Shown here: positions 1-64,000 of the stretch, in pieces
Layout: each line of letters begins with the position of its first letter
How positions within the stretch are numbered: position 1 is the stretch's first letter
Source of the DNA: Mangrovibacillus cuniculi
GTDB lineage: Bacteria; Bacillota; Bacilli; Bacillales; R1DC41
Assembly: GCF_015482585.1 (NCBI RefSeq)
Contig: NZ_CP049742.1
Span: forward strand, 702,501 to 766,500
Reading direction: 5' to 3'
Length of the DNA: 64,000 bases
The notes under the pieces: generated by a model
Databases searched by the model: none
What the model was told of the DNA's origin: nothing
Seen by the model: only the letters and a program-made list of their open reading frames with translations
Translations under genes and position numbers: made by a program

Positions 1-1068
1 CCAATTATGGGAGCTGCTGCTTTCTTAATGGTGGAATTTATTGGCGGCATTACGTATTGGGAAATTGCCAAAGCAGCTGCAATACCAGCCCTTCTTTACT
101 TTACAGGTGTGTGGATTATGACTCACTTTGAAGCTCGAAAGCTTGGTCTTCAAGGGCTTAAAGATGAGGAAATGCCTAATCGCAAAGAAGTAGTAAAAAA
201 GCTTTATCTATTAACACCAATCCTTATCGTTATTATTTTACTAATGACTGGTATGAGCCCAATGATGGCTGCATTATGGTCTATTTTATCTACTTTAGTC
301 GTATCCGCTGTAAACAAAGCAACTAGAATGGGTATTAAGAAGACGATTGCAGCATTAGTGGAAGGTGCTAGAACTGCGTTAAGTGTAGCAGCAGCAACTG
401 CTTGTGCGGGTATGATTGTAGGGGTTGTGACAAAAACAGGTTTAGGTTTAAAGCTTGCTAATAGCTTAGTAGAGTTAGCAAATGAACAAATTCTATTAAC
501 ATTGTTCTTTACCATGATTACGGCGATTATCTTAGGAATGGGTTCTCCCACAACAGCTAACTATGTTATTACGTCAACTATTGCAGCCCCAGCCATTATT
601 TTATTAGGATATCCTGAATTATCTGCTCATTTATTCGTGTTCTATTTCGGTATTATTGCAGATATTACACCACCTGTAGCATTAGCAGCTTTTGCAGCAG
701 CAGGGGTTTCAAAAGGTGAACCGATTAAAACTGGTATAAATGCTGCCAAGTTAGCCATTGCGGCATTTATTATTCCGTATATGTTTGTTTTAAGTCCAGA
801 GCTATTAATGATTGATGCTACACCACTCGAGATTGTTTGGGTAGTATTTACAGCAATTGCTGGAATGATTGCAATTGGTGCTGGTATTATTGGATTCTGG
901 AATCACAAACTTTCTGCTGTCTTGCGAATAGTAGCAGTGGTGACTGGTTTGATGTTAGTGTATCCGGAAGGAATGACTGACACAATCGGACTAATCATCT
1001 TTATTGCATTTGTTGTATATCAATATTTTATTAAAAAATCTTCCACACCAGCAGAGAAAGTAGCTTAA
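1..1068 (+). CDS. TRAP transporter fused permease, C-terminal part
   Basis: The reading frame is open from the first base, so the gene begins outside the window; 355 residues are visible. The protein is almost entirely hydrophobic, with about nine to ten membrane segments and the Gly/Ser/Thr-rich stretch MGSPTTANYVITS typical of the large DctM-like subunit of TRAP transporters. The tail after the DctM part, with further membrane helices and a short charged C-terminus, fits the 4TM/12TM fused permease class. TRAP systems import organic acids using an extracytoplasmic binding protein and an ion gradient; no substrate can be read here. A strong intrinsic terminator follows. Confidence 0.85.
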   Translation, partial: PIMGAAAFLMVEFIGGITYWEIAKAAAIPALLYFTGVWIMTHFEARKLGLQGLKDEEMPNRKEVVKKLYLLTPILIVIILLMTGMSPMMAALWSILSTLVVSAVNKATRMGIKKTIAALVEGARTALSVAAATACAGMIVGVVTKTGLGLKLANSLVELANEQILLTLFFTMITAIILGMGSPTTANYVITSTIAAPAIILLGYPELSAHLFVFYFGIIADITPPVALAAFAAAGVSKGEPIKTGINAAKLAIAAFIIPYMFVLSPELLMIDATPLEIVWVVFTAIAGMIAIGAGIIGFWNHKLSAVLRIVAVVTGLMLVYPEGMTDTIGLIIFIAFVVYQYFIKKSSTPAEKVA

Positions 1069-1094
1069 TTCATAAACTACAACTGGTGAAGAAA

Positions 1095-1132
1095 AGATGA
1101 ATTTGTTTACTTGCAAATTCATCTTTCTTTTA
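1095..1132 (+). terminator. Intrinsic terminator of the TRAP permease gene
   Basis: An 11-bp perfect stem (AGATGAATTTG paired with CAAATTCATCT) with an 8-nt loop is followed by a T-rich run. It lies 27 bases after the TRAP stop codon. Confidence 0.85.
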
Positions 1133-1201
1133 TTTAATCTCCTAAATGGAGAATGTTTATTTCAATGGCATTTCGTTATTAAACTATTCTCAACAAAAAC
1201 A

Positions 1202-1229
1202 TTGCTCTATTCTAGAAATATGGTATACT
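1202..1229 (+). promoter_or_regulatory. Probable SigA promoter of tRNA-Val
   Basis: TTGCTC (1202-1207) and TATACT (1224-1229) are separated by 16 bp, and the tRNA begins 21 bp downstream of the -10 element. Assignment is by match to consensus only. Confidence 0.55.
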
Positions 1230-1250
1230 ATTATTTATCTGTAAAAGAAA

Positions 1251-1323
1251 GATTCCTTAGCTCAGCTGGGAGAGCGCTACCTTGACAGGGTAGAGGTCGC
1301 TGGTTCGAACCCAGTAGGAATCA
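1251..1323 (+). tRNA. tRNA-Val (GAC)
   Basis: A complete 73-nt cloverleaf folds by eye: acceptor GATTCCT/AGGAATC (7 bp), D arm GCTC/GAGC, anticodon stem CTACC/GGTAG with loop TTGACAG giving anticodon GAC, T arm with TTCGAAC, discriminator A. CCA is not encoded. It is a single tRNA, not part of a cluster in this window. It is followed by about 70 nt of hairpin-forming sequence and then a terminator, so the primary transcript carries an unusually long structured trailer. Confidence 0.95.
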
Positions 1324-1340
1324 TTGGGTGCCAAACCCTC

Positions 1341-1390
1341 GGAACTCTGCTGGAACCAGAGTTCTCCATAAGTCGTTCCCGAATGGAACG
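1341..1390 (+). other. Two hairpins in the tRNA-Val trailer
   Basis: Between the tRNA and its terminator are two further stems: GAACTCTG/CAGAGTTC (about 1342-1364) and CGTTCC/GGAACG (1374-1379 with 1385-1390). They lie on the same presumed transcript. They do not form a second tRNA. Whether they are a functional small RNA or only a processing trailer cannot be decided from sequence. Confidence 0.5.
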
Positions 1391-1392
1391 CC

Positions 1393-1427
1393 AAAAAAAC
1401 CACTACTTTTTAGTAGTGGTTTTTTTG
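1393..1427 (+). terminator. Intrinsic terminator of the tRNA-Val transcript
   Basis: The stem ACCACTAC/GTAGTGGT, flanked by A and T runs, has a short TTTTTA loop and ends in seven T. The A-run makes it potentially bidirectional. Confidence 0.9.
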
Positions 1428-1448
1428 TTAGGTCTTAGTATAAATGCA

Positions 1449-1472
1449 AGAAAAGAGGAGCAAATCCCCTCA
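1449..1472 (-). terminator. Intrinsic terminator of the kyn operon
   Basis: On the minus strand GAGGGG pairs with CTCCTC (one G-T pair) around a 5-nt loop and is followed by a T-rich run. It lies just after the stop of the oxidoreductase gene. Confidence 0.6.
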
Positions 1473-1488
1473 TATTTCTAAAAAAGTG

Positions 1489-2469
1489 TTACAGCTGATC
1501 AGCTGGATAACGTAATCCAACTAAATTTCTAGCTTTATCCAATACTTTAATAGTGGATAAAGAGTATTCATAATACTCGGTAGGTGGCATAGATTCTTGG
1601 ATAAACGTTATAAACTTTTCTACTTCATATACCATATTCTTATCCGACTGGGATACAGTTATATCTTCTTTCGTGCCATCTTTATACTGAATCATTACAT
1701 TCTCTGGTGTACTGATCTTATCAATTAATATACTGCCATTCTCTCCTTGAATCTCTGAAGGCACATAGGAATTAGTAATCTTAGAATACATAAGTACTGC
1801 ATCCATCTCATCGTATTGTAGAATCATACTTCCTTTACCATCTACACCTGAATCTAATAAATAACTAGAAGCTGATACGTTACTAGGTTCTCCAAAAAGA
1901 GCGATGGCAGGAGCAACACAGTAGATCCCGATATCCATTATGGAACCATTAGAAAACTCTGGGCGGAATGCGTTCAATACTTCCCCATTTTTATATTTGT
2001 CATAGCGAGAAGAGTACTGACAGTAGCTAGCAAAATATCTTCGTACTTTTCCGATTTTATGTAAGTTTTCTTTGATAGCAAGGAAGTTAGGCATGTGAAG
2101 TGATTTCAATGCTTCCATTAGGACTACATTGTGTTTTTTAGCTTCTGCTATCATTCTTGTTACTTCTTTTTCATTTGAAGCAATTGGCTTTTCGCAAAGC
2201 ACATGTTTTCCATGTTGTATGCAAATGATAGCTTGTTCTGCGTGAAGAGAGTTAGGGCTAGCGATATACACTGCATCAAAAGCATCGCTCGCTGCGAATT
2301 CATGAATGTCTGTAAAAGTGTGTTCGGCGTTATGTTTTGCAGCAAATGTCTCAGCAGTTTCTTTCTTTCTTGAATACACCGCTGTTAAAGCGAAATTATC
2401 AAGTTGAGATGCTGCCTCAATCAAACTTTCTGTAATCCAATTAGTACCAATTATTCCAAAACGTATCAT
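1489..2469 (-). CDS. Gfo/Idh/MocA family NAD(P)-dependent oxidoreductase
   Basis: The protein has 326 aa. The N-terminal Rossmann fold starts with FGIIGTNWI, and the family signature CEKPIA is at about residue 92, the EKP lysine being the usual catalytic residue. The C-terminal part is the usual alpha/beta substrate domain. The start is supported by TTGGAGGA 8 nt upstream. It is the last gene of an apparent kynU-kynB-oxidoreductase operon (30 bp after kynB). Family members oxidise sugars, inositols or related hydroxyl compounds; it resembles the B. subtilis YulF/IolU type in length, but the substrate is unknown. A link to tryptophan breakdown rests only on position. Confidence 0.85.
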   Translation of the reverse strand: MIRFGIIGTNWITESLIEAASQLDNFALTAVYSRKKETAETFAAKHNAEHTFTDIHEFAASDAFDAVYIASPNSLHAEQAIICIQHGKHVLCEKPIASNEKEVTRMIAEAKKHNVVLMEALKSLHMPNFLAIKENLHKIGKVRRYFASYCQYSSRYDKYKNGEVLNAFRPEFSNGSIMDIGIYCVAPAIALFGEPSNVSASSYLLDSGVDGKGSMILQYDEMDAVLMYSKITNSYVPSEIQGENGSILIDKISTPENVMIQYKDGTKEDITVSQSDKNMVYEVEKFITFIQESMPPTEYYEYSLSTIKVLDKARNLVGLRYPADQL

Positions 2470-2499
2470 TTGTATTCCTCCAATAGTTGTTGTGTAAAC

Positions 2500-3123
2500 T
2501 TATGAATTTTTATCTATTAATATGGCTCTAACTGGCGACCCATCTGCATCCTTTAGCTTTAAGGGTAAAGCAATTAATTCATAGTTTCCTTCCTTTACAT
2601 TATCTAAAACGATTCCTTCCAGAATATTTAATCCATTCTGTTGAAAGGCATGGTGCGTAGGTAAAGCCTTACTGTCAAGTTGATCGACAGAAGGGAGGTC
2701 AACACCTATCAAATCAACACCATTTTTTCTTAGAAAAGAGGCTACATCTGGGCTTATTGTTGGTATTTCAGAAGGGAATGAATTTTTTTCTTTCCAAGCA
2801 TTTGTCCTAATAAGTAGTTTTGTAATGCCTGTGAAATCTACTGATTGTAAATCAACTACTTCTATTTTTTTATGATTTATTTCTTTCACGAAGGCTTGTC
2901 CAACGAAACCATCTAACGGGAGCTCATGAACTTTAGCACCTTTATCATCATAATGAAAAGGAGCGTCAATGTGTGTACCGAGATGACAACTCATGCGAAT
3001 TTCCCCGACGTTGACAGATCCAGTAGCTTCTTTCTCCCAATTAACTTTATACGAAAATGGCGTATCTCCTGGCCACGGTGCAATATTGGAATCTAAGGTT
3101 TGCGTAATATCAATAATTATCAT
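2500..3123 (-). CDS. kynB: Kynurenine formamidase (arylformamidase)
   Basis: This 207-aa cyclase-family hydrolase has the metal-binding motif HLGTHIDAPFH at about residues 47-57 and the conserved start DITQTL followed by PWPGDTPF. The family hydrolyses N-formylkynurenine to kynurenine and formate in the cytoplasm. The start has AAGGAGG close upstream, and the gene begins 9 bp after the kynU stop, so the two are cotranscribed and act in consecutive steps. Length matches the bacterial KynB family. The kynU neighbour makes this assignment much firmer than the cyclase fold alone would. Confidence 0.9.
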   Translation of the reverse strand: MIIIDITQTLDSNIAPWPGDTPFSYKVNWEKEATGSVNVGEIRMSCHLGTHIDAPFHYDDKGAKVHELPLDGFVGQAFVKEINHKKIEVVDLQSVDFTGITKLLIRTNAWKEKNSFPSEIPTISPDVASFLRKNGVDLIGVDLPSVDQLDSKALPTHHAFQQNGLNILEGIVLDNVKEGNYELIALPLKLKDADGSPVRAILIDKNS

Positions 3124-3132
3124 ATGGCCTCC

Positions 3133-4383
3133 TTATGCGACGATATTTCTGCCTTCCTCATATTTTTCATATTCCTTGTTTTCCATTATCTCCTTTAATA
3201 TCATAGCAACTTTCCACACATCTTCAAAGTTGTTATATAAAGCAATAGGAGCAAGGCGAATAATATTAGGAGACCGGAAATCAGGTATAACACCAGATGC
3301 TTTTAGAGCTTTACAAATTCTCGCAGCTTCATCATGTTGCAGGCTTACGTGTCCGCCACGTCGATGGTCTTCTCTGGGATTACAAATTGTTAGTTCAGGA
3401 GTAAACTCTTCTAAAAGAAACATTAAATAATTAGTTAATTTTAAAGACTTTTCTCTTATGAGCGTAATAGATGCTTCCTCAAAAATTTCTAGTGATCCAA
3501 GTAATGGTGCACAACTAAAAATATGAGGAGTACCTATTTGAAACTTACCGACGTCTTCTGAAGGTGTAATAGTGTGGTCCATATCAAATTGCTTCTCCTT
3601 TTTAGAACCAAACCAACCGGACAAACCTGGTTTTAGAGAATGATGTTTTTCGTGTACATACAATCCTCCAACACCTCCTGGACCACTATTTAAATATTTA
3701 TAATTACACCATACAGCGAAATCTACACCCCAATCATGCAGGTTATGTGGAAGAGCACCAATGGAGTGCGCTAAGTCAAAACCGATGAGGATGTTTCTCT
3801 CGTGTGCAGCGGCCGTTAATTTTTTCATATCTAAAAGTTGACCACTTCGATATAAGACGGAGGGTAATAGAATTAGGGCAATGTCTTTGGTCATCGCTTG
3901 GATGATATCATCCTCATTAAGAGTCATCCCGTCTTTGCTTTTTACTTGTACAAGATGTGTCTCTGGATTTAAGCCACGTAATTCAATCTGACTTTTAATG
4001 GCGTAAATGTCAGATGGGAAAGTCAACTCATCAGCTAATATCTTTGACTTCGTTCCACTTGGACAATAAAAGGTGGAAATTAGTTGATGTAAATTAGATG
4101 TTATGGAACCTGTTACAATTACTTCCTTGGACTTACCTCCCACCAGTGTTGCTGACTTCTCCCCTAACTTTTCAGATAGATAAAACCATGGATTATCACC
4201 ACTTGTCCAGCCATCTATTCCGTAGTTTTTCCAATCATTAATTGATTGAAGGAGTGTATTTTCAGCTCGTTTAGAGAGAAGACCAAGAGAATTGCCATCC
4301 ATATAAATTTGATCTTCTTTTAAATAAAATTCATTCCGAAAGATGGATAATGAGTCTTGTTGATCTAATTTTCGATAATCCAT
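3133..4383 (-). CDS. kynU: Kynureninase
   Basis: The 416-aa fold-type I PLP enzyme cleaves kynurenine to anthranilate and alanine. Visible features are [11 protein letters not shown] near the N-terminus, the PLP-lysine region [13 protein letters not shown] at about residue 220, and a C-terminal RLAPIALYN. The start at 4383 is chosen because CAGGAGGG lies 5-6 nt upstream; a longer frame to 4425 has no ribosome binding site. It heads an operon with kynB and an oxidoreductase. Tryptophan 2,3-dioxygenase (kynA), which usually accompanies them in Bacillus, is not adjacent. Confidence 0.95.
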
Positions 4384-4580
4384 AGGACCCTCCTGTATGT
4401 ATAGAAAGATAAAAATGCTTAACAATAACTTTTAAGTACGTCTAGAGTAATGGTGAGAATGGATTTTTTTATTTTACATCTGTATAATAATTCCTGCATT
4501 ACAGTAAGAGATGTAGTTCCATTCTACAATAGAATGAAAAATTTGTCTGAAAATAAGGATAGTAGAAGGGATAGATACTA

Positions 4581-5537
4581 TTGACATATCTTTTGTTTAT
4601 TATTGGTTTGGTTTTATTAATTAAGGGAGCAGACTTTTTTGTGGATGGGTCTTCCAAGATTGCTCGTGGCCTGCAAGTTCCACCTCTTTTAGTTGGGCTT
4701 ACGATAGTAGCATTTGGAACAAGCTCACCGGAAGCAACGGTAAGTATTATCGCAGCATTGGATGGAACAGCAGGAGTAGCGCTTGGGAACGTTATTGGAT
4801 CCAATATATTTAACATTACACTTGTAGTAGGAATTACAGCTCTATTAAACCCATTAAAAGTAGAAAGTGAAACAATACGTAAAGAAATCCCATTTACACT
4901 ATTGGGGAGTATCGTGTTATTAGTAGTAGTAGCTGATACATTTTTACAAGGATTTCAAGCTGATGCCTTAACTAGAAGTGATGGAATTATATTATTACTA
5001 ATTTTTAGTATCTTTTTGTATTACATATTTGAAGTGGCAAAAAATAGTAGAGGAAATACGAATGACATGGAGGTTCGAACGGAAGCACCTAAGTGGGGGA
5101 AAAACATACTTTTCACTATTGGTGGATTGGCAGCCATTATCTTTGGGGGAGAATTAGTAGTTTCAAGTGCAACAGAAATTGCCATCTCCTTTGGGATGAC
5201 GGAAACATTAGTAGGATTAACCATTGTAGCTGTAGGTACGTCGTTACCAGAATTAATTACATCCATTACGGCTGCGTTGAAAAAAGAAAGTGACATTGCT
5301 CTTGGAAACATTGTAGGAAGTAACATCTTTAACATTTTCTTTGTACTAGGAACAGCTTCCACCATTTCACCACTAGCTTTTGAAGGAAAACTGTTCGTAG
5401 ATTTGATCTTAATGATCATACTGACTTTTGTTTTACTCGTATTCTCTAGAACGAATTATCGAGTGGGGAAAATGGAAGGACTTTTTCTTGCATTGGTTTA
5501 CATTGGTTATATGATCTTCATTATCATTCGAAATTAA
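4581..5537 (+). CDS. Calcium/sodium antiporter, CaCA family
   Basis: The 318-aa protein has about ten membrane segments in two inverted halves. Each half carries the alpha-repeat signature: TIVAFGTSSPE with GNVIGSNIFNI in the first, and TIVAVGTSLPE with GNIVGSNIFNI in the second. These acidic and Asn residues bind the exchanged cations. This is the YrbG-like K+-independent type of Na+/Ca2+ exchanger. The likely start is TTG, with AGAAGGG about 10 nt upstream. It is divergent from the kyn operon; its 3' end runs into repeat R1 copy 1. Confidence 0.92.
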   Translation: MTYLLFIIGLVLLIKGADFFVDGSSKIARGLQVPPLLVGLTIVAFGTSSPEATVSIIAALDGTAGVALGNVIGSNIFNITLVVGITALLNPLKVESETIRKEIPFTLLGSIVLLVVVADTFLQGFQADALTRSDGIILLLIFSIFLYYIFEVAKNSRGNTNDMEVRTEAPKWGKNILFTIGGLAAIIFGGELVVSSATEIAISFGMTETLVGLTIVAVGTSLPELITSITAALKKESDIALGNIVGSNIFNIFFVLGTASTISPLAFEGKLFVDLILMIILTFVLLVFSRTNYRVGKMEGLFLALVYIGYMIFIIIRN

Positions 5538-5552
5538 ACTGATTATTACACC

Positions 5553-5709
5553 AGAAAGATAGGCTTGTACAAAACTAAAAAAGGTACATTTATAAAAACG
5601 AATGTACCTTTTTGCGTTCTATTTGGATATAAAATACTGCAGAATTAATGCCTTTGCAGCGTAAATCCCTGTGCAGTCACTACTGGTTTATATCACAGCT
5701 TCTTCTGTT
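5553..5709 (+). repeat. R1 repeat copy 1 (core-less), with bidirectional terminator
   Basis: The order of modules is a degenerate left end (AGGCTTGTACAAAA), hairpin GGTACATT/AATGTACC between A and T runs (5577-5613), a conserved TACTGCAGAATTA spacer, AAATCCCTGTGCAGTCA, and a degenerate right end. The GC-rich core found in copies 3-5 is absent. The hairpin works as a terminator in both directions and lies between two convergent genes. Confidence 0.75.
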
Positions 5710-5734
5710 TAAAAAGTATAGTGTTTTCTACATA

Positions 5735-6211
5735 TTAACTATTCGTTTTCGTTGGCTCTGCGTATCCTTCTTTGTATTCCTCTTCTACTACTTTACGAAT
5801 TTCATCAAGAGGAGTTCCTTTTTCTGTTTCGATAATTGTATATGCAGCGATATCTAAACAAACAGGACAATTTGTTGCATGATCCGTCCATTCAATATCT
5901 TCCTTATTTTTATGGTCACTCTTAATAAAGCAATCGTAGGCGCTAGTATGCCCAACACTATCGCCACATCCACAATAACAAGGCATCTGTTCTAATTCCT
6001 CTTGATATTGAGCTACTCCAAGATAAATACGTTTAATGTCTGGAGGATCTTCCTCTAAAAAGCTTGGTAAAACAGTACGATTCTCTGTCATCTCAATCAA
6101 GTCACCATGATTTTCTTTTGTATGTTCTGGTGAAGCTTCATTGGTAGAGCACGCGGATAATACTAGTAAAACTGCTAGAGGTAAGGCCTTTGTCCATTTA
6201 GCTATTTTCAT
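5735..6211 (-). CDS. PCYCGC-motif lipoprotein
   Basis: The 158-aa protein has a signal peptide and lipobox LSAC at about residue 20, so it is likely anchored to the outer face of the membrane. The centre carries the cysteine-rich signature MPCYCGCGD followed by a second pair, NCPVCLD, as in the PCYCGC family of unknown function; the spaced Cys/His residues suggest metal or heme binding, which is inference. The start at 6211 (MKIAKW) is preferred because GGAGAC is properly spaced; the upstream ATG at 6235 lacks a ribosome binding site. It is a single gene ending in repeat R1 copy 1. Confidence 0.85.
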   Translation of the reverse strand: MKIAKWTKALPLAVLLVLSACSTNEASPEHTKENHGDLIEMTENRTVLPSFLEEDPPDIKRIYLGVAQYQEELEQMPCYCGCGDSVGHTSAYDCFIKSDHKNKEDIEWTDHATNCPVCLDIAAYTIIETEKGTPLDEIRKVVEEEYKEGYAEPTKTNS

Positions 6212-6386
6212 GCTGTAGTCTCCTTTTTTACTCATTACATTTATCCTACCATAAATTTTAAATTTTCATGTAGTTGAAATGCTTTACGGTGACTATGTAA
6301 ACTTGCAAATACCACCAATGGAAGTATGAATAGTTTTACAGGCTGCGTTTATCCTAAAGTTATGATAATAGGGAAGGGGTGAGGCT

Positions 6387-7616
6387 ATGTTAAAGAAATA
6401 TAGAAAATGGATTGTTTATTCTACAGGCATATCCATCCTTTTATCTATCGCTATATTTGTTATGAACAAACAAGTTCAACATGAAGCAATAGAATACGAC
6501 AAAAGGCACCCTATACATATGACTACGTTACAAAATGGAGAAGTTGAAATAATTTCAGAAGGGAAAGAATTGTACAGTTCTCTTATTAATGACATCCATA
6601 AGGCAAGGGAACGAGTGTATATGCAGTTCTTTATCATTCGTTATGATGAACAAACAAAGAGATTGTTAAAAGCATTAGAGGAAGCTGCATTAAGAGGAGT
6701 GGAAGTAAAAGTCACAGGAGATTTAATGGGATCAAGAGAAATGTCCTTAGCACCACTTAGCACGTTAAAGGAAAAAGGAGTTGTCTTTAAGTGGAGCAGG
6801 CCTCTTCACTCATCCTCGATCTTTCATTCCATCCAACATCGTAATCATCGCAGAATAGTAGCGATAGATCAGTCAATTAGTTATATAGGTGGTTTTAATG
6901 TTGGTAATGAATATATTGGAAAAGATAAAAAACTCGGACACTGGACTGATACGCATGTCCGTTTAGTAGGAAATAACATAGAGATGGCACAACAATTTAA
7001 GATGGATTGGGAAGAAGATAGGGGAGAAACGAAATGGAAAGATTCAAAAGTGAAATCAGTTTCCTTCGAAAGTAATAAGGAAACTAGTTATCAATTTCTT
7101 TTTACGACTGGCGCAGAGCTAGAACAGAAAATGGTATCTTGGATAAAAGGTGCAAAAGAGGACATCTGGATTGCTACTCCATATTTTATGCCCTCTGATG
7201 CTTTGGCCGCAGAAATGTTACAAGCGGCCAAAAGAGGAGTAAACATAAAAGTAATGGTACCTAAAACGTCAGATGCATGGTTTACACAACCACCGGGTTA
7301 TCATCGAATGGAAAAGTTAATGAATAAAAATATTACATGGCTAGAATATACAAAAGGCTTTTTGCATAGTAAGATCATGATTATAGATCATGATTTTGTA
7401 GATGTGGGAACTGCCAATTGGGACCCTAGAAGTTTATATTTAAACGATGAGTCCAATTGTTTATTATACGGCCAGGAAATCAATCAACGCTTCAGAGAGG
7501 TTTATCTGAACAATGAGCAATTTGCTACTCGCATAACGGAACAGGATTTAACTGAAAAGCCTTGGTGGGTAAAAGTACTTGGAAAAACACCTAAAGACAT
7601 ACAGTATTATTTTTAA
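6387..7616 (+). CDS. Cardiolipin synthase-like phospholipase D family protein
   Basis: The 409-aa protein has one N-terminal membrane segment (about residues 9-27) and two PLD/HKD motifs. The second, FLHSKIMIID with TANWDPRS, is canonical. The first, NHRRIVAID at about residues 153-161, has Arg where the HxK lysine normally sits. Between them are YIGGFNVGNEYIG and DTHVR, as in bacterial cardiolipin synthases of the B. subtilis ClsB/YwjE type. It probably joins two phosphatidylglycerols at the membrane. The start has AAGGGGTGAGG upstream. Its 3' end overlaps the convergent gene by 4 bp. Confidence 0.8.
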   Translation: MLKKYRKWIVYSTGISILLSIAIFVMNKQVQHEAIEYDKRHPIHMTTLQNGEVEIISEGKELYSSLINDIHKARERVYMQFFIIRYDEQTKRLLKALEEAALRGVEVKVTGDLMGSREMSLAPLSTLKEKGVVFKWSRPLHSSSIFHSIQHRNHRRIVAIDQSISYIGGFNVGNEYIGKDKKLGHWTDTHVRLVGNNIEMAQQFKMDWEEDRGETKWKDSKVKSVSFESNKETSYQFLFTTGAELEQKMVSWIKGAKEDIWIATPYFMPSDALAAEMLQAAKRGVNIKVMVPKTSDAWFTQPPGYHRMEKLMNKNITWLEYTKGFLHSKIMIIDHDFVDVGTANWDPRSLYLNDESNCLLYGQEINQRFREVYLNNEQFATRITEQDLTEKPWWVKVLGKTPKDIQYYF

Positions 7617-8098
7617 AAGTGGGAAGGGGACCAGTAGATGTCTCCTTCTCTCTTTTGTTCATTAACTTCGATGTCAAAGGAGTGTTTTTCATAGAAATGA
7701 ATTAAACGATCGATGTGATCCCAGTCTCTTTCTGCTAAATCACCTTTAATGCCTTTTACATTTCGCTCAAGAGCAATCTGCTTTAATTCATCCATGGCAA
7801 TTGATCCGTAACCTTTGTTTGAAGGTCCTTTAATATCGCCAATCTTCATGTGACCACTTTCTGTAAATGTAGCTTGAATTAAGAAGTCCCATGCACCGCG
7901 ATAAGGTGTTTGACAATCTTGAATCATCACGTTACATTGATGCTGATTTTCATTGGTGTAAACAATTACCCAATTATCTTGCTTATCTTGTGCAATTCCT
8001 TTAATATTATTTTTTTCTTTTAATCGTTCCATATTTTGCTGCATTCGAAAGAGCTGAAATTCTAGTTCTTCCTTCTCTTTTTCAACAAGTGTAGTCAT
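7613..8098 (-). CDS. Coiled-coil protein with GNAT-like C-terminal segment
   Basis: The 161-aa protein begins with a charged, probably coiled-coil helix (residues 5-35). The rest contains KGYGSIAMDELKQIALE and HFYEKHSFDIE, which resemble the acetyl-CoA-binding and C-terminal strands of GNAT acetyltransferases. The match is partial, so enzymatic activity is uncertain. The start is supported by AAAGGAGGAG. It is a single gene, convergent and slightly overlapping with the phospholipase D family gene. Confidence 0.6.
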   Translation of the reverse strand: MTTLVEKEKEELEFQLFRMQQNMERLKEKNNIKGIAQDKQDNWVIVYTNENQHQCNVMIQDCQTPYRGAWDFLIQATFTESGHMKIGDIKGPSNKGYGSIAMDELKQIALERNVKGIKGDLAERDWDHIDRLIHFYEKHSFDIEVNEQKREGDIYWSPSHF

Positions 8099-8507
8099 TT
8101 CGACTCCTCCTTTGAAATGTTACCATGATTATGCTAACAAGAGGGAAGTATCCTGTAAAGGTGATAGAAGAAAGTAGATGTATTCTGAAAATTTACATAC
8201 CACTCATGTATAAGCAACGTTTACTCACTTATAGGCAAGCTGTATCAGTGGTGAGGAGAGAATAAGGCTCAACTAACCAAAGTAAATTTGATAACTACTT
8301 ACCATAGTGAATAAAGATCTCTTAACTTATACGGACAACAAAGAGGATCTATAGCGTACAAACCACTATGATGTTAAAAAGTGTTTAAGGTAAAAATTAC
8401 AATTTTATAGTTCTATAGTCTAAATAAAAAATAAAATATTTGTAAAAGCTTACTGGTTTTTAGTAGACAATAGTAGAATAAACGATTAGACTAATAGTAG
8501 GAGAGTG
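8099..8507. other. Long intergenic stretch, no gene seen
   Basis: No plausible coding frame was found on either strand. It holds an imperfect inverted repeat (AGATCTCTT at 8315-8323 with AAGAGGATCT at 8341-8350) and, near its end, a weak promoter candidate for the riboswitch transcript (TTACTG at 8450, TAGAAT at 8474, 18 bp apart). Confidence 0.5.
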
Positions 8508-8590
8508 TCAAGACATACTGGCAAACCCATGCGAAAGATGGGGACGCAAAGCCACGGGCCTTCGAAAGGTGGTAGCCGGGTTGCTCATAT
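8508..8590 (+). ncRNA. Cyclic di-GMP-I (GEMM) riboswitch
   Basis: The sequence carries the conserved GEMM elements in order: GGCAAACC, a P2 stem CCCAT/ATGGG closed by a GAAA tetraloop, GGGACGCAAAGCC, the P3 arm, and GGTAGCCGGGTTGC. It lies directly in front of a diguanylate cyclase gene and is followed by an intrinsic terminator (8603-8629). TGCTC at the aptamer's 3' edge (8582-8586) can pair with GAGCA (8601-8605) at the foot of the terminator, a likely switch between folds. This makes the enzyme's own product its regulator; the direction of the switch is not certain. Confidence 0.93.
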
Positions 8591-8602
8591 ATAGTTATTA
8601 GA

Positions 8603-8629
8603 GCATCCTAATTCGAGGGGTGTTTTTTC
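8603..8629 (+). terminator. Riboswitch expression-platform terminator
   Basis: GCATCC pairs with GGGTGT (two wobble pairs) over an 8-nt loop and is followed by a run of T. It lies between the c-di-GMP aptamer and the start codon of the cyclase. Confidence 0.75.
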
Positions 8630-8671
8630 ATTTTATCAAAGTACTTAGTTGTTCTGTAAAGGCGTGTATAT

Positions 8672-9718
8672 ATGAATAAAATTTATTTATCAGACCATAA
8701 GACGGAATTTATATTTTCCATGCTTCGTTGGATTTTTTTGGTTATTGCAATTTTCTTGTTTTATGTACCTGTTTTTTATGAAAACTTACCGATTATTAGA
8801 GAATCATTTACGTATCTTTTAATACTAGGGTTTATTTACATGACAGTTACACAAGTAGTGTTACAAAAGAAAGACTTGCCCAAACATTGGTTTAAGAAGT
8901 TAGCAGGTGCTGGAGTAGTTTTTGATTTTCTTGCTATGTTTTGGCTTTTCTTTTTAACTGGTGGTGTCATGACCTTTCTTTTTCCAATTGCATATTTTTT
9001 AGTTATGCATGCAACTATCTATTGGAGGATGAAAGGAGCTTTTATCAGCTCAGTTGCTATCTCGCTAGGTTACATTATTGTTTACCTACTTAATGATACA
9101 GATAGTTATACAGAACTTTTTATACTTTGCTTAAATATCTGCTTTATGTGGCTTATTGGTTTGTTTGGTTCGTTAATTGTAATTAGGGAACGATATCATC
9201 TAGGAGAAAAAGAAAGAGCAATTGGATTACTCGCAATAGATTATCTAACCAATTTATACAACCATAGAACGTTCCAGGAAGATTTGAGAGAATTTAACCA
9301 TAAAAAAGAACCATTTTATTTAGTTTTAGGTGATATTGATTACTTTAAACAAACGAATGATCAATATGGCCATGTAGTTGGAGACGAATTATTAAAATCG
9401 CTAGGAGTTACATTTTCAGAATTGATGAAGCGGTACGCATGTCGAGCTTATAGATACGGTGGAGAAGAATTTGCTTTTCTAGTAGATGGTAATATTAAAA
9501 TCGATGTATTTATGAAAGATATGTATCGATATATTCAAAACACAGAAGTTTGCTCCAAAGATATTATCATTTCTATGTCATTTGGGGTAGAGCGAGGTCC
9601 TACAACAATGACACCCACTGAACTCGTAGATAGAGCAGATCAACTTCTATACAAAGCGAAGAATATGGGTAAAAATCAAGCAGTATTATATAATGAGGTA
9701 ACGGTAAAAGGTAGTTAA
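8672..9718 (+). CDS. Membrane diguanylate cyclase (GGDEF)
   Basis: The 348-aa protein has five to six membrane helices in residues 12-175, then a GGDEF domain. The substrate-binding signature GDIDYFKQTND is at about residue 222, and the active-site loop is GGEEF at about residues 263-267, so c-di-GMP synthesis is expected. The inhibitory I-site (RxxD nine residues upstream) reads RYAC, so the Asp is lost and product inhibition through that site is unlikely. The architecture resembles B. subtilis DgcK in topology. It is under the c-di-GMP riboswitch immediately upstream. Confidence 0.93.
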   Translation: MNKIYLSDHKTEFIFSMLRWIFLVIAIFLFYVPVFYENLPIIRESFTYLLILGFIYMTVTQVVLQKKDLPKHWFKKLAGAGVVFDFLAMFWLFFLTGGVMTFLFPIAYFLVMHATIYWRMKGAFISSVAISLGYIIVYLLNDTDSYTELFILCLNICFMWLIGLFGSLIVIRERYHLGEKERAIGLLAIDYLTNLYNHRTFQEDLREFNHKKEPFYLVLGDIDYFKQTNDQYGHVVGDELLKSLGVTFSELMKRYACRAYRYGGEEFAFLVDGNIKIDVFMKDMYRYIQNTEVCSKDIIISMSFGVERGPTTMTPTELVDRADQLLYKAKNMGKNQAVLYNEVTVKGS

Positions 9719-9755
9719 TTTGTTCGGATGCTTGGAAATATAAATGTAAAAATAC

Positions 9756-9786
9756 AAGGGTGTCTTTAATAGAAGACATCCTTAAT
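9756..9786 (+). terminator. Probable terminator of the cyclase gene
   Basis: GGTGTCTT pairs with AAGACATC/C over a 6-nt loop; the T-run after it is short (TTAATT), so efficiency is uncertain. Confidence 0.5.
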
Positions 9787-9801
9787 TCATGGTAGTGAAT
9801 C

Positions 9802-9844
9802 AAAAAAAGCCCTTGAAGAATGACTCTTCAAGGGACTTTTTATT
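9802..9844 (-). terminator. Strong terminator of the nucleoside transporter gene
   Basis: The stem CCCTTGAAGA/TCTTCAAGGG has a 5-nt loop, with A-runs and T-runs on both sides. It directly abuts the stop of the minus-strand transporter and may also serve the cyclase gene. Confidence 0.85.
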
Positions 9845-11063
9845 ATCCAATAAACATTCCTGCGATTGCCGCACTTAGTAAAGAAGCAAGTGCACCGGCA
9901 ATAACTGCACGTACACCCATACGAGCGATGTCTTTACGACGACTTGGAGCAAGTTCTCCTAATCCTCCTAGTAGGATTGCAAGAGAAGATAGGTTTGCGA
10001 ATCCACACAATGCGAAGCTGATTATTGCTACAGTCTTAGCTGATAATTCTCCAATTTGCGGAGCAAATGCAGAGTAAGCAACGAATTCATTGATAACAAT
10101 TTTTTGACCAATAAAGTTACCAGCTTGTACAGCTTCTGACCAAGGTACACCAATAGCAAAAGCTAATGGAGCAAATACATAACCAAGGATTAATTCAAGT
10201 GATAGGTTTTCAAAGCCGAACCAACCACCAATTCCACCTAAAATACCATTTAAAAGTGCTACGATTGCAATAAATGCAAGTAACATTGCTCCGATATTAA
10301 GAGCTAATTGAAGACCAACACTTGCACCGCGAGCAGCAGCGTCGATAACGTTCGTCGATTCAGAATCAACTTCCATTTCAAATTCTGCTGGTTCTGGTTC
10401 AGTAGATGTTTCAGGAACAAATAATTTTGCCATAATTAGTCCAGCAGGTGCAGCCATGAATGATGCAGCAAGCAGGTACTCAAGAGGAACACCTAGTAAA
10501 GAGTATCCAATTAACACGGAACCAGCAACTGATGCAAGTCCCCCTGTCATTACAGCGAAAAGTTCTGATTGAGTCATCTTTGGTAAATAAGGACGCACGA
10601 CAAGAGGAGCTTCCGTTTGTCCAACAAAAATGTTCGCAGCAGCTGACATAGATTCTGCTTTACGAGTACCTAATAGGAACGATAATCCGCCACCTAAGAA
10701 TTTAATGATGACTTGCATAACTTTTAAATAATAAAGGACAGAGATTAATGCAGAGAAGAAAATTACCGTTGGAAGAACATTAAAAGCAAAAACGAATGCA
10801 ATTCCGGATTGCTCTGAGTAAAGTCCACCGAATAGGAAGTTTACACCTTCATTGGCGTAACCAATAACATTATTTACGTACTCAGTGAATTTCTTTAAAC
10901 CGCTAAATCCGCGTTCCCAACCTAAGATTAGAAAAGCAAATATTAACTGTAATGCTAAACCACCAAACACTGTACGAAGGCTGATTTTTGACTTTGCTGA
11001 TGAAAATAAGAATCCAATTCCTAAAATAACAGCAATACCAGCTAATCCCCAAAGAATATTCAT
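9843..11063 (-). CDS. Concentrative nucleoside transporter (NupC family)
   Basis: The 406-aa protein has about ten membrane segments in the CNT arrangement. Family signatures include FAFNVLPTVIFFSAL, GQTEAPLVVRPYL at about residue 150, TGGLASVAGSVL, and a C-terminal CGFANLSSLAI. CNT proteins import nucleosides with Na+ or H+. The start has AAAGGTGGA 6 nt upstream. It is a single gene with its own terminator; two cre-like sites upstream suggest carbon catabolite repression. Which nucleoside is preferred cannot be read. Confidence 0.92.
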   Translation of the reverse strand: MNILWGLAGIAVILGIGFLFSSAKSKISLRTVFGGLALQLIFAFLILGWERGFSGLKKFTEYVNNVIGYANEGVNFLFGGLYSEQSGIAFVFAFNVLPTVIFFSALISVLYYLKVMQVIIKFLGGGLSFLLGTRKAESMSAAANIFVGQTEAPLVVRPYLPKMTQSELFAVMTGGLASVAGSVLIGYSLLGVPLEYLLAASFMAAPAGLIMAKLFVPETSTEPEPAEFEMEVDSESTNVIDAAARGASVGLQLALNIGAMLLAFIAIVALLNGILGGIGGWFGFENLSLELILGYVFAPLAFAIGVPWSEAVQAGNFIGQKIVINEFVAYSAFAPQIGELSAKTVAIISFALCGFANLSSLAILLGGLGELAPSRRKDIARMGVRAVIAGALASLLSAAIAGMFIG

Positions 11064-11193
11064 ATGATGTCCACCTTTCTTTTCTATGACTAGACGTCTG
11101 ATGTCTAAAGATTACTATGAAAGCGCCTAAATAACAAGACATATTTCGACATTTTATTTAATTATGTTTCATCAAGATTACAATTTAACTTTT

Positions 11194-11208
11194 TTGGAAA
11201 CGGTTTCC
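11194..11208. promoter_or_regulatory. cre-like site 1 (CcpA operator)
   Basis: TTGGAAACGGTTTCC contains a perfect 13-bp palindrome and matches WTGNAANCGNWNNCW at all but the last base. It lies about 130 bp upstream of the nucleoside transporter start. Confidence 0.6.
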
Positions 11209-11227
11209 GTAAAATTAGTATGTCTAA

Positions 11228-11242
11228 TTGAAAGCGGTTTAT
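11228..11242. promoter_or_regulatory. cre-like site 2 (CcpA operator)
   Basis: TTGAAAGCGGTTTAT matches the cre consensus except at the penultimate position. Its centre is 34 bp from site 1, close to three helical turns, so both could be bound on one face of the DNA. The rest of 11064-11409 shows no gene. Confidence 0.5.
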
Positions 11243-11367
11243 GTAGTAGACTAGGTAAATTTACGTTTTAGATAGTTGTAAATAATGGATATTGTTAGGG
11301 GAGAAGATGCTTATTTAATGATAAAAGATATCACGTAGGAATTTTAAGTAGTTTTTAACTCACTTTC

Positions 11368-11404
11368 CAAAAAAAGGGTTGCAAAAACCTATGTTTTAGC
11401 AACC
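11368..11404 (-). terminator. Terminator of the sortase operon
   Basis: On the minus strand GGTTGC pairs with GCAACC around an A/T-rich loop and is followed by a run of T. It is placed directly after the sortase stop codon. Confidence 0.75.
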
Positions 11405-11409
11405 TTACG

Positions 11410-12051
11410 TTATCCTTCAATTAAAGTTGTATAGACAACTAATCTCTCTTCATGCTCTTGGATGGAGCGATCATAAATACCTGTACAAGTAAGTAAATTT
11501 AATCTTGGAGTTTGGGATGGACCGAATATTTGAGCAATTGGAGCTTCATTTCGGTCATAAGCAACCAATTTTTCTACTTCAAACGTTTTTTTGTTATCAT
11601 TTACATCGTATACTTCTACAATATCTCCTGGTTTTAAATTCTTTAAATAGAAAAAGACTGCTGGACCAGTATAATCATCTACATGGGCTGCTAAGATAGA
11701 ATTTCCCTTTTCCCCTGGTTTTTTACCAGGTTCAAACCATCCAACTTCTTCACCGTTATCTGGAACGGTCATTTCTGCATTTTCGTTTAATCCATGTTCT
11801 GTTATAGGTGCATCAATATCCAAAGAAGGTATGACAATACGTGCTGGTTCAATTCCTTCATATATAGGCATATCTTGTTCAGTAGAATTTTTATCTTGTT
11901 CGTTACTTTTATCTATTGTACTATTAACAGGTTGTGCCTGTTGTTTCGTTGCAGGTGGTGGTGTAGTGGTAGTGTCTTCTGTTGAAAAATCTCCTGCTGA
12001 GCAGCCACTCAGCAGGAGAATAGCAAAAGCTATAGAAATGTGTTTACGCAT
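11410..12051 (-). CDS. Class F-type sortase, lipoprotein form
   Basis: The 213-aa protein has a signal peptide ending in lipobox LSGC (Cys17), then a Ser/Thr/Gln-rich linker to about residue 60, then a sortase beta-barrel. The catalytic His is in ILAAHVDDYTG (about 121), Cys in LNLLTCTG (about 188) and Arg in EERLVVYT (about 203). The fold, short length and TCT motif fit the class D/F group. The start codon overlaps the stop of the upstream DUF4397 gene by one base, so the two are translationally coupled. It probably attaches that protein to the cell wall. A lipid anchor instead of a membrane helix is unusual for a sortase. Confidence 0.85.
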   Translation of the reverse strand: MRKHISIAFAILLLSGCSAGDFSTEDTTTTPPPATKQQAQPVNSTIDKSNEQDKNSTEQDMPIYEGIEPARIVIPSLDIDAPITEHGLNENAEMTVPDNGEEVGWFEPGKKPGEKGNSILAAHVDDYTGPAVFFYLKNLKPGDIVEVYDVNDNKKTFEVEKLVAYDRNEAPIAQIFGPSQTPRLNLLTCTGIYDRSIQEHEERLVVYTTLIEG

Positions 12052-12833
12052 TATTGTGCAGACTTTTTGCGGAAAGCGAAGAATGCCACTACACCAAGGC
12101 CTGCAATTGCAGCTGCGATTGGAGCTGCATTAGAAGTTGATTGAGAAGCTCCACCCATACCTGTTTTCGGCATTTCAGAAGGCATTACAGAACCATCTTC
12201 AAGTACTAAAACTTCAAGATTTTCAGCAGTATTTACTGCAAATACGGAGTAAACAGTGTTTTCAGCAAGAGTAGTGCCAGATAAGTCTAACACTTGAGTA
12301 CCGTCTGGAGTACGGATTTCAAGGTCATACGTACCAGGATCTAATTCTTGATAATCTGTCACTGCTTTGAATGCAGCTCCAGCAAACAATGCATCTCCAC
12401 CTACAAGGCCAACGTCAACTGTTGGAGCGTCAGGAGATAAGTGACCAACACGTACTTTCGTTTTACCTTCTGTTACATTCATGGAATCTTCAGCAACTAC
12501 TAATTCAATGTTTTCAAGAGTATTAGCTGCTGCTACTGTGTATGCTTTACCAGCTTCTACTGTTAAAGTTTGAGAAATTACTGGATTTTCAGTAGTACCA
12601 GCTGCGAAGATTTCTACTTCATGATCACCAGCAGGAACTGAAAGATAATCCGTTGCTGCTTTAAATGCAGCATTCTCAACAGTAAGTTCACCATTTACAT
12701 AAATATCAACTGCAGGTGCATCAGGTGATGCGTGAACAATACGTACCATCGCATCATCATTTGCAAAGGCACCTGTTGCCATTACAGCAAGCATCATTAC
12801 CGCTGTAAAAATAGAAGCAACGACTTTCTTCAT
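12051..12833 (-). CDS. DUF4397 surface protein with LPXTG-like sorting signal
   Basis: The 260-aa protein has a signal peptide (residues 1-24, cleavage near GAFAN) and two tandem DUF4397 domains, each with VRIVHASPDAPAVDIYVNG-like or VRVGHLSPDAPTVDVG opening strands. The C-terminus has MPKTG, a Gly/Ser/Ala stretch, a hydrophobic helix and the positive tail RKKSAQ, that is, a cell-wall sorting signal with Met in place of Leu. The start at 12833 is preferred because GAGGAGTGG lies upstream; the longer frame to 12908 lacks a ribosome binding site. Its function is unknown; it is the presumed substrate of the next gene. Confidence 0.88.
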   Translation of the reverse strand: MKKVVASIFTAVMMLAVMATGAFANDDAMVRIVHASPDAPAVDIYVNGELTVENAAFKAATDYLSVPAGDHEVEIFAAGTTENPVISQTLTVEAGKAYTVAAANTLENIELVVAEDSMNVTEGKTKVRVGHLSPDAPTVDVGLVGGDALFAGAAFKAVTDYQELDPGTYDLEIRTPDGTQVLDLSGTTLAENTVYSVFAVNTAENLEVLVLEDGSVMPSEMPKTGMGGASQSTSNAAPIAAAIAGLGVVAFFAFRKKSAQ

Positions 12834-13104
12834 AATAATCCACTCCTCGAATTGTTTTTTCACAAACATATGTATTTGGTTTGTGTAATATATGTATAAC
12901 ATTTGCACACGTTTTGTTTCAACTGAAAGTGTGGCTGGAATGTGCTAATGAGATACAAAACATATGTTTACCAATAATTAGAAAAGTATGTACTGAAACG
13001 AATAAAGATATTTTGTTAGTAGAATTGGTAAAGTTAGAGTAGATTGCGGGAAGGTAATGGAAAATGTACAATAAGTATGCAGAGACAAGAAAGTAGGGAA
13101 AAGT

Positions 13105-14685
13105 ATGTCCACATTAAAAAAAGAAGTACAATCACGTAAGACATTTGCTATCATCTCTCACCCAGATGCAGGAAAAACAACTTTAACGGAACAGTTACTG
13201 TTATTTGGAGGAGCAATTAGAGCAGCGGGAACTGTTAAAGGGAAGAAATCTGGTAAGTTTGCAACTTCTGACTGGATGGAAATTGAAAAGCAACGTGGGA
13301 TATCTGTTACGTCCTCCGTTATGCAGTTTGATTATGATGGATATCGTGTAAATATATTAGATACCCCTGGTCACCAAGACTTTTCAGAAGATACGTACCG
13401 TACATTAATGGCTGTAGATAGTGCAGTAATGATCATTGATGCAGCAAAAGGTATTGAAGCACAGACATTAAAGCTATTTAAAGTTTGTAAAATGCGAGGC
13501 ATACCTATCTTCACTTTTATGAATAAATTAGATCGTCAAGGTAAAGCTCCACTAGAATTATTAGCTGAATTAGAAGAAGTGATGGGGATTGAAACATATC
13601 CAATGAACTGGCCTATCGGAATGGGAAAAGAATTCTTAGGAATTTATGATCGTCATCATAAACGAATTGAGCAATTTAGAGTGGAAGAAGATCAACGCTT
13701 TATTCCTTTAAATCAAGATGGGGAAATTGAAGGAGATCATTCATTAAAGCAGTCAGGCTTATATGATCAAACGTTAGAAGAAATTGAATTACTAAACGAA
13801 GCAGGGAATGATTTCTCTAGTGAAAGAATTGCAGCGGGAGATTTGACACCAGTATTCTTCGGAAGTGCACTAACAAACTTTGGTGTGCAAACATTTTTAG
13901 AAACATACTTAAAGTATGCTCCTTCCCCTCAACCAAGAAAAACGACAACAGGAGAAATAGATCCAGAAAATGAAGAGTTCTCTGGTTTTGTCTTCAAAAT
14001 TCAGGCAAACATGAACCCTGCTCACCGTGATCGAATTGCTTTTGTTCGTGTGTGCTCTGGTAAGTTCGAACGCGGAATGAGTGTTACTTTATCAAGAACG
14101 GGTAAATCCATGAAGCTTTCGCAATCTACATCTTTCCTTGCAGAAGAAAGAGCAACAGTGGAAGAAGCAGTAAGTGGTGATATTGTAGGGTTGTATGACA
14201 CGGGAACGTATCAGATTGGAGACACCATAGTAGGTGGGAAAGATAAAATCCAATATGAGCGTCTTCCACAATTCACACCTGAGTTGTTTATGAAAGTAAC
14301 GGCAAAGAATGTAATGAAACAAAAGTCATTCCATAAAGGTGTTCAACAACTTGTGCAAGAAGGAGCTATTCAGTTATTCAAAACATACCGAACAGAAGAC
14401 TACATTTTAGGAGCTGTTGGTCAACTTCAGTTTGAAGTATTTGAGCACCGTATGAAAAATGAGTACAATGCTGAAGTATTAATGGAGCCGATGGGTAATA
14501 AAGTGGCACGTTGGGTAGAGGACCAAACAATTGATGATCGCTACTCTAGTTCTCGAAGCATGTTAGTAAAAGATCGTTATGACCAATTGGTGTTCTTATA
14601 CGAAAATGAATTTGCACTTAGATGGTTCCAAGATAAAAACCCAGATATTAAACTGAGTAACCCAATGGATTTATCGGAAGCATAA
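13105..14685 (+). CDS. prfC: Peptide chain release factor 3
   Basis: The 526-aa translational GTPase matches the length of RF3. The G-domain motifs are SHPDAGKTT (P-loop, residues 17-25), QRGIS with VTSS (switch I), DTPGHQD (G3) and MNKLDR (G4). Downstream are EF-Tu-like domain II and an RF3-specific C-terminal domain with GQLQFEVFE. It removes RF1/RF2 from the ribosome after termination, using GTP. B. subtilis lacks this gene, so it is an addition relative to that chromosome. It is a single gene with its own terminator. Confidence 0.95.
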
Positions 14686-14687
14686 AA

Positions 14688-14742
14688 GAAGAAGAGCTGC
14701 TATTTTAACTGAAAGAAATTCAGTTATTTAGTAGCTTTTTTT
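14688..14742 (+). terminator. Terminator of prfC
   Basis: The stem combines AGCTGCTA with TAGTAGCT and an inner AACTGAA/TTCAGTT helix, followed by seven T. Repeat R2 copy A begins in its T-tract. Confidence 0.8.
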
Positions 14743-14814
14743 GTTACATGAACAGTAACAAAAAAAGCGTTAACCACGTAATGTTATTCGTATTCAGCTG
14801 AGTTTCTTCATTAC
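14740..14814 (+). repeat. R2 repeat copy A (degenerate)
   Basis: The element of about 75 bp aligns end to end with copy C with a single one-base indel. It keeps the first stem GTTAC/GTAAC and the CCACGT-AATG centre, but the second stem and the outer ACTCATC/GATGAGT pairing have decayed. It sits between prfC and nhaC, starting in the prfC terminator. Confidence 0.6.
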
Positions 14815-14945
14815 AGGATCAATTTTAGTTGCGTTCTTGCCTAAATAGGAAACTTTCATTGACAACGAGTCAATTCTAGCTTACTATTACTTTATACTTT
14901 AACACTAAAAAGCGTTTAAGCGTTTATGTAGAGAGGAGAACGAAG

Positions 14946-16334
14946 ATGGTAAACACCCCCGTTCTTTCTGCCAAATTTTCATTAATCGTAACAGTGCTTA
15001 TGCTTTCTGTTTTTTCGATTGCATTGATTAAATTGGAAATGGTACCTCATATACCAGTCTTGTTTAATTTAGCGTTGTTATTTGTGATAGGACTTTGGAA
15101 GAAAATGAACCAAAAACAATTAATGGAAGGAATCACTAAAGGAGTGTCCATGGTTGTTTCAGCAATTATTTTATTTATCTTAATAGGTATTACTGTAGCT
15201 TCATGGATGGCAGTAGGGACTATCCCATTTTTACTTGGCCAAGTTTTAGAATGGGTATCTCCACAATTTTTCTTTGTGTCTGTATTACTCATTACTTCGG
15301 TTGTAGGTGTTCTTTTAGGAAGCTCACTTACTACAGTAGCAACCATGGGAGTTATATTTGTTAGTATCGCAGAAGTATTAGGATTATCTTTACCTATTAC
15401 AGTAGGTGCAATTGTATCTGGCGCTTTTTTTGGAGATAAGATGTCACCGTTATCGGATACTACTTCTCTAGCATCCTCAACGGTAGGTGTAGATTTATTT
15501 GAGCATATTAAAAGTATGATGGTTACGACGGTCCCAGCATTTTTTGTAAGTGTTATATTATTCTTGCTGATACCAATCAATAGTTCAGAGGTATCAGGAA
15601 ACAATTCAATAGTTGAAGTATCGTCAGTCATAAAAAGCATGTCTCTAAATCCAATTATCGTACTACTTCCCTTAGTAGTTTTATTGATTTGCACGGTTAC
15701 AAAACAATCTGGAATTATCTCGCTATTCTTAAGCAGTCTAACGGCAATCGTTACATTAATTCTACAGTCAAAAGGAAACATGATTGGTGGTTTAATCATG
15801 GATGGATATGTAAGTACTACTGGTCAAGAAGTTGTTGATTCTTTATTAACACGTGGTGGTATAAATAGCATGATGTTTACCATTTCATTGGTCATTTTAG
15901 TGGCCGGTTTAGCAGGTTTGAGTATTTCACTCGGAATAATAAAGCAGTTATCAGATTGGGTAATGCGTAGTGTAAGGAAGAGATCATCCGTTGTTAGATC
16001 TAGTTTAGCTACTTCTTTTGGATTGAACTTTATAGTAGGAGAGCAATATCTTTCTATTTTATTAACTGGACAGGCGTATCAACAATCCTTTGAAGAAAAA
16101 TCAATTGATAAACGGGTATTAGCGAGAGTAATGGAAGATGGAGGAACAGTAATTAATCCCTTAGTTCCGTGGAGTGTTTGTGGAATTTTTATTTCAAATA
16201 TGTTAGGGGTCCCTACGTTGGCTTACGTTCCTTTTAGTTTCTTCTGTATAGCTTGTTTACTTATAAGTTTCTTCCTTGCAGATTACAGATTTTTGCGTTC
16301 TAGAAGTCATACAAGTTCCACACAAACAATGTAA
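14946..16334 (+). CDS. nhaC: Na+/H+ antiporter, NhaC family
   Basis: The 462-aa protein has about eleven to twelve membrane segments. Family signatures are GAIVSGAFFGDKMSPLSDTT at about residue 155 and the C-terminal EDGGTVINPLVPW at about 397. NhaC proteins export Na+ in exchange for H+ and support alkali and salt tolerance. The start has GAGAGGAGAACG upstream. It is a single gene between two clear terminators. Substrate range in this family also includes malate/lactate exchange (MleN), which cannot be excluded by eye. Confidence 0.85.
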   Translation: MVNTPVLSAKFSLIVTVLMLSVFSIALIKLEMVPHIPVLFNLALLFVIGLWKKMNQKQLMEGITKGVSMVVSAIILFILIGITVASWMAVGTIPFLLGQVLEWVSPQFFFVSVLLITSVVGVLLGSSLTTVATMGVIFVSIAEVLGLSLPITVGAIVSGAFFGDKMSPLSDTTSLASSTVGVDLFEHIKSMMVTTVPAFFVSVILFLLIPINSSEVSGNNSIVEVSSVIKSMSLNPIIVLLPLVVLLICTVTKQSGIISLFLSSLTAIVTLILQSKGNMIGGLIMDGYVSTTGQEVVDSLLTRGGINSMMFTISLVILVAGLAGLSISLGIIKQLSDWVMRSVRKRSSVVRSSLATSFGLNFIVGEQYLSILLTGQAYQQSFEEKSIDKRVLARVMEDGGTVINPLVPWSVCGIFISNMLGVPTLAYVPFSFFCIACLLISFFLADYRFLRSRSHTSSTQTM

Positions 16335-16335
16335 A

Positions 16336-16377
16336 AAATGATGCAGTACCAATCGTGGTACTGCATCATTTTTTATT
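16336..16377 (+). terminator. Terminator of nhaC
   Basis: AAAATGATGCAGTACCA pairs perfectly with TGGTACTGCATCATTTT around a 5-base loop and is followed by TTATT. It is among the strongest stems in the window. Confidence 0.9.
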
Positions 16378-16566
16378 GATTTGTGTACAGTAATAACTCA
16401 CCTTCCACCTGTTAATGTAGTCAAAGAGTAGAGAATGTTTTATAAATAATTGGGATAAAAGAACATTTTCAAGCAGGAGTGTGCTAATAATAGTGGTTAA
16501 ATTTGCATGTACTTTATAAAAAATCTAATATAAACATAATGTATTAAACAACAGGAGGAGCAATTA

Positions 16567-19500
16567 GTGAACATAAGTACTTTTTCAGTAAAAAGGCCGG
16601 TATTTACATTTGTAACGATGTTATTAGTAATTATTCTAGGAGGAGTCTCCCTCACAAACATCCCCTTAAAACTTATTCCAGATATTAATCCACCAGTGGG
16701 AGTAATAGTGACTAATTATCCTGGTGCAAGTCCAGAGGAAGTTTCAGAGAAAGTAACAAAGCCATTGGAAGAGAGTTTAAGTACATTACCTGGTATTCAA
16801 AACATCCGTTCTACATCGCAAGAAGGTTCTAATTTTATTTTAATGGAGTTCTCTTGGACAACAAGTATTGATGATGTACAAGACGAAATTACACAAAGAA
16901 TTAATCAAACGCCAATTCCAGACGGATCTAACTTACCACGATTTTTAAAATTTGATCCTTCACAATTTCCTGTTATTCAATTGTCCCTCTCCACAAGTTC
17001 AGAGGATAAATCTATTAATCAAATTGCAGAGACGCTTGAATTAGAATTAACGCGTGTTCCTGGGGTTGCGAGTGTTAACTTATCCGGAACGGTAGAAGAG
17101 GAAATAGTCATTGAATTAGATCAAGAAGCATTAGAAGATAATGGTTTAGGGCAACAAGACATCACCAATGTTCTTCAAGCGAGTAATATTTCACAACCTG
17201 GAGACACCGTATTAACGGAGGATAAACAGTTAACCACTCGGGTTGTATCCTTATTAACTTCAGTAGAAGATGTAAGGAAGCTTGTGGTAGGACAATCACC
17301 ACAAACAGGTGAAGATGTTCTCATAGATGATGTTGCTCAAGTAAACAAGAAAGAAAGAGATATTAGCTCTATTACAAGGGCAAATGAAAAAGACTCTGTA
17401 TTAATTAGTGTTCTTCAACAATCAGATGCCAATACAGCCAATGTTTCTAGAGAGTTTCAAACTAAGCTTAATGAATTATTAGATAGAGAAGAGTATCAGG
17501 ATGTGCAGGCGGACATTCTATTTGATCAAGGAGATTATATTACTCAATCTATTAGTAATATAGCTACTTCTCTTGTTCTGGGTGGCATATTTGCTATGCT
17601 AGTGTTGTTTTTCTTCCTAAGAAATGTAAGAAGTCCTTTAATAATTGGAGTGGCTATACCTTACTCCGTTATTGTTACGTTTGTTCTGATGTATTTTTCA
17701 GATTTTGCATTAAATATTATGACACTTGGCGCTTTAGCTTTAGGGATAGGTATGCTAGTAGATAATGCGATCGTCGTTATAGAAAATATTTATCGTCATT
17801 TACAGATGGGGAAAGATTCAAAGACTGCCGCCATTGATGGTGCAAAAGAGATCGGAACTGCGATAACTGCTTCCACATTAACTACTGTGGCAGTTTTTGT
17901 ACCTGTATTATTTGTAAGTGGTTTAATCGGTGAACTTTTTACAGAGTTTGCATTAACAATATCCTTTAGCTTACTAGCATCACTTGTTGTTGCTTTGACC
18001 GTGATTCCGATGTTAGCTGCAAAGTTCTTGAAAAAAGTTCCTGGTAATCAAGAAGCTAGAAGACGCAGATCCAAGGCATTAAGGTTTCTCGAAAATTCTA
18101 TTCGTTGGACTCTACATCACCGTATGATGGTTACTATACTTACCTTAGCACTACTGGGAGGAAGTATTTTTGCATTAAGTAAAGTCGGTACAGAGTTTTT
18201 ACCTGCAACAGATGAAGGATTCTTTACTGTTAGGGTAGATTTAGAAGCTGGTACAAATCTTCAAGAAACTGACCGAGTAGTGAAATCTATTGAAAAGGTT
18301 TTAGAGAACCAAGAGGAAATAGATGTTTATGTCAGTCTAATTGGATCAACTCAGGAGAATTCAGCAAGAGGATCTGTTTCAACAAACATTGCGGAGATTT
18401 CGGTCAAATTAGCACCTTTAGCGGAGAGAGAGAAATCTGTATTTGAAGTTGTGGATGAACTTCAAAGTAAAATCAAACGTGAGGCTAAAAAAGAGAATGA
18501 GAGTGCGGAGGTTTCAGTTAATTTGCAAACTGCTGCCGGTTCATCTCCACAAACACTTACATTTGATGTTCGTGATACAAGTAAAGAACGATTAGATAGT
18601 TCCATTGAAAAATTAGAAAAAGAATTAGCTGATGTTGATGGGGTAACAGAATTTTCTACTGATAGATCTAACACAATAGATGAAATAAGCATTGAAATAA
18701 ATACTGAAAAGGCAAGAGAAGTGGGGCTTTTACCTGCACAGCTAGCGCAAGTAGTAAATGATGCAACAAGAGGAGCGCTAACAACACAAATTCAAGAAAC
18801 AAATGGAGAAGTTTATAATGTCTATGTTCAATATGACCGAGACGTAACTTCGACAATGGAAGGACTAGAAAATTTAAGTATTAAAACACCAACAAACTCC
18901 TTTATCAAGCTTAATGAACTCGCAACTATTGAAGTTGCAGAAGGACCCGTAGAACTTAGAAGAATTAATCGTGAGGAAGCGGTGCAATTTGAGTTACGAT
19001 ATTCACCGTCTTTAAGTTTAAGTGAAATATCTTCTAGAGTTGATGCAGCGATTGAAAAGGCTGCTTTACCGAGCGAGTCAACCATTGCTTTCGGTGGCGA
19101 TCGAGAGCTCCTAGAGAATTCTATTAACGATATGATCCTAGCGGTAGTTTTAGCAATAATATTGGTATACATTGTTATGGCTGCTCAATTTGAATCATTT
19201 AAATATCCATTTGTTATTATGTTTACAGTCCCACTGATGATAATAGGTGTTTCTTTAGGGTTGTATGTAACATCTACTCCGATAAGTATTACAGCCATCA
19301 TTGGTGTCATCGTTTTAGCAGGAATTGTTGTTAATAATGCGATAGTTATTGTTGATTATATTAATCAGCTAAAAGATAGAGGAGAATCCAGTCTAGATGC
19401 AATTGTTACGGCTGTAAAAGATAGAGCTAGACCTATATTTATGACTGCATTAACAACCATACTTGGCTTACTACCACTTTCTTTAGGAATAGGAGAAGGG

Positions 19501-19629
19501 ACAGAGCTAAATCAACCAATGGCCATCACCGTTATAGGTGGACTTATTAGCTCTACCTTACTAACGTTATATATTATTCCAATGGTGTATAGTTGGTTTG
19601 ACCCACAAACAAGAAGGATGAAAAACTAA
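16567..19629 (+). CDS. RND family efflux transporter (AcrB-like), first paralogue
   Basis: The 1020-aa protein has the RND layout: helix 1 at residues 12-32, a large outer domain, helices 2-6, a second outer domain, helices 8-12. Signatures are YPGASPEEVSEKVTKPLEE near the N-terminus and MTLGALALGIGMLVDN in TM4, where the usual second Asp is Asn. The start is GTG after CAGGAGGAG. No membrane-fusion partner is adjacent, as is usual for Firmicute RND proteins such as SwrC. Substrates may be surfactants or drugs, which is inference. It is a single gene with a terminator. Confidence 0.9.
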   Translation: MNISTFSVKRPVFTFVTMLLVIILGGVSLTNIPLKLIPDINPPVGVIVTNYPGASPEEVSEKVTKPLEESLSTLPGIQNIRSTSQEGSNFILMEFSWTTSIDDVQDEITQRINQTPIPDGSNLPRFLKFDPSQFPVIQLSLSTSSEDKSINQIAETLELELTRVPGVASVNLSGTVEEEIVIELDQEALEDNGLGQQDITNVLQASNISQPGDTVLTEDKQLTTRVVSLLTSVEDVRKLVVGQSPQTGEDVLIDDVAQVNKKERDISSITRANEKDSVLISVLQQSDANTANVSREFQTKLNELLDREEYQDVQADILFDQGDYITQSISNIATSLVLGGIFAMLVLFFFLRNVRSPLIIGVAIPYSVIVTFVLMYFSDFALNIMTLGALALGIGMLVDNAIVVIENIYRHLQMGKDSKTAAIDGAKEIGTAITASTLTTVAVFVPVLFVSGLIGELFTEFALTISFSLLASLVVALTVIPMLAAKFLKKVPGNQEARRRRSKALRFLENSIRWTLHHRMMVTILTLALLGGSIFALSKVGTEFLPATDEGFFTVRVDLEAGTNLQETDRVVKSIEKVLENQEEIDVYVSLIGSTQENSARGSVSTNIAEISVKLAPLAEREKSVFEVVDELQSKIKREAKKENESAEVSVNLQTAAGSSPQTLTFDVRDTSKERLDSSIEKLEKELADVDGVTEFSTDRSNTIDEISIEINTEKAREVGLLPAQLAQVVNDATRGALTTQIQETNGEVYNVYVQYDRDVTSTMEGLENLSIKTPTNSFIKLNELATIEVAEGPVELRRINREEAVQFELRYSPSLSLSEISSRVDAAIEKAALPSESTIAFGGDRELLENSINDMILAVVLAIILVYIVMAAQFESFKYPFVIMFTVPLMIIGVSLGLYVTSTPISITAIIGVIVLAGIVVNNAIVIVDYINQLKDRGESSLDAIVTAVKDRARPIFMTALTTILGLLPLSLGIGEGTELNQPMAITVIGGLISSTLLTLYIIPMVYSWFDPQTRRMKN

Positions 19630-19636
19630 TAAGAGA

Positions 19637-19675
19637 AGTCTCGGCCATACTGGTTCGAGGCTTTCTTTATATTTT
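19637..19675 (+). terminator. Terminator of the first RND gene
   Basis: AGTCTCG pairs with CGAGGCT (one G-T) around an 11-nt loop, followed by a T-rich segment. Confidence 0.65.
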
Positions 19676-19788
19676 CCATGAACAAAAGAGTACTCATATA
19701 AAAATTTGTAAAAATAAGCATTAATCCATACATAGCTTATCTGAGAATCGGTCATGATAGTAGTAAGAAGAAGTGGGAGGATTTGTAT

Positions 19789-19899
19789 ATGGAAGTAAAA
19801 GCTATGTTTCAGCCTTATCCTCATCGTGTGCATGTAAGCGCAATTCCCGGTAGCTCAATAGGTGCACGATTAAAATCGTTTATATCTGGTGATGAATGA
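19789..19899 (+). CDS. 36-aa small ORF coupled to a membrane protein gene
   Basis: ATG follows GTGGGAGG with suitable spacing, and the 36 codons end in a TGA that overlaps the next gene's ATG as ATGA. The peptide is soluble and basic, with QPYPHRVHV, PGSSIGARLKSF and an acidic end GDE. The following gene has no ribosome binding site of its own, so this ORF may act as a leader that delivers ribosomes. No family is recognised. The good ribosome binding site plus ATGA overlap make it more convincing than a chance frame. Confidence 0.55.
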   Translation: MEVKAMFQPYPHRVHVSAIPGSSIGARLKSFISGDE

Positions 19900-20375
19900 G
19901 AGAACTAACAAAGCTTGAAGCTGTTCTTTGGAGTATTGCGTTACCGGGGTTTGCGCAATTATTAGCACGTTCATATATTAAAGGATTGTTATTTGTCATT
20001 TTAGAATTCCTTATAAATGTACAAAGTGATTTTAACTTAGCGATCATGCATAGCTTTCTTGGGGAAACTCGACTTGCGATGGAAACAATTAATGTACAGT
20101 GGTTAATGTTTTATCCATGTTTGTATATGTTTGCAATGTGGGATGCATATAAAATAGCATTAAAAAAAGAAGAGCCATATATTTATTTGCCTTTTGCGTT
20201 TAGTGCATATTTAGTTACCATTGGTTTAATGTATTCCCCTAAACTAACTATCTTTGGCTTCTATTTAGGACCGATTTTTTCTGGGATTTTATTTGTATTA
20301 CCAGGTGTGTTAATTGGACAATTAATCAGAACTATTCTCTTGAAAAGAAATAAACTTGATTATGAAGAAAGCTAG
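19896..20375 (+). CDS. Small integral membrane protein, repeat-unit family
   Basis: The 159-aa protein has four predicted membrane segments. The N-terminal 85 residues contain ALPGFAQLL, a helix, FNLAIMHSFLGETRLAMET, and WLMFYPCLYMFAMWDAYK. The same unit occurs twice in the protein at 54145-54909, so these are members of one family. The protein's function is unknown. It begins inside the stop of a 36-aa ORF and probably depends on it for translation. It is followed by the Mn2+ riboswitch of ykoY. Confidence 0.7.
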   Translation: MRELTKLEAVLWSIALPGFAQLLARSYIKGLLFVILEFLINVQSDFNLAIMHSFLGETRLAMETINVQWLMFYPCLYMFAMWDAYKIALKKEEPYIYLPFAFSAYLVTIGLMYSPKLTIFGFYLGPIFSGILFVLPGVLIGQLIRTILLKRNKLDYEES

Positions 20376-20413
20376 GTATATAATAAACCTAATTTCATAT
20401 CTTTGACAGCTGT

Positions 20414-20514
20414 CAAAGGGGAGTAGCGTTAGGGAAACCTAAAATAACATCGTCATGACATGAGTGCATTCTCATCGGTGTTATTGACATATTTTATGTT
20501 TAGCGAGACCTTTG
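20414..20514 (+). ncRNA. Mn2+ riboswitch (yybP-ykoY class)
   Basis: Conserved elements are CAAAGGGGAGTAGC at the 5' side, the distal loop segment ATCGGTGTTATTGACAT, and GCGAGACCTTTG at the 3' side. P1 pairs CAAAGG (20414-20419) with CCTTTG (20509-20514). The same CCTTTG is part of the 5' arm of the terminator at 20505-20534, so Mn2+-stabilised P1 should prevent termination: an ON switch for the downstream exporter. A palindrome just upstream (CTTTGACAGCTGTCAAAG, 20401-20418) can sequester the 5' arm of P1. Confidence 0.93.
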
Positions 20515-20539
20515 CCTTCATAGGCAGAGGTCTCTTTAT
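20503..20539 (+). terminator. Terminator of the Mn2+ riboswitch
   Basis: GAGACCTTTGCC pairs with GGCAGAGGTCTC (one T-G) over a 6-nt loop and is followed by TTTATTT. Its left arm overlaps the aptamer P1 strand. Confidence 0.9.
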
Positions 20540-20606
20540 TTGTTACGTGACCGGTAACAACTCATCGTTGACCGCGTGATGTGGTGAGTACTTAGATGGT
20601 CATCCT
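20539..20606 (+). repeat. R2 repeat copy B, inside the ykoY leader
   Basis: The first stem is GTTAC/GTAAC and the second is ACCGC/GTGGT around GTGAT. Relative to copy C the first pair of stem 2 changes from G-C to A-T, keeping the pairing. ACTCATC is kept, but its partner reads GATGGTC. It starts in the terminator T-tract and ends about 90 bp before the ykoY start. Confidence 0.7.
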
Positions 20607-20700
20607 TTTTTTGTGAGAATTTATTCCGTTAACTAAGAGAATACATAAATCCTTAACGCTACGAGAAAAATATTACTAACAGGAATTTGGAGGTTTATTT

Positions 20701-21462
20701 ATGGAAGCACAAATACTTTTAGAATATGGATGGGTGTTACTTGTCTTGATAGCCCTAGAAGGTATTCTAGCAGCAGACAATGCTGTAGTTATGGCTGTTA
20801 TGGTAAAGCATTTACCGAAAGAACAGCAAAAGAAAGCTCTATTCTATGGATTATTAGGGGCATTTGTCTTTAGGATTGCGGCACTTTTCCTTATCACATA
20901 TCTTGTAAACATTTGGCAAGTTCAGGCCATTGGAGCTGCTTACCTTCTTTATATTGCCATATCCCATCTCATAAAGAAGAAAAAAGGCGAAGAAGAAACA
21001 GCTCATATGCCAGAGAAAAAACAATCAGGATTCTGGATGACCGTTTTAAAAGTAGAAATTGCCGATATCGCTTTTGCTATAGACTCGATGTTAGCTGCTG
21101 TAGCGCTTGCCGTAACTTTACCTGAAATTGGAGGTAACTTAGTAGGTGACATCAATACGGGGCAGTTCACCGTAATGTTGCTTGGAGGAATTATTGGGTT
21201 AATTATTATGCGTTTTGCAGCAACATGGTTTGTAAAGGTTCTACAAAAGTATCCTCAATTAGAAACAGCTGCTTTCTTAATTGTTGGTTGGGTAGGAGTT
21301 AAGTTAGTATTTTATACATTAGCACATGATAAAGTGCACATTTTGCCGCACGACTTTGTGCACGGTACAATCTTTAAACTGATTTTCTGGACAGTACTTC
21401 TTGGAATTGCAGTAGGTGGCTATTTAACATCAAGAAAACAAAACCAATCGGAAGCTAGCTAA
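20701..21462 (+). CDS. ykoY: TerC family Mn2+ exporter
   Basis: The 253-aa protein has seven predicted membrane segments. The family's acidic metal-site motifs are EGILAADNAVVMA at about residues 20-32 and EIADIAFAIDSMLAAVA at about 118-134. The B. subtilis counterpart YkoY (MeeF) is associated with manganese efflux for extracytoplasmic enzymes. The Mn2+ riboswitch in its leader and the following sigI-rsgI order support the assignment. The start has TTGGAGG 7 nt upstream. Its 3' end runs into repeat R1 copy 2. Confidence 0.93.
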   Translation: MEAQILLEYGWVLLVLIALEGILAADNAVVMAVMVKHLPKEQQKKALFYGLLGAFVFRIAALFLITYLVNIWQVQAIGAAYLLYIAISHLIKKKKGEEETAHMPEKKQSGFWMTVLKVEIADIAFAIDSMLAAVALAVTLPEIGGNLVGDINTGQFTVMLLGGIIGLIIMRFAATWFVKVLQKYPQLETAAFLIVGWVGVKLVFYTLAHDKVHILPHDFVHGTIFKLIFWTVLLGIAVGGYLTSRKQNQSEAS

Positions 21463-21620
21463 AGGAAAGAGGATGGGACAAAACAAAAAAAGGTACATTT
21501 TTAAACAAATGTACCTTTTTTTGCGTTGTATTTGAATTTATATTACTGCAGAATTAGTGGTTTTACAGAATAAATGCCTATGCAGTTACTTTTGGTTTAT
21601 GTTCCAGCTTCTTTTTCCTT
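21463..21620 (+). repeat. R1 repeat copy 2 (core-less), with terminator
   Basis: The left end AGAGGATGGGACAAAA is followed by terminator hairpin GGTACATTT/AAATGTACC (21488-21522), the spacer ATTACTGCAGAATTAGTGG, a TATGCAGTTACTTTTGG segment, and the right end TGTTCCAGCTTCTTTTT, which is complementary to the left end. No GC-rich core is present. It terminates ykoY and separates it from sigI. Confidence 0.78.
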
Positions 21621-21623
21621 TTT

Positions 21624-21652
21624 ACCCCTATAAAACTAAAAGGTAAATCGTA
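21624..21652 (+). promoter_or_regulatory. Candidate SigI-type promoter of sigI-rsgI
   Basis: ACCCCT (21624-21629) followed by CGTA (21649-21652) resembles the ACCCCC...CGAA-like promoter described for SigI, which autoregulates its operon. A TATAAT (21738-21743) closer to the gene could be a SigA -10, but has no good -35. Confidence 0.4.
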
Positions 21653-21765
21653 TCTATAGTAGACGTCCATTAAACTACGTAGGGGTTAGTTACATGTATA
21701 GTAAAGAAGTCCGTACTACTTCCCTCATTTTTCATGATATAATCATTTGCGAATGAGGTGAGAGA

Positions 21766-22485
21766 GTGTTAAGAATGTTTCCATTCAAGAAAAAAGAAAC
21801 ATTAGAAGAAAAAGTATTGTTAATTCAGCAAGGAAATGAACAAGTATTACAGGAAGTGTTAACAGAGTATCAACCATTCATTAAGAAATCTATATCTTCT
21901 GTTTGTAAAAGATATATTACCGATTCAGATGATGAATACAGTATTGGAATGATCGCGTTTCACGAAGCGCTACAATTATTCGATGAAACAAAGGGTCAGT
22001 CTCTATTAGCGTTTGCAGATACCATTATAAAAAGAAAAGTAATAGACTATATCAGAAAACAGGTGAAAGAACAACACATACATTTAGATGTTTCATCCGA
22101 CACAAGCACTAGGCAATTAGATGACATTAAATCATCTCAACAATATTTTGTTGACCAAGAGAGTGTATCGAGAAAAGAACAGATACTTATCTATGCCAAA
22201 AAGCTTGAAGAATTTGATATCTCTTTCGCTGAATTAGTGAAGATTTCACCCAAACATCAAGATGCTAGAAATAACGCTATTGCTATTGCCAAATTAATCG
22301 CTAAAGATGAAGAACTTTGGCAATATTGTACAGAAAAAAAACGATTACCTTTAAAGAAATTAGAAGAAAAAGTTAGGGTATCTAGAAAGACTATGGAAAG
22401 AAATAGGAAGTATATAATTGCAATAACGATCATTTTTGTGTATCAGTATACGTTCCTCATGGAGTATATAAAGGGGCGAGGTTAA
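21766..22485 (+). CDS. sigI: RNA polymerase sigma factor SigI
   Basis: The 239-aa sigma-70-like protein lacks the usual four-region layout. The region 2 signature is SIGMIAFHEALQLFDETKGQSLLAFADTIIKR... split around residues 55-85 and followed by VIDYIRKQ; a C-terminal helix-turn-helix is at about 190-215 with VRVSRKTMERNRKYI. In B. subtilis SigI serves heat and cell-envelope functions. The start GTG at 21766 is preferred (GAGGTG 7 nt upstream) over the ATG at 21775. It ends exactly where rsgI begins, the conserved sigma/anti-sigma pair. Confidence 0.93.
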   Translation: MLRMFPFKKKETLEEKVLLIQQGNEQVLQEVLTEYQPFIKKSISSVCKRYITDSDDEYSIGMIAFHEALQLFDETKGQSLLAFADTIIKRKVIDYIRKQVKEQHIHLDVSSDTSTRQLDDIKSSQQYFVDQESVSRKEQILIYAKKLEEFDISFAELVKISPKHQDARNNAIAIAKLIAKDEELWQYCTEKKRLPLKKLEEKVRVSRKTMERNRKYIIAITIIFVYQYTFLMEYIKGRG

Positions 22486-23532
22486 ATGAGTAAAGGTATT
22501 GTTGTAGAAATTCATTCTAATCATGTTGTGTTGCTACTACCTACCGGAGAATTTGTTAATGGCGAAAGAAATGAAGAGTTTATCACTTTAGGTGACGAAA
22601 TTGCTTACCTACCTATTAATATTAAAAAGAAAAAAAATCCATCCAGTATTATCAAATCATTTATGCCAGTTGGTGCATTTGTAGCAGCTGCAGCCATCAT
22701 GCTTTTATTTTTCTTGCCAATGTTTAAGTCTGATGCTGCTACAATGGCTTATATATCATTAGATATTAATCCAAGTATAGAGCTAGAAGTAGATGAAAAC
22801 GGGTATGTGAAATCACTTAAACCATACAATCAGGATGGCGAATTTATAATTGAACAGCTAGATTCAGATTTAGGAACTGTTCCAACTGTTTTATCGAGCA
22901 TTATGGAAAAAAGTAAACAAGCAGGATTTATAAAAGAAGATAAAAGTATCATTATCTCTCCAGTTTATGTAAATGGAATTTCTACAACGTTAAAAGAATC
23001 GATTATGACCAACATTAATCGCTTAAAGCAAGGGAATATAGATATAAAAGTATTTGTAGGATCTGAAGAAGACAGAACAGTTGCACTAGAACAATCTAAA
23101 ACCGTTGCGATGGTAAATAGGGAAGAGATATCTCAAAAAACAAAGACTGATCACAATGTATTAGAAGAAAAGAACTCTACACCAATTGCAAAAGAAGAGA
23201 AGGTGCCTGTTGAATTAGATCAAGCTGAGAAAAATGAAGAAAAGAATGTGAATACTTCTATTTCTGAAAATCCAGTACAAGAATTGAAAGAATACAAAAA
23301 TGAACAAAAGAATGACAAAGATAATGAAATGAAGCAAAATAAAAATGATGAAAAAGGTAAAACAGAAAAGAAAGACTTACCAGAGCATGCAAGGAAAGGT
23401 TTAGAGAAGGCAGAGGAAAAAAGAAAAGGTCCACCTCATGAGAAATTTAAAGGAAAAAAAGATAAAGACGATGACGATGATGACGAAGATTACGATGATG
23501 ATGACGATGAGGAAAAAAGTGACGACGATTAA
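22486..23532 (+). CDS. rsgI: Anti-sigma-I factor RsgI with acidic tail
   Basis: The 348-aa protein has a cytoplasmic N-terminal SigI-binding domain (residues 1-55), one membrane helix (about 60-80) and an extracellular part. Outside, YISLDINPSIELEVD carries the Asn-Pro at which homologues are reported to self-cleave. The last 150 residues are low-complexity: Lys/Glu-rich, then almost pure Asp/Glu. This tail replaces the sugar-binding domains of clostridial RsgI proteins. It is translationally linked to sigI. A terminator follows at once. Confidence 0.93.
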   Translation: MSKGIVVEIHSNHVVLLLPTGEFVNGERNEEFITLGDEIAYLPINIKKKKNPSSIIKSFMPVGAFVAAAAIMLLFFLPMFKSDAATMAYISLDINPSIELEVDENGYVKSLKPYNQDGEFIIEQLDSDLGTVPTVLSSIMEKSKQAGFIKEDKSIIISPVYVNGISTTLKESIMTNINRLKQGNIDIKVFVGSEEDRTVALEQSKTVAMVNREEISQKTKTDHNVLEEKNSTPIAKEEKVPVELDQAEKNEEKNVNTSISENPVQELKEYKNEQKNDKDNEMKQNKNDEKGKTEKKDLPEHARKGLEKAEEKRKGPPHEKFKGKKDKDDDDDDEDYDDDDDEEKSDDD

Positions 23533-23533
23533 A

Positions 23534-23572
23534 GGAAAAACCACTAAGTGAACGCTTAGTGGTTTTTACGTC
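23534..23572. terminator. Bidirectional terminator between rsgI and sspD
   Basis: AAAACCACTAAG pairs with CTTAGTGGTTTT (TGAACG loop side), with A and T runs on both strands. It serves two convergent genes. Confidence 0.88.
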
Positions 23573-23601
23573 TTTACGTAACATTAACCCATATCCAAAG
23601 C

Positions 23602-23799
23602 TTATTGTTGAGGAGATTTTAAGCTTTCTTGTGCTTGTTTTACTAAACGTTTTGTAATTTCTCCACCTACACTACCGTTTGAACGTGCAGCTGAATCTGG
23701 TGATAATTGTACGCCGAATTCTGTAGCAATCTCATATTTAATTTGATCCATGTACTGCTCTACACCAGGAACTAATAATTTATTTGAACTTCTAGTCAT
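23602..23799 (-). CDS. sspD: Alpha/beta-type small acid-soluble spore protein
   Basis: The 65-aa protein matches the length of this family. The germination protease site YEIATEFGV is at about residues 22-30 and the DNA-binding helix [19 protein letters not shown] at about 38-56. These proteins coat spore DNA and are degraded on germination. The start has TGGAGGAAA upstream. The upstream region carries CATACTA, a perfect forespore SigG -10. Position between rsgI and ktrD matches sspD of B. subtilis. Confidence 0.95.
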
Positions 23800-23845
23800 G
23801 ATTTTTTTCCTCCATATAATATAAATTTTTGTTTGTTTCTACTAC

Positions 23846-23875
23846 TAGTATGACAAGTAATCAGCAAGGAATACT
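23846..23875 (-). promoter_or_regulatory. Probable SigG promoter of sspD
   Basis: On the minus strand CATACTA (23846-23852) is preceded by AGTATT with 17-bp spacing. The -10 is a perfect forespore sigma match; the -35 is partial. Confidence 0.6.
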
Positions 23876-24030
23876 GGTAACTTCTGAGTGATTTGGAAAG
23901 GTAGATTTTTCTCCTTTATTTGTAAAGAACTAAATATTTTAATGCTTTTATTTTTTGTTTAGTATAGAATGAGTCACATGTAAACAATATCAATATAAAT
24001 AGCAATTGTTAGAAAGAAATGAGGTTCACG

Positions 24031-25380
24031 ATGTTTGACAAATGGAAGCTGATTTTAAGAAAATTTACACCTACTCAAATAATTGTTTTATATTATGGGC
24101 TTGCTGTTACCGTGTCCACATTACTATTATCTTTGCCCATAGCTCATCTGCCAGGTGTTGATGTTAAGGCAGTTGATATTTTATTTACTGCAATGAGTGC
24201 GGTTAGTGTCACTGGCTTAACTACAATTTCGATTGTGGACACATTTAGTGTCACTGGCTATTTTTTTATTCTATTTATTCTTCAATTTGGCGGGATAGGG
24301 ATTATGACACTTGGAACTTTCTTTTGGTTAATATTAGGAAAGAAAATCGGGTTGAAAGAACGTCAATTAATCATGAAAGATCAAAATCAAAGTACATTAT
24401 CTGGCATGGTAGGGATGCTTAAGCAAATTTTAGTGTTAATAGTGGTTATTGAAGCTGCAGGTGCTATTATTCTTGGTCTTTGGTTTACACAATATTACGA
24501 GAGCGTATCTGAGGCATTCTTACATGGATTATTTGCATCCGTTTCTGCAACAACTAATGGAGGCTTAGATATTACTGGAGAATCACTAATCCCATATGCT
24601 AACGATTATTTCGTGCAATTTATCACTATTTTATTAATAATCTTAGGTGCCATTGGATTTCCAGTATTAATAGAAGTTAAAGAATACTTACAAAATAAAA
24701 AAGAATACTTTCGTTTCTCTTTGTTCGCTAAATTAACATCTATTACATTTGGCATTCTTTTACTAATAGGTACCATTGGGTTAATTGCGCTTGAAAGTGG
24801 ATTTTATTTTCAAGGGAAGAAGTGGCATGAAATCTTCTTCTACGCATTCTTCCAGTCCACAACTACTAGAAGTGGCGGTTTAGTAACAATGGATTTATCT
24901 CAATTTCAAGAGCCTACCCTTTTGTTCATGGCAGCTATGATGTTTATAGGTGCATCTCCAAGCTCTGTTGGTGGTGGTATCCGTACAACTACATTTGCGC
25001 TTAATTGTTTATTTTTATATCACTTTGCACGAGGAAATAAAACGATAAAAATTTTAAAACGAGAAATTGTGCCTGAAGACTCTTTAAAAGCTCTAGCTGT
25101 TACCATGATTGCATTGTTTATTTTCTTTTCAGCTGTATTCATTTTGATTATTACAGAAGATTTTCCGCTAACTGCAATTATATTTGAAGTTGCTTCTGCT
25201 TTTGGTACTTGTGGTGCATCTGTTGGAATAACTCCTTTGTTATCCACTACAGGAAAATTCATCATCATGATTCTTATGTTTATTGGTAGAATTGGAATTC
25301 TAACATTCCTGTTCATTATTGGCGGGAAAGAAACAAGAGACCATTACCATTATCCAAAGGAAAGGGTTATCATTGGGTAA
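24031..25380 (+). CDS. ktrD: Potassium uptake channel subunit, TrkH/KtrB family
   Basis: The 449-aa protein contains four M1-P-M2 repeats. Pore-loop segments with the selectivity Gly are VSVTGLTT, SATTNGGLD, STTTRSGGL and FGTCGASVG. It imports K+, probably with Na+ coupling and a KtrC-like gating partner encoded elsewhere. The start at 24031 is chosen since ATGAGG lies 6-7 nt upstream and includes the alternative ATG at 24019. The symbol ktrD rests on synteny with the sspD-ktrD-kinE order. Confidence 0.9.
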   Translation: MFDKWKLILRKFTPTQIIVLYYGLAVTVSTLLLSLPIAHLPGVDVKAVDILFTAMSAVSVTGLTTISIVDTFSVTGYFFILFILQFGGIGIMTLGTFFWLILGKKIGLKERQLIMKDQNQSTLSGMVGMLKQILVLIVVIEAAGAIILGLWFTQYYESVSEAFLHGLFASVSATTNGGLDITGESLIPYANDYFVQFITILLIILGAIGFPVLIEVKEYLQNKKEYFRFSLFAKLTSITFGILLLIGTIGLIALESGFYFQGKKWHEIFFYAFFQSTTTRSGGLVTMDLSQFQEPTLLFMAAMMFIGASPSSVGGGIRTTTFALNCLFLYHFARGNKTIKILKREIVPEDSLKALAVTMIALFIFFSAVFILIITEDFPLTAIIFEVASAFGTCGASVGITPLLSTTGKFIIMILMFIGRIGILTFLFIIGGKETRDHYHYPKERVIIG

Positions 25381-25452
25381 CTTTTACAGAATAACTTGAT
25401 TAATTAATTCGAATGATAAGCTTGTACCATAATTGAAGGGAGAATCTATCTT

Positions 25453-25623
25453 ATGCCAAAGAGAAAAGCTGAACATAATGCAGTTGATAAGTATGCACAT
25501 ACACCAAAGAAAAACGTAGCACAGACAGATTATTCTGTTGAATTTGCTGCAGGTGAAAATGTGATGAAAGGCAAAAATAGAAACTCTAAACATGGTCAAC
25601 AAGGTGCTACTCATGAAGAATAA
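25453..25623 (+). CDS. 56-aa spore-protein-like small ORF
   Basis: ATG is preceded by AAGGGAG. The product is hydrophilic, Lys/His/Asn/Gln-rich, without cysteine or hydrophobic stretches. The segment YSVEFAAGENVMKGKNRNSK recalls the repeat of gamma-type small acid-soluble spore proteins (FxxEFxxxxxxxxxKxxN). It overlaps the next ORF by 11 bp in another frame. Being next to spore genes fits, but the family match is weak; it may be an uncharacterised spore protein. Confidence 0.55.
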   Translation: MPKRKAEHNAVDKYAHTPKKNVAQTDYSVEFAAGENVMKGKNRNSKHGQQGATHEE

Positions 25624-25759
25624 TAAAAATCAATCAACTAAACCTTCTACATCTGTAGAGTTTGGTTCAGAATTTGTGGATGTAAATGCTTCTAAATGGA
25701 TGGAGTCGTTACAGTCACAAAACAAGCAAAAGAAAGAAAACAAAAAGAACGAGTGCTAA
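25613..25759 (+). CDS. 48-aa gamma-SASP-like small ORF
   Basis: The ORF starts inside the preceding one, with AAGGTG about 7 nt upstream. The segment STSVEFGSEFVDVNASKW followed by MESLQSQNKQKK is close in pattern to the gamma-type SASP repeat (YGTEFxxETDVxxVKxxN). The tail is Lys/Asn-rich and ends in Cys. The two ORFs share SVEF and look like diverged tandem copies. An R1 repeat hairpin terminates them. Confidence 0.55.
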   Translation: MKNNKNQSTKPSTSVEFGSEFVDVNASKWMESLQSQNKQKKENKKNEC

Positions 25760-25783
25760 AAACGATTCTGTGAAAAATTAAAT

Positions 25784-26052
25784 AAAGGTACATTCGTTTT
25801 GTGAATGTACCTTTTTGGCGTTACTCTTTGAATATTATTTTAGTCTTAATTATTGTGCAATTGATGTTTTTACAAAATTATTGTCCGGGATTGGAGCGGA
25901 AGGGGGCGACTCCTACGGGAAAGGTGGGTTACTGAGACCCCACAGGAGCGCGTACTGTAGCGACGAGGAGGCTCAGCAACCCGCCCCGTGGAAAGCGTCC
26001 CCCTGCAGCGGAAATCCCTGTGCAGTCACATTTGACTTGTGTTCCAGCCAAT
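25784..26052 (+). repeat. R1 repeat copy 3 (full GC-rich core)
   Basis: Terminator hairpin GGTACATTC/GAATGTACC (25786-25817), degenerate spacer, then the GC-rich core from GGGATTGGAGCGGAAGGGGG (25887) to GCGTCCCCCTGCAGCGGAAA (about 26013), then CCCTGTGCAGTCACATTTG and right end TGTTCCAGCC. The core folds into a long cruciform: GGGGGCG/CGTCCCCC outside, GGTGGGTT/AACCCGCC and CTGAG/CTCAG inside. The left terminal repeat is missing. It lies between convergent genes. Confidence 0.8.
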
Positions 26053-26064
26053 TTTATAAAATTT

Positions 26065-27801
26065 TTAACTAGTTGGCATTTTTCCGAGATAACTACCCGA
26101 TAACAATGCATAGTCTGCATAACCTGTAGAAGGGTTGTATTGAGCATATAATACCTTTTCTACATTATTAAATGAAACTACTTCTAACAGCGTATGTTTA
26201 AATAATTCTCTTTCTGTAGTAGGTATTTCTATTTGATTAAGCTCACTTGGAACAGATGCAAGAATTTCTTTGTAGATCATAGAACGATCTTCTTTTGTTA
26301 ATTTTGGATCCCACCATGGTTTTCTCGGTTTGAAACGATGTGTCGTGACATAATCCAAGATCATATAAGATTCAATTTCCTTCACCTGATTTGGAACCGT
26401 TTCTTGTAAGAAAGAATGTAAGCGTAAGAATAAGTCTTCTAGTTGGTGACCAATTCTTTCCCAACCTCTTTCTTCCCAATAAGCACCAAAGGATTGGAAG
26501 AAATCAAACGGTGTGTCAAATACATGATTAGTTAGGAAGGCGATTGTTCTGTCCATTCGATGCGCGTTCCAATATTTTTCAAGCACATCTTCAACTTGTT
26601 TAATTGCAATAATTTCATCAAAGGTAAGAACGTTATTTGATAACATCTCATAAGGAGCACGGTCCATATACGTATATCCATATTGTTCACTTCGGATTCG
26701 TAAGCCTGTCCCACGAAGTAGTTTTAAGAAACCTAGTTGAAGCTCCTCTGGTCCAAGTGCAAATACATCATTAAATGTTTTACGGAAAGAATCGTATGGT
26801 TCTTCAGGTAAGCCTGCAATTAAGTCTAAATGCTGATCAATTTTTCCACCATCTCGTACCATTGTTACTGTTCGAACTAGTTTATTCCAATTTTGTTTTC
26901 TCTCTACAAGCTCATTCGTATGATCATTCGTTGATTGCACACCAATCTCAAAGCGGAATAGTCCTTTAGGAGCATTTTCATTCAAGAAATTAATTACTTC
27001 AGGACGCATAATATCGGCAGTAATTTCAAACTGAAACACCGTTCCAGGAACATGTTCATCAATTAAAAATTGGAACATTTCCATCGCATACGAACGACTG
27101 ATATTAAAAGTTCTATCAACAAATTTAATTGTCTTCGCACCATTTTTCATTAAATATCTGATGTCTTCTTTCACTTTTTCACGATCAAAGTAACGAACAC
27201 CAACTTCTATAGAAGATAAGCAAAATTGACAACGGAAAGGACATCCTCGACTTGTTTCAATATACGTAACACGTTTGCTCAATGAAGCACGGTCTTCCTC
27301 GAACTGGAATGGGCTTGGTAACTCTCGTAAATCAATCTTATGGGTTTGTGCTTGAATAACCGCTTTGCCATCTTTATTACGGTAAGCGACACCAGGAATA
27401 TCAGCAAATGTCTCTTCTTTGTCTATTCGCTTTAGCATCTCTTTAAAGGTCCATTCCCCTTCACCAAGAACAATAGCATCTACATTTTCTAGTCGATCTA
27501 ACCAGTAGGGCACATCGTAAGACACCTCTGGTCCACCAAGGATAACCTTCACGTTAGGAAGGACTTTTTTTATCATATTAATGACTTCAATCGTCTCTTC
27601 AATATTCCAAATATAGCAAGAGAATCCTAATACATCTGGTTTCCTTTTATATAAATCAGAAACGATGTTCATTATTGGATCTTTTATGGTGAATTCAGCT
27701 AATTCAGCAGAGTACTCTGGTTCAGCATATGATTTTAAGTACCTGATTGCAATATTTGTATGGATGTATTTAGCATTCAATGTACTAAGTACAATTTTCA
27801 T
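26065..27801 (-). CDS. B12-binding radical SAM protein (DUF4080)
   Basis: The 578-aa protein starts with a cobalamin-binding Rossmann domain (residues 1-135, with GGPEVSYD near 91). The radical SAM core has the cluster motif SRGCPFRCQFC at about residues 190-200, and FRFEIGVQSTN and LIAGLPEE later. The C-terminal part of about 200 residues matches the DUF4080 architecture. The substrate is unknown; such proteins often modify tRNA or small metabolites. The start has AAAGGAGAA upstream. It is a single gene, divergent from kinE. Confidence 0.88.
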   Translation of the reverse strand: MKIVLSTLNAKYIHTNIAIRYLKSYAEPEYSAELAEFTIKDPIMNIVSDLYKRKPDVLGFSCYIWNIEETIEVINMIKKVLPNVKVILGGPEVSYDVPYWLDRLENVDAIVLGEGEWTFKEMLKRIDKEETFADIPGVAYRNKDGKAVIQAQTHKIDLRELPSPFQFEEDRASLSKRVTYIETSRGCPFRCQFCLSSIEVGVRYFDREKVKEDIRYLMKNGAKTIKFVDRTFNISRSYAMEMFQFLIDEHVPGTVFQFEITADIMRPEVINFLNENAPKGLFRFEIGVQSTNDHTNELVERKQNWNKLVRTVTMVRDGGKIDQHLDLIAGLPEEPYDSFRKTFNDVFALGPEELQLGFLKLLRGTGLRIRSEQYGYTYMDRAPYEMLSNNVLTFDEIIAIKQVEDVLEKYWNAHRMDRTIAFLTNHVFDTPFDFFQSFGAYWEERGWERIGHQLEDLFLRLHSFLQETVPNQVKEIESYMILDYVTTHRFKPRKPWWDPKLTKEDRSMIYKEILASVPSELNQIEIPTTERELFKHTLLEVVSFNNVEKVLYAQYNPSTGYADYALLSGSYLGKMPTS

Positions 27802-27879
27802 TACTCATTTCTCCTTTTATGCGCTAACAAGTAGGTTCTTTTCATCATTTCCACAAGTTAAAAATGCCATGTTAGATAA

Positions 27880-27912
27880 AAAAATAGCTTAGGTAGTGCT
27901 ATTTTTCTACAT
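27880..27912. other. Terminator-like hairpin between divergent genes
   Basis: AAAAATAGC pairs with GCTATTTTT over a 9-nt loop, with T-rich sequence on either side. It lies about 80 bp upstream of the radical SAM start, where no gene needs a terminator; on the minus strand it could attenuate that gene. Confidence 0.4.
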
Positions 27913-28092
27913 CTTTTTTATTTTACCTAAATAAATGCTGCGTTTCAATGAATGTAAATAATAGGTATGACGAATGATGACTAAAAAAATAAGAAAGTAA
28001 TAAAAAAATTGAAGGAATTTGTCCATAGAGTGCGAATAATAGTTAGTTAGAGAGAAAATGTGCGAGAGTGTTACGTGGAGAGGGGTATTATC

Positions 28093-30246
28093 GTGAGGGA
28101 TGAGGTTAATACACTGGACATGGATGAAAATTTACGTGTTGATATGACAGTTTCCGTGATAAGAGATGTACTGAACTCTGTACAAAAACCAACAATTCTT
28201 ATCAATCGAAGTGGAAATATCTTAATGTATAACGAAGCTTTTACCCAATTCTATAACGAAGAAGAGTATATGTTGAAAGAAACATTTCTATTTCAACCAC
28301 TTTTCCAAGAACATGATTGGGAACTATATTCTTATCACTTAGAGACAAGTGGGAGTTGGCAAGGGACAATTACTTTACCCATTAGGCAGACAGCAGTTCG
28401 ACATCATCCAGCAGGAATTAAAAAGCTGACTAATACAACATATTACACGGTGACTATTAGAACTTCTGAATGGTTATTGGAAGAAAAAGGTCACATGGAG
28501 CAGTCTGTTTTAAGCCAGCTTTTTTCTCAGGCAGCTGATCACATGTTAATCATTGACAAAACAGGGGAAGTGTTAGAAGCAAATGAGTCTTTTTTAAATA
28601 AGATTCAAGTTTCTGTTGAACAATTACGAAAAAAAGGAATAAGAAGCTTCATTCCAGCCCCGTTTCATTATAAGTTGGATAAAGCGAAAAATCTATTGGC
28701 TAGAAACTCCAATGTCCGAGGCGAAATACCAGTTTTATACCCCTCTGGCATTCGTTTAATTGATTTTACTATTAGTCAAAATATTGTAAAGGGTAAATTG
28801 GTTGTTATCCTTCGAGACATTACAGATCGAAAGTTAGTAGAACAAAAATTAAAAGCTAGTGAATTGTTCTTTAAGGATTTATTCGATGAAGCTTTAGATG
28901 CCATTTTATTTTGGGATCCTAACGGACAAATTATTCGAGCAAACAAATCTGCTTTAAGAATGTTTGAATGTTCAATGGATGAAATTTTACAAAGGAATGT
29001 AACTGAATTTGTGTATAAAAAAGATGAGCGCTTCGATAATATTTTGAGGACATTTAGAGGAAATGGTGCAGTTCGCGATGAATTACTATTTCTAATGCCG
29101 AATGGTGAGTTGAAACAATTGGAGTTTACTTCCAAGACACACCCAATCGAAGGATTCAATATGACCATTTTCCGAAATATCTCCGAGCGTTCAAAAATGG
29201 AACAAGCATTGAGAAGAAGTGAGGAGAAGTTTCGTAATATTTTTGAAGGAACATTTGAAGGAATGGTCTTAATAGATCATAATCTATCTATTATTCAATG
29301 TAATACTGTTGCAAGTATGACGTTAAATAAGGATATGGAGCAGTTAATTAAAACCCCAGTAAGGAACTTAATTCCTAAAGATGCTGTATACGTAAGTGGA
29401 GATGAAGAACACTTTTCTAACATGCTTATAGAAGGGTATGCTAATACTGTTTACTTATTTGAAGATAAAGGACAACAAAGATTTATTGAGTTATCTACCA
29501 AAAAAGATATAATGCAAGAAGCACACTTAACTGTAATACGTGACGTTACAGAAAAAATGGATATGTTGGAGCAGCTAAGAAAGTCGGATACGTTAAATGT
29601 AGTAGGAGAACTGGCTGCGGGAATTGCGCATGAAATAAGAAATCCGATGACCGCATTAAAAGGGTTCATTCAGTTGTTAGAGAAAAGTATGGCGGGACAA
29701 CATCAGATGTACTTTCAAGTAATTTCTACTGAGTTACAGAGAATTGAAACTATTATTACAGAGTTTCTTATTTTAGCAAAACCACAGGCAGTTAAATTTG
29801 ATAGAGTAAATATTAATGATCGTGTCAAAGAAACGTTTGATCTAATGAATGCACAAGCTCTAATGCACAATGTTACAATGCATTGTGACTTACATGCGGA
29901 CCCACTGTTCATCCAGGGTGAGTCTAATCAACTAAAACAAGTATTAATTAATTTTGTTAAAAATGCGATTGAAGCGATGCCTTCTGGAGGTTCCTTACGT
30001 TTACGTACGTTAGTAGAACATAATGAGATATGTATTGAAATTAAAGATGAAGGTGTAGGTATTCCGGAAGACAAGATAAAGAAATTAGGTGAACCATTTT
30101 ATACAACTAAGGAACGGGGAACGGGACTTGGTTTAATGGTTACACTGAATATTATTAAAGAGCACGATGGTCGGATGGAAGTGGAGAGTAGTGTAGGCAA
30201 AGGGACTATCTTTAAGGTTTTCTTCAAACGTTCTAAACACGTTTAA
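28093..30246 (+). CDS. kinE: Soluble multi-PAS sensor histidine kinase
   Basis: The 717-aa protein has no membrane helices. Four PAS-like domains are visible at about residues 20-110, 140-250, 255-370 and 380-490, each opening with a pattern such as ILINRSGNILMYNE or LIIDKTGEVLEANE. Then follow HisKA with AHEIRNPMTALKGF (phosphoacceptor His) and an ATPase domain with NAIEAM, DEGVGIPED and GTGLGL. Kinases of this type feed the Spo0 phosphorelay. The start GTG at 28093 has GAGAGGGG 6-7 nt upstream; an earlier in-frame GTG lacks one. The symbol relies on synteny (ktrD-kinE-ogt). Confidence 0.85.
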   Translation: MRDEVNTLDMDENLRVDMTVSVIRDVLNSVQKPTILINRSGNILMYNEAFTQFYNEEEYMLKETFLFQPLFQEHDWELYSYHLETSGSWQGTITLPIRQTAVRHHPAGIKKLTNTTYYTVTIRTSEWLLEEKGHMEQSVLSQLFSQAADHMLIIDKTGEVLEANESFLNKIQVSVEQLRKKGIRSFIPAPFHYKLDKAKNLLARNSNVRGEIPVLYPSGIRLIDFTISQNIVKGKLVVILRDITDRKLVEQKLKASELFFKDLFDEALDAILFWDPNGQIIRANKSALRMFECSMDEILQRNVTEFVYKKDERFDNILRTFRGNGAVRDELLFLMPNGELKQLEFTSKTHPIEGFNMTIFRNISERSKMEQALRRSEEKFRNIFEGTFEGMVLIDHNLSIIQCNTVASMTLNKDMEQLIKTPVRNLIPKDAVYVSGDEEHFSNMLIEGYANTVYLFEDKGQQRFIELSTKKDIMQEAHLTVIRDVTEKMDMLEQLRKSDTLNVVGELAAGIAHEIRNPMTALKGFIQLLEKSMAGQHQMYFQVISTELQRIETIITEFLILAKPQAVKFDRVNINDRVKETFDLMNAQALMHNVTMHCDLHADPLFIQGESNQLKQVLINFVKNAIEAMPSGGSLRLRTLVEHNEICIEIKDEGVGIPEDKIKKLGEPFYTTKERGTGLGLMVTLNIIKEHDGRMEVESSVGKGTIFKVFFKRSKHV

Positions 30247-30256
30247 GGAGGATTTC

Positions 30257-30757
30257 ATGAAATTATTTACGCTGTATCATTCGCCTATAGGGATCTTAGC
30301 AGTAGAGCAAGAAGACAATATTGTCATTGCTCTTCATTTAGAAGGTTCTGAGTTTGTTCAGACGACAACTGATAGTGTCCGAAATGACCAGGACCCCTTA
30401 TTAAAGGAAGTAGTTGCTCAATTAGAAGAGTATTTTAGGGGAGAACGAATCATCTTTAATTTTCCTTTTGAATCAGAGGGAACGGAATTTCAGTCAGATG
30501 TTTGGGGAATTTTAGAGCAAATTCCGTATGGTGAAACAAGAAGTTATTTAGAAGTAGCAACTGCCATTCAAAAGCCAAAAGCTGTTCGTGCTGTTGGACA
30601 AGCAAACAGAAGAAATCCTTTACCAATCATTGTTCCATGTCACCGAGTTGTCGGGAAAAATAATTCCTTAACAGGCTATGCAGGTAATCAAGTGGATAAG
30701 AAGGAGTACTTGTTGAACCTAGAGAGAAAAGTATTAGCTAAGTATAAATTGGTATAA
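30257..30757 (+). CDS. ogt: O6-methylguanine-DNA methyltransferase
   Basis: The 166-aa protein has the acceptor-cysteine motif IIVPCHRVVG at about residues 123-132, preceded by the DNA-binding helix region RAVGQANRRNPLP. It transfers alkyl groups from O6-alkylguanine to its own Cys in a single-turnover suicide reaction. It has the short Ogt form without an Ada regulatory domain. The start has AAGGAGGA close upstream, 10 bp after kinE, so cotranscription is likely. It terminates through R1 copy 4. Confidence 0.95.
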   Translation: MKLFTLYHSPIGILAVEQEDNIVIALHLEGSEFVQTTTDSVRNDQDPLLKEVVAQLEEYFRGERIIFNFPFESEGTEFQSDVWGILEQIPYGETRSYLEVATAIQKPKAVRAVGQANRRNPLPIIVPCHRVVGKNNSLTGYAGNQVDKKEYLLNLERKVLAKYKLV

Positions 30758-30765
30758 AACGGAAA

Positions 30766-31047
30766 ATAGAGGCTGGGACAAAACCCAAAAGTGACTGCAC
30801 TGGGATTTCCGCTGCAGGGGGACGCTTTCCACGGGGCGGGTTGCTGAGCCTCCTCGTCGCGTAAGATCGCGCTCCTGTGGGGTCTCAGTAACCCACCTTT
30901 CCCGTAGGAGTCGCCCCCTTCCACTTCAATCCCAAACATTTATTCTGTAAAGGCACGAAACCTGCAGTTTTATAAACTAAGATACAACGCAAAAAGGTAC
31001 ATTCATTTCTAAATAATGAATGTACCTTTTAACTTATGTCCGGCTCT
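30766..31047 (-). repeat. R1 repeat copy 4 (full core, opposite orientation)
   Basis: Reverse orientation of copy 3 and nearly identical in the core (30800-30935). Both ends are intact and mutually inverted: AGAGGCTGGGACAAAA at 30768 and ATGTCCGGCTCTTTT at 31036-31050. The terminator hairpin GGTACATTC/GAATGTACC (about 30991-31031) lies at the mtnA end, in line with that gene's 3' end. This copy shows best that the element has inverted terminal repeats. Confidence 0.85.
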
Positions 31048-31060
31048 TTTGATTTGAATA

Positions 31061-32116
31061 TTACTTAAGCAACGAAAAGAATTCTTCCAATGTCTCTTCA
31101 GAAGGGGTATAGATAATGCCATGCTCCGTAATAATGCCTGTAATTAATTCGCTTGGCGTTACATCAAATGCCGGGTTATATACATTCACATTTGACGGTG
31201 CAACAGGTGTGTTATTAATCGTTCTAATTTCATCAGCAGAACGTTCCTCTATCACTATATCTTCACCCTTTAGCGTGTTTCGGTCAAAAGTAGACAAAGG
31301 AGAGGCCACATAAAAAGGAATTCCAAAAGCTTTTGCGCATAACGCCAGTGTGTATGTCCCAATTTTATTGGCCACATCTCCGTTATTTGCAATCCGGTCA
31401 GCTCCTACAATTACTGCCCCAATTTCTTTTTCTCGCATAACATGACCAGCCATGCTATCTGTAATTAACGTCACGTCCACACCAGATTGCATTAATTCCC
31501 ATGTGGTTAGCCGACCACCTTGGAAAACTGGTCGTGTTTCACAAGCGTAGACAGAGAAGAATTCTCCTCTTTCTGCAGCTAAGTGAAATGGAGCTAAGGC
31601 AGTCCCGTATTTAGCTGTAGCAATAGAACCTGCATTACAAATAGTCAAAACGGGTTTGTCTTTCGGCAAGACTTTTAGTGCCTCTTCACCTATTCGATGG
31701 CAGACACTCTCATCTTCCACATAAAGGCGAATAGCTTCATGAATTAGTAATGTTTTTAACTCCTCGACAGAAGCAGCCTGCTGAATTTGCTTTTCTATTC
31801 TATCAAGTACCCAAAATAGATTTACCGCAGTAGGACGAGTTTTAGCTAACAATTCCTTTGCCTCTACTAGCGTTTCTTTTGCTTCGGTTATATCATCAGT
31901 TTGAATAGAGAGAGCCGCTAAGCTCATGCCAAATCCAGCTGCTAAACCTATTGCTGGAGCTCCTCTAACTTTTAAAGAGGTGATGGCTTCAGCAACTTGT
32001 TCAACTGTTTTTAAATTCTCATATTGTACGATACCGGGTAACAATTGTTGGTTTAATAGATACAATGTGTCCTCTTCCCATTTTAAAGAAAGGGGAACAC
32101 TTACTTTTGTTGTCAT
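31061..32116 (-). CDS. mtnA: Methylthioribose-1-phosphate isomerase
   Basis: The 351-aa protein belongs to the aldose-ketose isomerase/eIF2B-like fold. Signatures are RGAPAIGLAAGFG at about residue 50, CNAGSIAT with the catalytic Cys at about 160, and VGADRIANNGDVANKIGTY at about 237. It converts 5-methylthioribose-1-phosphate to the ribulose form in methionine salvage. The start follows CAGGAGG and overlaps the mtnK stop by 4 bp. It is cotranscribed with mtnK under a SAM riboswitch. Confidence 0.96.
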   Translation of the reverse strand: MTTKVSVPLSLKWEEDTLYLLNQQLLPGIVQYENLKTVEQVAEAITSLKVRGAPAIGLAAGFGMSLAALSIQTDDITEAKETLVEAKELLAKTRPTAVNLFWVLDRIEKQIQQAASVEELKTLLIHEAIRLYVEDESVCHRIGEEALKVLPKDKPVLTICNAGSIATAKYGTALAPFHLAAERGEFFSVYACETRPVFQGGRLTTWELMQSGVDVTLITDSMAGHVMREKEIGAVIVGADRIANNGDVANKIGTYTLALCAKAFGIPFYVASPLSTFDRNTLKGEDIVIEERSADEIRTINNTPVAPSNVNVYNPAFDVTPSELITGIITEHGIIYTPSEETLEEFFSLLK

Positions 32117-33303
32117 ACTGTAGAAACCTCCTGATGAATTAAAGAGAGTAACTCTTGAATGGAAGTAATAGATTTTCTCTCTAAAATTAATCGTTGACCA
32201 ATTTTTAATGAAACTAATTTAGCATGTATACGTTGATTTTGATTTTTAATTGAGTCTAAATCTGCTACATGTGCTAAGCCAATTGTTCGTCTAATTGCTT
32301 CACAACCTGCAAAACCCAATGCATCTTCCCAATGTTTTGTTAGTGTGAAGGGTAAGTAACCTTCCACTTTCGTGTAAGGATCTTCTGTACCTTTATTCCA
32401 AAGATCAGTAAATGATTGGTAATACGTTTCCCACACTTCTTGTAGGGTTTGTAATCTATCAATTTTCTCAGGGTGATGAAGATAAGCAAACAGAAGGTTA
32501 GCAAATACTTGACCGATATCAAATCCAATAGGTCCGTAGAAGGCAAATTCAGGGTCAATTACTATGGTCCTATTTTCATTCACGAATACACTTCCTGTGT
32601 GAAGGTCTCCGTGAAGAAGGGCTTCCGTTTCTGTGAGAAACTGCTTTTTAAGTTTCGCCACTTCTAATTTTAGTAGATCATTTGCCCAAATACTCTCTAC
32701 TTGCTCTTTTAATTCAACTTCAAAATTATTTGTTTCAGAGTCAAAGAAAGGATCGGTAAAGACAAGATCTTCTGTAATTTTACAAAGCTCAGGATTGGAG
32801 AATCGCTTCACTTGTTTTTTCTTTTCAAAAGGGTGAAGAGCATAGTCAGACGTATGATATAGTGTCTCGGCTAAAAAAGTCCCAATATCTTTCCCTACTT
32901 TAGGATATGTATTCCCATTTAATAGACCGGTACGTAAAATCGTTAGATTTGATAAATCCTCTAAAACAGTAATAGCTAATTGTTTGTCTATGTGAAACAC
33001 TTTTGGAACAAGTGTTGGAACAAAAGTAGCTTGCCACTGAAGGGCACTAGCTTCAATGTAGGCTCTTTCTAATGTAAGTGGCCATGATTCGCCCACCACT
33101 TTGGCATATGGTAGAGCTTGCTTTAAAATTATTCCAGTTCCACCCGTAGTAGGGGTAATGTGGAACACTAAGTTTAAGTTTCCGTCACCAATTTCTTTAC
33201 AAGTATAATCTTGATTGGCCTCTAATAAATTCTTTTCTAAAGCATATTGAATGGCATCTATTTCCGTAAGAGCTTGGTAATGATTAGTTATTTGAATTGT
33301 CAT
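32113..33303 (-). CDS. mtnK: 5-Methylthioribose kinase
   Basis: The 396-aa protein is a protein-kinase-like phosphotransferase. The catalytic loop HGDLHTGSVFV is at about residue 233, and the metal-binding IDPEFAFYGPIGFDIG follows. It phosphorylates methylthioribose with ATP, the first committed step of this salvage route. The start at 33303 has TTGGAGGAG upstream; the frame extends to 33336 but without a ribosome binding site and into the riboswitch terminator. First gene of the mtnKA operon. Confidence 0.95.
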   Translation of the reverse strand: MTIQITNHYQALTEIDAIQYALEKNLLEANQDYTCKEIGDGNLNLVFHITPTTGGTGIILKQALPYAKVVGESWPLTLERAYIEASALQWQATFVPTLVPKVFHIDKQLAITVLEDLSNLTILRTGLLNGNTYPKVGKDIGTFLAETLYHTSDYALHPFEKKKQVKRFSNPELCKITEDLVFTDPFFDSETNNFEVELKEQVESIWANDLLKLEVAKLKKQFLTETEALLHGDLHTGSVFVNENRTIVIDPEFAFYGPIGFDIGQVFANLLFAYLHHPEKIDRLQTLQEVWETYYQSFTDLWNKGTEDPYTKVEGYLPFTLTKHWEDALGFAGCEAIRRTIGLAHVADLDSIKNQNQRIHAKLVSLKIGQRLILERKSITSIQELLSLIHQEVSTV

Positions 33304-33335
33304 GGGTACTCCTCCAATTTTTCTGTTAGGAGACA

Positions 33336-33374
33336 CAAAAAAGCCTCCTTCGCATTTGAAAGAGGCTTGAAGAC
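33336..33374 (-). terminator. SAM riboswitch terminator (mtnKA leader)
   Basis: On the minus strand AGCCTCTTTC pairs with GAAGGAGGCT (with a small mismatch) and is followed by six T. It ends 33 bp before the mtnK start and is the expression platform of the S-box. Confidence 0.85.
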
Positions 33375-33385
33375 ATGCTTCTCAC

Positions 33386-33547
33386 CTCTTATCTGCCAGA
33401 CGATACATTTCCCGTCTGTTGGAATTAGCACCGTGCCTTACGAGTAATGAGTTACTCGGCGTAAAAACGCCCCGTTTCACAACGGTATTATGGTCGGTTG
33501 CTGGGCTTCAAAGGGCCAAATCCCTCAGCCTACTCTTGATAAGAGAA
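33386..33547 (-). ncRNA. SAM-I (S-box) riboswitch of mtnKA
   Basis: On the minus strand the S-box elements are in order: CTTATCAAGAG, GGCTGAGGGA, GGCCC, GAAGCCCAGCAACC, a long P3, AAGGCACGGTGCTAATTCC, and the closing GATAAGAG that pairs with the first element. When S-adenosylmethionine is bound the downstream terminator forms and mtnKA is switched off. The P3 arm is longer than in the second S-box of this window. Confidence 0.96.
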
Positions 33548-33582
33548 TTATTTTACTATTCGGTTGTTTCAAATTAGTTGTA

Positions 33583-33611
33583 ATATTATCAACAGTTTTC
33601 TTTGGTGTCAA
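33583..33611 (-). promoter_or_regulatory. SigA promoter of the mtnKA S-box transcript
   Basis: On the minus strand TTGACA (33606-33611) and TAATAT (33583-33588) are exactly 17 bp apart, a consensus-quality promoter. It lies between the mtnU stop and the riboswitch. Confidence 0.8.
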
Positions 33612-33618
33612 TCCTAAT

Positions 33619-34392
33619 TTAATAAATATCTTCTCGACGATCTTCAAAGATTGGGATCATGGACCTAACTTCTTGAACTTGTTTACTGTCAATAGTCCCG
33701 TAGATTATTTCTTCTTTCTCAGTCCCTTCCGAAACGATAGTGCCCCAAGGATCAATAATTAAAGAATGCCCTGCAAACACATTTTGTGGATCAGACCCTG
33801 CTCGATTACAAGCCACAACGAAACATTGATTTTCGATAGCTCTTGCAATAAGTAAGGTTCTCCAATGATCCAAGCGCTTCAGTGGCCATTCCGCTACAAT
33901 GAAAAGAATTTCGGCACCGTTACGTACAGCTTTTCTACTCCACTCAGGGAAGCGAATGTCATAGCAAATTAGTGTTGCTGCTTTTGTTTGATTAATAGTG
34001 AATAGAGATTCTTTGTGTCCATCTTTCAAATAGAGATGTTCGTCCATCAATCGAAACAGATGAGCTTTATCGTAAGTATGGATAATTCCATCTGTAGGGC
34101 TAGCTACCGCTAGATGATTTGTATACACATCATTCACTTTCTTCACAGTAGATCCTCCAACAAGAGTAATGGTATACGTGGTCGCCCATTCTTGAAGAAC
34201 CTCGTAATACCATTTCGCGTGTTCATCTGCTATTTCGTCTAACCTCGTTAAGTCATATGCAGTTGTCCATAACTCAGGAAGTACTACTATCTCTGTGTCT
34301 TTATCCAATGATTGTAGTTTTAGTTCTATATTTTCTTTGTTTATTTTTGGTTCGCCAAATGTAAGATCAGCTTGAATCAATGCAATTTTCAT
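33619..34392 (-). CDS. mtnU: 2-Oxoglutaramate amidase (omega-amidase, nitrilase fold)
   Basis: The 257-aa carbon-nitrogen hydrolase has the Glu-Lys-Cys triad: VVLPELW (about 39), YDKAHLF (about 112) and LICYDIRFPEWS (about 146). In the methionine salvage cluster the enzyme hydrolyses the 2-oxo acid amide left after glutamine-dependent transamination by MtnE. It is divergent from mtnE and separated from mtnK by the S-box; no riboswitch precedes it. The start follows AAAGGACGG. Assignment to MtnU is based on family plus position. Confidence 0.88.
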   Translation of the reverse strand: MKIALIQADLTFGEPKINKENIELKLQSLDKDTEIVVLPELWTTAYDLTRLDEIADEHAKWYYEVLQEWATTYTITLVGGSTVKKVNDVYTNHLAVASPTDGIIHTYDKAHLFRLMDEHLYLKDGHKESLFTINQTKAATLICYDIRFPEWSRKAVRNGAEILFIVAEWPLKRLDHWRTLLIARAIENQCFVVACNRAGSDPQNVFAGHSLIIDPWGTIVSEGTEKEEIIYGTIDSKQVQEVRSMIPIFEDRREDIY

Positions 34393-34517
34393 AAAATCCG
34401 TCCTTTACTAAAAAATATCTCGACTTTTGGTTTGTTATCGTTATATCATGTTGAACTAGAATTTAGCGAGTAAAAATTCAAATAAATTATTTTTAGATAA
34501 AAAGGTGGAACTTGGAC

Positions 34518-35690
34518 ATGACAACTTTTCCTCATGCGGAGAGATTACGTACGTTACCTACACAATTTTTTGCATCCCTAGTCAAGCAAGTGAATGAACT
34601 AGCAGCACAAGGTCATGATTTAATTAATTTAGGACAAGGAAATCCAGATCTTCCTACACCTACTCATATTGTGGATTCCTTAAAAAAAGCATCCGAAAAT
34701 CCAATTAATCATAAATATCCACCATTTCGTGGAATAAAAGAGTTTAAAAAAGCGTGTGCTACGTTTTATGAACGAGAGTATGGAGTTAAAGTTGACTCAG
34801 AAAAAGAGATAGCTATTTTATTTGGAGGAAAAGCTGGCCTTGTTGAACTACCACTTTGTTTAACCGAACCAGGGGACGGTATATTGGTACCAGATCCAGG
34901 GTATCCGGATTACTGGTCTGGTGTGTCTTTAGCAAATGCTGAAATGATCCCTATGCCATTGATAGAGGAAAATAATTTTCTCCCTAACTATGATTCTATT
35001 TCTGTAAGTGACCTAGAGAGAAGTAAATTATTATTTATCAATTATCCAAATAACCCAACTGGAGCGACGGCGACTAAAGAGTTTTTTGACGAAACAGTTG
35101 CATTGGCAAAAAAACATAAGATTGCTGTCATTCATGATTTTGCCTATGGTGCGATTGGTTTTGAAGGGAAGAAGCCTAAAAGTTTTCTTTCTGTAGATGG
35201 TGCAAAAGAAGTTGGAGTAGAAGTTTATACTTTATCCAAAACATACAATATGGCTGGATGGAGAGTTGGCTTTATGATTGGCAACCCATCCATCATTGAA
35301 GCTGTCGAACTTTTACAGGACCATTTATACGTAAGCTTATTTGGAGCTGTTCAGGAAGCGGCAATAACCGCATTACTAGAAGACCAATCGTGTGTAACGG
35401 AATTAGTAGATACGTATGAAAGCAGACGAAACGTTCTAGTTGGTGGGCTAAATGAAATAGGGTGGGAAGTAGAAGCTCCAGCAGGTTCTTTCTTTGCTTG
35501 GTTGAAGGTTCCTGACAATTTTACCTCAGTAGAATTTTCTCAAAAATTGTTGCGTGAAGCACATGTTGTTGTAGCTCCAGGAATAGGTTTTGGAGAATAT
35601 GGTGAAGGGTATGTTCGGGTTGGATTACTTGCTAACGAGGACAGGTTAAGGGAAGCAGTGGAAAGAATTAAAAGGTTAGATATATTCTGA
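34518..35690 (+). CDS. mtnE: Methionine-forming aminotransferase
   Basis: The 390-aa class I PLP aminotransferase has LGQGNPDLPTP near the N-terminus, FINYPNNPTGA at about 175, and the PLP lysine in YTLSKTYNMAGWRVG at about 240. It converts 2-oxo-4-methylthiobutyrate to methionine, the last salvage step. ATG at 34518 is preferred, with AAGGTGG about 9 nt upstream; TTG at 34512 is too close. It is a single gene followed by a second S-box transcript. Confidence 0.92.
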   Translation: MTTFPHAERLRTLPTQFFASLVKQVNELAAQGHDLINLGQGNPDLPTPTHIVDSLKKASENPINHKYPPFRGIKEFKKACATFYEREYGVKVDSEKEIAILFGGKAGLVELPLCLTEPGDGILVPDPGYPDYWSGVSLANAEMIPMPLIEENNFLPNYDSISVSDLERSKLLFINYPNNPTGATATKEFFDETVALAKKHKIAVIHDFAYGAIGFEGKKPKSFLSVDGAKEVGVEVYTLSKTYNMAGWRVGFMIGNPSIIEAVELLQDHLYVSLFGAVQEAAITALLEDQSCVTELVDTYESRRNVLVGGLNEIGWEVEAPAGSFFAWLKVPDNFTSVEFSQKLLREAHVVVAPGIGFGEYGEGYVRVGLLANEDRLREAVERIKRLDIF

Positions 35691-35698
35691 AAAAATAA

Positions 35699-35727
35699 TT
35701 GACAGAATCTTCGTTGTTTGTAATAAT
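35699..35727 (+). promoter_or_regulatory. SigA promoter of the mtnWXBD S-box transcript
   Basis: TTGACA (35699-35704) and TAATAA/AATAAT (35721-35727) lie 16-17 bp apart, about 30 bp upstream of the S-box and starting just after the mtnE stop. Confidence 0.75.
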
Positions 35728-35754
35728 GCAACCAACAATAAAAATTTATAGAAA

Positions 35755-35856
35755 TCTTATCAAGAGTAGGTGGAGGGACTAGCCCAATGAAGCCCGGCAA
35801 CCGACCGTTTTTACGGCACGGTGCTAATTCTTGCAGCAACGCTGGGAGATAAGAGA
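35755..35856 (+). ncRNA. SAM-I (S-box) riboswitch of mtnWXBD
   Basis: S-box elements in order: CTTATCAAGAG, GGTGGAGGGACTAGCCC, GAAGCCCGGCAACC, a short P3 (CCGTTTTTACGG), CACGGTGCTAATTC, a P4 arm, and GGGAGATAAGAG closing P1. A terminator follows within 4 nt. It controls mtnW, mtnX, mtnB and mtnD in response to S-adenosylmethionine. Confidence 0.96.
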
Positions 35857-35857
35857 A

Positions 35858-35897
35858 AGAAACCTTCTCTATCTTTGCGATGAGAAGGTTTTTTTGT
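35858..35897 (+). terminator. Terminator of the second SAM riboswitch
   Basis: AAACCTTCTC pairs with GAGAAGGTTT around a 15-nt loop and is followed by seven T. Confidence 0.9.
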
Positions 35898-35966
35898 TAC
35901 GTGACATGTAACAACTCATCGCCCGCCACGTGATGTGGCCCGTACTTAGATGAGTATCCTTATTAC
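35893..35966 (+). repeat. R2 repeat copy C (best-folded copy), inside the mtnW leader
   Basis: The stems are TGTTAC/GTAACA (35894-35912 region), GCCAC/GTGGC around GTGAT, and an outer ACTCATC/GATGAGT enclosing the second stem. It begins in the T-tract of the SAM riboswitch terminator and ends 56 bp before the mtnW start. The remaining leader shows only the ribosome binding site. Confidence 0.75.
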
Positions 35967-36022
35967 AAATAATTTTTTTAACTAACTATGAACCATAACT
36001 AATCACATCCAGAGGTGAAAGC

Positions 36023-37219
36023 ATGAGTTACATTCAAGCAACATATAAATTTCCCACAAAAGTTGGGGGAACCGAAAGAAAAGCAGAAGGAATCGCACTA
36101 GGAATGACGGTAGGTTCTTGGACGGACCTTACAGAAATGGACCAACAACAGCTGTTACGACACAAAGGTAGAGTTGTATCAGTGACAGAAGTAGAAGAAG
36201 ATAGCAATTTATTTGGAATAGCTATTATAGAATATCCTACCGTGAATTTTTCACCAGATTTACCAGCAATCCTAACAACCATCTTTGGAAAGCTATCACT
36301 TGATGGTCAAATTAGATTACAAAACATTTCTTTCTCAAGTGGTCTTGCTGAACAATTTCCAGGTCCAAGATATGGTGTAAAGGGTATTCGTGACATTCTA
36401 GGTGTATATGATCGTCCACTTTTAATGAGTATCTTTAAAGGTGTTATTGGTAGAAATCAAGCTTACTTAAACCAACAATTAGAAGCACAATGCTATGGTG
36501 GTATGGATTTGGTAAAGGAAGATGAGATTCTCTTTGAAAATGAATTAACTCCCTTTGTCACTAGAATTAAAGAAGGTAATAGAATTACTAAAAAGGCTTA
36601 TGAAGAGACTGGACACCGAACTTTGTATGCTGTGAATTTAACCGGCAGATCAACAGATTTACTTAACAAAGCAAGATGGGCTAATGAAGCCGGTGCAGAT
36701 GTGTTGTTATTTAACGTTCATGCGTATGGACTAGATTTGCTGCAAGCTATCCGTGAAGACGAAGAAGTGCATTTGCCGATTATGGCACATCCTGCGGTAG
36801 CAGGAGCTATGAGTGGTTCTTCTACTCATGGAATAGATTATTCTATTTCGCTCGGTACATTCATTCGTGCTGCGGGTGCAGATTTTTCATTATTCCCATC
36901 TCCATATGGTTCGGTAGCTTTACCGTTTCAAGATGTACAAAACATTGTGTCTAAATTATCAGAAGAAAATGTCTGGAAGCCTACCTTTGCTGTTCCATCG
37001 GCGGGTATCCACCCGGGCTTAGTACCAACTTTGGTAAAAGATTTTGGTGTTGATCAAATCATAAATGCAGGTGGGGGAATTCATGGGCATCCACAAGGTG
37101 CATTAGCAGGGGTGAAAAGCTTTAAGCAAGCATTGCATGCAACGCTTGCTGGTGAAAGCTTAGAAAATGCGGCAAGTAAACATCGCGAGCTAAAAGAGGC
37201 GTTACAGTTATGGGGATAA
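36023..37219 (+). CDS. mtnW: 2,3-Diketo-5-methylthiopentyl-1-phosphate enolase (RuBisCO-like)
   Basis: The 398-aa RuBisCO-like protein has GGMDLVKEDE at about residue 155, the counterpart of the lysine-carbamate active-site loop, and AGGGIHGHPQGA near the C-terminus. It tautomerises the diketo phosphate in methionine salvage and does not fix CO2. The start follows AGAGGTG. First gene of mtnWXBD, whose members overlap or nearly abut, indicating one transcript. Confidence 0.95.
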   Translation: MSYIQATYKFPTKVGGTERKAEGIALGMTVGSWTDLTEMDQQQLLRHKGRVVSVTEVEEDSNLFGIAIIEYPTVNFSPDLPAILTTIFGKLSLDGQIRLQNISFSSGLAEQFPGPRYGVKGIRDILGVYDRPLLMSIFKGVIGRNQAYLNQQLEAQCYGGMDLVKEDEILFENELTPFVTRIKEGNRITKKAYEETGHRTLYAVNLTGRSTDLLNKARWANEAGADVLLFNVHAYGLDLLQAIREDEEVHLPIMAHPAVAGAMSGSSTHGIDYSISLGTFIRAAGADFSLFPSPYGSVALPFQDVQNIVSKLSEENVWKPTFAVPSAGIHPGLVPTLVKDFGVDQIINAGGGIHGHPQGALAGVKSFKQALHATLAGESLENAASKHRELKEALQLWG

Positions 37220-37884
37220 ATAATGTACAAATTTTTTCCGACTTTGACGGTACTATTACGTTAAAAGACACTATTGCTCTTATTATGGAACGATTCGCAC
37301 CACCTGAGTGGAACGAGTTAAAGGATGCAGTGTTAAGTCAACAGATGCCGATTGAAGAAGGTGTAGGTAGGATGTTTGCATTCTTACCTAGTGATTCTTT
37401 GGAAGAGATTAAAAATTATGCAATAGAAAAGAGTGTTATTAGAGAAGGATTCGGTACATTTCTTACGTATTGTCAAGAAGAAAATATACCTTTTCATGTA
37501 GTTAGTGGTGGTATGGGTTTCTTTATAGAACCTATTTTAGCTCCGTATCTAAATATGATAGATTCTATTTCTTGTAACTCTATTACAGAAAAAAAGGAAA
37601 GATTGCATGTTCTCTGGCCTTATCCATGTGAGGAAGAGTGTATTGGTGGATGTGGGTGTTGTAAACCGGCTGTTATAAAGCAGAAAAAAGATGCCGAAGC
37701 ATTCACCGTGCTAATCGGAGACTCTGTAACAGATATTAAGGCTGCTCATAAAGTAGATTTAGTGTTTGCTAGAGGAAGTCTCGGTAAATATTGTGAAGAA
37801 CATAAGATACCGTATCTACCTTACGAAACTTTCCTTGATTGTTTACATCACTTGAAAACGGTGAAAGAGGGGGTACACAGTTGA
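37210..37884 (+). CDS. mtnX: 2-Hydroxy-3-keto-5-methylthiopentenyl-1-phosphate phosphatase
   Basis: The 224-aa HAD phosphatase has the nucleophile motif FSDFDGTIT at about residues 10-18, a threonine/serine motif VVSGGMGF at about 97, and GDSVTDIKAA at about 173. A cysteine cluster CEEECIGGCGCC lies in the middle. It dephosphorylates the MtnW product. It starts inside the mtnW gene, overlapping by 10 bp, which implies translational coupling. Confidence 0.94.
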   Translation: MGINNVQIFSDFDGTITLKDTIALIMERFAPPEWNELKDAVLSQQMPIEEGVGRMFAFLPSDSLEEIKNYAIEKSVIREGFGTFLTYCQEENIPFHVVSGGMGFFIEPILAPYLNMIDSISCNSITEKKERLHVLWPYPCEEECIGGCGCCKPAVIKQKKDAEAFTVLIGDSVTDIKAAHKVDLVFARGSLGKYCEEHKIPYLPYETFLDCLHHLKTVKEGVHS

Positions 37885-38504
37885 TTACGTTACCTACATA
37901 TACAGAAAGATGGGAAGAGTTAGCGGAATTGAAAGATCAGTTTGCCGTAAGGGATTGGTTTATGGGTACAAGTGGGAATATATCTATTCGTGTAAGTAGT
38001 AGTCCTACGTTATTTTTAGTTTCTGCTTCTGGTAAAGATAAAACAAAACGAACACATCAAGATTTTGTTTTAGTTGACGAGAACGGAGCTTTAGCACAAG
38101 AAACGGTGGAAAGACCATCTGCTGAAACATTGCTGCATGTAGAGGTGTATAAAAGACAAGAAGTAAAGTGTAGTCTTCACGTTCATACGGTAGCAAATAA
38201 TGTGATTTCAGAAATCTATGGAGATCAAGGATATGTAACATTTAAAGGTCAAGAGTTAATAAAAGCATTTGGCCTCTGGGAAGAGGATGCGGAATTAACG
38301 ATTCCTATCATAAAAAACTATGCTGACATCCCTACATTAGCTAAAGAATTTGGAAAACACGTTAAGGAAGATGCAGGCACCGTTTTGATAAGAAATCACG
38401 GGGTTACGGCGTGGGGAAGATCTGTGTTAGAAGCAAAGAAACAGATAGAAGCGTTAGAGTTTTTATGTCAATACAAGTTAGAGTTTCGAAAATTAGGATT
38501 GTAG
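37881..38504 (+). CDS. mtnB: Methylthioribulose-1-phosphate dehydratase
   Basis: The 207-aa class II aldolase/adducin-fold enzyme has GTSGNISIR at about residue 29, SLHVHTVANN (Zn-binding His pair) at about 93, and IRNHGVTAWG at about 171. The start is chosen as TTG at 37881 with AGAGGGGG upstream; its last two bases lie in the mtnX stop (TTGA overlap). A longer frame from 37839 would overlap mtnX by 46 bp and lacks a ribosome binding site. It acts between MtnA and MtnW. Confidence 0.94.
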   Translation: MITLPTYTERWEELAELKDQFAVRDWFMGTSGNISIRVSSSPTLFLVSASGKDKTKRTHQDFVLVDENGALAQETVERPSAETLLHVEVYKRQEVKCSLHVHTVANNVISEIYGDQGYVTFKGQELIKAFGLWEEDAELTIPIIKNYADIPTLAKEFGKHVKEDAGTVLIRNHGVTAWGRSVLEAKKQIEALEFLCQYKLEFRKLGL

Positions 38505-38516
38505 GAGGAGATTAAC

Positions 38517-39050
38517 ATGGCAACAATTTTTGTGCAAAACGCAGAAAAGTGGATTAACGTACAAGAGGAAGTAGAAGCATATCTAGATACTAATGAAGTT
38601 ATTTATGAAAACTGGGACGTAACAAAGCTAAGTGACCGACTAAGCGGCCAGTTTAAATTGTCTGATGAAGATAAACAAGAGATCTTAGAAACATTCAAAG
38701 TAGAAATTGCAGATATCTCAGAACGCCGAGGATATCAAGCACAAGATGTTATATCGCTTGTATCCGATACACCAAATTTAGAGCAACTATTAGCGAATTT
38801 CCAGCAAGAACATCATCATACAGACGATGAAGTTCGCTTTATTGTTAGTGGCCACGGAGTTTTTGTTATCCAAGCTAAAGACGGAGGATTCTTTGAGGTA
38901 CACCTAGAACCAGGAGATTTAATCTCCGTCCCTGAAAACGTACGTCATTATTTCACACTTTCCGAAGACCGCCAAGTAGTAGCGGTACGAATCTTCGTAA
39001 CACCAGAAGGTTGGGTGCCAATTTATGAGCCAGAGGAAGCGGTAAACTAA
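38517..39050 (+). CDS. mtnD: Acireductone dioxygenase
   Basis: The 177-aa cupin has the metal ligands in EHHHTDDEVRF (about residues 98-108, HxH plus Glu) and the last His in VRHYF (about 141). With Fe2+ it turns acireductone into the 2-oxo acid precursor of methionine plus formate; with Ni2+ it gives an off-pathway product. The start follows TAGGAGGAG. Last gene of the operon, followed by R1 copy 5, whose hairpin terminates it. Confidence 0.95.
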   Translation: MATIFVQNAEKWINVQEEVEAYLDTNEVIYENWDVTKLSDRLSGQFKLSDEDKQEILETFKVEIADISERRGYQAQDVISLVSDTPNLEQLLANFQQEHHHTDDEVRFIVSGHGVFVIQAKDGGFFEVHLEPGDLISVPENVRHYFTLSEDRQVVAVRIFVTPEGWVPIYEPEEAVN

Positions 39051-39052
39051 TA

Positions 39053-39405
39053 AAAAGAGGATGAGACAAAAATAAAAAAGGTACATTCAAAATAAACGAA
39101 TGTACCTTTTTACGTTGTATTTCGGTTAATATTACTGCAGAATTAGTGCTTTTACAGATAAAATTTTTGGGGATTGGAGTGGAAGGGGGCGACTCCTACG
39201 GGAAAGGAACGCTGTCTAGATCCAGGTGCGCAACCGCTCGGGAAAGTCCAAAAGCCCTCCGGTGGCTGAAGAGCTGCCTCCTCAGGCTTCTGAACTTTCC
39301 TGCCGCGGCTAAACACGCTCCTTTCGCTTTTCGAAGTGGAAAGCGTCCCCCTGCAACGGAAATCCCTGTGCAGTCAATTTCGGTTTTTGCCCAGCCTCTT
39401 TATTA
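39053..39405 (+). repeat. R1 repeat copy 5 (alternative inner core)
   Basis: Left end AAGAGGATGAGACAAAA, terminator hairpin GGTACATTC/GAATGTACC (39073-39111), spacer ATTACTGCAGAATTAGTGC, outer core GGGGATTGGAGTGGAAGGGG, a different inner core (39207-39335), GTGGAAAGCGTCCCCCTGCA, CCCTGTGCAGTCAATTT and right end GCCCAGCCTCTTTATT. Ends are inverted repeats. The inner core has its own stem GGAAAGT/ACTTTCC and is unrelated to that of copies 3 and 4. Confidence 0.82.
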
Positions 39406-39434
39406 AATCATATATTTCACTTGTTTAATTTAAT

Positions 39435-39649
39435 CGTCGAAACAACGAACAATTAGCTTATCGAGACTAAATGTCTATTGAAAATCCAAAAAACTCCATC
39501 GACAAAACATGGGATTTGTGTCGGATTATGCATATGTCAACTGTCGAAATATAGGAAGTTTACACTTTGTTTGTCTAGTATTGCGAATCTATTTACAGGT
39601 CGACAGCAAATTGCGATAATCGCATAGTATTCAAAAAGAACATGTCGTA
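39435..39649. promoter_or_regulatory. Cluster of Spo0A-box-like sites
   Basis: One perfect TGTCGAA (39542-39548) and several sites with one mismatch are present: CGTCGAA (39435), TGTCGAT on the minus strand (39498-39504), TGTCGGA (39519), TGTCGAC on the minus strand (39599-39605) and TGTCGTA (39643). All lie in the 260 bp upstream of the Spo0E-type phosphatase. No other gene is seen in 39406-39664. Confidence 0.55.
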
Positions 39650-39664
39650 AAGGAGTAATGAAAG

Positions 39665-39907
39665 ATGGTTTCCACCGTTCGTCAAAAAAGATTATTACAT
39701 ATGATTCATTTGAAAAGAGAAGAAATGATTATTCTAGGTTTAACGAAAGGATTAACTCATTCTTCCACAGTAGATTGTAGTCAAGAATTAGATCACCTTC
39801 TAAACAAATACGATGAAGAATCCAAGAATCCCAATCACTGGACCAGGCAATTCATGTATTTTTTAGTTAGAAGAAACATTCCTAACAGATTAAAACAATT
39901 GGGTTAA
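39665..39907 (+). CDS. spo0E: Spo0E family aspartyl-phosphate phosphatase
   Basis: The 80-aa helical protein has the family core GLTHSSTVDCSQELDHLLNK split as GLTHSSTVD and SQELDHLLNKY at about residues 31-51; SQELD is the signature of phosphatases that dephosphorylate Spo0A~P and delay sporulation. The start follows AAAGGAG. Position after mtnD fits spo0E of B. subtilis. The upstream region has multiple Spo0A-box-like sites, suggesting feedback. Its 3' end overlaps the convergent ZIP gene by 18 bp. Confidence 0.85.
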   Translation: MVSTVRQKRLLHMIHLKREEMIILGLTKGLTHSSTVDCSQELDHLLNKYDEESKNPNHWTRQFMYFLVRRNIPNRLKQLG

Positions 39908-40621
39908 TAGAACCATAAATAATAAACCGACTATGAAGGAATACGTTGCATTTCGTTCGTTTCCATCTCCATGACTCTCAGGTATTAGTTCCTTGTAAAT
40001 GATAAATAACATCGCACCAGCTGCAAATGCTAAACCATATGGTACAAGATTTTGAACATAAGCAGTAAGTCCAAATCCAATCAGTCCAGACACAATTTCA
40101 ATGGCCCCAGTCAAAGTTGCCACAACAAAGGCCTTCCACTTCTTGATTTGTTGATTCACTAAAAACATCGCAACCAACAATCCCTCAGGTGCATTTTGTA
40201 ACCCTATTGCAAGAGCAATTAAATTTCCTGTTCCAGCTTCATCTGAAGCGTAACTTACACCAACAGCTAAACCTTCGGGAATGTTATGTAGTGTAATAGC
40301 TGCGATAATAAGCATAGCTTTTTCGTCAAATGCAATCCCTGTTTTTGAATGGTTCAAATCGATATGCGGAATGTTCTTTTCTAATGTTGTAAGAGTATAG
40401 ACTCCTAAGAATACACCAACTGCTAAAGGGATAAAACCACCTTGACTTAAAGAATCCGGAATTAGGCTCATAGTTGCTGCAGCCATCATAATTCCAGCTG
40501 TAAAGGCTAAAATAACATCCCTCCATTTATGGGTTAAAGTTTGGTTCATAAACAAGATTAGTAAAGCTCCTAGTCCTGTAGATAGGGCGGACAAGGAACT
40601 GCCCCAGATTACTTGTTCCAT
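39890..40621 (-). CDS. ZIP family divalent metal transporter
   Basis: The 243-aa protein has eight predicted membrane segments. The metal-path motif TLHNIPEGLAVG is at about residue 113 and a second one, GLQNAPEGLLVA, at about 138. A cytoplasmic loop after TM3 has few His residues. ZIP proteins import Zn2+, Fe2+ or Mn2+; the metal is not evident. The start follows AAGGAGCG. It is a single gene convergent with the Spo0E-type gene. Confidence 0.9.
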   Translation of the reverse strand: MEQVIWGSSLSALSTGLGALLILFMNQTLTHKWRDVILAFTAGIMMAAATMSLIPDSLSQGGFIPLAVGVFLGVYTLTTLEKNIPHIDLNHSKTGIAFDEKAMLIIAAITLHNIPEGLAVGVSYASDEAGTGNLIALAIGLQNAPEGLLVAMFLVNQQIKKWKAFVVATLTGAIEIVSGLIGFGLTAYVQNLVPYGLAFAAGAMLFIIYKELIPESHGDGNERNATYSFIVGLLFMVLLTQLF

Positions 40622-40840
40622 CTTAACGCTCCTTAAAGAAGACTCGATTATTTAGTAGTACTTATTTAATTATATTGTACTCTATTTGAAAAGGGAAAAT
40701 CATTTGTTTTAAAAGACATAGTATATTAGTAAATGACGGTATTCTAAAAAAAGCTTTGTAAAATCACTATTAAAATGTATTCCCATTGTTAACAAAATTC
40801 AAGAGGAATTTACAATTTTTCTGTTATATATACTGTTAAG

Positions 40841-40857
40841 TGTAAATAAATTGTAAA
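40841..40857 (-). promoter_or_regulatory. Direct TTTACA repeats, Pho-box-like
   Basis: On the minus strand TTTACA is repeated with exactly 5 bp between (40841-40846 and 40852-40857). This 11-bp periodicity matches PhoP binding repeats of Bacillus, but only two units are clear and their strand is opposite to phnD. Confidence 0.3.
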
Positions 40858-40879
40858 CTACAAACTAATGAAATTCACG

Positions 40880-40910
40880 AAAACCTTTGGCATACAAAGG
40901 TTTTTTCTTT
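40880..40910 (+). terminator. Intrinsic terminator in the phnD leader
   Basis: AAAACCTTTG pairs perfectly with CAAAGGTTTT around a 5-nt loop, followed by TTCTTTT. No plus-strand gene lies upstream, so it terminates a leader or a small RNA about 120 nt before phnD. The rest of 40622-40879 shows no gene. Confidence 0.75.
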
Positions 40911-41033
40911 TACATAAAAAGGGGAATTAAAAGAAATTGTAAAAAAAGCGTGAAAACTATGGAAATTTGTCGGACTAATAGGCATAATGAATCATGTAGT
41001 GAACAAAACATTTTTTGGGAGGAACAAAGTAGA

Positions 41034-41975
41034 ATGAAAAAGTTTTTAAGCCTTTTATTTGTGATGGTTTTAGCTTTTGCTTTAGCTGCATGCGGTACAG
41101 AAAGCTCAAATGGTAACGCTGGATCCGGCGACAATGGAACGGATAATGGTGGTAGCGAGACACCTGAAAAACTAGTAATGGGATTTGTTCCTTCTCAAGA
41201 CTCTGACACAATTGCAGACACGGTTGAACCTTTAGCTGAACGTCTTAGTGAAGAATTAGGAGTAGAAGTAGAAGGACAAGTTATGACTAACTACACTGCA
41301 CTAATTGAAGCTATGGGCGCTGGACAAGTTCAAATTGGATTTATTCCTGCTTTTGCTTATATTTTAGCTAATGAGCAATATGATGTAGAAGTTCAATTAA
41401 AGTCAGTTCGTCATGGAAGTGGATTCTATAAAGCTCAATACGTAGTTGCTGCTGATTCAGGAATTGATAGTTTAGCAGATTTAGAAGGTAAGATCTGGGC
41501 TTATCCAGATGCTGCTTCTACTTCTGGATTCTTATTCCCAGCTGCACAATTAATGGGTGAGTTTGATATTGACTCAGCAGAAGCACTTCAAACAGAATTC
41601 TTTGCTCAAGGTCTATCTACTGGTGGACATGATAATGCTGCAATTGCTGTGTACGAAGGTGATGCAGATGTTGCTACAACATTCACTGATGTTCGTGAAA
41701 CATTATTAGAAGAGTACCCTGATATGATGGAAAAACTAAAAGTAATCGGTACTACAGATGACATTCCAAACGATACTATTTCTGTAGTGAAAGAACTTGA
41801 TGAAGATATGAAAAACAAAATTAAAGAAGCATTCTTATCCTTTAACGAAGATGAAGAAATGATTCAGATTATGAAAGACGTTTATAGCTGGGATGCTATT
41901 GATGAAGCTACTGATGAAGAGTATCAAGTAGTTCGTGATACGTATCAAAAATTAAAAGATTCTATCGAGCTTTAA
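41034..41975 (+). CDS. phnD: Phosphate/phosphite/phosphonate-binding lipoprotein
   Basis: The 313-aa protein has a signal peptide and lipobox LAAC at about residue 20, then a Gly/Asn-rich linker and a type II periplasmic-binding fold starting LVMGFVPSQDSDTI. The motif TNYTALIEAMGAGQVQIGF is typical of PhnD. It captures phosphonates, phosphite or related anions outside the membrane. The start at 41034 follows GGGAGGAA; the longer frame from 40887 runs through the leader terminator and is not real. A hairpin separates it from phnC. Confidence 0.92.
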   Translation: MKKFLSLLFVMVLAFALAACGTESSNGNAGSGDNGTDNGGSETPEKLVMGFVPSQDSDTIADTVEPLAERLSEELGVEVEGQVMTNYTALIEAMGAGQVQIGFIPAFAYILANEQYDVEVQLKSVRHGSGFYKAQYVVAADSGIDSLADLEGKIWAYPDAASTSGFLFPAAQLMGEFDIDSAEALQTEFFAQGLSTGGHDNAAIAVYEGDADVATTFTDVRETLLEEYPDMMEKLKVIGTTDDIPNDTISVVKELDEDMKNKIKEAFLSFNEDEEMIQIMKDVYSWDAIDEATDEEYQVVRDTYQKLKDSIEL

Positions 41976-41985
41976 TCTAAGCGGT

Positions 41986-42014
41986 GGGAGAGGGGATATT
42001 TCTCCTCTCTTTTC
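41986..42014 (+). terminator. Hairpin between phnD and phnC
   Basis: GAGAGGGG pairs with CTCCTCTC (one mismatch) around a 6-nt loop and is followed by TTTTCT. It probably allows partial read-through, giving more binding protein than membrane complex. Confidence 0.65.
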
Positions 42015-42109
42015 TATGTCAACACGAATGATGTATTAGATAGATAACGTAGAACCAGATAATAGAAGACTGTTAGATACACCTAAGATATTTGGAGGGG
42101 TTTTTAATC

Positions 42110-42886
42110 ATGATCGAATTTAAAGATGTTTCTTTAACATATCCTAATGGCACAAAAGGATTAAAGAACGTGAATGTGCAAATTAATGAAGGTGAATTTG
42201 TTGTTATAGTAGGTTTATCAGGGGCAGGTAAATCTACCTTTATAAGAAGTATTAACCGATTAGTCACACCAACGGAAGGTGCGTTATTGGTAGACCAAGA
42301 AGATATTCTAAAGTACAAAGGAAGAAGATTAAGAACGCTTCGTACAAAAGTAGGAATGATCTTCCAAAACTATAACTTAGTAAAAAGGTCAAATGTGTTA
42401 AAGAATGTGTTGGCTGGACGTCTAGGGCATACAGGAACTATCCGCTCGGTTTTAAATCTTTTTAGTCGTGAAGATCGTGCTCTAGCTTACGAAAGTTTAA
42501 AGCGTGTAAACATTGAAGAAAAGCTTTACAACCGTGCAGATGAGCTTAGTGGTGGACAACAGCAACGTGTTAGTATTGCACGTGTGTTAACGCAAAAACC
42601 TAAGTATATCTTAGCAGATGAACCTGTAGCTTCATTAGACCCACCGACGTCCCATCAAGTAATGACATATCTGAAAAAGATCAATCAAGAAGATAACATT
42701 ACAACAATTGTCAATCTTCATTTTATTGATATGGCGATGGAATACGCAGATAGAATTATTGGAATGCGTGCTGGAGAAGTAGTATTTGATGGACCCGTAT
42801 CTGAGGTAACGGAAAAGACTTTTGAAGAAATATATGGACGTTCTATCCGTGAAGATGATTTACGTGGGGGAAATGGAAATGAGTAA
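42110..42886 (+). CDS. phnC: Phosphonate-type ABC transporter ATPase
   Basis: The 258-aa ATPase has Walker A GLSGAGKST at about residue 36, signature LSGGQQQRVSIAR at about 145, and Walker B ILADEPVASLDP at about 166. It couples ATP hydrolysis to import through the two PhnE subunits. The start at 42110 follows TTTGGAGGGG; the earlier in-frame ATG lies inside that ribosome binding site. It overlaps the first phnE by 8 bp. Confidence 0.94.
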   Translation: MIEFKDVSLTYPNGTKGLKNVNVQINEGEFVVIVGLSGAGKSTFIRSINRLVTPTEGALLVDQEDILKYKGRRLRTLRTKVGMIFQNYNLVKRSNVLKNVLAGRLGHTGTIRSVLNLFSREDRALAYESLKRVNIEEKLYNRADELSGGQQQRVSIARVLTQKPKYILADEPVASLDPPTSHQVMTYLKKINQEDNITTIVNLHFIDMAMEYADRIIGMRAGEVVFDGPVSEVTEKTFEEIYGRSIREDDLRGGNGNE

Positions 42887-43700
42887 TGTTCCAACATCCA
42901 TGAATCTTTCGTCTAAGACAAATACGCCTAATATGCTTCCAGCAAAAGTGAAAATGAGAATGACAGCGATATTTATTGCTGTTTTAGGATTTTACTTGTT
43001 TAGTTCATACAAAACAGATGCTTCTTTTCTTGAATTGATAAGCGGTTTAGGGAACATGCCATTGTTATTAGAAGAATTCTTTCCACCAAACCTATCTTTG
43101 TTTTCTAAGATTTGGCCAAGTTTAGCAGAAACGATTCAAATGGCTATTATTGCTACAACGATTGCTGCAATGCTCTGTGTACCTCTAAGTCTACTAGCAG
43201 CAAATAACATTGTAACAAACAAATATTTATACAATACTGTTCGATTCCTGTTAAATTTACTTCGTACAATACCAGATATGGTATTAGCGATTGTGTTTGT
43301 TTCTTTATTTGGATTAGGTGTTCTACCAGGTATCCTTGCATTAATTGTTTTTTCACTAGGAATTCTAGCAAAATTAATTAGTGAAACGATTGAATCTATC
43401 GACACAAATCCGCTAGACGCGATGCGTGCTTCTGGGGCTAATTCCGTCCAAATGATTTCTTTTTCTGTGGTTCCACAAGTTTTACCACAGTTTTCTTCAT
43501 TTGTTTTGTATGTTTTCGAAATTAATATTAGAGCATCTGTAGTATTAGGGCTTGTTGGTGCAGGTGGAATTGGTCAAGTTTTAAATAACCAATTAAGTAT
43601 ACGCGCTTATCCAAATGCCATGGGAATTATCATCATCATCTTTATTTTAGTAATCATCATTGAGTTTATTTCCAACAAGATTAGGGAGGCGATTATCTGA
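42879..43700 (+). CDS. phnE: Phosphonate-type ABC transporter permease, first subunit
   Basis: The 273-aa permease has about six membrane segments. The coupling-loop motif is EAxxxSGA-like: LDAMRASGANSVQMISF at about residue 185. A hydrophilic N-terminus of about 30 residues precedes TM1. The start ATG at 42879 is inside the end of phnC with GGGGG 8 nt upstream. It is paired with a second, related permease, so the channel is probably a heterodimer. Confidence 0.93.
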   Translation: MSNVPTSMNLSSKTNTPNMLPAKVKMRMTAIFIAVLGFYLFSSYKTDASFLELISGLGNMPLLLEEFFPPNLSLFSKIWPSLAETIQMAIIATTIAAMLCVPLSLLAANNIVTNKYLYNTVRFLLNLLRTIPDMVLAIVFVSLFGLGVLPGILALIVFSLGILAKLISETIESIDTNPLDAMRASGANSVQMISFSVVPQVLPQFSSFVLYVFEINIRASVVLGLVGAGGIGQVLNNQLSIRAYPNAMGIIIIIFILVIIIEFISNKIREAII

Positions 43701-44497
43701 TGACGTTACAATTACCTCCAAAACCAAAGAAAAATAATGTGAAAATTGCTAAAAGAGTTGCTATTGCGGTAGCCTTAGTTGCTTTATACACTTGGACTTT
43801 TATGGGCATAGATATTGATTGGGCTAGAGCAGTTGATCGTATGACGAATAACTTCGAGAAAATTATTCCTAGATTATTTTCACCAAGCTGGGAAGACTTT
43901 CCTGCTGTGATGGACTCCATGTTAGAAACAATCTATATTGCATTTGCAGGATCGTTAATGGCAGCTATCCTTGCCATTCCATTAGGATTTTTAGCTGCAA
44001 AAAACATGACGAAGATACCTGTGTTGACAGCTTTAGGAAAATGGGTTTTAAGCGCCATTCGTGCATTCCCTGATATTATTCTAGCCATTCTGTTCATCGT
44101 GGCAGTAGGAATTGGTCCTTTCGCTGGAGTTCTTGCTATTGCCATTGGATCAACGGGGATGCTTGGAAAACTTTATTCAGAGGTTCTAGAGTCCATTGAT
44201 AAAAATATAGTGGAAGCAATGGAGGCGTCTGGAGCGAATAAGGTTCAGATTCTTTTCCACGGAATCATCCCTCAGATTATTCCGGAATTTTTGTCTTACG
44301 CGATCTATCGCTTTGAGGTTGACGTACGTGCTTCAACGATACTAGGTGTAATTGGTGCAGGTGGTATTGGTACGATGATTCTTTTCGCTAACATTAATCG
44401 TAACTGGGAGCAAATGGGGTTAATCTTGCTCGTTATTATCGTTGTAGTAACGGTTATTGATGTCATCTCTACTCAAATTCGTAAGCGTATTGTTTAA
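43700..44497 (+). CDS. phnE: Phosphonate-type ABC transporter permease, second subunit
   Basis: The 265-aa permease is paralogous to the preceding one. The coupling loop reads VEAMEASGANKVQILFHG at about residue 170, and IGAGGIGTMILF follows near the end. It shares one base with the previous stop (TGATG), a strong coupling signal. A terminator comes next, so phnDCE1E2 is a complete import unit. Confidence 0.93.
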   Translation: MTLQLPPKPKKNNVKIAKRVAIAVALVALYTWTFMGIDIDWARAVDRMTNNFEKIIPRLFSPSWEDFPAVMDSMLETIYIAFAGSLMAAILAIPLGFLAAKNMTKIPVLTALGKWVLSAIRAFPDIILAILFIVAVGIGPFAGVLAIAIGSTGMLGKLYSEVLESIDKNIVEAMEASGANKVQILFHGIIPQIIPEFLSYAIYRFEVDVRASTILGVIGAGGIGTMILFANINRNWEQMGLILLVIIVVVTVIDVISTQIRKRIV

Positions 44498-44502
44498 AGT
44501 CA

Positions 44503-44549
44503 ACAACCGCCTAATTTAGAGTTCTACCTCTAGAGGCGGTTTTGTTTAT
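44503..44549 (+). terminator. Terminator of phnDCE1E2
   Basis: AACCGCCT pairs with AGGCGGTT, extended by an inner AGAG/CTCT helix, followed by TTGTTT. Confidence 0.8.
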
Positions 44550-44563
44550 GGAGGGGGAAGCAA

Positions 44564-46132
44564 GTGGTAAAGCAACACACACTGTCCATCGTGTTAACAA
44601 GCGATATTCACGGACAAATAGTTCCTGTACATTATGGGACAAAATCAGAGACGTCAGATGGATTAAGCAGAGTGTCTACTTATGTAGAAAAATTAAGAAA
44701 ACGCACTTCCGTGTTATTAATAGATAATGGGGATAATATCCAAGGTACTCCCCTAACGTACCATTACGTTAAGGAAATGCGTCATTCACCAAATCCAGTT
44801 ATTATGGCGATGAATTATATGGAATATGATATAGCAGTTATTGGGAATCATGAATTCAATTATGGAATGGAAGTTTTACATAATGCCGTAAAAGAGTCTA
44901 CATTCCCTTGGTTATGTGCAAATATTATTAACAAGAAAACTGGATTACCTATTTTCGGCAACCCGTATGTAGTAAAAAAAATAAATGGAATCTCTGTAGC
45001 AATTCTAGGCGTTACGACACATTACATTCCAAATTGGGAGAATCCTAAACATATAGAGAACCTAGTTTTTGAAGATGTAAAAGAGACAACAGAGCATTGG
45101 GTAAAGAAGATACGACAGGAAGAGAAACCAGACCTTCTAGTCGTTAGCTATCACGGAGGATTTGAAAGAGATTTATCTACTGGTGAACAAACAGAGAATT
45201 TATCGTCTGAAAATCAGGGATTCGAAATTTGTAAGGATATTCAGGGAATTGATATTCTGCTCACAGGTCATCAACATAGACAAATACATCAATTTGTCCA
45301 CGGGGTTGCGGTAGTTCAGCCTGGTTTTAAAGGAGAAGTAGTAGGGCAAGTAGATGTTATTTTTGAAGAACACCAAGGTAATAGAATTGTAAAAGACATA
45401 GCGCCAAAGTTAGTTTCAATGAGAGAAGTCAAAAGTGATTTGGCGTTAGAACAACTGGTTCACGAGTATGAAAGCAAAACACAAAGTTGGTTAGATCAAC
45501 CTATTGGGTATATAGATGGAAATATGTTGATTCAAGATCCTTTTGAGGCACGTTTAAAAGAGCACCCATTAACAGAATTAATTAACAAAGTTCAAATGGA
45601 AGTAGCAGGGGTAGAAATATCTAATTCTGCAATCTTTAATAATGAAGCGACAGGGTTACCTTCAAAAGTTACGATGAGGGATATAGTAGCAAACTATGTT
45701 TATCCAAACACACTTGCTGTGATAGAGATTACAGGGAAAGATATGAAGGATGCATTAGAGCGATCAGCATCATACTTTACCATAGGGCCAGAGGGTCAAA
45801 TTACTGTAAATCCAACATTCTGTGATCCTAAGCCTCAACATTATAATTACGACATGTGGGAAGGTATTGAATATACAATCAATGTCTCCAATCCTGAAGG
45901 GAACAGGATTGAGAATTTAATTTACAAAGGAAAATTAGTTCAAAAGGAAGATTCTTTTGACGTCGTTATGAATAACTACCGGGCTGGTGGTGGTGGAGAT
46001 TATCCTATGTTCAAAGGAAAGCCGATTAAACGAGAAATTCAAACTGATATGTCTGAAATCCTAGCTACCTATTTTAAAAGAAATCCACTCATTAAAGCAC
46101 AAACAAATGATAATTGGCGTGTCATAAAATAA
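44564..46132 (+). CDS. Bifunctional metallophosphatase/5'-nucleotidase family protein
   Basis: The 522-aa protein has an N-terminal metallophosphoesterase with TSDIHGQ (residues 11-17), DNGDNIQGTP, GNHEFNYG (about 97), and LTGHQHRQIH (about 224). The C-terminal domain has a 5'-nucleotidase substrate site with NNYRAGGGGDYP at about 470. No signal peptide or anchor is visible, so unlike YfkN-type relatives it appears cytoplasmic. The start is GTG after GGAGGGGG. It sits 66 bp after phnE2, past a terminator; a role in releasing phosphate from nucleotides or cyclic diesters is inferred. Confidence 0.88.
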   Translation: MVKQHTLSIVLTSDIHGQIVPVHYGTKSETSDGLSRVSTYVEKLRKRTSVLLIDNGDNIQGTPLTYHYVKEMRHSPNPVIMAMNYMEYDIAVIGNHEFNYGMEVLHNAVKESTFPWLCANIINKKTGLPIFGNPYVVKKINGISVAILGVTTHYIPNWENPKHIENLVFEDVKETTEHWVKKIRQEEKPDLLVVSYHGGFERDLSTGEQTENLSSENQGFEICKDIQGIDILLTGHQHRQIHQFVHGVAVVQPGFKGEVVGQVDVIFEEHQGNRIVKDIAPKLVSMREVKSDLALEQLVHEYESKTQSWLDQPIGYIDGNMLIQDPFEARLKEHPLTELINKVQMEVAGVEISNSAIFNNEATGLPSKVTMRDIVANYVYPNTLAVIEITGKDMKDALERSASYFTIGPEGQITVNPTFCDPKPQHYNYDMWEGIEYTINVSNPEGNRIENLIYKGKLVQKEDSFDVVMNNYRAGGGGDYPMFKGKPIKREIQTDMSEILATYFKRNPLIKAQTNDNWRVIK

Positions 46133-46159
46133 AATACCACCTCTTGGAAGATTGTAAGA

Positions 46160-46188
46160 TTGACAAGGTAGGACTTCTTTCTTAAACT
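46160..46188 (+). promoter_or_regulatory. SigA promoter of the MarR-type regulator
   Basis: TTGACA (46160-46165) and TAAACT (46183-46188) have a 17-bp spacer and lie about 40 bp upstream of the start codon. Confidence 0.65.
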
Positions 46189-46226
46189 AATGATGACAGT
46201 TTAAAGATTGAAGGAATGAGTATTTA

Positions 46227-46661
46227 ATGACAACAGAAAATTCACTAAAACTATTTATTGTTTTATCAAAAGCAACGAAAGCAATTCACGAATATCAGAA
46301 TAAATACATTCAACAAGCTGGGTTGAATCCAACGGAATTTGCCGTTCTAGAGCTTTTGTACCATAAAGGAGACCAACCACTTCAGAAAATCGGAAGTAAA
46401 ATTTTGATTGCAAGTGGTAGTATTACCTATGTAGTAGATAAGCTGGAGCAAAAAGAATTCGTGGAAAGAATTGCATGCCCAAATGATCGTAGAGTAACAT
46501 TTGCGCATATTACGGAAAGCGGAAAAGCATTTATCGACGAAATTTTCCCGGCACACAGCGAAAGACTGGACGAAATCTTCTCCGTCATAACGGAAGAAGA
46601 AAAGCAAGCAGCCATTACCATCCTAAAAAAAGTGGGTATCTCGGCTAGGGATAAGAGTTAA
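46227..46661 (+). CDS. mhqR: MarR family transcriptional regulator, MhqR-like
   Basis: The 144-aa winged-helix protein contains LNPTEFAVLELLYHKGDQP and ASGSITYVVDKLEQKE (recognition helix, about 72-87), then NDRRVTFAHITESG in the wing. This pattern is close to B. subtilis MhqR (YkvE), a repressor of quinone-responsive dioxygenase genes. A single Cys (residue 91) precedes the wing. Position upstream of ykvI also fits. No target operator is seen next to it. It ends in a strong terminator. Confidence 0.75.
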   Translation: MTTENSLKLFIVLSKATKAIHEYQNKYIQQAGLNPTEFAVLELLYHKGDQPLQKIGSKILIASGSITYVVDKLEQKEFVERIACPNDRRVTFAHITESGKAFIDEIFPAHSERLDEIFSVITEEEKQAAITILKKVGISARDKS

Positions 46662-46687
46662 TCTTACTAATTCTTTAGATTAATTAT

Positions 46688-46734
46688 AAAACAGGTGTGT
46701 TGTTTCGACCGAACAATACACCTGTTTTTGTTAT
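46688..46734 (+). terminator. Terminator of the MarR-type gene
   Basis: AAACAGGTGTGTTGTTCG-like left arm pairs with CGAACAATACACCTGTTT (stem about 16 bp with one mismatch), followed by TTGTTA. Confidence 0.88.
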
Positions 46735-46799
46735 GTTTAAAAATTGTAATCAATCATTAAATTTAATTCTGCATAAATTTTGTATCTAAAAAAATATAT

Positions 46800-46841
46800 T
46801 AGGGATTGAAGCGGAAATCCAGGTGCAGTAATTTTGCTTAC
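46800..46841 (+). repeat. R1 repeat remnant
   Basis: The segment reads GGGATTGAAGCGGAAATCC followed by AGGTGCAGTAATTTTG. This is the left edge of the R1 core (GGGATTGGAGCGGAA) joined directly to the right flank (GGAAATCCCTGTGCAGT), so the core between is deleted at the shared GCGGAA. No terminator hairpin or inverted ends remain. The rest of 46735-46960 has nothing else recognisable. Confidence 0.7.
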
Positions 46842-46978
46842 AGAATGTAAACTTTCAAAAATAGGAAAGAAAGTACACATATAGAAATAAGTTAGTAAAG
46901 ATAATTTCATTTTCCAACAAGGAATTTGTCGTTTTTGCTAGAATATATTACTAGATTGTAGAATTAAGGAGGATTTAT

Positions 46979-48676
46979 ATGAAGACCTTTACAGAGTTTG
47001 AATACGTAAGACCCAATAAAGAAGAAATAGAACAAGTGTTAACCGGATTATTACATACTTTTCAAAACGCTCCAAATGCAGAAGAGCAAAAAAAAGTAAT
47101 GCAAGAAATTAACCAGATTCGTCAAGACGTCGATACAATGTTTAATCTTTGTTACATCCGACACTCTATAGATACAAACGATGAATTCTATCAAGCCGAG
47201 CAAGACTATATGGATGAATTAGCTCCACAATTAGAAGAAATTGTGTCTAAGTACTATAAGGCTTTAGTGGAATCTAACTACAGAGAAGAGCTTGAAAAAG
47301 AGTTCGGAACTCAACTTTTTGCATTAGCAGAAGCACAACTTAAAACATTTTCACCTGAAATCATCCCTTTAATGCAACAAGAAAATAAACTATCATCTCA
47401 ATATACGAAGTTAGTAGCTTCTGCTTCTATCATGTTTGATGGAAAAGAGCTTACTCTAGCTCAATTAGATCCATATACAGAATCATTAGATCGAAATGTT
47501 CGAAAATCAGCGTTAGAAGCAAAATTTGCATTCTTTGCTGAAAATGAAGCTGAATTTGACCGACTATATGATGAGTTAGTAAAGGTGAGAACAGAAATTG
47601 CTCACACTCTAGGATTTAAGAACTTCGTAGAGTTAGGCTATGCTCGTATGTTCCGTACCGATTACAATGCAGAAATGGTCAAAGCATATCGAGATCAAGT
47701 AAAAGAAATTGTCGTTCCTTATGTAACAGAGCTAAAGAATCGTCAAGCTGCTAGAATCGGCGTAGATTCCTTAAAACATTATGATGAAACACTTCAATTC
47801 ACAACTGGTAATGCTACACCTAAAGGTAATCCTGATTGGATTGTGGAGAACGGAAAGAAAATGTATGAAGAGCTATCTCCAGAAACGAATGAATTCATTC
47901 ACTTTATGTTAGATCAAAACCTTGTGGACTTAGTTGCGAAGAAGGGAAAAGCTAGCGGCGGATACTGTACATTTATTCCAAACTACAGTGCTCCATACAT
48001 CTTCTCTAACTTCAATGGAACATCAGGTGATATTGATGTATTAACGCATGAAGCTGGTCACGCTTTCCAAGTGTATATGAGTAGAAATATGACGGTTCCT
48101 GAGTATGTGTGGCCAACGTACGAGGCTTGTGAAATCCACTCTATGAGTATGGAATTCTTAACGTGGCCATGGATGGAAAACTTCTTTAAAGAAGATGTGG
48201 AAAAGTATAAATTTAGTCATTTATCTAGTGGTGTAACCTTCTTGCCATATGGTGTAGCAGTGGATGAGTTCCAACATTTTGTTTACGAAAATCCTACGGC
48301 AACTCCAGAAGAAAGAAAGAATTACTGGTCTGATTTAGAGAAAAAATACCTTCCACACAAAGATTATGATGGTTTTGATTATCTAAATCGTGGTGGAATG
48401 TGGCAGCGACAAGGTCATATTTATAACTCTCCATTTTATTATATTGATTACACGTTAGCGCAAGTATGTGCATTCCAATTCTTCGCTTTAGCAGAAGAGG
48501 ATCGAGAAAGTGCGTGGAACGCTTATGTGGAATTATGTAAAGAAGGTGGCAGACAATCATTCCTAGGATTAGTAGCTAAAGCAGGTTTGCAATCACCGTT
48601 TGAAGATGGAAGTATGGATAAAGCATTTGGGCATGTTAAAGCTGTATTAGATGGTATTGATGATACGAAACTGTAA
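46979..48676 (+). CDS. M3 family oligoendopeptidase
   Basis: The 565-aa zinc peptidase has the active-site motif HEAGHAFQVYMSRN at about residue 357, with the third ligand Glu in EIHSMSMEF. The helical fold and length match PepF-like M3 enzymes, which degrade short peptides in the cytoplasm. No signal peptide is present. The start follows a perfect AAGGAGG. It is a single gene closed by a bidirectional terminator. Confidence 0.92.
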   Translation: MKTFTEFEYVRPNKEEIEQVLTGLLHTFQNAPNAEEQKKVMQEINQIRQDVDTMFNLCYIRHSIDTNDEFYQAEQDYMDELAPQLEEIVSKYYKALVESNYREELEKEFGTQLFALAEAQLKTFSPEIIPLMQQENKLSSQYTKLVASASIMFDGKELTLAQLDPYTESLDRNVRKSALEAKFAFFAENEAEFDRLYDELVKVRTEIAHTLGFKNFVELGYARMFRTDYNAEMVKAYRDQVKEIVVPYVTELKNRQAARIGVDSLKHYDETLQFTTGNATPKGNPDWIVENGKKMYEELSPETNEFIHFMLDQNLVDLVAKKGKASGGYCTFIPNYSAPYIFSNFNGTSGDIDVLTHEAGHAFQVYMSRNMTVPEYVWPTYEACEIHSMSMEFLTWPWMENFFKEDVEKYKFSHLSSGVTFLPYGVAVDEFQHFVYENPTATPEERKNYWSDLEKKYLPHKDYDGFDYLNRGGMWQRQGHIYNSPFYYIDYTLAQVCAFQFFALAEEDRESAWNAYVELCKEGGRQSFLGLVAKAGLQSPFEDGSMDKAFGHVKAVLDGIDDTKL

Positions 48677-48680
48677 AATT

Positions 48681-48722
48681 AGAAGAGCTGTCCCGATTCA
48701 GGGACAGCTCATTTTGTTATTG
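48681..48722. terminator. Bidirectional terminator between peptidase and RND genes
   Basis: GAGCTGTCCC pairs with GGGACAGCTC around a 7-base loop, with T-rich tails on both strands. It serves two convergent genes. Confidence 0.9.
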
Positions 48723-51700
48723 TTTTTCTTTTAATTGTTTTTTGCTTTCTTTAAAAAAGAACAGTTCATATAACACTGGTAACAAGACTAACGTTAGCAA
48801 CGTGGAGGAGGTTAATCCACCGATTACTGTAATCGCAAGACCTTTGGAAATTAACGTTCCAGAAGAAGTGGTAAACGCTAATGGTAATAGGGCTGTAATT
48901 GTCGCAAACGCCGTCATTAAGATTGGGCGTAAACGAGTTTTACCAGCTTCCACTAAAGCCTCCCTGATAAACATTCCTTTTTCTTCAATGTTTTGTCCTA
49001 CGCGGTCTACCATCACAATCGCGTTCGTTGTTACGATACCAATTAGCATTAAGAATCCAATCATTACACTTACAGAAAGCGGTTCTTGTGCAATAAATAA
49101 ACCGAAAAGTGAACCTATTGGAACAAAGATTAACGAAGATAAAATAATAAACGGAATTCTTGCTTTTCCAAATGTAATTAGCATGGTGATATAAACTAAT
49201 CCAATTGCAATTAACATAGCTAAACCTAACTGTTGGAAAGTTTCCACTGTCTCATCACTTCCGCCACCACCTTCGAATGAAACACCATTTGGAAGCGTAA
49301 CGTTATCTTGTACACCATTAATTACTTCTTGTGTGACGGCTTGAATGTTGTCTCCGACTATTTGAGCAGAAATACGTGCATACACATTCCCATCAAGTTT
49401 TTGAATACTTGTAAAGCTTTCTACTTCTTTCACTTGAGCTACATCTGATACAGTATATACTCCTTGTGAAGTAAATAGAGGTAAGTTATTTAAATCATCT
49501 AACGTGATTTGATCTTGTTCATACTGAATCTGAAGCGAACGATCTGAATCTGTCAGACTAAAGTCATTAATGGTAACAGGGCGAGTTTGGTCACTAATCG
49601 TTCCTAACACTTGGAATCCACTAATACCTAATTCACTTGCTTTCTTGCTATCAATATCTACAACAATTTGTTTTTGTTTTTCACTAAAGTTGTTGGAAAC
49701 ATATTTTAATGTGTTAAGTGAATTCATGTAGTTTTCTACTTCGATAGACGCTTCTTGCAATGCATCCAAATCATCTGAAAATAAATCAATATTTACATTA
49801 TTATTAGACGGTGGTCCACCTGTAGACTGTTCCTGGACACCTAGAGTTGCTTCTGGTTCCATTTCAAATACAATCTCTTCCATTTGACTCTGTAATTCAG
49901 GAATGAACGAAGCGACTTCTGCATTTTCATTTAAACTTAAGAAATAGTTAGCTTGATTCTTTCGCTTAAGTCCTGTTTGGAAATCTCGACTACCAATACC
50001 AGCTGTTACGTCTTCAATGGTATCATTTTGATCAAAATACTGTTCTAGTTCTAGAGCTATTTCATTCGTTCTTTCTAGTGATGTAGAAGATGGAAGTCTA
50101 ACACTAGCTACTAATAATTTTTGTTCTTCATTCGGGATAAACGTAAATCCAAGGGAGGAAGTTAGGCCAAGTCCTCCTAATAGAGTAAGAACAGATAAAC
50201 TTATAACAATCCATTTTTTCTTAAGAGACCAAAGAATGACTTTACCAAATGCACGTTCCATCTTGCCTTCTTTCTCTTCTGGTGGAACCTTCTTAAACGA
50301 AAACTTAGCCAATATAGGAACAATGGTGATCGCTACGATTAGTGAAGTTAATAAGGCAAAAATAATCGTAAGGGCAAACGGTAAGAAGAATTCACCAGTA
50401 ATTCCACCTACAAATCCTAGTGGCAAGAAAACAACCACAGTTGTAATAGTGGAAGAGGTGATGGCTTTTAAAATTTCTTTCGTTGATGTTTCAATTAAGT
50501 CATTGGTCATTCCTTCTTGTGATTTTCTTACGCGCCGGAATATATTTTCAATTACCACAATACTATCATCCACAACACGTCCAACCGCTACAGCCATACC
50601 ACCCAGTGTCATGATATTTAAAGATATATCTAGTTGATATAAGAATATAGACGCTACCAGTAGGGATAACGGGATGGAGATAATAGCGATAATAGTCGCT
50701 CGAACATTTCGTAAGAATAACAACACGGCAATCGAAGCAAACAATGCTCCTAATAATCCTTCTTTTACTAATGTTTCAACTGATTTCGTAATACCTTCTG
50801 CAGAATCAAATCCAATGGAATAACGGATTTCATCATCGTATTTGTTCAAGACTTCTAACACCTGATCCGCTACTTCTACTGTATTTGCATCTTGTTTCTT
50901 CGTTACAGCCATCGATAAAGATTCTTCTAAGTTAAAACGTGTAATTTCTGGCTTTTCAGATGTTTCTTTTATTTCAGCAATATCTCCAAGAGTTATCGAT
51001 GTAACAGGTGCATTTGGATTTGAAAATGCAGGCGTAATAGTTAAATCTCTTAAGGTTTGAATGGTATCTACTTTTTCTTGAACCCGAACAGGAATTTCTA
51101 TAGATTCACTTGTAATGGTACCAGCTGGGAAAGATAAAGATTTATCTGTAATTTGTTTTCTAATTTCTTCTAACGTTAATCCATACTGAGTTGCTTTATC
51201 GGGGTCCACAGAGATGGAAAGAAGTTCTTCCACTCTACCGCCGACTGAAATGGAATTAATGCCGTTAATTTTGTTTAGTTCAGGAAGTAGTTTTGTATCT
51301 ACTACTTCTTCCACGCTTGTGTCATCAACACCAAATAAAGAAATGTTAAATATAGGGAATGTACCAAAGGAAAACCTATTTATCTCTGTTGATGTAGAGT
51401 CAGGAAGATTTGCTTCTTTAAGAATATTTTCCACTTGCTGCTCTACTTCATCAATATCAGCACTAAATGGAAATTCCATGTTAATGATGGAGACACTGTC
51501 AAATGAAGTACTTGTGATAGATTTTACACCTTCCACTGCATCGAGCTGATCTTCTAATTTACTTGTTACATTTTCATCCACATCTTCTGGTGAAGCTCCT
51601 GGATAAATGGTTTCAACAGATAATGTTGGGAATTCAATGTTTGGTAAAAGGTCCACTTTTAGACGTGAAAAAGAGTATAAGCCAGCCAAAATGAGTAGAA

Positions 51701-51758
51701 ATGAAATAATGAAAATGGCTACTGCATTCCTCAAACTAAATCTTGTTAAGAAATTCAT
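48717..51758 (-). CDS. RND family efflux transporter (SwrC-like), second paralogue
   Basis: The 1013-aa RND protein has the same layout as the one at 16567. N-terminal LPNIEFPTLSVETIYPGASP and TM4 MTLGGMAVAVGRVVDDSIVV show both canonical Asp residues. The closest type in B. subtilis is SwrC (YerP), involved in surfactin tolerance. No fusion protein is adjacent. The start follows GCGAGGAA. The upstream region, shared with divergent ykvI, carries two perfect Spo0A-box sequences. Confidence 0.9.
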   Translation of the reverse strand: MNFLTRFSLRNAVAIFIISFLLILAGLYSFSRLKVDLLPNIEFPTLSVETIYPGASPEDVDENVTSKLEDQLDAVEGVKSITSTSFDSVSIINMEFPFSADIDEVEQQVENILKEANLPDSTSTEINRFSFGTFPIFNISLFGVDDTSVEEVVDTKLLPELNKINGINSISVGGRVEELLSISVDPDKATQYGLTLEEIRKQITDKSLSFPAGTITSESIEIPVRVQEKVDTIQTLRDLTITPAFSNPNAPVTSITLGDIAEIKETSEKPEITRFNLEESLSMAVTKKQDANTVEVADQVLEVLNKYDDEIRYSIGFDSAEGITKSVETLVKEGLLGALFASIAVLLFLRNVRATIIAIISIPLSLLVASIFLYQLDISLNIMTLGGMAVAVGRVVDDSIVVIENIFRRVRKSQEGMTNDLIETSTKEILKAITSSTITTVVVFLPLGFVGGITGEFFLPFALTIIFALLTSLIVAITIVPILAKFSFKKVPPEEKEGKMERAFGKVILWSLKKKWIVISLSVLTLLGGLGLTSSLGFTFIPNEEQKLLVASVRLPSSTSLERTNEIALELEQYFDQNDTIEDVTAGIGSRDFQTGLKRKNQANYFLSLNENAEVASFIPELQSQMEEIVFEMEPEATLGVQEQSTGGPPSNNNVNIDLFSDDLDALQEASIEVENYMNSLNTLKYVSNNFSEKQKQIVVDIDSKKASELGISGFQVLGTISDQTRPVTINDFSLTDSDRSLQIQYEQDQITLDDLNNLPLFTSQGVYTVSDVAQVKEVESFTSIQKLDGNVYARISAQIVGDNIQAVTQEVINGVQDNVTLPNGVSFEGGGGSDETVETFQQLGLAMLIAIGLVYITMLITFGKARIPFIILSSLIFVPIGSLFGLFIAQEPLSVSVMIGFLMLIGIVTTNAIVMVDRVGQNIEEKGMFIREALVEAGKTRLRPILMTAFATITALLPLAFTTSSGTLISKGLAITVIGGLTSSTLLTLVLLPVLYELFFFKESKKQLKEKQ

Positions 51759-51834
51759 TTTTATTCCTCGCTTTTATTTTGATTTTGCTCAGAAAGTATA
51801 TTTCTCCTTAGAAGTAACTTTCTGTGTTTTCCTT

Positions 51835-51929
51835 TTCGACACTATTGTACGAAAAAAAAATACACATAGCACGTTATAATGTGCTAATGGAAAGATTTAT
51901 TATTCGACTTTGAATACACATGTGTCGAA
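51835..51929. promoter_or_regulatory. Pair of perfect Spo0A-box sequences
   Basis: TTCGACA (51835-51841) and TGTCGAA (51923-51929) are exact 0A boxes in opposite orientation, with a one-mismatch site TTCGACT at 51903. They lie between the divergent RND and ykvI genes. Confidence 0.45.
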
Positions 51930-52021
51930 AAATGTGTGAGTTTCACAATTCTCAGTTCAACCTTTCTCTTCTGAAATAGCAAGCTTGTACATATGATGAG
52001 GAGAAGGGAAGTGATGAACGG

Positions 52022-53053
52022 ATGAGAAAATGGTTTACTTCTATTCAAGTTGCAGCTGTATATGTTGGCACAGTTGTGGGAGCAGGGTTTGCAACTGGAA
52101 GAGAAATCATTGAATTCTTTACACAGTACGGTTTCATAGGAATTATTGGCGTAGCTATTGCTGGAATCTTATTCATACACCTTGGTACAAAAATGATGAT
52201 TCTAGCAAGAAGAATTCAGGCCACATCATATGAACAATTTATGACTCATATATTTGGAAATATTTTTGGTCAGGTTATGAACCTTCTATTACTTGTTATG
52301 TTAATTGGTGTCATGGCAGTGATGTTGTCAGGTGCTGGTGCGGTATTTCAAGAACAACTCCAATACTCTAAACAAATAGGTGTATGGCTAACAATGCTAC
52401 TTGCTTTTATCGTTATGATAGTGGGAACAAGAGGTTTGGTATACGTAAATACTGTGGTTGTGCCCATTATGATATTTCTTGCCATCATGTTGTTTGTTCA
52501 TGCAATTGGACAACCACTTTTTTTGGAACAAAATTTAGTCGTTCCTGTAATAGGAGAAGGGTGGAGAGCATTATTGTCACCATTTTCTTATGCAGCTCTA
52601 AATTTGATATTAGCACAAGCGGTTCTTGTACCATTAGCTACAGAGGTGGATGATGAAGAGGTAATAAAAAGAGGAGGATGGTTAGGAGGAGTTTTTCTAA
52701 CATTGATTCTTCTTGGTTCTCATATGACACTTTCGATTATTCCTGATGTAACAAGTTATGAGATCCCAATGGCTGTGGCGATGAGTAGTTTTTTATTGGC
52801 TTTCTATGGATTCTATATGGTAGTCATTTATGGTGAAGTGTTTACTTCTATCATAGGAAGCCTTTATGGGTTGGAGAAACAATTACTTCCATATGTGCGT
52901 ATACCAAGACTTTTTATCCAGGCTGGTCTGTTGCTAGTAGCTTATTTTATTAGTTTCTTTGATTATTCCTTGCTTTTATCTATCTTGTACCCGATTTTTG
53001 GTTATGTTAGCTTATTATTTTTAGTATTACTTTGGAGAAACAAAGAAGTTTAG
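52022..53053 (+). CDS. ykvI: YkvI family membrane protein
   Basis: The 343-aa protein has about ten membrane segments. The N-terminus contains YVGTVVGAGFATGREIIEFF at about residues 14-33, a pattern seen in LeuT/APC-fold transporters. It is the counterpart of B. subtilis YkvI by sequence character and position after mhqR. Substrate is unknown. The ribosome binding site (GAGGAGAAGGG) is about 13 nt from the ATG, longer than usual, but no nearer start fits the frame. Confidence 0.82.
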   Translation: MRKWFTSIQVAAVYVGTVVGAGFATGREIIEFFTQYGFIGIIGVAIAGILFIHLGTKMMILARRIQATSYEQFMTHIFGNIFGQVMNLLLLVMLIGVMAVMLSGAGAVFQEQLQYSKQIGVWLTMLLAFIVMIVGTRGLVYVNTVVVPIMIFLAIMLFVHAIGQPLFLEQNLVVPVIGEGWRALLSPFSYAALNLILAQAVLVPLATEVDDEEVIKRGGWLGGVFLTLILLGSHMTLSIIPDVTSYEIPMAVAMSSFLLAFYGFYMVVIYGEVFTSIIGSLYGLEKQLLPYVRIPRLFIQAGLLLVAYFISFFDYSLLLSILYPIFGYVSLLFLVLLWRNKEV

Positions 53054-53073
53054 ACTTCTTTTTGTAGCTATAA

Positions 53074-53112
53074 TAAAGGAAAAAGCAATCCATCAGTTGG
53101 ATTGCTTTTCGT
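53074..53112. terminator. Bidirectional terminator after ykvI
   Basis: AAAGCAATCCA pairs with TGGATTGCTTT around a 5-nt loop, with A and T runs on both strands. Confidence 0.85.
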
Positions 53113-53787
53113 TTATTCTGTCACTTCAATTGTTCCTGCCATACTTAACAGCGCGTCTGTCCATTGGTCGTCCGGAGTTGTAAAGATGGTAAATTTAATC
53201 TTCTTTGCTTCATCTACTACACTAATTACTTTAGAATTAGCGTTTTCTGCAACAAACTGATTCTTTCCAGGTAACCATTCCGAATGCTTGTCTGATGTGA
53301 AGTCATTTACATCTTCATTAGTAACAGCCAATTGTTGTTTCGTATTTTCAAGTACAAACGCAATATCACTATCGGCTGGTAGTGTTTCAATTCTCATGAA
53401 TACGCTAGAATCTTCAGATAAATAGACAACATCTTTAAATGGTTCTTCGGCTGTTAATTCATACTCTGGTAGAACGTATAAAGAAAAAGGCTGATTGTCA
53501 CTATTCTTTAAAAAAGCTGTTGTCTCTATTTCTTCTGAAGCTTTTGAGTAGGTAAGTTGACGCTCTAGAAGACGAATTTTTGTATCTTCCTCTGGGTTTG
53601 TTTCCGTGCCCTCTTCAGATACTTCTGTAGTTTCCTCAGTTGAATCTTCTTGTTGATTAACAACTTGTTCAGATCCATTAGAAGTATCTACTTCATCTAC
53701 TTCCCCTGATGTGGAATTTGTTCCACAAGCTGCAAGTAAAAGGATTGAAGCTAGTGTTGGAGTTAACACCCATGTTTTTAGTTGCAT
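53113..53787 (-). CDS. Lipoprotein of unknown function
   Basis: The 224-aa protein has a signal peptide with lipobox LAAC at about residue 21, then a Glu/Thr/Ser-rich acidic linker (about 22-70) and a compact C-terminal domain with no recognised family. The linker probably spans the cell wall zone near the membrane. The start follows AAAGGAGGAAG. It is a single gene between terminators. No motif suggests an enzyme. Confidence 0.8.
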   Translation of the reverse strand: MQLKTWVLTPTLASILLLAACGTNSTSGEVDEVDTSNGSEQVVNQQEDSTEETTEVSEEGTETNPEEDTKIRLLERQLTYSKASEEIETTAFLKNSDNQPFSLYVLPEYELTAEEPFKDVVYLSEDSSVFMRIETLPADSDIAFVLENTKQQLAVTNEDVNDFTSDKHSEWLPGKNQFVAENANSKVISVVDEAKKIKFTIFTTPDDQWTDALLSMAGTIEVTE

Positions 53788-53960
53788 ATTTCTTCCTCCT
53801 TTAATATCTGTCCATCTACTATAATAGACGATTTTGTTGGTATATGGTTACAAAACAAACAAAATAATGATTACGTCCTAGTTCTTGGAGCGTTCTTTTA
53901 CGTATAGGAGTAGGTAATTAAGCAAACTGTAAGTAAGAATACATTTTAGGAGGAAAGAAA

Positions 53961-54080
53961 ATGACTGAATCTAAACATGAACAAGAAAGAAAATGGAACG
54001 TTCGTAAACAAGACCAAAAACCACATGGGAAAGTAGAAAGCTTTAAACAACTTAGCGAGAGTCCATTAGATAAGAAATAA
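53961..54080 (+). CDS. 39-aa small hydrophilic ORF
   Basis: A near-perfect AGGAGGAAAG precedes the ATG by 4-5 nt. The 39-residue product is charged throughout (HEQERKWNVRKQDQKPHGKV, then SFKQLSESPLDKK) with no hydrophobic part. It resembles short conserved Bacillus proteins of unknown function, a family I cannot name with certainty. It is too well provided with a ribosome binding site to be chance. Confidence 0.65.
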   Translation: MTESKHEQERKWNVRKQDQKPHGKVESFKQLSESPLDKK

Positions 54081-54144
54081 TTTTAGAACATACTTTTTCA
54101 TATTTGTGGAAATATAGTAATGAAAATGGATAGGGGGGATGGTA

Positions 54145-54909
54145 ATGAGTGAAAGGTATCAATTAGTGGAAGCTAGCTCTATTTCTATTAATGTTAGCCA
54201 TTATCATCAACCGCTTATCCTAACGTGGTGGGCAGCGGCTTTTCCAGGGTTTGGGCACTTGTTATTGGGGAAATATGCAGTTGGATTAATATTAATCTTT
54301 TGGGAAGTATTAATTAATTCTTTAACGCATCTAAACCATGCGATTTTTTTATCTTTAATTGGACAATTTGAAGAGGCCAGCACACTTCTTGATTATCGGT
54401 TTATTTTCTTATATGTGACTGTGTATGTCTTCTCTATTTGGGATACATATAGAAGAGCCGTAGAATTAAATAAGATCCACACGTTAGCTTCTGCAAAGCC
54501 CATTGTAATAAAAAAAGATCCAGTGAATTCATTCGAGACCAATTATTTTGATTTAAGAAGCCCCATTCTTGCAATAATTTGGTCTTTCATAACCCCGGGG
54601 CTTGGGTATCTATACATTAACAGAATTCCATCTTTAGTTATCAGCATAATATTATGGGTGTCTCTTTCGACATTAGCACATCTTTATGAAGGAATATTTT
54701 TCACCTTAATGGGGGATTTTGAAAGGGCTAGAATAGTCATGGATGTTCAATGGAGTTTATTCTTGCCTTCCATTTTTGTATTTTTTGCTTATGATGCTTA
54801 TGTAAGTACCGTAGAATATAACAAGATTTATTTAATTTCCCAAAAAGAACATTTAAGGAATCATTATCAACCTAAACATTTCTCTTTTTGTAATAAAGAA
54901 AATGAATGA
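54145..54909 (+). CDS. Membrane protein of two internal repeats
   Basis: The 254-aa protein is a tandem duplication of a unit of about 75 residues. The first unit (about 18-100) has AAFPGFGHLLLGKY, LNHAIFLSLIGQFEEAS, and VYVFSIWDTYRRA. The second (about 135-235) has FITPGLGYLYINR, YEGIFFTLMGDFERAR, and IFVFFAYDAYVST. The unit also forms the N-terminal half of the protein at 19896. Function is unknown. The start at 54145 is chosen because AGGGGGG directly abuts the earlier ATG at 54139. It overlaps the next gene as ATGA. Confidence 0.72.
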   Translation: MSERYQLVEASSISINVSHYHQPLILTWWAAAFPGFGHLLLGKYAVGLILIFWEVLINSLTHLNHAIFLSLIGQFEEASTLLDYRFIFLYVTVYVFSIWDTYRRAVELNKIHTLASAKPIVIKKDPVNSFETNYFDLRSPILAIIWSFITPGLGYLYINRIPSLVISIILWVSLSTLAHLYEGIFFTLMGDFERARIVMDVQWSLFLPSIFVFFAYDAYVSTVEYNKIYLISQKEHLRNHYQPKHFSFCNKENE

Positions 54910-55397
54910 GAGTAGGGTGTGATTTGTATATTTTCGCCACTTTTAAACACTCCAATTTAGTTGAAATCTTTGTAAATGAATTATTGGAAATGGAAGTACC
55001 ACGGGACAACATATTAATAGTTCCACTAGAGGTTACGTCAAATGATATAGGTTTATTAGATACGATGTATCAATCGGACGGGAAAAGTTTGATGGATGTA
55101 GCAGGTGTTTTAGGCACTGTATTTATGCTAATCGGGACAATTTATGGATATGTTTTGCGAATAGGTCCAGTCTTATCTGGTTTAGTTGGTTTAGTTGTTG
55201 GAATAATAAGTGGAATAATCATTGATTATTTTTGGACAAGAAGAAAAAACAAAGTCACCATTAAGAGAAAAGAGTATGCAGACATTGTGGTAACAGTTTT
55301 CTGTAAGAGAAATGATAAAAGAGCAATAATGAGTGTCTGTGGGAAAAATGGGGCTTTAGCCATAGGAATCTACGAAGGGGAAGATTCCTCTACATAA
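54906..55397 (+). CDS. Small membrane protein coupled to the repeat protein
   Basis: The 163-aa protein begins with an alpha/beta segment (IFATFKHSNLVEIFVNELLEM and VPLEVTSNDIGLLDTMY in parts, residues 8-60), followed by two Gly-rich helices (about 68-112) that could form a membrane hairpin, then a basic stretch and a C-terminal strand-rich part with two Cys. Its ATG overlaps the upstream stop and no separate ribosome binding site is seen, so the pair is translated together. No family is recognised. Confidence 0.65.
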   Translation: MRVGCDLYIFATFKHSNLVEIFVNELLEMEVPRDNILIVPLEVTSNDIGLLDTMYQSDGKSLMDVAGVLGTVFMLIGTIYGYVLRIGPVLSGLVGLVVGIISGIIIDYFWTRRKNKVTIKRKEYADIVVTVFCKRNDKRAIMSVCGKNGALAIGIYEGEDSST

Positions 55398-55437
55398 AAA
55401 CGCCGAATCAATTATAGGAGATTCTGGCGTTTTTATG
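55397..55437 (+). terminator. Terminator of the repeat-protein pair
   Basis: AAAACGCCGAATC pairs with GATTCTGGCGTTTT (one bulge) around an 11-base loop, followed by TATG; the A-run makes it usable by ykvS on the other strand. Confidence 0.8.
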
Positions 55438-55444
55438 TTTCATG

Positions 55445-55630
55445 CTATAACGTACCTTGAATAATTTTATAGTTTTTGTGATTTACTACTGTTTTTTCCT
55501 CAAGTTCTAGATCTCTGTAATTTTCCATAATGGTTAAATCCACAATAACAGAGTTCTCATTTACTTTTTCCACTAGACCTAATAGTCCTTCTCTAAACTC
55601 AATAATATTACCGATTTCTGCTTTTTTCAT
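55445..55630 (-). CDS. ykvS: DUF2187 family protein YkvS
   Basis: The 61-aa protein has a KOW/SH3-like barrel pattern: GNIIEFREGLLGLVEKVNEN near the start and VVNHKNYKII at the end. It matches B. subtilis YkvS in size and neighbourhood. The start at 55630 follows AAGGAGCG; an extension to 55651 lacks a ribosome binding site. Function is unknown, possibly nucleic-acid binding by fold. Confidence 0.85.
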   Translation of the reverse strand: MKKAEIGNIIEFREGLLGLVEKVNENSVIVDLTIMENYRDLELEEKTVVNHKNYKIIQGTL

Positions 55631-55870
55631 TTCGCATCGCTCCTTTGGCAAGTGGGACTACGCATTAATGATTAGTTACTATTCTCCTATATTTTTAAAC
55701 ACACGTAAAGTCATTTTTTCATTTTTTTGAAAAATAGGCTAATTTTCATGTAAGCGGAAACATTTAACTTATTTCTTATTCTCAGAAATAAGCGTAGACA
55801 AAGGAAGTAGTCCGAGAGTAAAATATTTAGTAACTCGAAATAAAGGGTAAATCGAAGGAATGGTGAATAT

Positions 55871-57091
55871 ATGTGGCGTAATCGTAATATATGGATATTA
55901 CTTAGTGGAGAAGCAATTGCAAACGTAGGTCTTTGGGTTGGAATTATAGGAAATTTAGAATTTTTAAGCATGCATGTTCCTTCAGATTTTGCTAAGTCAC
56001 TGATCCTTTTTGTGGGGCTATTTTTTGGTGTTTTGTTTGGTCCTATAGCAGGTAAAATGATTGACCAATATTCCATAAAATCGATTCTTTTCTGGTCATC
56101 TTTTATCAGGATGATTACCGTATTATTTATGTTTATAGCAATTAGTCAACAGCAAGTTCTTTGGATGATGGTGTATATGTTAGGGATTGGGGTTTCAGCA
56201 GCTTTTTATTTTCCAGCATTGCAAGCTCTCATTCCTAGAATAGTAGAAGAAAAAGACTTATTAACCGTGAATGGTGTTCATATGAATGTGGGAACTTTAG
56301 CAAGGATTGTAGGGACGGCAATAGGCGGTATTTTGGTCGTTAGTCTAAGTTTAAATGTGACGTATGCATTAGTATTTGCTTCGTACCTAATCTTGTTAGC
56401 TTGTATTCCATTTCTTCAATTATTAGATGAAAAGAAACAAGTGGAAAAAGGAAAGAAATTCACTAAAGGTTCTGGTTTTAAAGAGGTACTTCCTCTTTTA
56501 AAAGAACATCCTAGAGTATATCAAACACTTTTACTCACACTAGTTCCTATCTCTTTTATTGGTAGTTTTAATTTAATGGTGTTAAAAATAAGTGAAATAC
56601 AACAAAACCCTGCAATAAAAGGGTGGCTATACACATGTGAGGGTATTGCTTTTATGGTAGGAGCATTTTTAGCTAAAAGATTTTCTCAAGGAAAAGATAA
56701 ACTCGGGTTTATTACTGTTTCAGCAGTATTTATAGCTGCCTCACAGTTACTTTTATTTTTTGCAGACTCCTTTATAATGTCTGTTATTGCATTTAGTTTA
56801 TTTGGTATTAGCGCAGGTGCGTTCTTCCCAGTTGCAGCGACAATTTTCCAAACAGAAGTACCAAAAGAGATTCATGGTCGTTTCTTTTCGTTTCGTGGTA
56901 TGATGGACCGTGTATTGTTCCAAGTTGTACTTGTGTTCACGGGGTTCTTATTAGATGCCGTTGGATTCTTTTTCATGATTATCATTTTTGGTTCAATATC
57001 AATTGTATTAGCACTAACTATGACGGTAAAGTATATAAAAAATCGAGAAAATGAAATTAGTGCTAAAGAAAATTCTGTACATGTCGGATAA
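55871..57091 (+). CDS. MFS exporter (YkuC/MefA-like)
   Basis: The 406-aa major facilitator protein has twelve predicted helices. The motif-A equivalent is FGPIAGKMIDQYSIKSIL between TM2 and TM3, and a PALQALIPRIV segment follows TM4, as in the enterobactin-exporter/macrolide-efflux (MFS_3) branch. Drug or siderophore export is likely, but substrate is not readable. The start follows AAGGAATGG. A short ORF follows within about 10 bp, probably cotranscribed. Confidence 0.87.
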   Translation: MWRNRNIWILLSGEAIANVGLWVGIIGNLEFLSMHVPSDFAKSLILFVGLFFGVLFGPIAGKMIDQYSIKSILFWSSFIRMITVLFMFIAISQQQVLWMMVYMLGIGVSAAFYFPALQALIPRIVEEKDLLTVNGVHMNVGTLARIVGTAIGGILVVSLSLNVTYALVFASYLILLACIPFLQLLDEKKQVEKGKKFTKGSGFKEVLPLLKEHPRVYQTLLLTLVPISFIGSFNLMVLKISEIQQNPAIKGWLYTCEGIAFMVGAFLAKRFSQGKDKLGFITVSAVFIAASQLLLFFADSFIMSVIAFSLFGISAGAFFPVAATIFQTEVPKEIHGRFFSFRGMMDRVLFQVVLVFTGFLLDAVGFFFMIIIFGSISIVLALTMTVKYIKNRENEISAKENSVHVG

Positions 57092-57102
57092 GGGTGAGTA
57101 AC

Positions 57103-57297
57103 TTGAACATAGAAGAAATGAATAAATTATTTGATCAATTAGTTAATGGAGAAAGAGATTCATTGCAGGTGACAAAAGAAGATTTTCTTTTATTTCGAAA
57201 AGTTTTGGTAAATCGAGCAGATTTCAAACACTTTAGAGGAGTTGCAGAACGTGGTGGATCGGTGACTTACTTTTATGAAAAAGAGGAAAGAAGTTAG
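57103..57297 (+). CDS. 64-aa hypothetical protein
   Basis: TTG at 57103 has AAGGGTGAG 4-5 nt upstream and is preferred over GTG at 57094, which would lie inside that site. The product is helical, charged, with KEDFLLFRKVLVNRADFKHF in the middle and a Gly-rich turn AERGGSVTYFYEK near the end. It follows the MFS gene with 11 bp between and precedes a strong terminator. No function is recognised. Confidence 0.65.
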   Translation: MNIEEMNKLFDQLVNGERDSLQVTKEDFLLFRKVLVNRADFKHFRGVAERGGSVTYFYEKEERS

Positions 57298-57330
57298 GAT
57301 TACTTCCATAAACATATTAGGCAATTAAGT

Positions 57331-57374
57331 CGTAAAAAAAAGCCATAACTTTTTACTTGTTATGGCTTTTTTTT
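57331..57374. terminator. Bidirectional terminator before the PilZ-like gene
   Basis: AAAAAAAGCCATAAC pairs with GTTATGGCTTTTTTT around an 8-10 nt loop. Its right side overlaps the end of the minus-strand gene. Confidence 0.88.
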
Positions 57375-57724
57375 ACGATTTTTTTAAGTTCAGTTATGAT
57401 TTGGTTTTCCACTTCAGGATTCGGAGTTGATTCAAAACCATAAAGGTAGCCAGAATGATCTTTCTTTTTCCACACAATGGTTCCGTATGTCTCCACTTGG
57501 ATATCTCCTAAAGGAAATTTTATGTGTAGAACAACATCTGGATTATCTTCTGGGATGTTTAAAGGACATGAAAATTTTAATCCACTTGGACTAATGTTAT
57601 CGATTAATAACTTTCCTAGCTTTGTTTCTGTTTCTTTTTGTGTATTGGAGATTTTTATGGAAAATGTACCTTCAATTGGTTTAATTAAAGAGAAGCGAAA
57701 GGATTCATCTCTTTTATATTTCAT
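57353..57724 (-). CDS. PilZ-domain-like protein
   Basis: The 123-aa protein has the PilZ second motif NISPSGLKF (N/DxSxxG) at about residue 44, followed by strands with VLHIKFPLGD and YGTIVWKKKD as in PilZ barrels. The first motif (RxxxR) is imperfect: KRDESFRF, where the second Arg of the usual RRxxxR reads Asp. c-di-GMP binding is therefore plausible but weakened. The start follows TAGGAGGGG. It is a single gene. The window also contains a cyclase and a c-di-GMP riboswitch. Confidence 0.8.
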   Translation of the reverse strand: MKYKRDESFRFSLIKPIEGTFSIKISNTQKETETKLGKLLIDNISPSGLKFSCPLNIPEDNPDVVLHIKFPLGDIQVETYGTIVWKKKDHSGYLYGFESTPNPEVENQIITELKKIVKKSHNK

Positions 57725-57872
57725 TGTTTTTCCCCTCCTAATTGTGTGTTACCTTTAGTTTACTCAGTAGGAAGAAATACGTAAACTAAAAATAGTAAGA
57801 AAAAGATAACTTGTACGTTCTACATTGTTTCTTCTGACATACATATGAAGAAAAAACAGGAGTGTGTAGAAT

Positions 57873-58130
57873 ATGTCTAATCATGACAAAGTGAAGGAAA
57901 CAGCTTCATCTATTCTTGCTTTATTAGTGAATGAGCAGCCGATTGTTTGGACGGAGAGAGAGCTAAAACAAACAGCTGAATGGCTGGCAAGAGCTTTACT
58001 AGAATTAACTAATGGAGGTCAGTCTTCGTTAGAAAGTGACGATGTATTAACTGGAGTAATGATGAAATTAAAAATAACGGAGAACATATTGAGATACAAG
58101 ATAGCCAAACGTGAACAACCTAACCAATAA
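57873..58130 (+). CDS. 85-aa hypothetical protein
   Basis: ATG is preceded by CAGGAGTG. The product is predicted all-helical and soluble, with WTERELKQTAEWLARALLEL in the centre and DDVLTGVMMKLKITEN near the end. No family is recognised. It is a single gene; a hairpin at 58217-58257 may terminate it. Confidence 0.68.
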   Translation: MSNHDKVKETASSILALLVNEQPIVWTERELKQTAEWLARALLELTNGGQSSLESDDVLTGVMMKLKITENILRYKIAKREQPNQ

Positions 58131-58216
58131 TTTCATTTTCTAAACTTTCATCTGCTATACCAATTTTCCGTTATCTGAATCAATTCAGTGAGAATAGTTT
58201 TCTTTCAATAGTACAT

Positions 58217-58257
58217 TTTCAAAAAGCCCTTTCCTTGTTTTTTGGAGGGGTTTTTGC
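58217..58257 (+). terminator. Hairpin upstream of ptsH
   Basis: AAAAGCCCTTTCC pairs with GGAGGGGTTTTT (G-T pairs and a bulge) and is followed by a short T run. It may end the preceding gene or act as a leader terminator for ptsHI, whose start is about 140 bp downstream. Confidence 0.6.
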
Positions 58258-58399
58258 TATTCTAAATGAGGATTTTAAAGTATTTATCACAACTTTCATC
58301 ATGTAAATGCTTTCATTAAAATCTTTTCTTGACTGAACAAGAAATCTTGGATAATTTAAGAAAGCAGGAACATGATAGTACAAAAGGAGTTTGATTTTA

Positions 58400-58666
58400 A
58401 TGGCACAAAAACAATTTACAGTAACAGCAGAAACAGGTATTCATGCTCGTCCAGCAACTTTATTAGTTCAAACAGCGAGCAAGTTTGATTCTGACATTCA
58501 TTTAGAATTTAAAGGTAAAAAAGTGAACCTTAAGTCAATTATGGGTGTTATGTCTCTAGGTGTTGGTAAAGATGCAGAAATTACTATTATTACTGAAGGT
58601 AGCGACGAGGACGAAGCATTAGCTACTTTAGAAGAAACGCTAAAAAAGGAAAACTTAGCTGAGTAA
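58400..58666 (+). CDS. ptsH: HPr phosphocarrier protein
   Basis: The 88-aa protein has the active-site [13 protein letters not shown] with His15 and the regulatory [10 protein letters not shown] with Ser46, the HPr kinase target used in CcpA-dependent catabolite repression. It passes phosphate from enzyme I to sugar permeases. The start at 58400 follows AAAAGGAG; the frame extends three codons further without a ribosome binding site. Its stop overlaps the ptsI ATG by one base. Confidence 0.97.
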
Positions 58667-60384
58667 TGACTAAGCAATTACAAGGTATTGCTGCTTCAAA
58701 TGGGATTGCCATGGCTAAAGCGTTCAGACTTATTGAACCAGATCTATCTTTTGAAACAAAGAAAGTAGAAGATGGTTCAAAAGAGGTAGAGCGCTTCCGT
58801 CAAGCAGTCTCTGTTTCGTTAGAGGAGCTTTCTGCAATTCGCGATAAAGCGAAAGTAGACCTTGGCGAAGATAAAGCAGCAATTTTTGAAGCTCACTTAT
58901 TAGTCCTCAATGATCCTGAGCTTTTAACACCTATAGAAGATCAAATTAAAACTGATTTAATCAACGCAGAAGCAGCTCTGAAGGAAAAAGCAGACTTTTT
59001 TGTGACAATGTTTGAACAGATGGATAATGAGTATATGAAAGAGCGTGCTGCTGATATTCGTGATGTAACAAAGCGTGTAATGGCTCACCTTCTAGATGTA
59101 CCATTAGCTAACCCTAGTATGATTAATGAAGAAGTAGTTATTATTGCAGAAGATTTAACGCCTTCAGATACCGCGCAATTAAATCGCCAGTATGTGAAAG
59201 GGTTTACGACTGACATTGGTGGTCGTACTTCTCACTCAGCAATTATGGCTCGTTCAATGGAAATTCCAGCAGTAGTTGGAACGAAGGAAGTTACTTCTGT
59301 TATCAAACATAATGATTTTGTTATTGTGGACGGTTTAACAGGAGAAGTTCATATTAATCCATCAGAAGAAGTAATTGCATCATATAAGCAAAAACATGCA
59401 GAGTATGAAGAACAAAAAGCAGAGTGGGCAAAATTAATTAATGAGCCTTCTGTATCTGCTGATGGTCATCATGTAGAACTAGTAGCTAACATCGGTACAC
59501 CTAATGATATTCAAGGTGTAATTGACAATGGTGGAGAAGGTGTCGGTTTATACCGTACAGAATTCCTATACATGGGTCGCGATGAACTACCTACTGAAGA
59601 TGAGCAGTTTGAAGCTTACAAAGCTGTTTTAGAAGGTCTTAAAGATAAACCTGTAGTAGTACGAACGTTAGATATCGGAGGAGATAAAGAGCTTCCATAT
59701 CTACACCTACCGAAAGAAATGAATCCTTTCTTAGGGTACCGTGCAATTCGTTTATGTTTAGATCAACAAGATATTTTCCGTACACAATTACGCGCACTAT
59801 TGCGTGCAAGCTCTTATGGTAACTTAAAAATCATGTTCCCTATGATTTCAAATTTACAAGAGTTCCGCGATGCGAAGGCAATCCTTTTAGATGAGAAGGA
59901 CAAGCTTGTAGCAGATGGTGTAACAGTTTCAGAAGATATTGAAGTTGGTATCATGGTAGAGATTCCTTCTACTGCTGTTATGGCAGATTTATTTGCGAAG
60001 GAAGTTGATTTCTTCAGTATTGGTACAAACGATCTTATCCAATATACGATGGCAGCAGATCGAATGAACGAACAAATCTCTTATCTGTATCAACCATACA
60101 ACCCAGCTATTTTACGTTTAGTGAAGATGGTGATCGATGCTGCTCACAAAGAAGGTAAGTGGGCTGGAATGTGTGGAGAGATGGCAGGAGATGAGTTAGC
60201 ATTACCAATTCTTCTTGGATTAGGATTAGATGAGTTCTCTATGAGTGCAACGTCTATCTTACGTGCAAGAACACAATTAAAATCATTATCCAAAGCAGAG
60301 ATGGAAACATTGGCGGAAAAAGTTCTTCAATTACGTACTAATGAAGAAGTTATGGAAGCTGTTAAAGCTGTTATTGGTGAGTAA
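58666..60384 (+). CDS. ptsI: PTS enzyme I
   Basis: The 572-aa phosphotransferase has the phospho-His motif [13 protein letters not shown] at about residue 185, the PEP-binding region with [14 protein letters not shown], and the catalytic Cys in [10 protein letters not shown] at about 502. It transfers phosphate from phosphoenolpyruvate to HPr. It is coupled to ptsH (TAATG). In B. subtilis ptsG precedes this pair; here it does not. A bidirectional terminator follows. Confidence 0.97.
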
Positions 60385-60404
60385 TGATATTCATTTAGAA
60401 CACA

Positions 60405-60441
60405 TAAAAAGGTGTATTCTTCCTAGAATGCACCTTTTTAT
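60405..60441. terminator. Bidirectional terminator after ptsI
   Basis: AAAAAGGTGTATTC pairs with GAATGCACCTTTTT (one T-G) around a 6-nt loop. It serves ptsHI and the convergent SipW operon. Confidence 0.88.
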
Positions 60442-60446
60442 CATTA

Positions 60447-60974
60447 TTAGATTAAACTTAAAGAAAAACTTATGGGAATATCATATGTTAAATCGGTGTT
60501 TACATCTTTTACACGTACAATTCCCTCGTACTGTCCACCAAGTACACCCAAGAGTGAAAAAATCTGAAAATCTATAGTAACTGGTATTGTACTATTAGCA
60601 GGTATTGTAGATGGATTAACTGTTAATACGCTTGTACAATTTATTACTGAAGAAGCAGGTTTACTTAAAGAGATTATTTGAAATTCTAAAGTGGTACTTG
60701 GTCCTTTATTTATAATCGTAAAGGAAGAAGAATATGACTTTGTGATAGTGGAAATTAAACTTGTATTTCCTAAATCTATTTTTAACTCTTCGTTTATTCC
60801 TGTAGCAACCTCTGAACCGCTACTAGAAAAAATGAAATAAAATTTAATATCTTTAAGTGTGGTGAACGAGTTGCTTAAAGATTTATTGTCGTAGTACAAT
60901 GCGGTACTTGTCGTGATAAGACTCCCGTATAGTGTTAGAGCAAGTATACAAATAAGAGTTAACTTATTTAACAT
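60447..60974 (-). CDS. Secreted protein with SipW-type signal, unknown
   Basis: The 175-aa protein has an N-terminal hydrophobic helix (about 6-25) ending in STALYYDNKSLSNSFT, which parallels the ALFTDxxxxxxNxFxxG cleavage region of SipW substrates. The rest is strand-rich and Ser/Thr-rich, with beta-sandwich character (SSSFTIINKGPSTTLEFQII) like TasA/camelysin relatives but diverged. It overlaps sipW by 11 bp. It is a candidate second substrate, perhaps a minor fibre or anchor component; that is inference. Confidence 0.7.
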   Translation of the reverse strand: MLNKLTLICILALTLYGSLITTSTALYYDNKSLSNSFTTLKDIKFYFIFSSSGSEVATGINEELKIDLGNTSLISTITKSYSSSFTIINKGPSTTLEFQIISLSKPASSVINCTSVLTVNPSTIPANSTIPVTIDFQIFSLLGVLGGQYEGIVRVKDVNTDLTYDIPISFSLSLI

Positions 60975-61449
60975 AATCCTTTTTTCCTAACTCAAAAAAA
61001 CTCTTCACAAAAATAAATGCTAAGAATACACTCATGAGAAAATTCTCTTGTATCCAAAGGATAGTTCCGCCAATAAATGGAAGGTGATATTGGTACGTTC
61101 CTAAAATATCTTTTTCTTTTAGAATTGCATTATCTTTTATTGGATTATCGTCTCCTTTGGTGACATACTTTACTTTGTTCTCTTCAACGAAAATTCTCTC
61201 AACACGATGAAGTACATATGAATCCTTATACTGAAATAAAACAATATCTCCTAAAGTAATTACCTCTTCTTCTTTTGGTTTAACAATTACAGTAGAATGT
61301 TCACCAATTGTTGGTTGCATACTTCCGCTTGTTACTACATAAGACTTCCAACCAAAAAAATAAGGGAAAATTACTATAAATGCAGGGATTAAAAGGACAA
61401 CTAGTATGCCAAAAAGTATTTTATCTTTAAGATACCTTTTCCTTCTCAT
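60964..61449 (-). CDS. sipW: SipW-type (ER-type) signal peptidase I
   Basis: The 161-aa membrane peptidase has the catalytic Ser in VVTSGSMQPTI (about residue 42) and His in YVLHRVERI (about 83) where typical bacterial enzymes have Lys, plus TKGDDNPI, the ER-type box. Helices at each end span the membrane. This type processes TasA/TapA-like matrix proteins. Its start overlaps the upstream TasA-like gene as ATGA and its end overlaps the next gene, so all three form one unit. Confidence 0.93.
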   Translation of the reverse strand: MRRKRYLKDKILFGILVVLLIPAFIVIFPYFFGWKSYVVTSGSMQPTIGEHSTVIVKPKEEEVITLGDIVLFQYKDSYVLHRVERIFVEENKVKYVTKGDDNPIKDNAILKEKDILGTYQYHLPFIGGTILWIQENFLMSVFLAFIFVKSFFELGKKDYVK

Positions 61450-61994
61450 CGACTTGTACCCGGAAGTTGGGTTGCGGTGAAAGTAAACTCTACCTGTTCG
61501 GTTATATTTTGAAATGAGTTACCAGCTGTAACGGGGAATGTTATGAAGACATCTAGCGTCTCGCTTTCACCTGGTAATAAGGATGAAACAGCATTTCCAG
61601 TGGTCATTGCACTAACGGAACCATTATAAATTGATCCCCCTGAATGAGAAACATCTACTTGTAATCCATCAATGGCATCCGTGAATAATAAACTGTTAGA
61701 AAGAGAATTAGATGTTATTTCGTACGTGTATGGGACTGTCCCTGTATTTACTACGGTAATACTACGTAAAATGGAGTCCCCAGGTATAAGGTTTGGTATA
61801 TCAAATAATTGAGTAATAGGACTTAATTCTAAACGTAGAACCGCCGTTTCTACTTCATTTGTAGGTGTGGTTTCAGCGTCAGTAAATAGTGCTGTGGTTT
61901 GTCCAACTAGTAAAAAAACGATTAAGATACACGTTACAAGTATAAAACCTAGAAATTTTTCTGTGGGGAAACTTACATTCTTTTTTGTAAACAT
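61446..61994 (-). CDS. TasA/camelysin-like secreted protein
   Basis: The 182-aa protein has a hydrophobic segment (about 14-33) followed by TTALFTDAETTPTNEVET, the typical SipW-dependent signal region, then a beta-sandwich with ITVVNTGTVPYTYEI and LLPGESETLDVFITFP. TasA-type proteins form extracellular fibres in biofilms and spore coats. This one is shorter than TasA. A ribosome binding site AAGGAGTG lies about 14 nt upstream. First gene of the sipW operon. Confidence 0.82.
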   Translation of the reverse strand: MFTKKNVSFPTEKFLGFILVTCILIVFLLVGQTTALFTDAETTPTNEVETAVLRLELSPITQLFDIPNLIPGDSILRSITVVNTGTVPYTYEITSNSLSNSLLFTDAIDGLQVDVSHSGGSIYNGSVSAMTTGNAVSSLLPGESETLDVFITFPVTAGNSFQNITEQVEFTFTATQLPGTSR

Positions 61995-62072
61995 ACGATC
62001 TAATTTACACTCCTTATAAAATTTTTAGTATATATTTATGTATAATTTTCTATTTTGTTCCTTTTTTGGTAT

Positions 62073-62112
62073 AAAAAGAGCACCCTAATTTTAAATAGGA
62101 TGCTCTTTTGTA
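62073..62112. terminator. Terminator near patA and the SipW operon
   Basis: AAGAGCACCCTA pairs with TAGGATGCTCTT (one mismatch) around a 7-8 nt loop and is followed by TTGTATTTT. It lies between the patA stop and the start of the SipW operon and is best read as the patA terminator. Confidence 0.75.
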
Positions 62113-62148
62113 TTTTAACTGAAATCTGTCATTGCTCATTATTGGTAA

Positions 62149-63330
62149 CTAAAGTTTAGAACCTTCAAATGATTTTCTTTCATTAATCTGGAAATATCCT
62201 TCTATTCTATCCATTCCTTCTTCAATAGTCTCCATGGAGCAAGCATAGGATAATCGTACGTAACCTTCACCATAAGTAGAAAAAGCACTGCCTGGAATCA
62301 TCGCAACTTTTGCCTTATGTGCAACATCAATACAAAAATCATAAGAAGATAAATCCACATGTGTTGGTATTTTTACAAAGAAGTAAAAAGCACCTCCAGG
62401 TTTAATTACTTCAAAGCCTATTTGTTCTAACCTCAATTGCATATAATTTCTTCTCTCTTTATAAGCATCTCTCATGGGAAGTGCATCGTTTTTGCCAACA
62501 GTCAAAGCCTGGAGTGCTGCGGCTTGTGAAATGGAAGAAGCACAAGAAACAGTATATTGATGTACCTTTAATACCTCTCTTAATAACCATGTTGGACCAA
62601 ATAGTAATCCAATTCTCCAGCCTGTCATAGAATGGGATTTAGACAACCCATTTATCACTACTGTTTGATCTGGTAAGTAAGTTGCAATGGAAGTATGCTC
62701 TTGATCATAGGTAAGTTCACTATAAATCTCATCCGCTATCACCATAATCGAACGATCTTTTACCACCTCAGCAATAGCATGCACCTCTTCTTCAGACAAC
62801 GTAACACCTGTAGGATTACTAGGATAAGGAAGGATAATGCACTTTGTTTTCTTCGTCATTGCTCCCTTAATCAATTCAGGTGTGACTTTGAACTGTGTCT
62901 TCGTCGTATCCATGTATACGGGTTTAGCTCCACATTGAATAATAATAGGCTCATAACCTGGATAAATTGGAACTGGTAAGAGAACTTCGTCATCTGCTTC
63001 TAAAAGTGTTCGTAAAGTGGCATCTATGGCCTGGCTAGCCCCTACTGTTATGATTACTTCACTATTCGGATTATAGTTTAAACCATATTTTTCTTCTACA
63101 AATTTTACAGCTGCCTCTCTTAAACGGAGGTCTCCAGCATTAACCGTGTAAGAAGTAAATTGGGCATCGATAGCATCTTTAGCGGCTTCTCTGACATGAT
63201 CTGGTGTTGGGAAATCAGGTTGCCCGATAGTAAATGATAAGCAATCTTTTATCGAAGCAATTTCACTCATAAATTGACGAATTCCAGAAATTTGGATAGA
63301 TTGTACTTTAGGGGAAAGATTAATTTGCAT
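62149..63330 (-). CDS. patA: Class I aminotransferase PatA
   Basis: The 393-aa PLP enzyme has FTIGQPDFPTPDHV near the N-terminus, YPSNPTGVTL at about 165, and the PLP lysine in NGLSKSHSMTGWRIG at about 232. In B. subtilis PatA acts in lysine/diaminopimelate and methionine-related transamination. The start at 63330 is preferred, since AAAAAGG ends directly before the earlier ATG at 63339. Position after ptsHI agrees with the B. subtilis map. Confidence 0.88.
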   Translation of the reverse strand: MQINLSPKVQSIQISGIRQFMSEIASIKDCLSFTIGQPDFPTPDHVREAAKDAIDAQFTSYTVNAGDLRLREAAVKFVEEKYGLNYNPNSEVIITVGASQAIDATLRTLLEADDEVLLPVPIYPGYEPIIIQCGAKPVYMDTTKTQFKVTPELIKGAMTKKTKCIILPYPSNPTGVTLSEEEVHAIAEVVKDRSIMVIADEIYSELTYDQEHTSIATYLPDQTVVINGLSKSHSMTGWRIGLLFGPTWLLREVLKVHQYTVSCASSISQAAALQALTVGKNDALPMRDAYKERRNYMQLRLEQIGFEVIKPGGAFYFFVKIPTHVDLSSYDFCIDVAHKAKVAMIPGSAFSTYGEGYVRLSYACSMETIEEGMDRIEGYFQINERKSFEGSKL

Positions 63331-63474
63331 TGCGCTCATCCTTTTTCTTTAATTCTTACATTTTACCATGTGTAAAAGAATACAGTATGTTTAAAAAGAA
63401 ATAAACTAATAAAGGGTCTTTCCAAATCAAAGAAATTTCGTTATATTCATATGGATAAGAAGGGAGTGTTTCGT

Positions 63475-64000
63475 TTGTCTACATTACTAGAACAGGAACA
63501 AGAGTATAGAGAAGAATACGTATATGCAGGGTTTTGGAAGAGGTTTTTAGCGTATATTATTGACTCTATTTTTATCTCAGTACCAAGTTATATACTATCA
63601 ACTATCATTCTTACAGTTCTTTTAGGAGCAGAAAGCCAAGTCTTAATGTCAGGTTCAGAAGAGGAAATTGCTCAATTTATGGAGAGTTCTGCTGGAATTG
63701 AAGCAATATTGACATCACTTGGACTTATTATTGTGTTAAATATCTTAATGTCTATTCTTTATTATGCTGTCATGGAAGCATCTAAATGGCAGGCAACACT
63801 AGGGAAGAAACTAGTAGGATTAAAAGTAACAACGCTAAGTGGCCAACGAATTGGTTTTGGTCGATCTTTTGGAAGATTATTAGTAAAATCATTATTATCA
63901 CCAATCCTTATGATCGGTTACATCATGGCTGCATTTACAGAAAAAAAGCAAGCGCTACATGATTTAGTTGCCTCGACATTAGTAGTGCAAAAACATAAAT
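63475..64000 (+). CDS. RDD family membrane protein, 5' part
   Basis: The reading frame stays open to the window end (175 complete codons seen). TTG at 63475 follows AAGGGAG; an in-frame ATG at 63451 has no ribosome binding site. The protein has a first helix after GFWKRFLAYIIDSIF, the RDD signature (Arg/Asp pair), a second helix pair, then QATLGKKLVGLKVTTLSGQR and KKQALHDLVASTLVV, all typical of RDD proteins. Some members relate to Na+/H+ transport or osmostress; function here is unknown. Confidence 0.87.
   Translation, partial: MSTLLEQEQEYREEYVYAGFWKRFLAYIIDSIFISVPSYILSTIILTVLLGAESQVLMSGSEEEIAQFMESSAGIEAILTSLGLIIVLNILMSILYYAVMEASKWQATLGKKLVGLKVTTLSGQRIGFGRSFGRLLVKSLLSPILMIGYIMAAFTEKKQALHDLVASTLVVQKHK

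Follow-up and report, generated by a model that had tools for sequence, protein, structure and literature searches.

A TasA/SipW-type operon variant of Mangrovibacillus cuniculi with a partner from an unnamed protein family

In Bacillus subtilis, TapA gives its N-terminus to TasA and thereby initiates the filament, according to the available text of PMC10151520; the same text describes TapA as not conserved even inside the genus Bacillus. The subject here is a compact gene triplet of Mangrovibacillus cuniculi, within a 64,000-nucleotide stretch of contig NZ_CP049742.1 (the window). The original prediction described three genes overlapping end to start and encoding a TasA/camelysin-like protein (A), an ER-type signal peptidase and a second secreted protein (C), with A and C as two candidate fibre proteins. 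The layout was confirmed: three open reading frames lie on the minus strand, with overlaps of 4 nt between A and the peptidase gene and 11 nt between the peptidase gene and C (Table 1). Strong hairpins lie on both flanks. The one beyond C, whose ptsI-like neighbour was named by eye, has a fold energy of −16.6 kcal/mol on the minus strand and −21.1 kcal/mol on the plus strand (z −5.6 and −9.1), and the one ahead of A, at −20.2 kcal/mol (z −7.65), probably separates the aminotransferase unit from that of A. Neither was reported by a consensus terminator scan of the region, and their reading as terminators rests on the folds. Because of these two hairpins, A, the peptidase gene and C appear to form a single unit between the ptsI-like and aminotransferase genes. 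Genome searches found one M73/TasA-type gene and one SipW-like match in this genome, and a profile search for TapA found none in it, with a B. subtilis control positive for both TapA and M73. The window peptidase, as a lone query against the genome contigs, found no relative.

Table 1. Features of the A-peptidase-C locus, in window positions
Feature	Position	Strand	Basis
Gene A, TasA/camelysin-type fibre subunit, 182 aa	61446..61994	-	Pfam, fold, alignment
ER/archaeal-type signal peptidase (SipW-like), 161 aa	60964..61449	-	TIGR02228, alignment
Gene C, signal-peptide protein, 175 aa	60447..60974	-	ORF, alignment, predicted fold
Ala25 codon of C, predicted -1 residue of the cut STA|LYYD	60900..60902	-	
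Ala35 codon of A, predicted -1 residue of the cut TTA|LFTD	61890..61892	-	
AAGGAG, possible RBS of gene A, 15 nt 5' of the ATG (a longish gap)	62010..62015	-	
Hairpin between C and the convergent ptsI-like gene, probable shared terminator	60404..60441	.	fold energy
Hairpin with U tail between A and the upstream aminotransferase gene, probable terminator	62074..62109	-	fold energy

The product of gene A is a TasA/camelysin-type subunit, as had been proposed. It matches Pfam Peptidase_M73 (PF12389) at 47.4 bits against a cut-off of 22.5, and falls below the TasA equivalog NF046066 (11.4 bits, cut-off 450). The predicted signal peptide spans residues 1-35 and the mature chain begins LFTD; in the A-type cleavage site, −1 is Ala in 17/17 proteins and +2 is Phe in 16/17. 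An AlphaFold model built on 17 sequences (pLDDT 78) has TasA as its best structural matches (5of2, Z 9.6 over 117 aligned residues at 2.5 Å; 5of1, Z 9.3; 8aur, Z 9.1), with MSP and PapD-like domains also among these matches, and Foldseek places the TasA fibre 8aur first (E 2e-4), followed by the Pyrobaculum calidifontis bundling pilus 7ueg (E 7.5e-4). Roske et al. named F29, P62, F200 and Q232 a conserved 'proline box' between TasA protomers (available text of PMC10151520). All four residues are kept in A, where F37, P71, F153 and Q176 align with them, the reference being the TasA of locus L106, which is linked to tapA, with residues counted from the MGM at its start. In the model, residues 32-48 have pLDDT below 50 and no secondary structure, as would be expected of a donor strand in the monomer.

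The middle gene, described at the outset as an ER-type signal peptidase, matches TIGR02228 at 82.1 bits (cut-off 51.85) and lies below the SipW equivalog NF046067 (62.3 bits, cut-off 190). Its product has two hydrophobic segments, and Ser43, His81, Asp100 and Asp106 are invariant across six aligned sequences; we take these Ser, His and Asp residues to be the catalytic ones of ER/archaeal-type signal peptidases.

A search for the triplet in other genomes found C in 14 genomes, that of M. cuniculi included, each time next to A and the peptidase gene. The order is A-SipW-C in nine, A-C-SipW in one (G030) and SipW-C-A-A in another (G759); in the remaining three, A is followed by a single frame encoding peptidase and C together (SipW:C). 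Since the same genes stand together in 13 further genomes, with differing neighbours where these were examined, the triplet is more than a chance grouping. Ten neighbour genes were scanned, and the eight with a family vary among loci: metH, an AMP-binding enzyme, a DUF2157 membrane protein, a sodium symporter, a TetR regulator, VanW, shikimate kinase and, in the window, the aminotransferase. Queries with C, counting its own genome and after removal of chance and protease matches, gave 4/299 genomes of the order with the single sequence, 4/16 of one family, 2/398 of a class sample, 8/397 of the order with a ten-row profile and 3/398 of the phylum, in samples that overlap and together yield ten distinct genomes; A and SipW lie side by side in each of the ten. 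A search with A among named genomes returned 59 loci, seven of which carry C (six-row profile, E<0.01). By contig coordinates three of the seven are genomes already counted, which gives the total of 14, and adjacency of A and SipW in the other four is built into the A-based search.

Several weak candidates were dropped before counting, and the ten-row profile search of the order kept 8 of 20 genomes. In two class-sample genomes and eleven order-profile genomes the matches lie inside long subtilase-type frames; G284 (L006) is antisense to a frame named by eye as formate-dehydrogenase-like; and G097 (L084), from the ten-row order search, has 66 aa with two stops. Subtilase-type motifs were present in the long frames of 16/16 loci checked (L012-L014, L082, L083, L085-L095), where a domain of these large subtilase-like proteases gives a weak match to the C profile.

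The SipW:C frames occur in Anoxybacillus sp., A. rupiensis and Paenibacillus koleovorans. Each encodes the catalytic part, a second hydrophobic segment (in P. koleovorans under the hydropathy threshold and seen by eye), a linker, a further hydrophobic stretch, a cleavage motif and the C domain. The stretch before the fused C ends in AHA|TF, AKA|VW or AYA|LF, and inspection by eye of the three fusions found no clear internal RBS and start codon ahead of the C part. As judged from this layout, the fused C domain would be on the outer side of the membrane, preceded by an internal signal sequence that carries a cleavage motif, and the fusions imply that C would be made 1:1 with the peptidase. The linkers differ, being a short basic loop in Anoxybacillus and a hydrophilic stretch of about 60 residues in P. 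koleovorans, and so do the places in the SipW tree, which suggests two separate fusion events; a single origin of the three was not rejected (p-AU 0.119) and is shown by 0/200 bootstrap trees. Apart from these, tapA and sipW of G104 share one open frame (L109:1471-2913), with an RBS-like site and an ATG ahead of the sipW part. A genuine fusion here would also have an unusual topology, and for both reasons this frame was not counted as support for fusion.

C itself has no Pfam or NCBIfam match at E<=1. Residues 1-25 form its predicted signal peptide, and the mature protein has a TasA-like N-terminus, LYYD...SNSF. Residue −3 of the cleavage site is Val, Ala, Ser or Thr and residue −1 is Ala, Ser or Gly in 14/14 C-type proteins, the fused ones included, and +2 is Phe, Tyr or Trp in 13/14, at the position of TasA F29 in the protomer interface. 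The likeness to A stops there: hhalign confined the alignment to profile positions 1-43 (window protein residues 1-41; probability 72.6, E 3.2e-5), a match that is partly signal peptide. The expectation that C keeps the processing site and little other TasA likeness was therefore borne out. TapA, aligned with a mixed profile of five A and five TasA rows, behaves in the same N-terminal-only manner (36 columns, probability 88.5).

The proposal of two fibre proteins fared less well. If C were a second structural subunit co-assembling with A along the fibre, a common cleavage motif and a common mature start would be expected of the two proteins and were found, and there is a precedent in the heterofilaments that TasA and CalY make in Bacillus cereus, as reported in the available text of PMC13082335. 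Against such co-assembly, the homology between C and A ends after the N-terminus, and the two acceptor motifs of A are missing from C: AxQ near the C-terminus (TasA Q232) is present in 17/17 A proteins and 0/14 C proteins, and PG[D/R] (TasA P62) in 17/17 A proteins and 2/14 C proteins, at another place in the chain. C could thus donate a strand, since its N-terminus and +2 aromatic residue are kept, and shows no sign of accepting one. A 1:1 fusion to the peptidase in three genomes is also ill suited to a bulk subunit, and we regard a second-subunit role as quite unlikely. N-terminal-only likeness, absent acceptor motifs, the predicted Ig fold considered below and the 1:1 fusions together suit a protein needed in small amounts, such as an initiator, chaperone or end-cap, more than a subunit made in bulk.

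Structures of both proteins were predicted, and the outcome was TasA-like for A, as anticipated, and of another kind for C. Residues 44-173 of C, approximately, were modelled as a PapD-like Ig domain, with moderate confidence (pLDDT 73, 14 sequences), which does not favour C as a second fibre subunit. The pilus chaperones EcpB, CupB2, FaeE, PapD and FimC are among the matches of the model (Z 7.6-8.3), intermixed with other PapD-like, MSP and glycosidase domains; the top rows include ciliary, HYDIN and glycosidase domains, and a Z of 8-9 barely exceeds the level that the structure-comparison tool rates as ordinary. EcpB is also the top PDB sequence match of the six-row C profile, a weak one (E 0.13). 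Such folds are widespread, A has some of the same neighbours and the C profile finds protease domains, so the PapD-like likeness of C is suggestive only. None of the TapA structures 6qay, 8aif and 6hqc is among the matches listed for the C model.

The same list of neighbours contains WxLIP (Z 8.5), whose DUF916 domain has been proposed to bind peptidoglycan (available text of PMC10599100). This, three carbohydrate-binding CBM5/12 stretches on C of G960 (L101:5536-7480) and a C-terminal extension on C of G759 (L100) would be in keeping with a tip adhesin or wall anchor, seated at one filament end and binding a surface through its Ig domain or C-terminal additions. The 12 other aligned C proteins, of 14, end at or shortly past the last conserved strand, which makes this function improbable for the family. 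The binding modules on C of G960 would equally fit a filament end in general. That gene adjoins a SipW-like frame of only 129 aa as well as a TasA-type gene, and frames resembling type IV pilins were seen by eye nearby.

Is C then a TapA? In B. subtilis, by the available account, TapA is scarce like SipW, its gene overlaps sipW, and it has a complete Ig fold with a Cys pair and a flexible acidic C-terminal tail (PMC10151520). C has in common with TapA an N-terminus like that of the TasA-type subunit. The Cys pair and the acidic tail are absent: the window protein lacks a tail and has a single Cys beyond residue 25, and none of the 14 C proteins has two Cys there. An NCBIfam search at E<=1 gave no match of C to TIGR04087 (TapA), and hhalign of C against TapA showed no homology past the N-terminus (probability 7.2); on these results C as TapA was rejected. 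By analogy, C is most likely TapA-like in action without being of TapA descent.

A strict replacement of TapA by C was rejected as well, since TapA is also present in one (or two) of ten C-bearing genomes tested: the match exceeds the cut-off in G030 and is weaker in G231. In the order sample TapA exceeds the cut-off in 61/299 genomes and reaches E<=0.001 in 87/299, so the rate in C-bearing genomes is not clearly under that of the order. Both genomes keep a tapA-sipW-tasA-type locus, with SipW and TasA-type genes of its own, apart from the C module with its own SipW (L117 and L102 in G030; L118 and L099 in G231). In the SipW tree, 14 peptidases of tapA-type loci form one group (93/81), 13 of them adjoining tapA and one being a further SipW of G231. 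The C-linked SipW of G759 joins this group (96/92), the one from G960 cannot be placed with support and the others stand apart; a single clade of the 14 C-linked SipWs was weakly rejected (p-AU 0.033).

We consider it rather probable that the operon makes a TasA-type filament in which C acts as a TapA-like initiator, chaperone or end-cap and has no second-subunit role. A would be the main subunit; the peptidase would remove the signal peptide from A and free an N-terminal strand, which would enter the next A subunit by donor-strand exchange, as shown for TasA. C, we infer, would be exported, cut by the same peptidase, made along with it and kept low in amount. Its TasA-like N-terminus would be offered to the first A subunit, and its Ig domain, being complete, would be unable to accept a strand, so that C may start, chaperone or cap the filament at the cell. 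SPC22/23 is a beta-sandwich subunit of the eukaryotic signal peptidase complex. That C is a similar membrane-retained accessory subunit, aiding substrate choice or folding, agrees with a three-segment topology of the SipW:C proteins with C outside, but is very improbable given the −3/−1 motif kept in 14/14 C proteins and a hydrophobic stretch ahead of it that looks short in several members (e.g. L015, L022).

The operon can be set beside several known systems. Like B. subtilis tapA-sipW-tasA (available text of PMC10151520), it pairs a TasA-type subunit carrying the four proline-box residues and an ER-type peptidase with a partner that matches the subunit only at the N-terminus and has an Ig fold, solved for TapA and predicted for C. 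It differs in its A-SipW-C order and in a partner that lacks a TapA match, acidic tail and Cys pair and, in some genomes, shares one open frame with SipW. The original prediction is supported in this respect: the operon is a compact one of TasA type that includes an ER-type peptidase and a second candidate substrate, and it departs from tapA-sipW-tasA in both gene order and partner. The B. cereus sipW-tasA/capP/calY region likewise combines TasA-type subunits with a chaperone-like partner other than TapA, and CapP, which carries repeats besides its DUF4047 domain, is transcribed separately there (available text of PMC13082335). C, in contrast, has neither DUF4047 nor any other Pfam match at E<=1, and its gene overlaps that of the peptidase; its sequence identifies it as neither of the two partners, TapA and CapP. 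Clostridium perfringens sipW-bsaABCRSD also yields a SipW-dependent polymer with accessory secreted proteins, and is set apart by gene content and order as given in the available description (PMC7395162). The chaperone-usher chaperones PapD, FimC and EcpB may resemble C in a PapD-like Ig fold (predicted for C, as one likeness among several) found beside a donor-strand-type subunit, whereas C has a single Ig domain, an N-terminal donor-like segment of its own and no Pfam match at E<=1.

The operon is therefore a TasA/SipW variant with an unnamed partner family, C, to which sequence and predicted structure would assign the role set out above. Conserved, and coupled or fused to the peptidase, C is a candidate initiator for TasA-type filaments outside TapA systems, and SipW:C would be a one-chain form of the suggested association between initiator and SipW. 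No description of C or of a SipW fusion was found among the titles and abstract starts listed by searches of the open-access PMC literature. A bolder view, which we hold to be unlikely, is that C is the first member of a distinct PapD-like family of donor-strand chaperones that serve the TasA-type filaments of Gram-positive bacteria, and that the SipW:C proteins are self-processing polyproteins. If true, each fusion would be a peptidase with its substrate attached through an internal signal sequence; every enzyme molecule would set free one initiator, and subunits would be cleaved where the filament starts, at one membrane site; the interest of the C system would be greater if such self-processing occurs.

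Two further observations concern other loci. Signal-peptide-like reading frames follow A-SipW at L021:4901-5350, L023:3627-4874, L042:5078-5584 and L066:4503-5315, in two Chloroflexi and two Actinobacteria loci. They have AFT-, TFT- or AFS-like mature starts and no Pfam match below E 0.05, and are possibly a parallel of C. The window also contains, at 48717-51758, a gene for an RND transporter of the AcrB family (Pfam ACR_tran).
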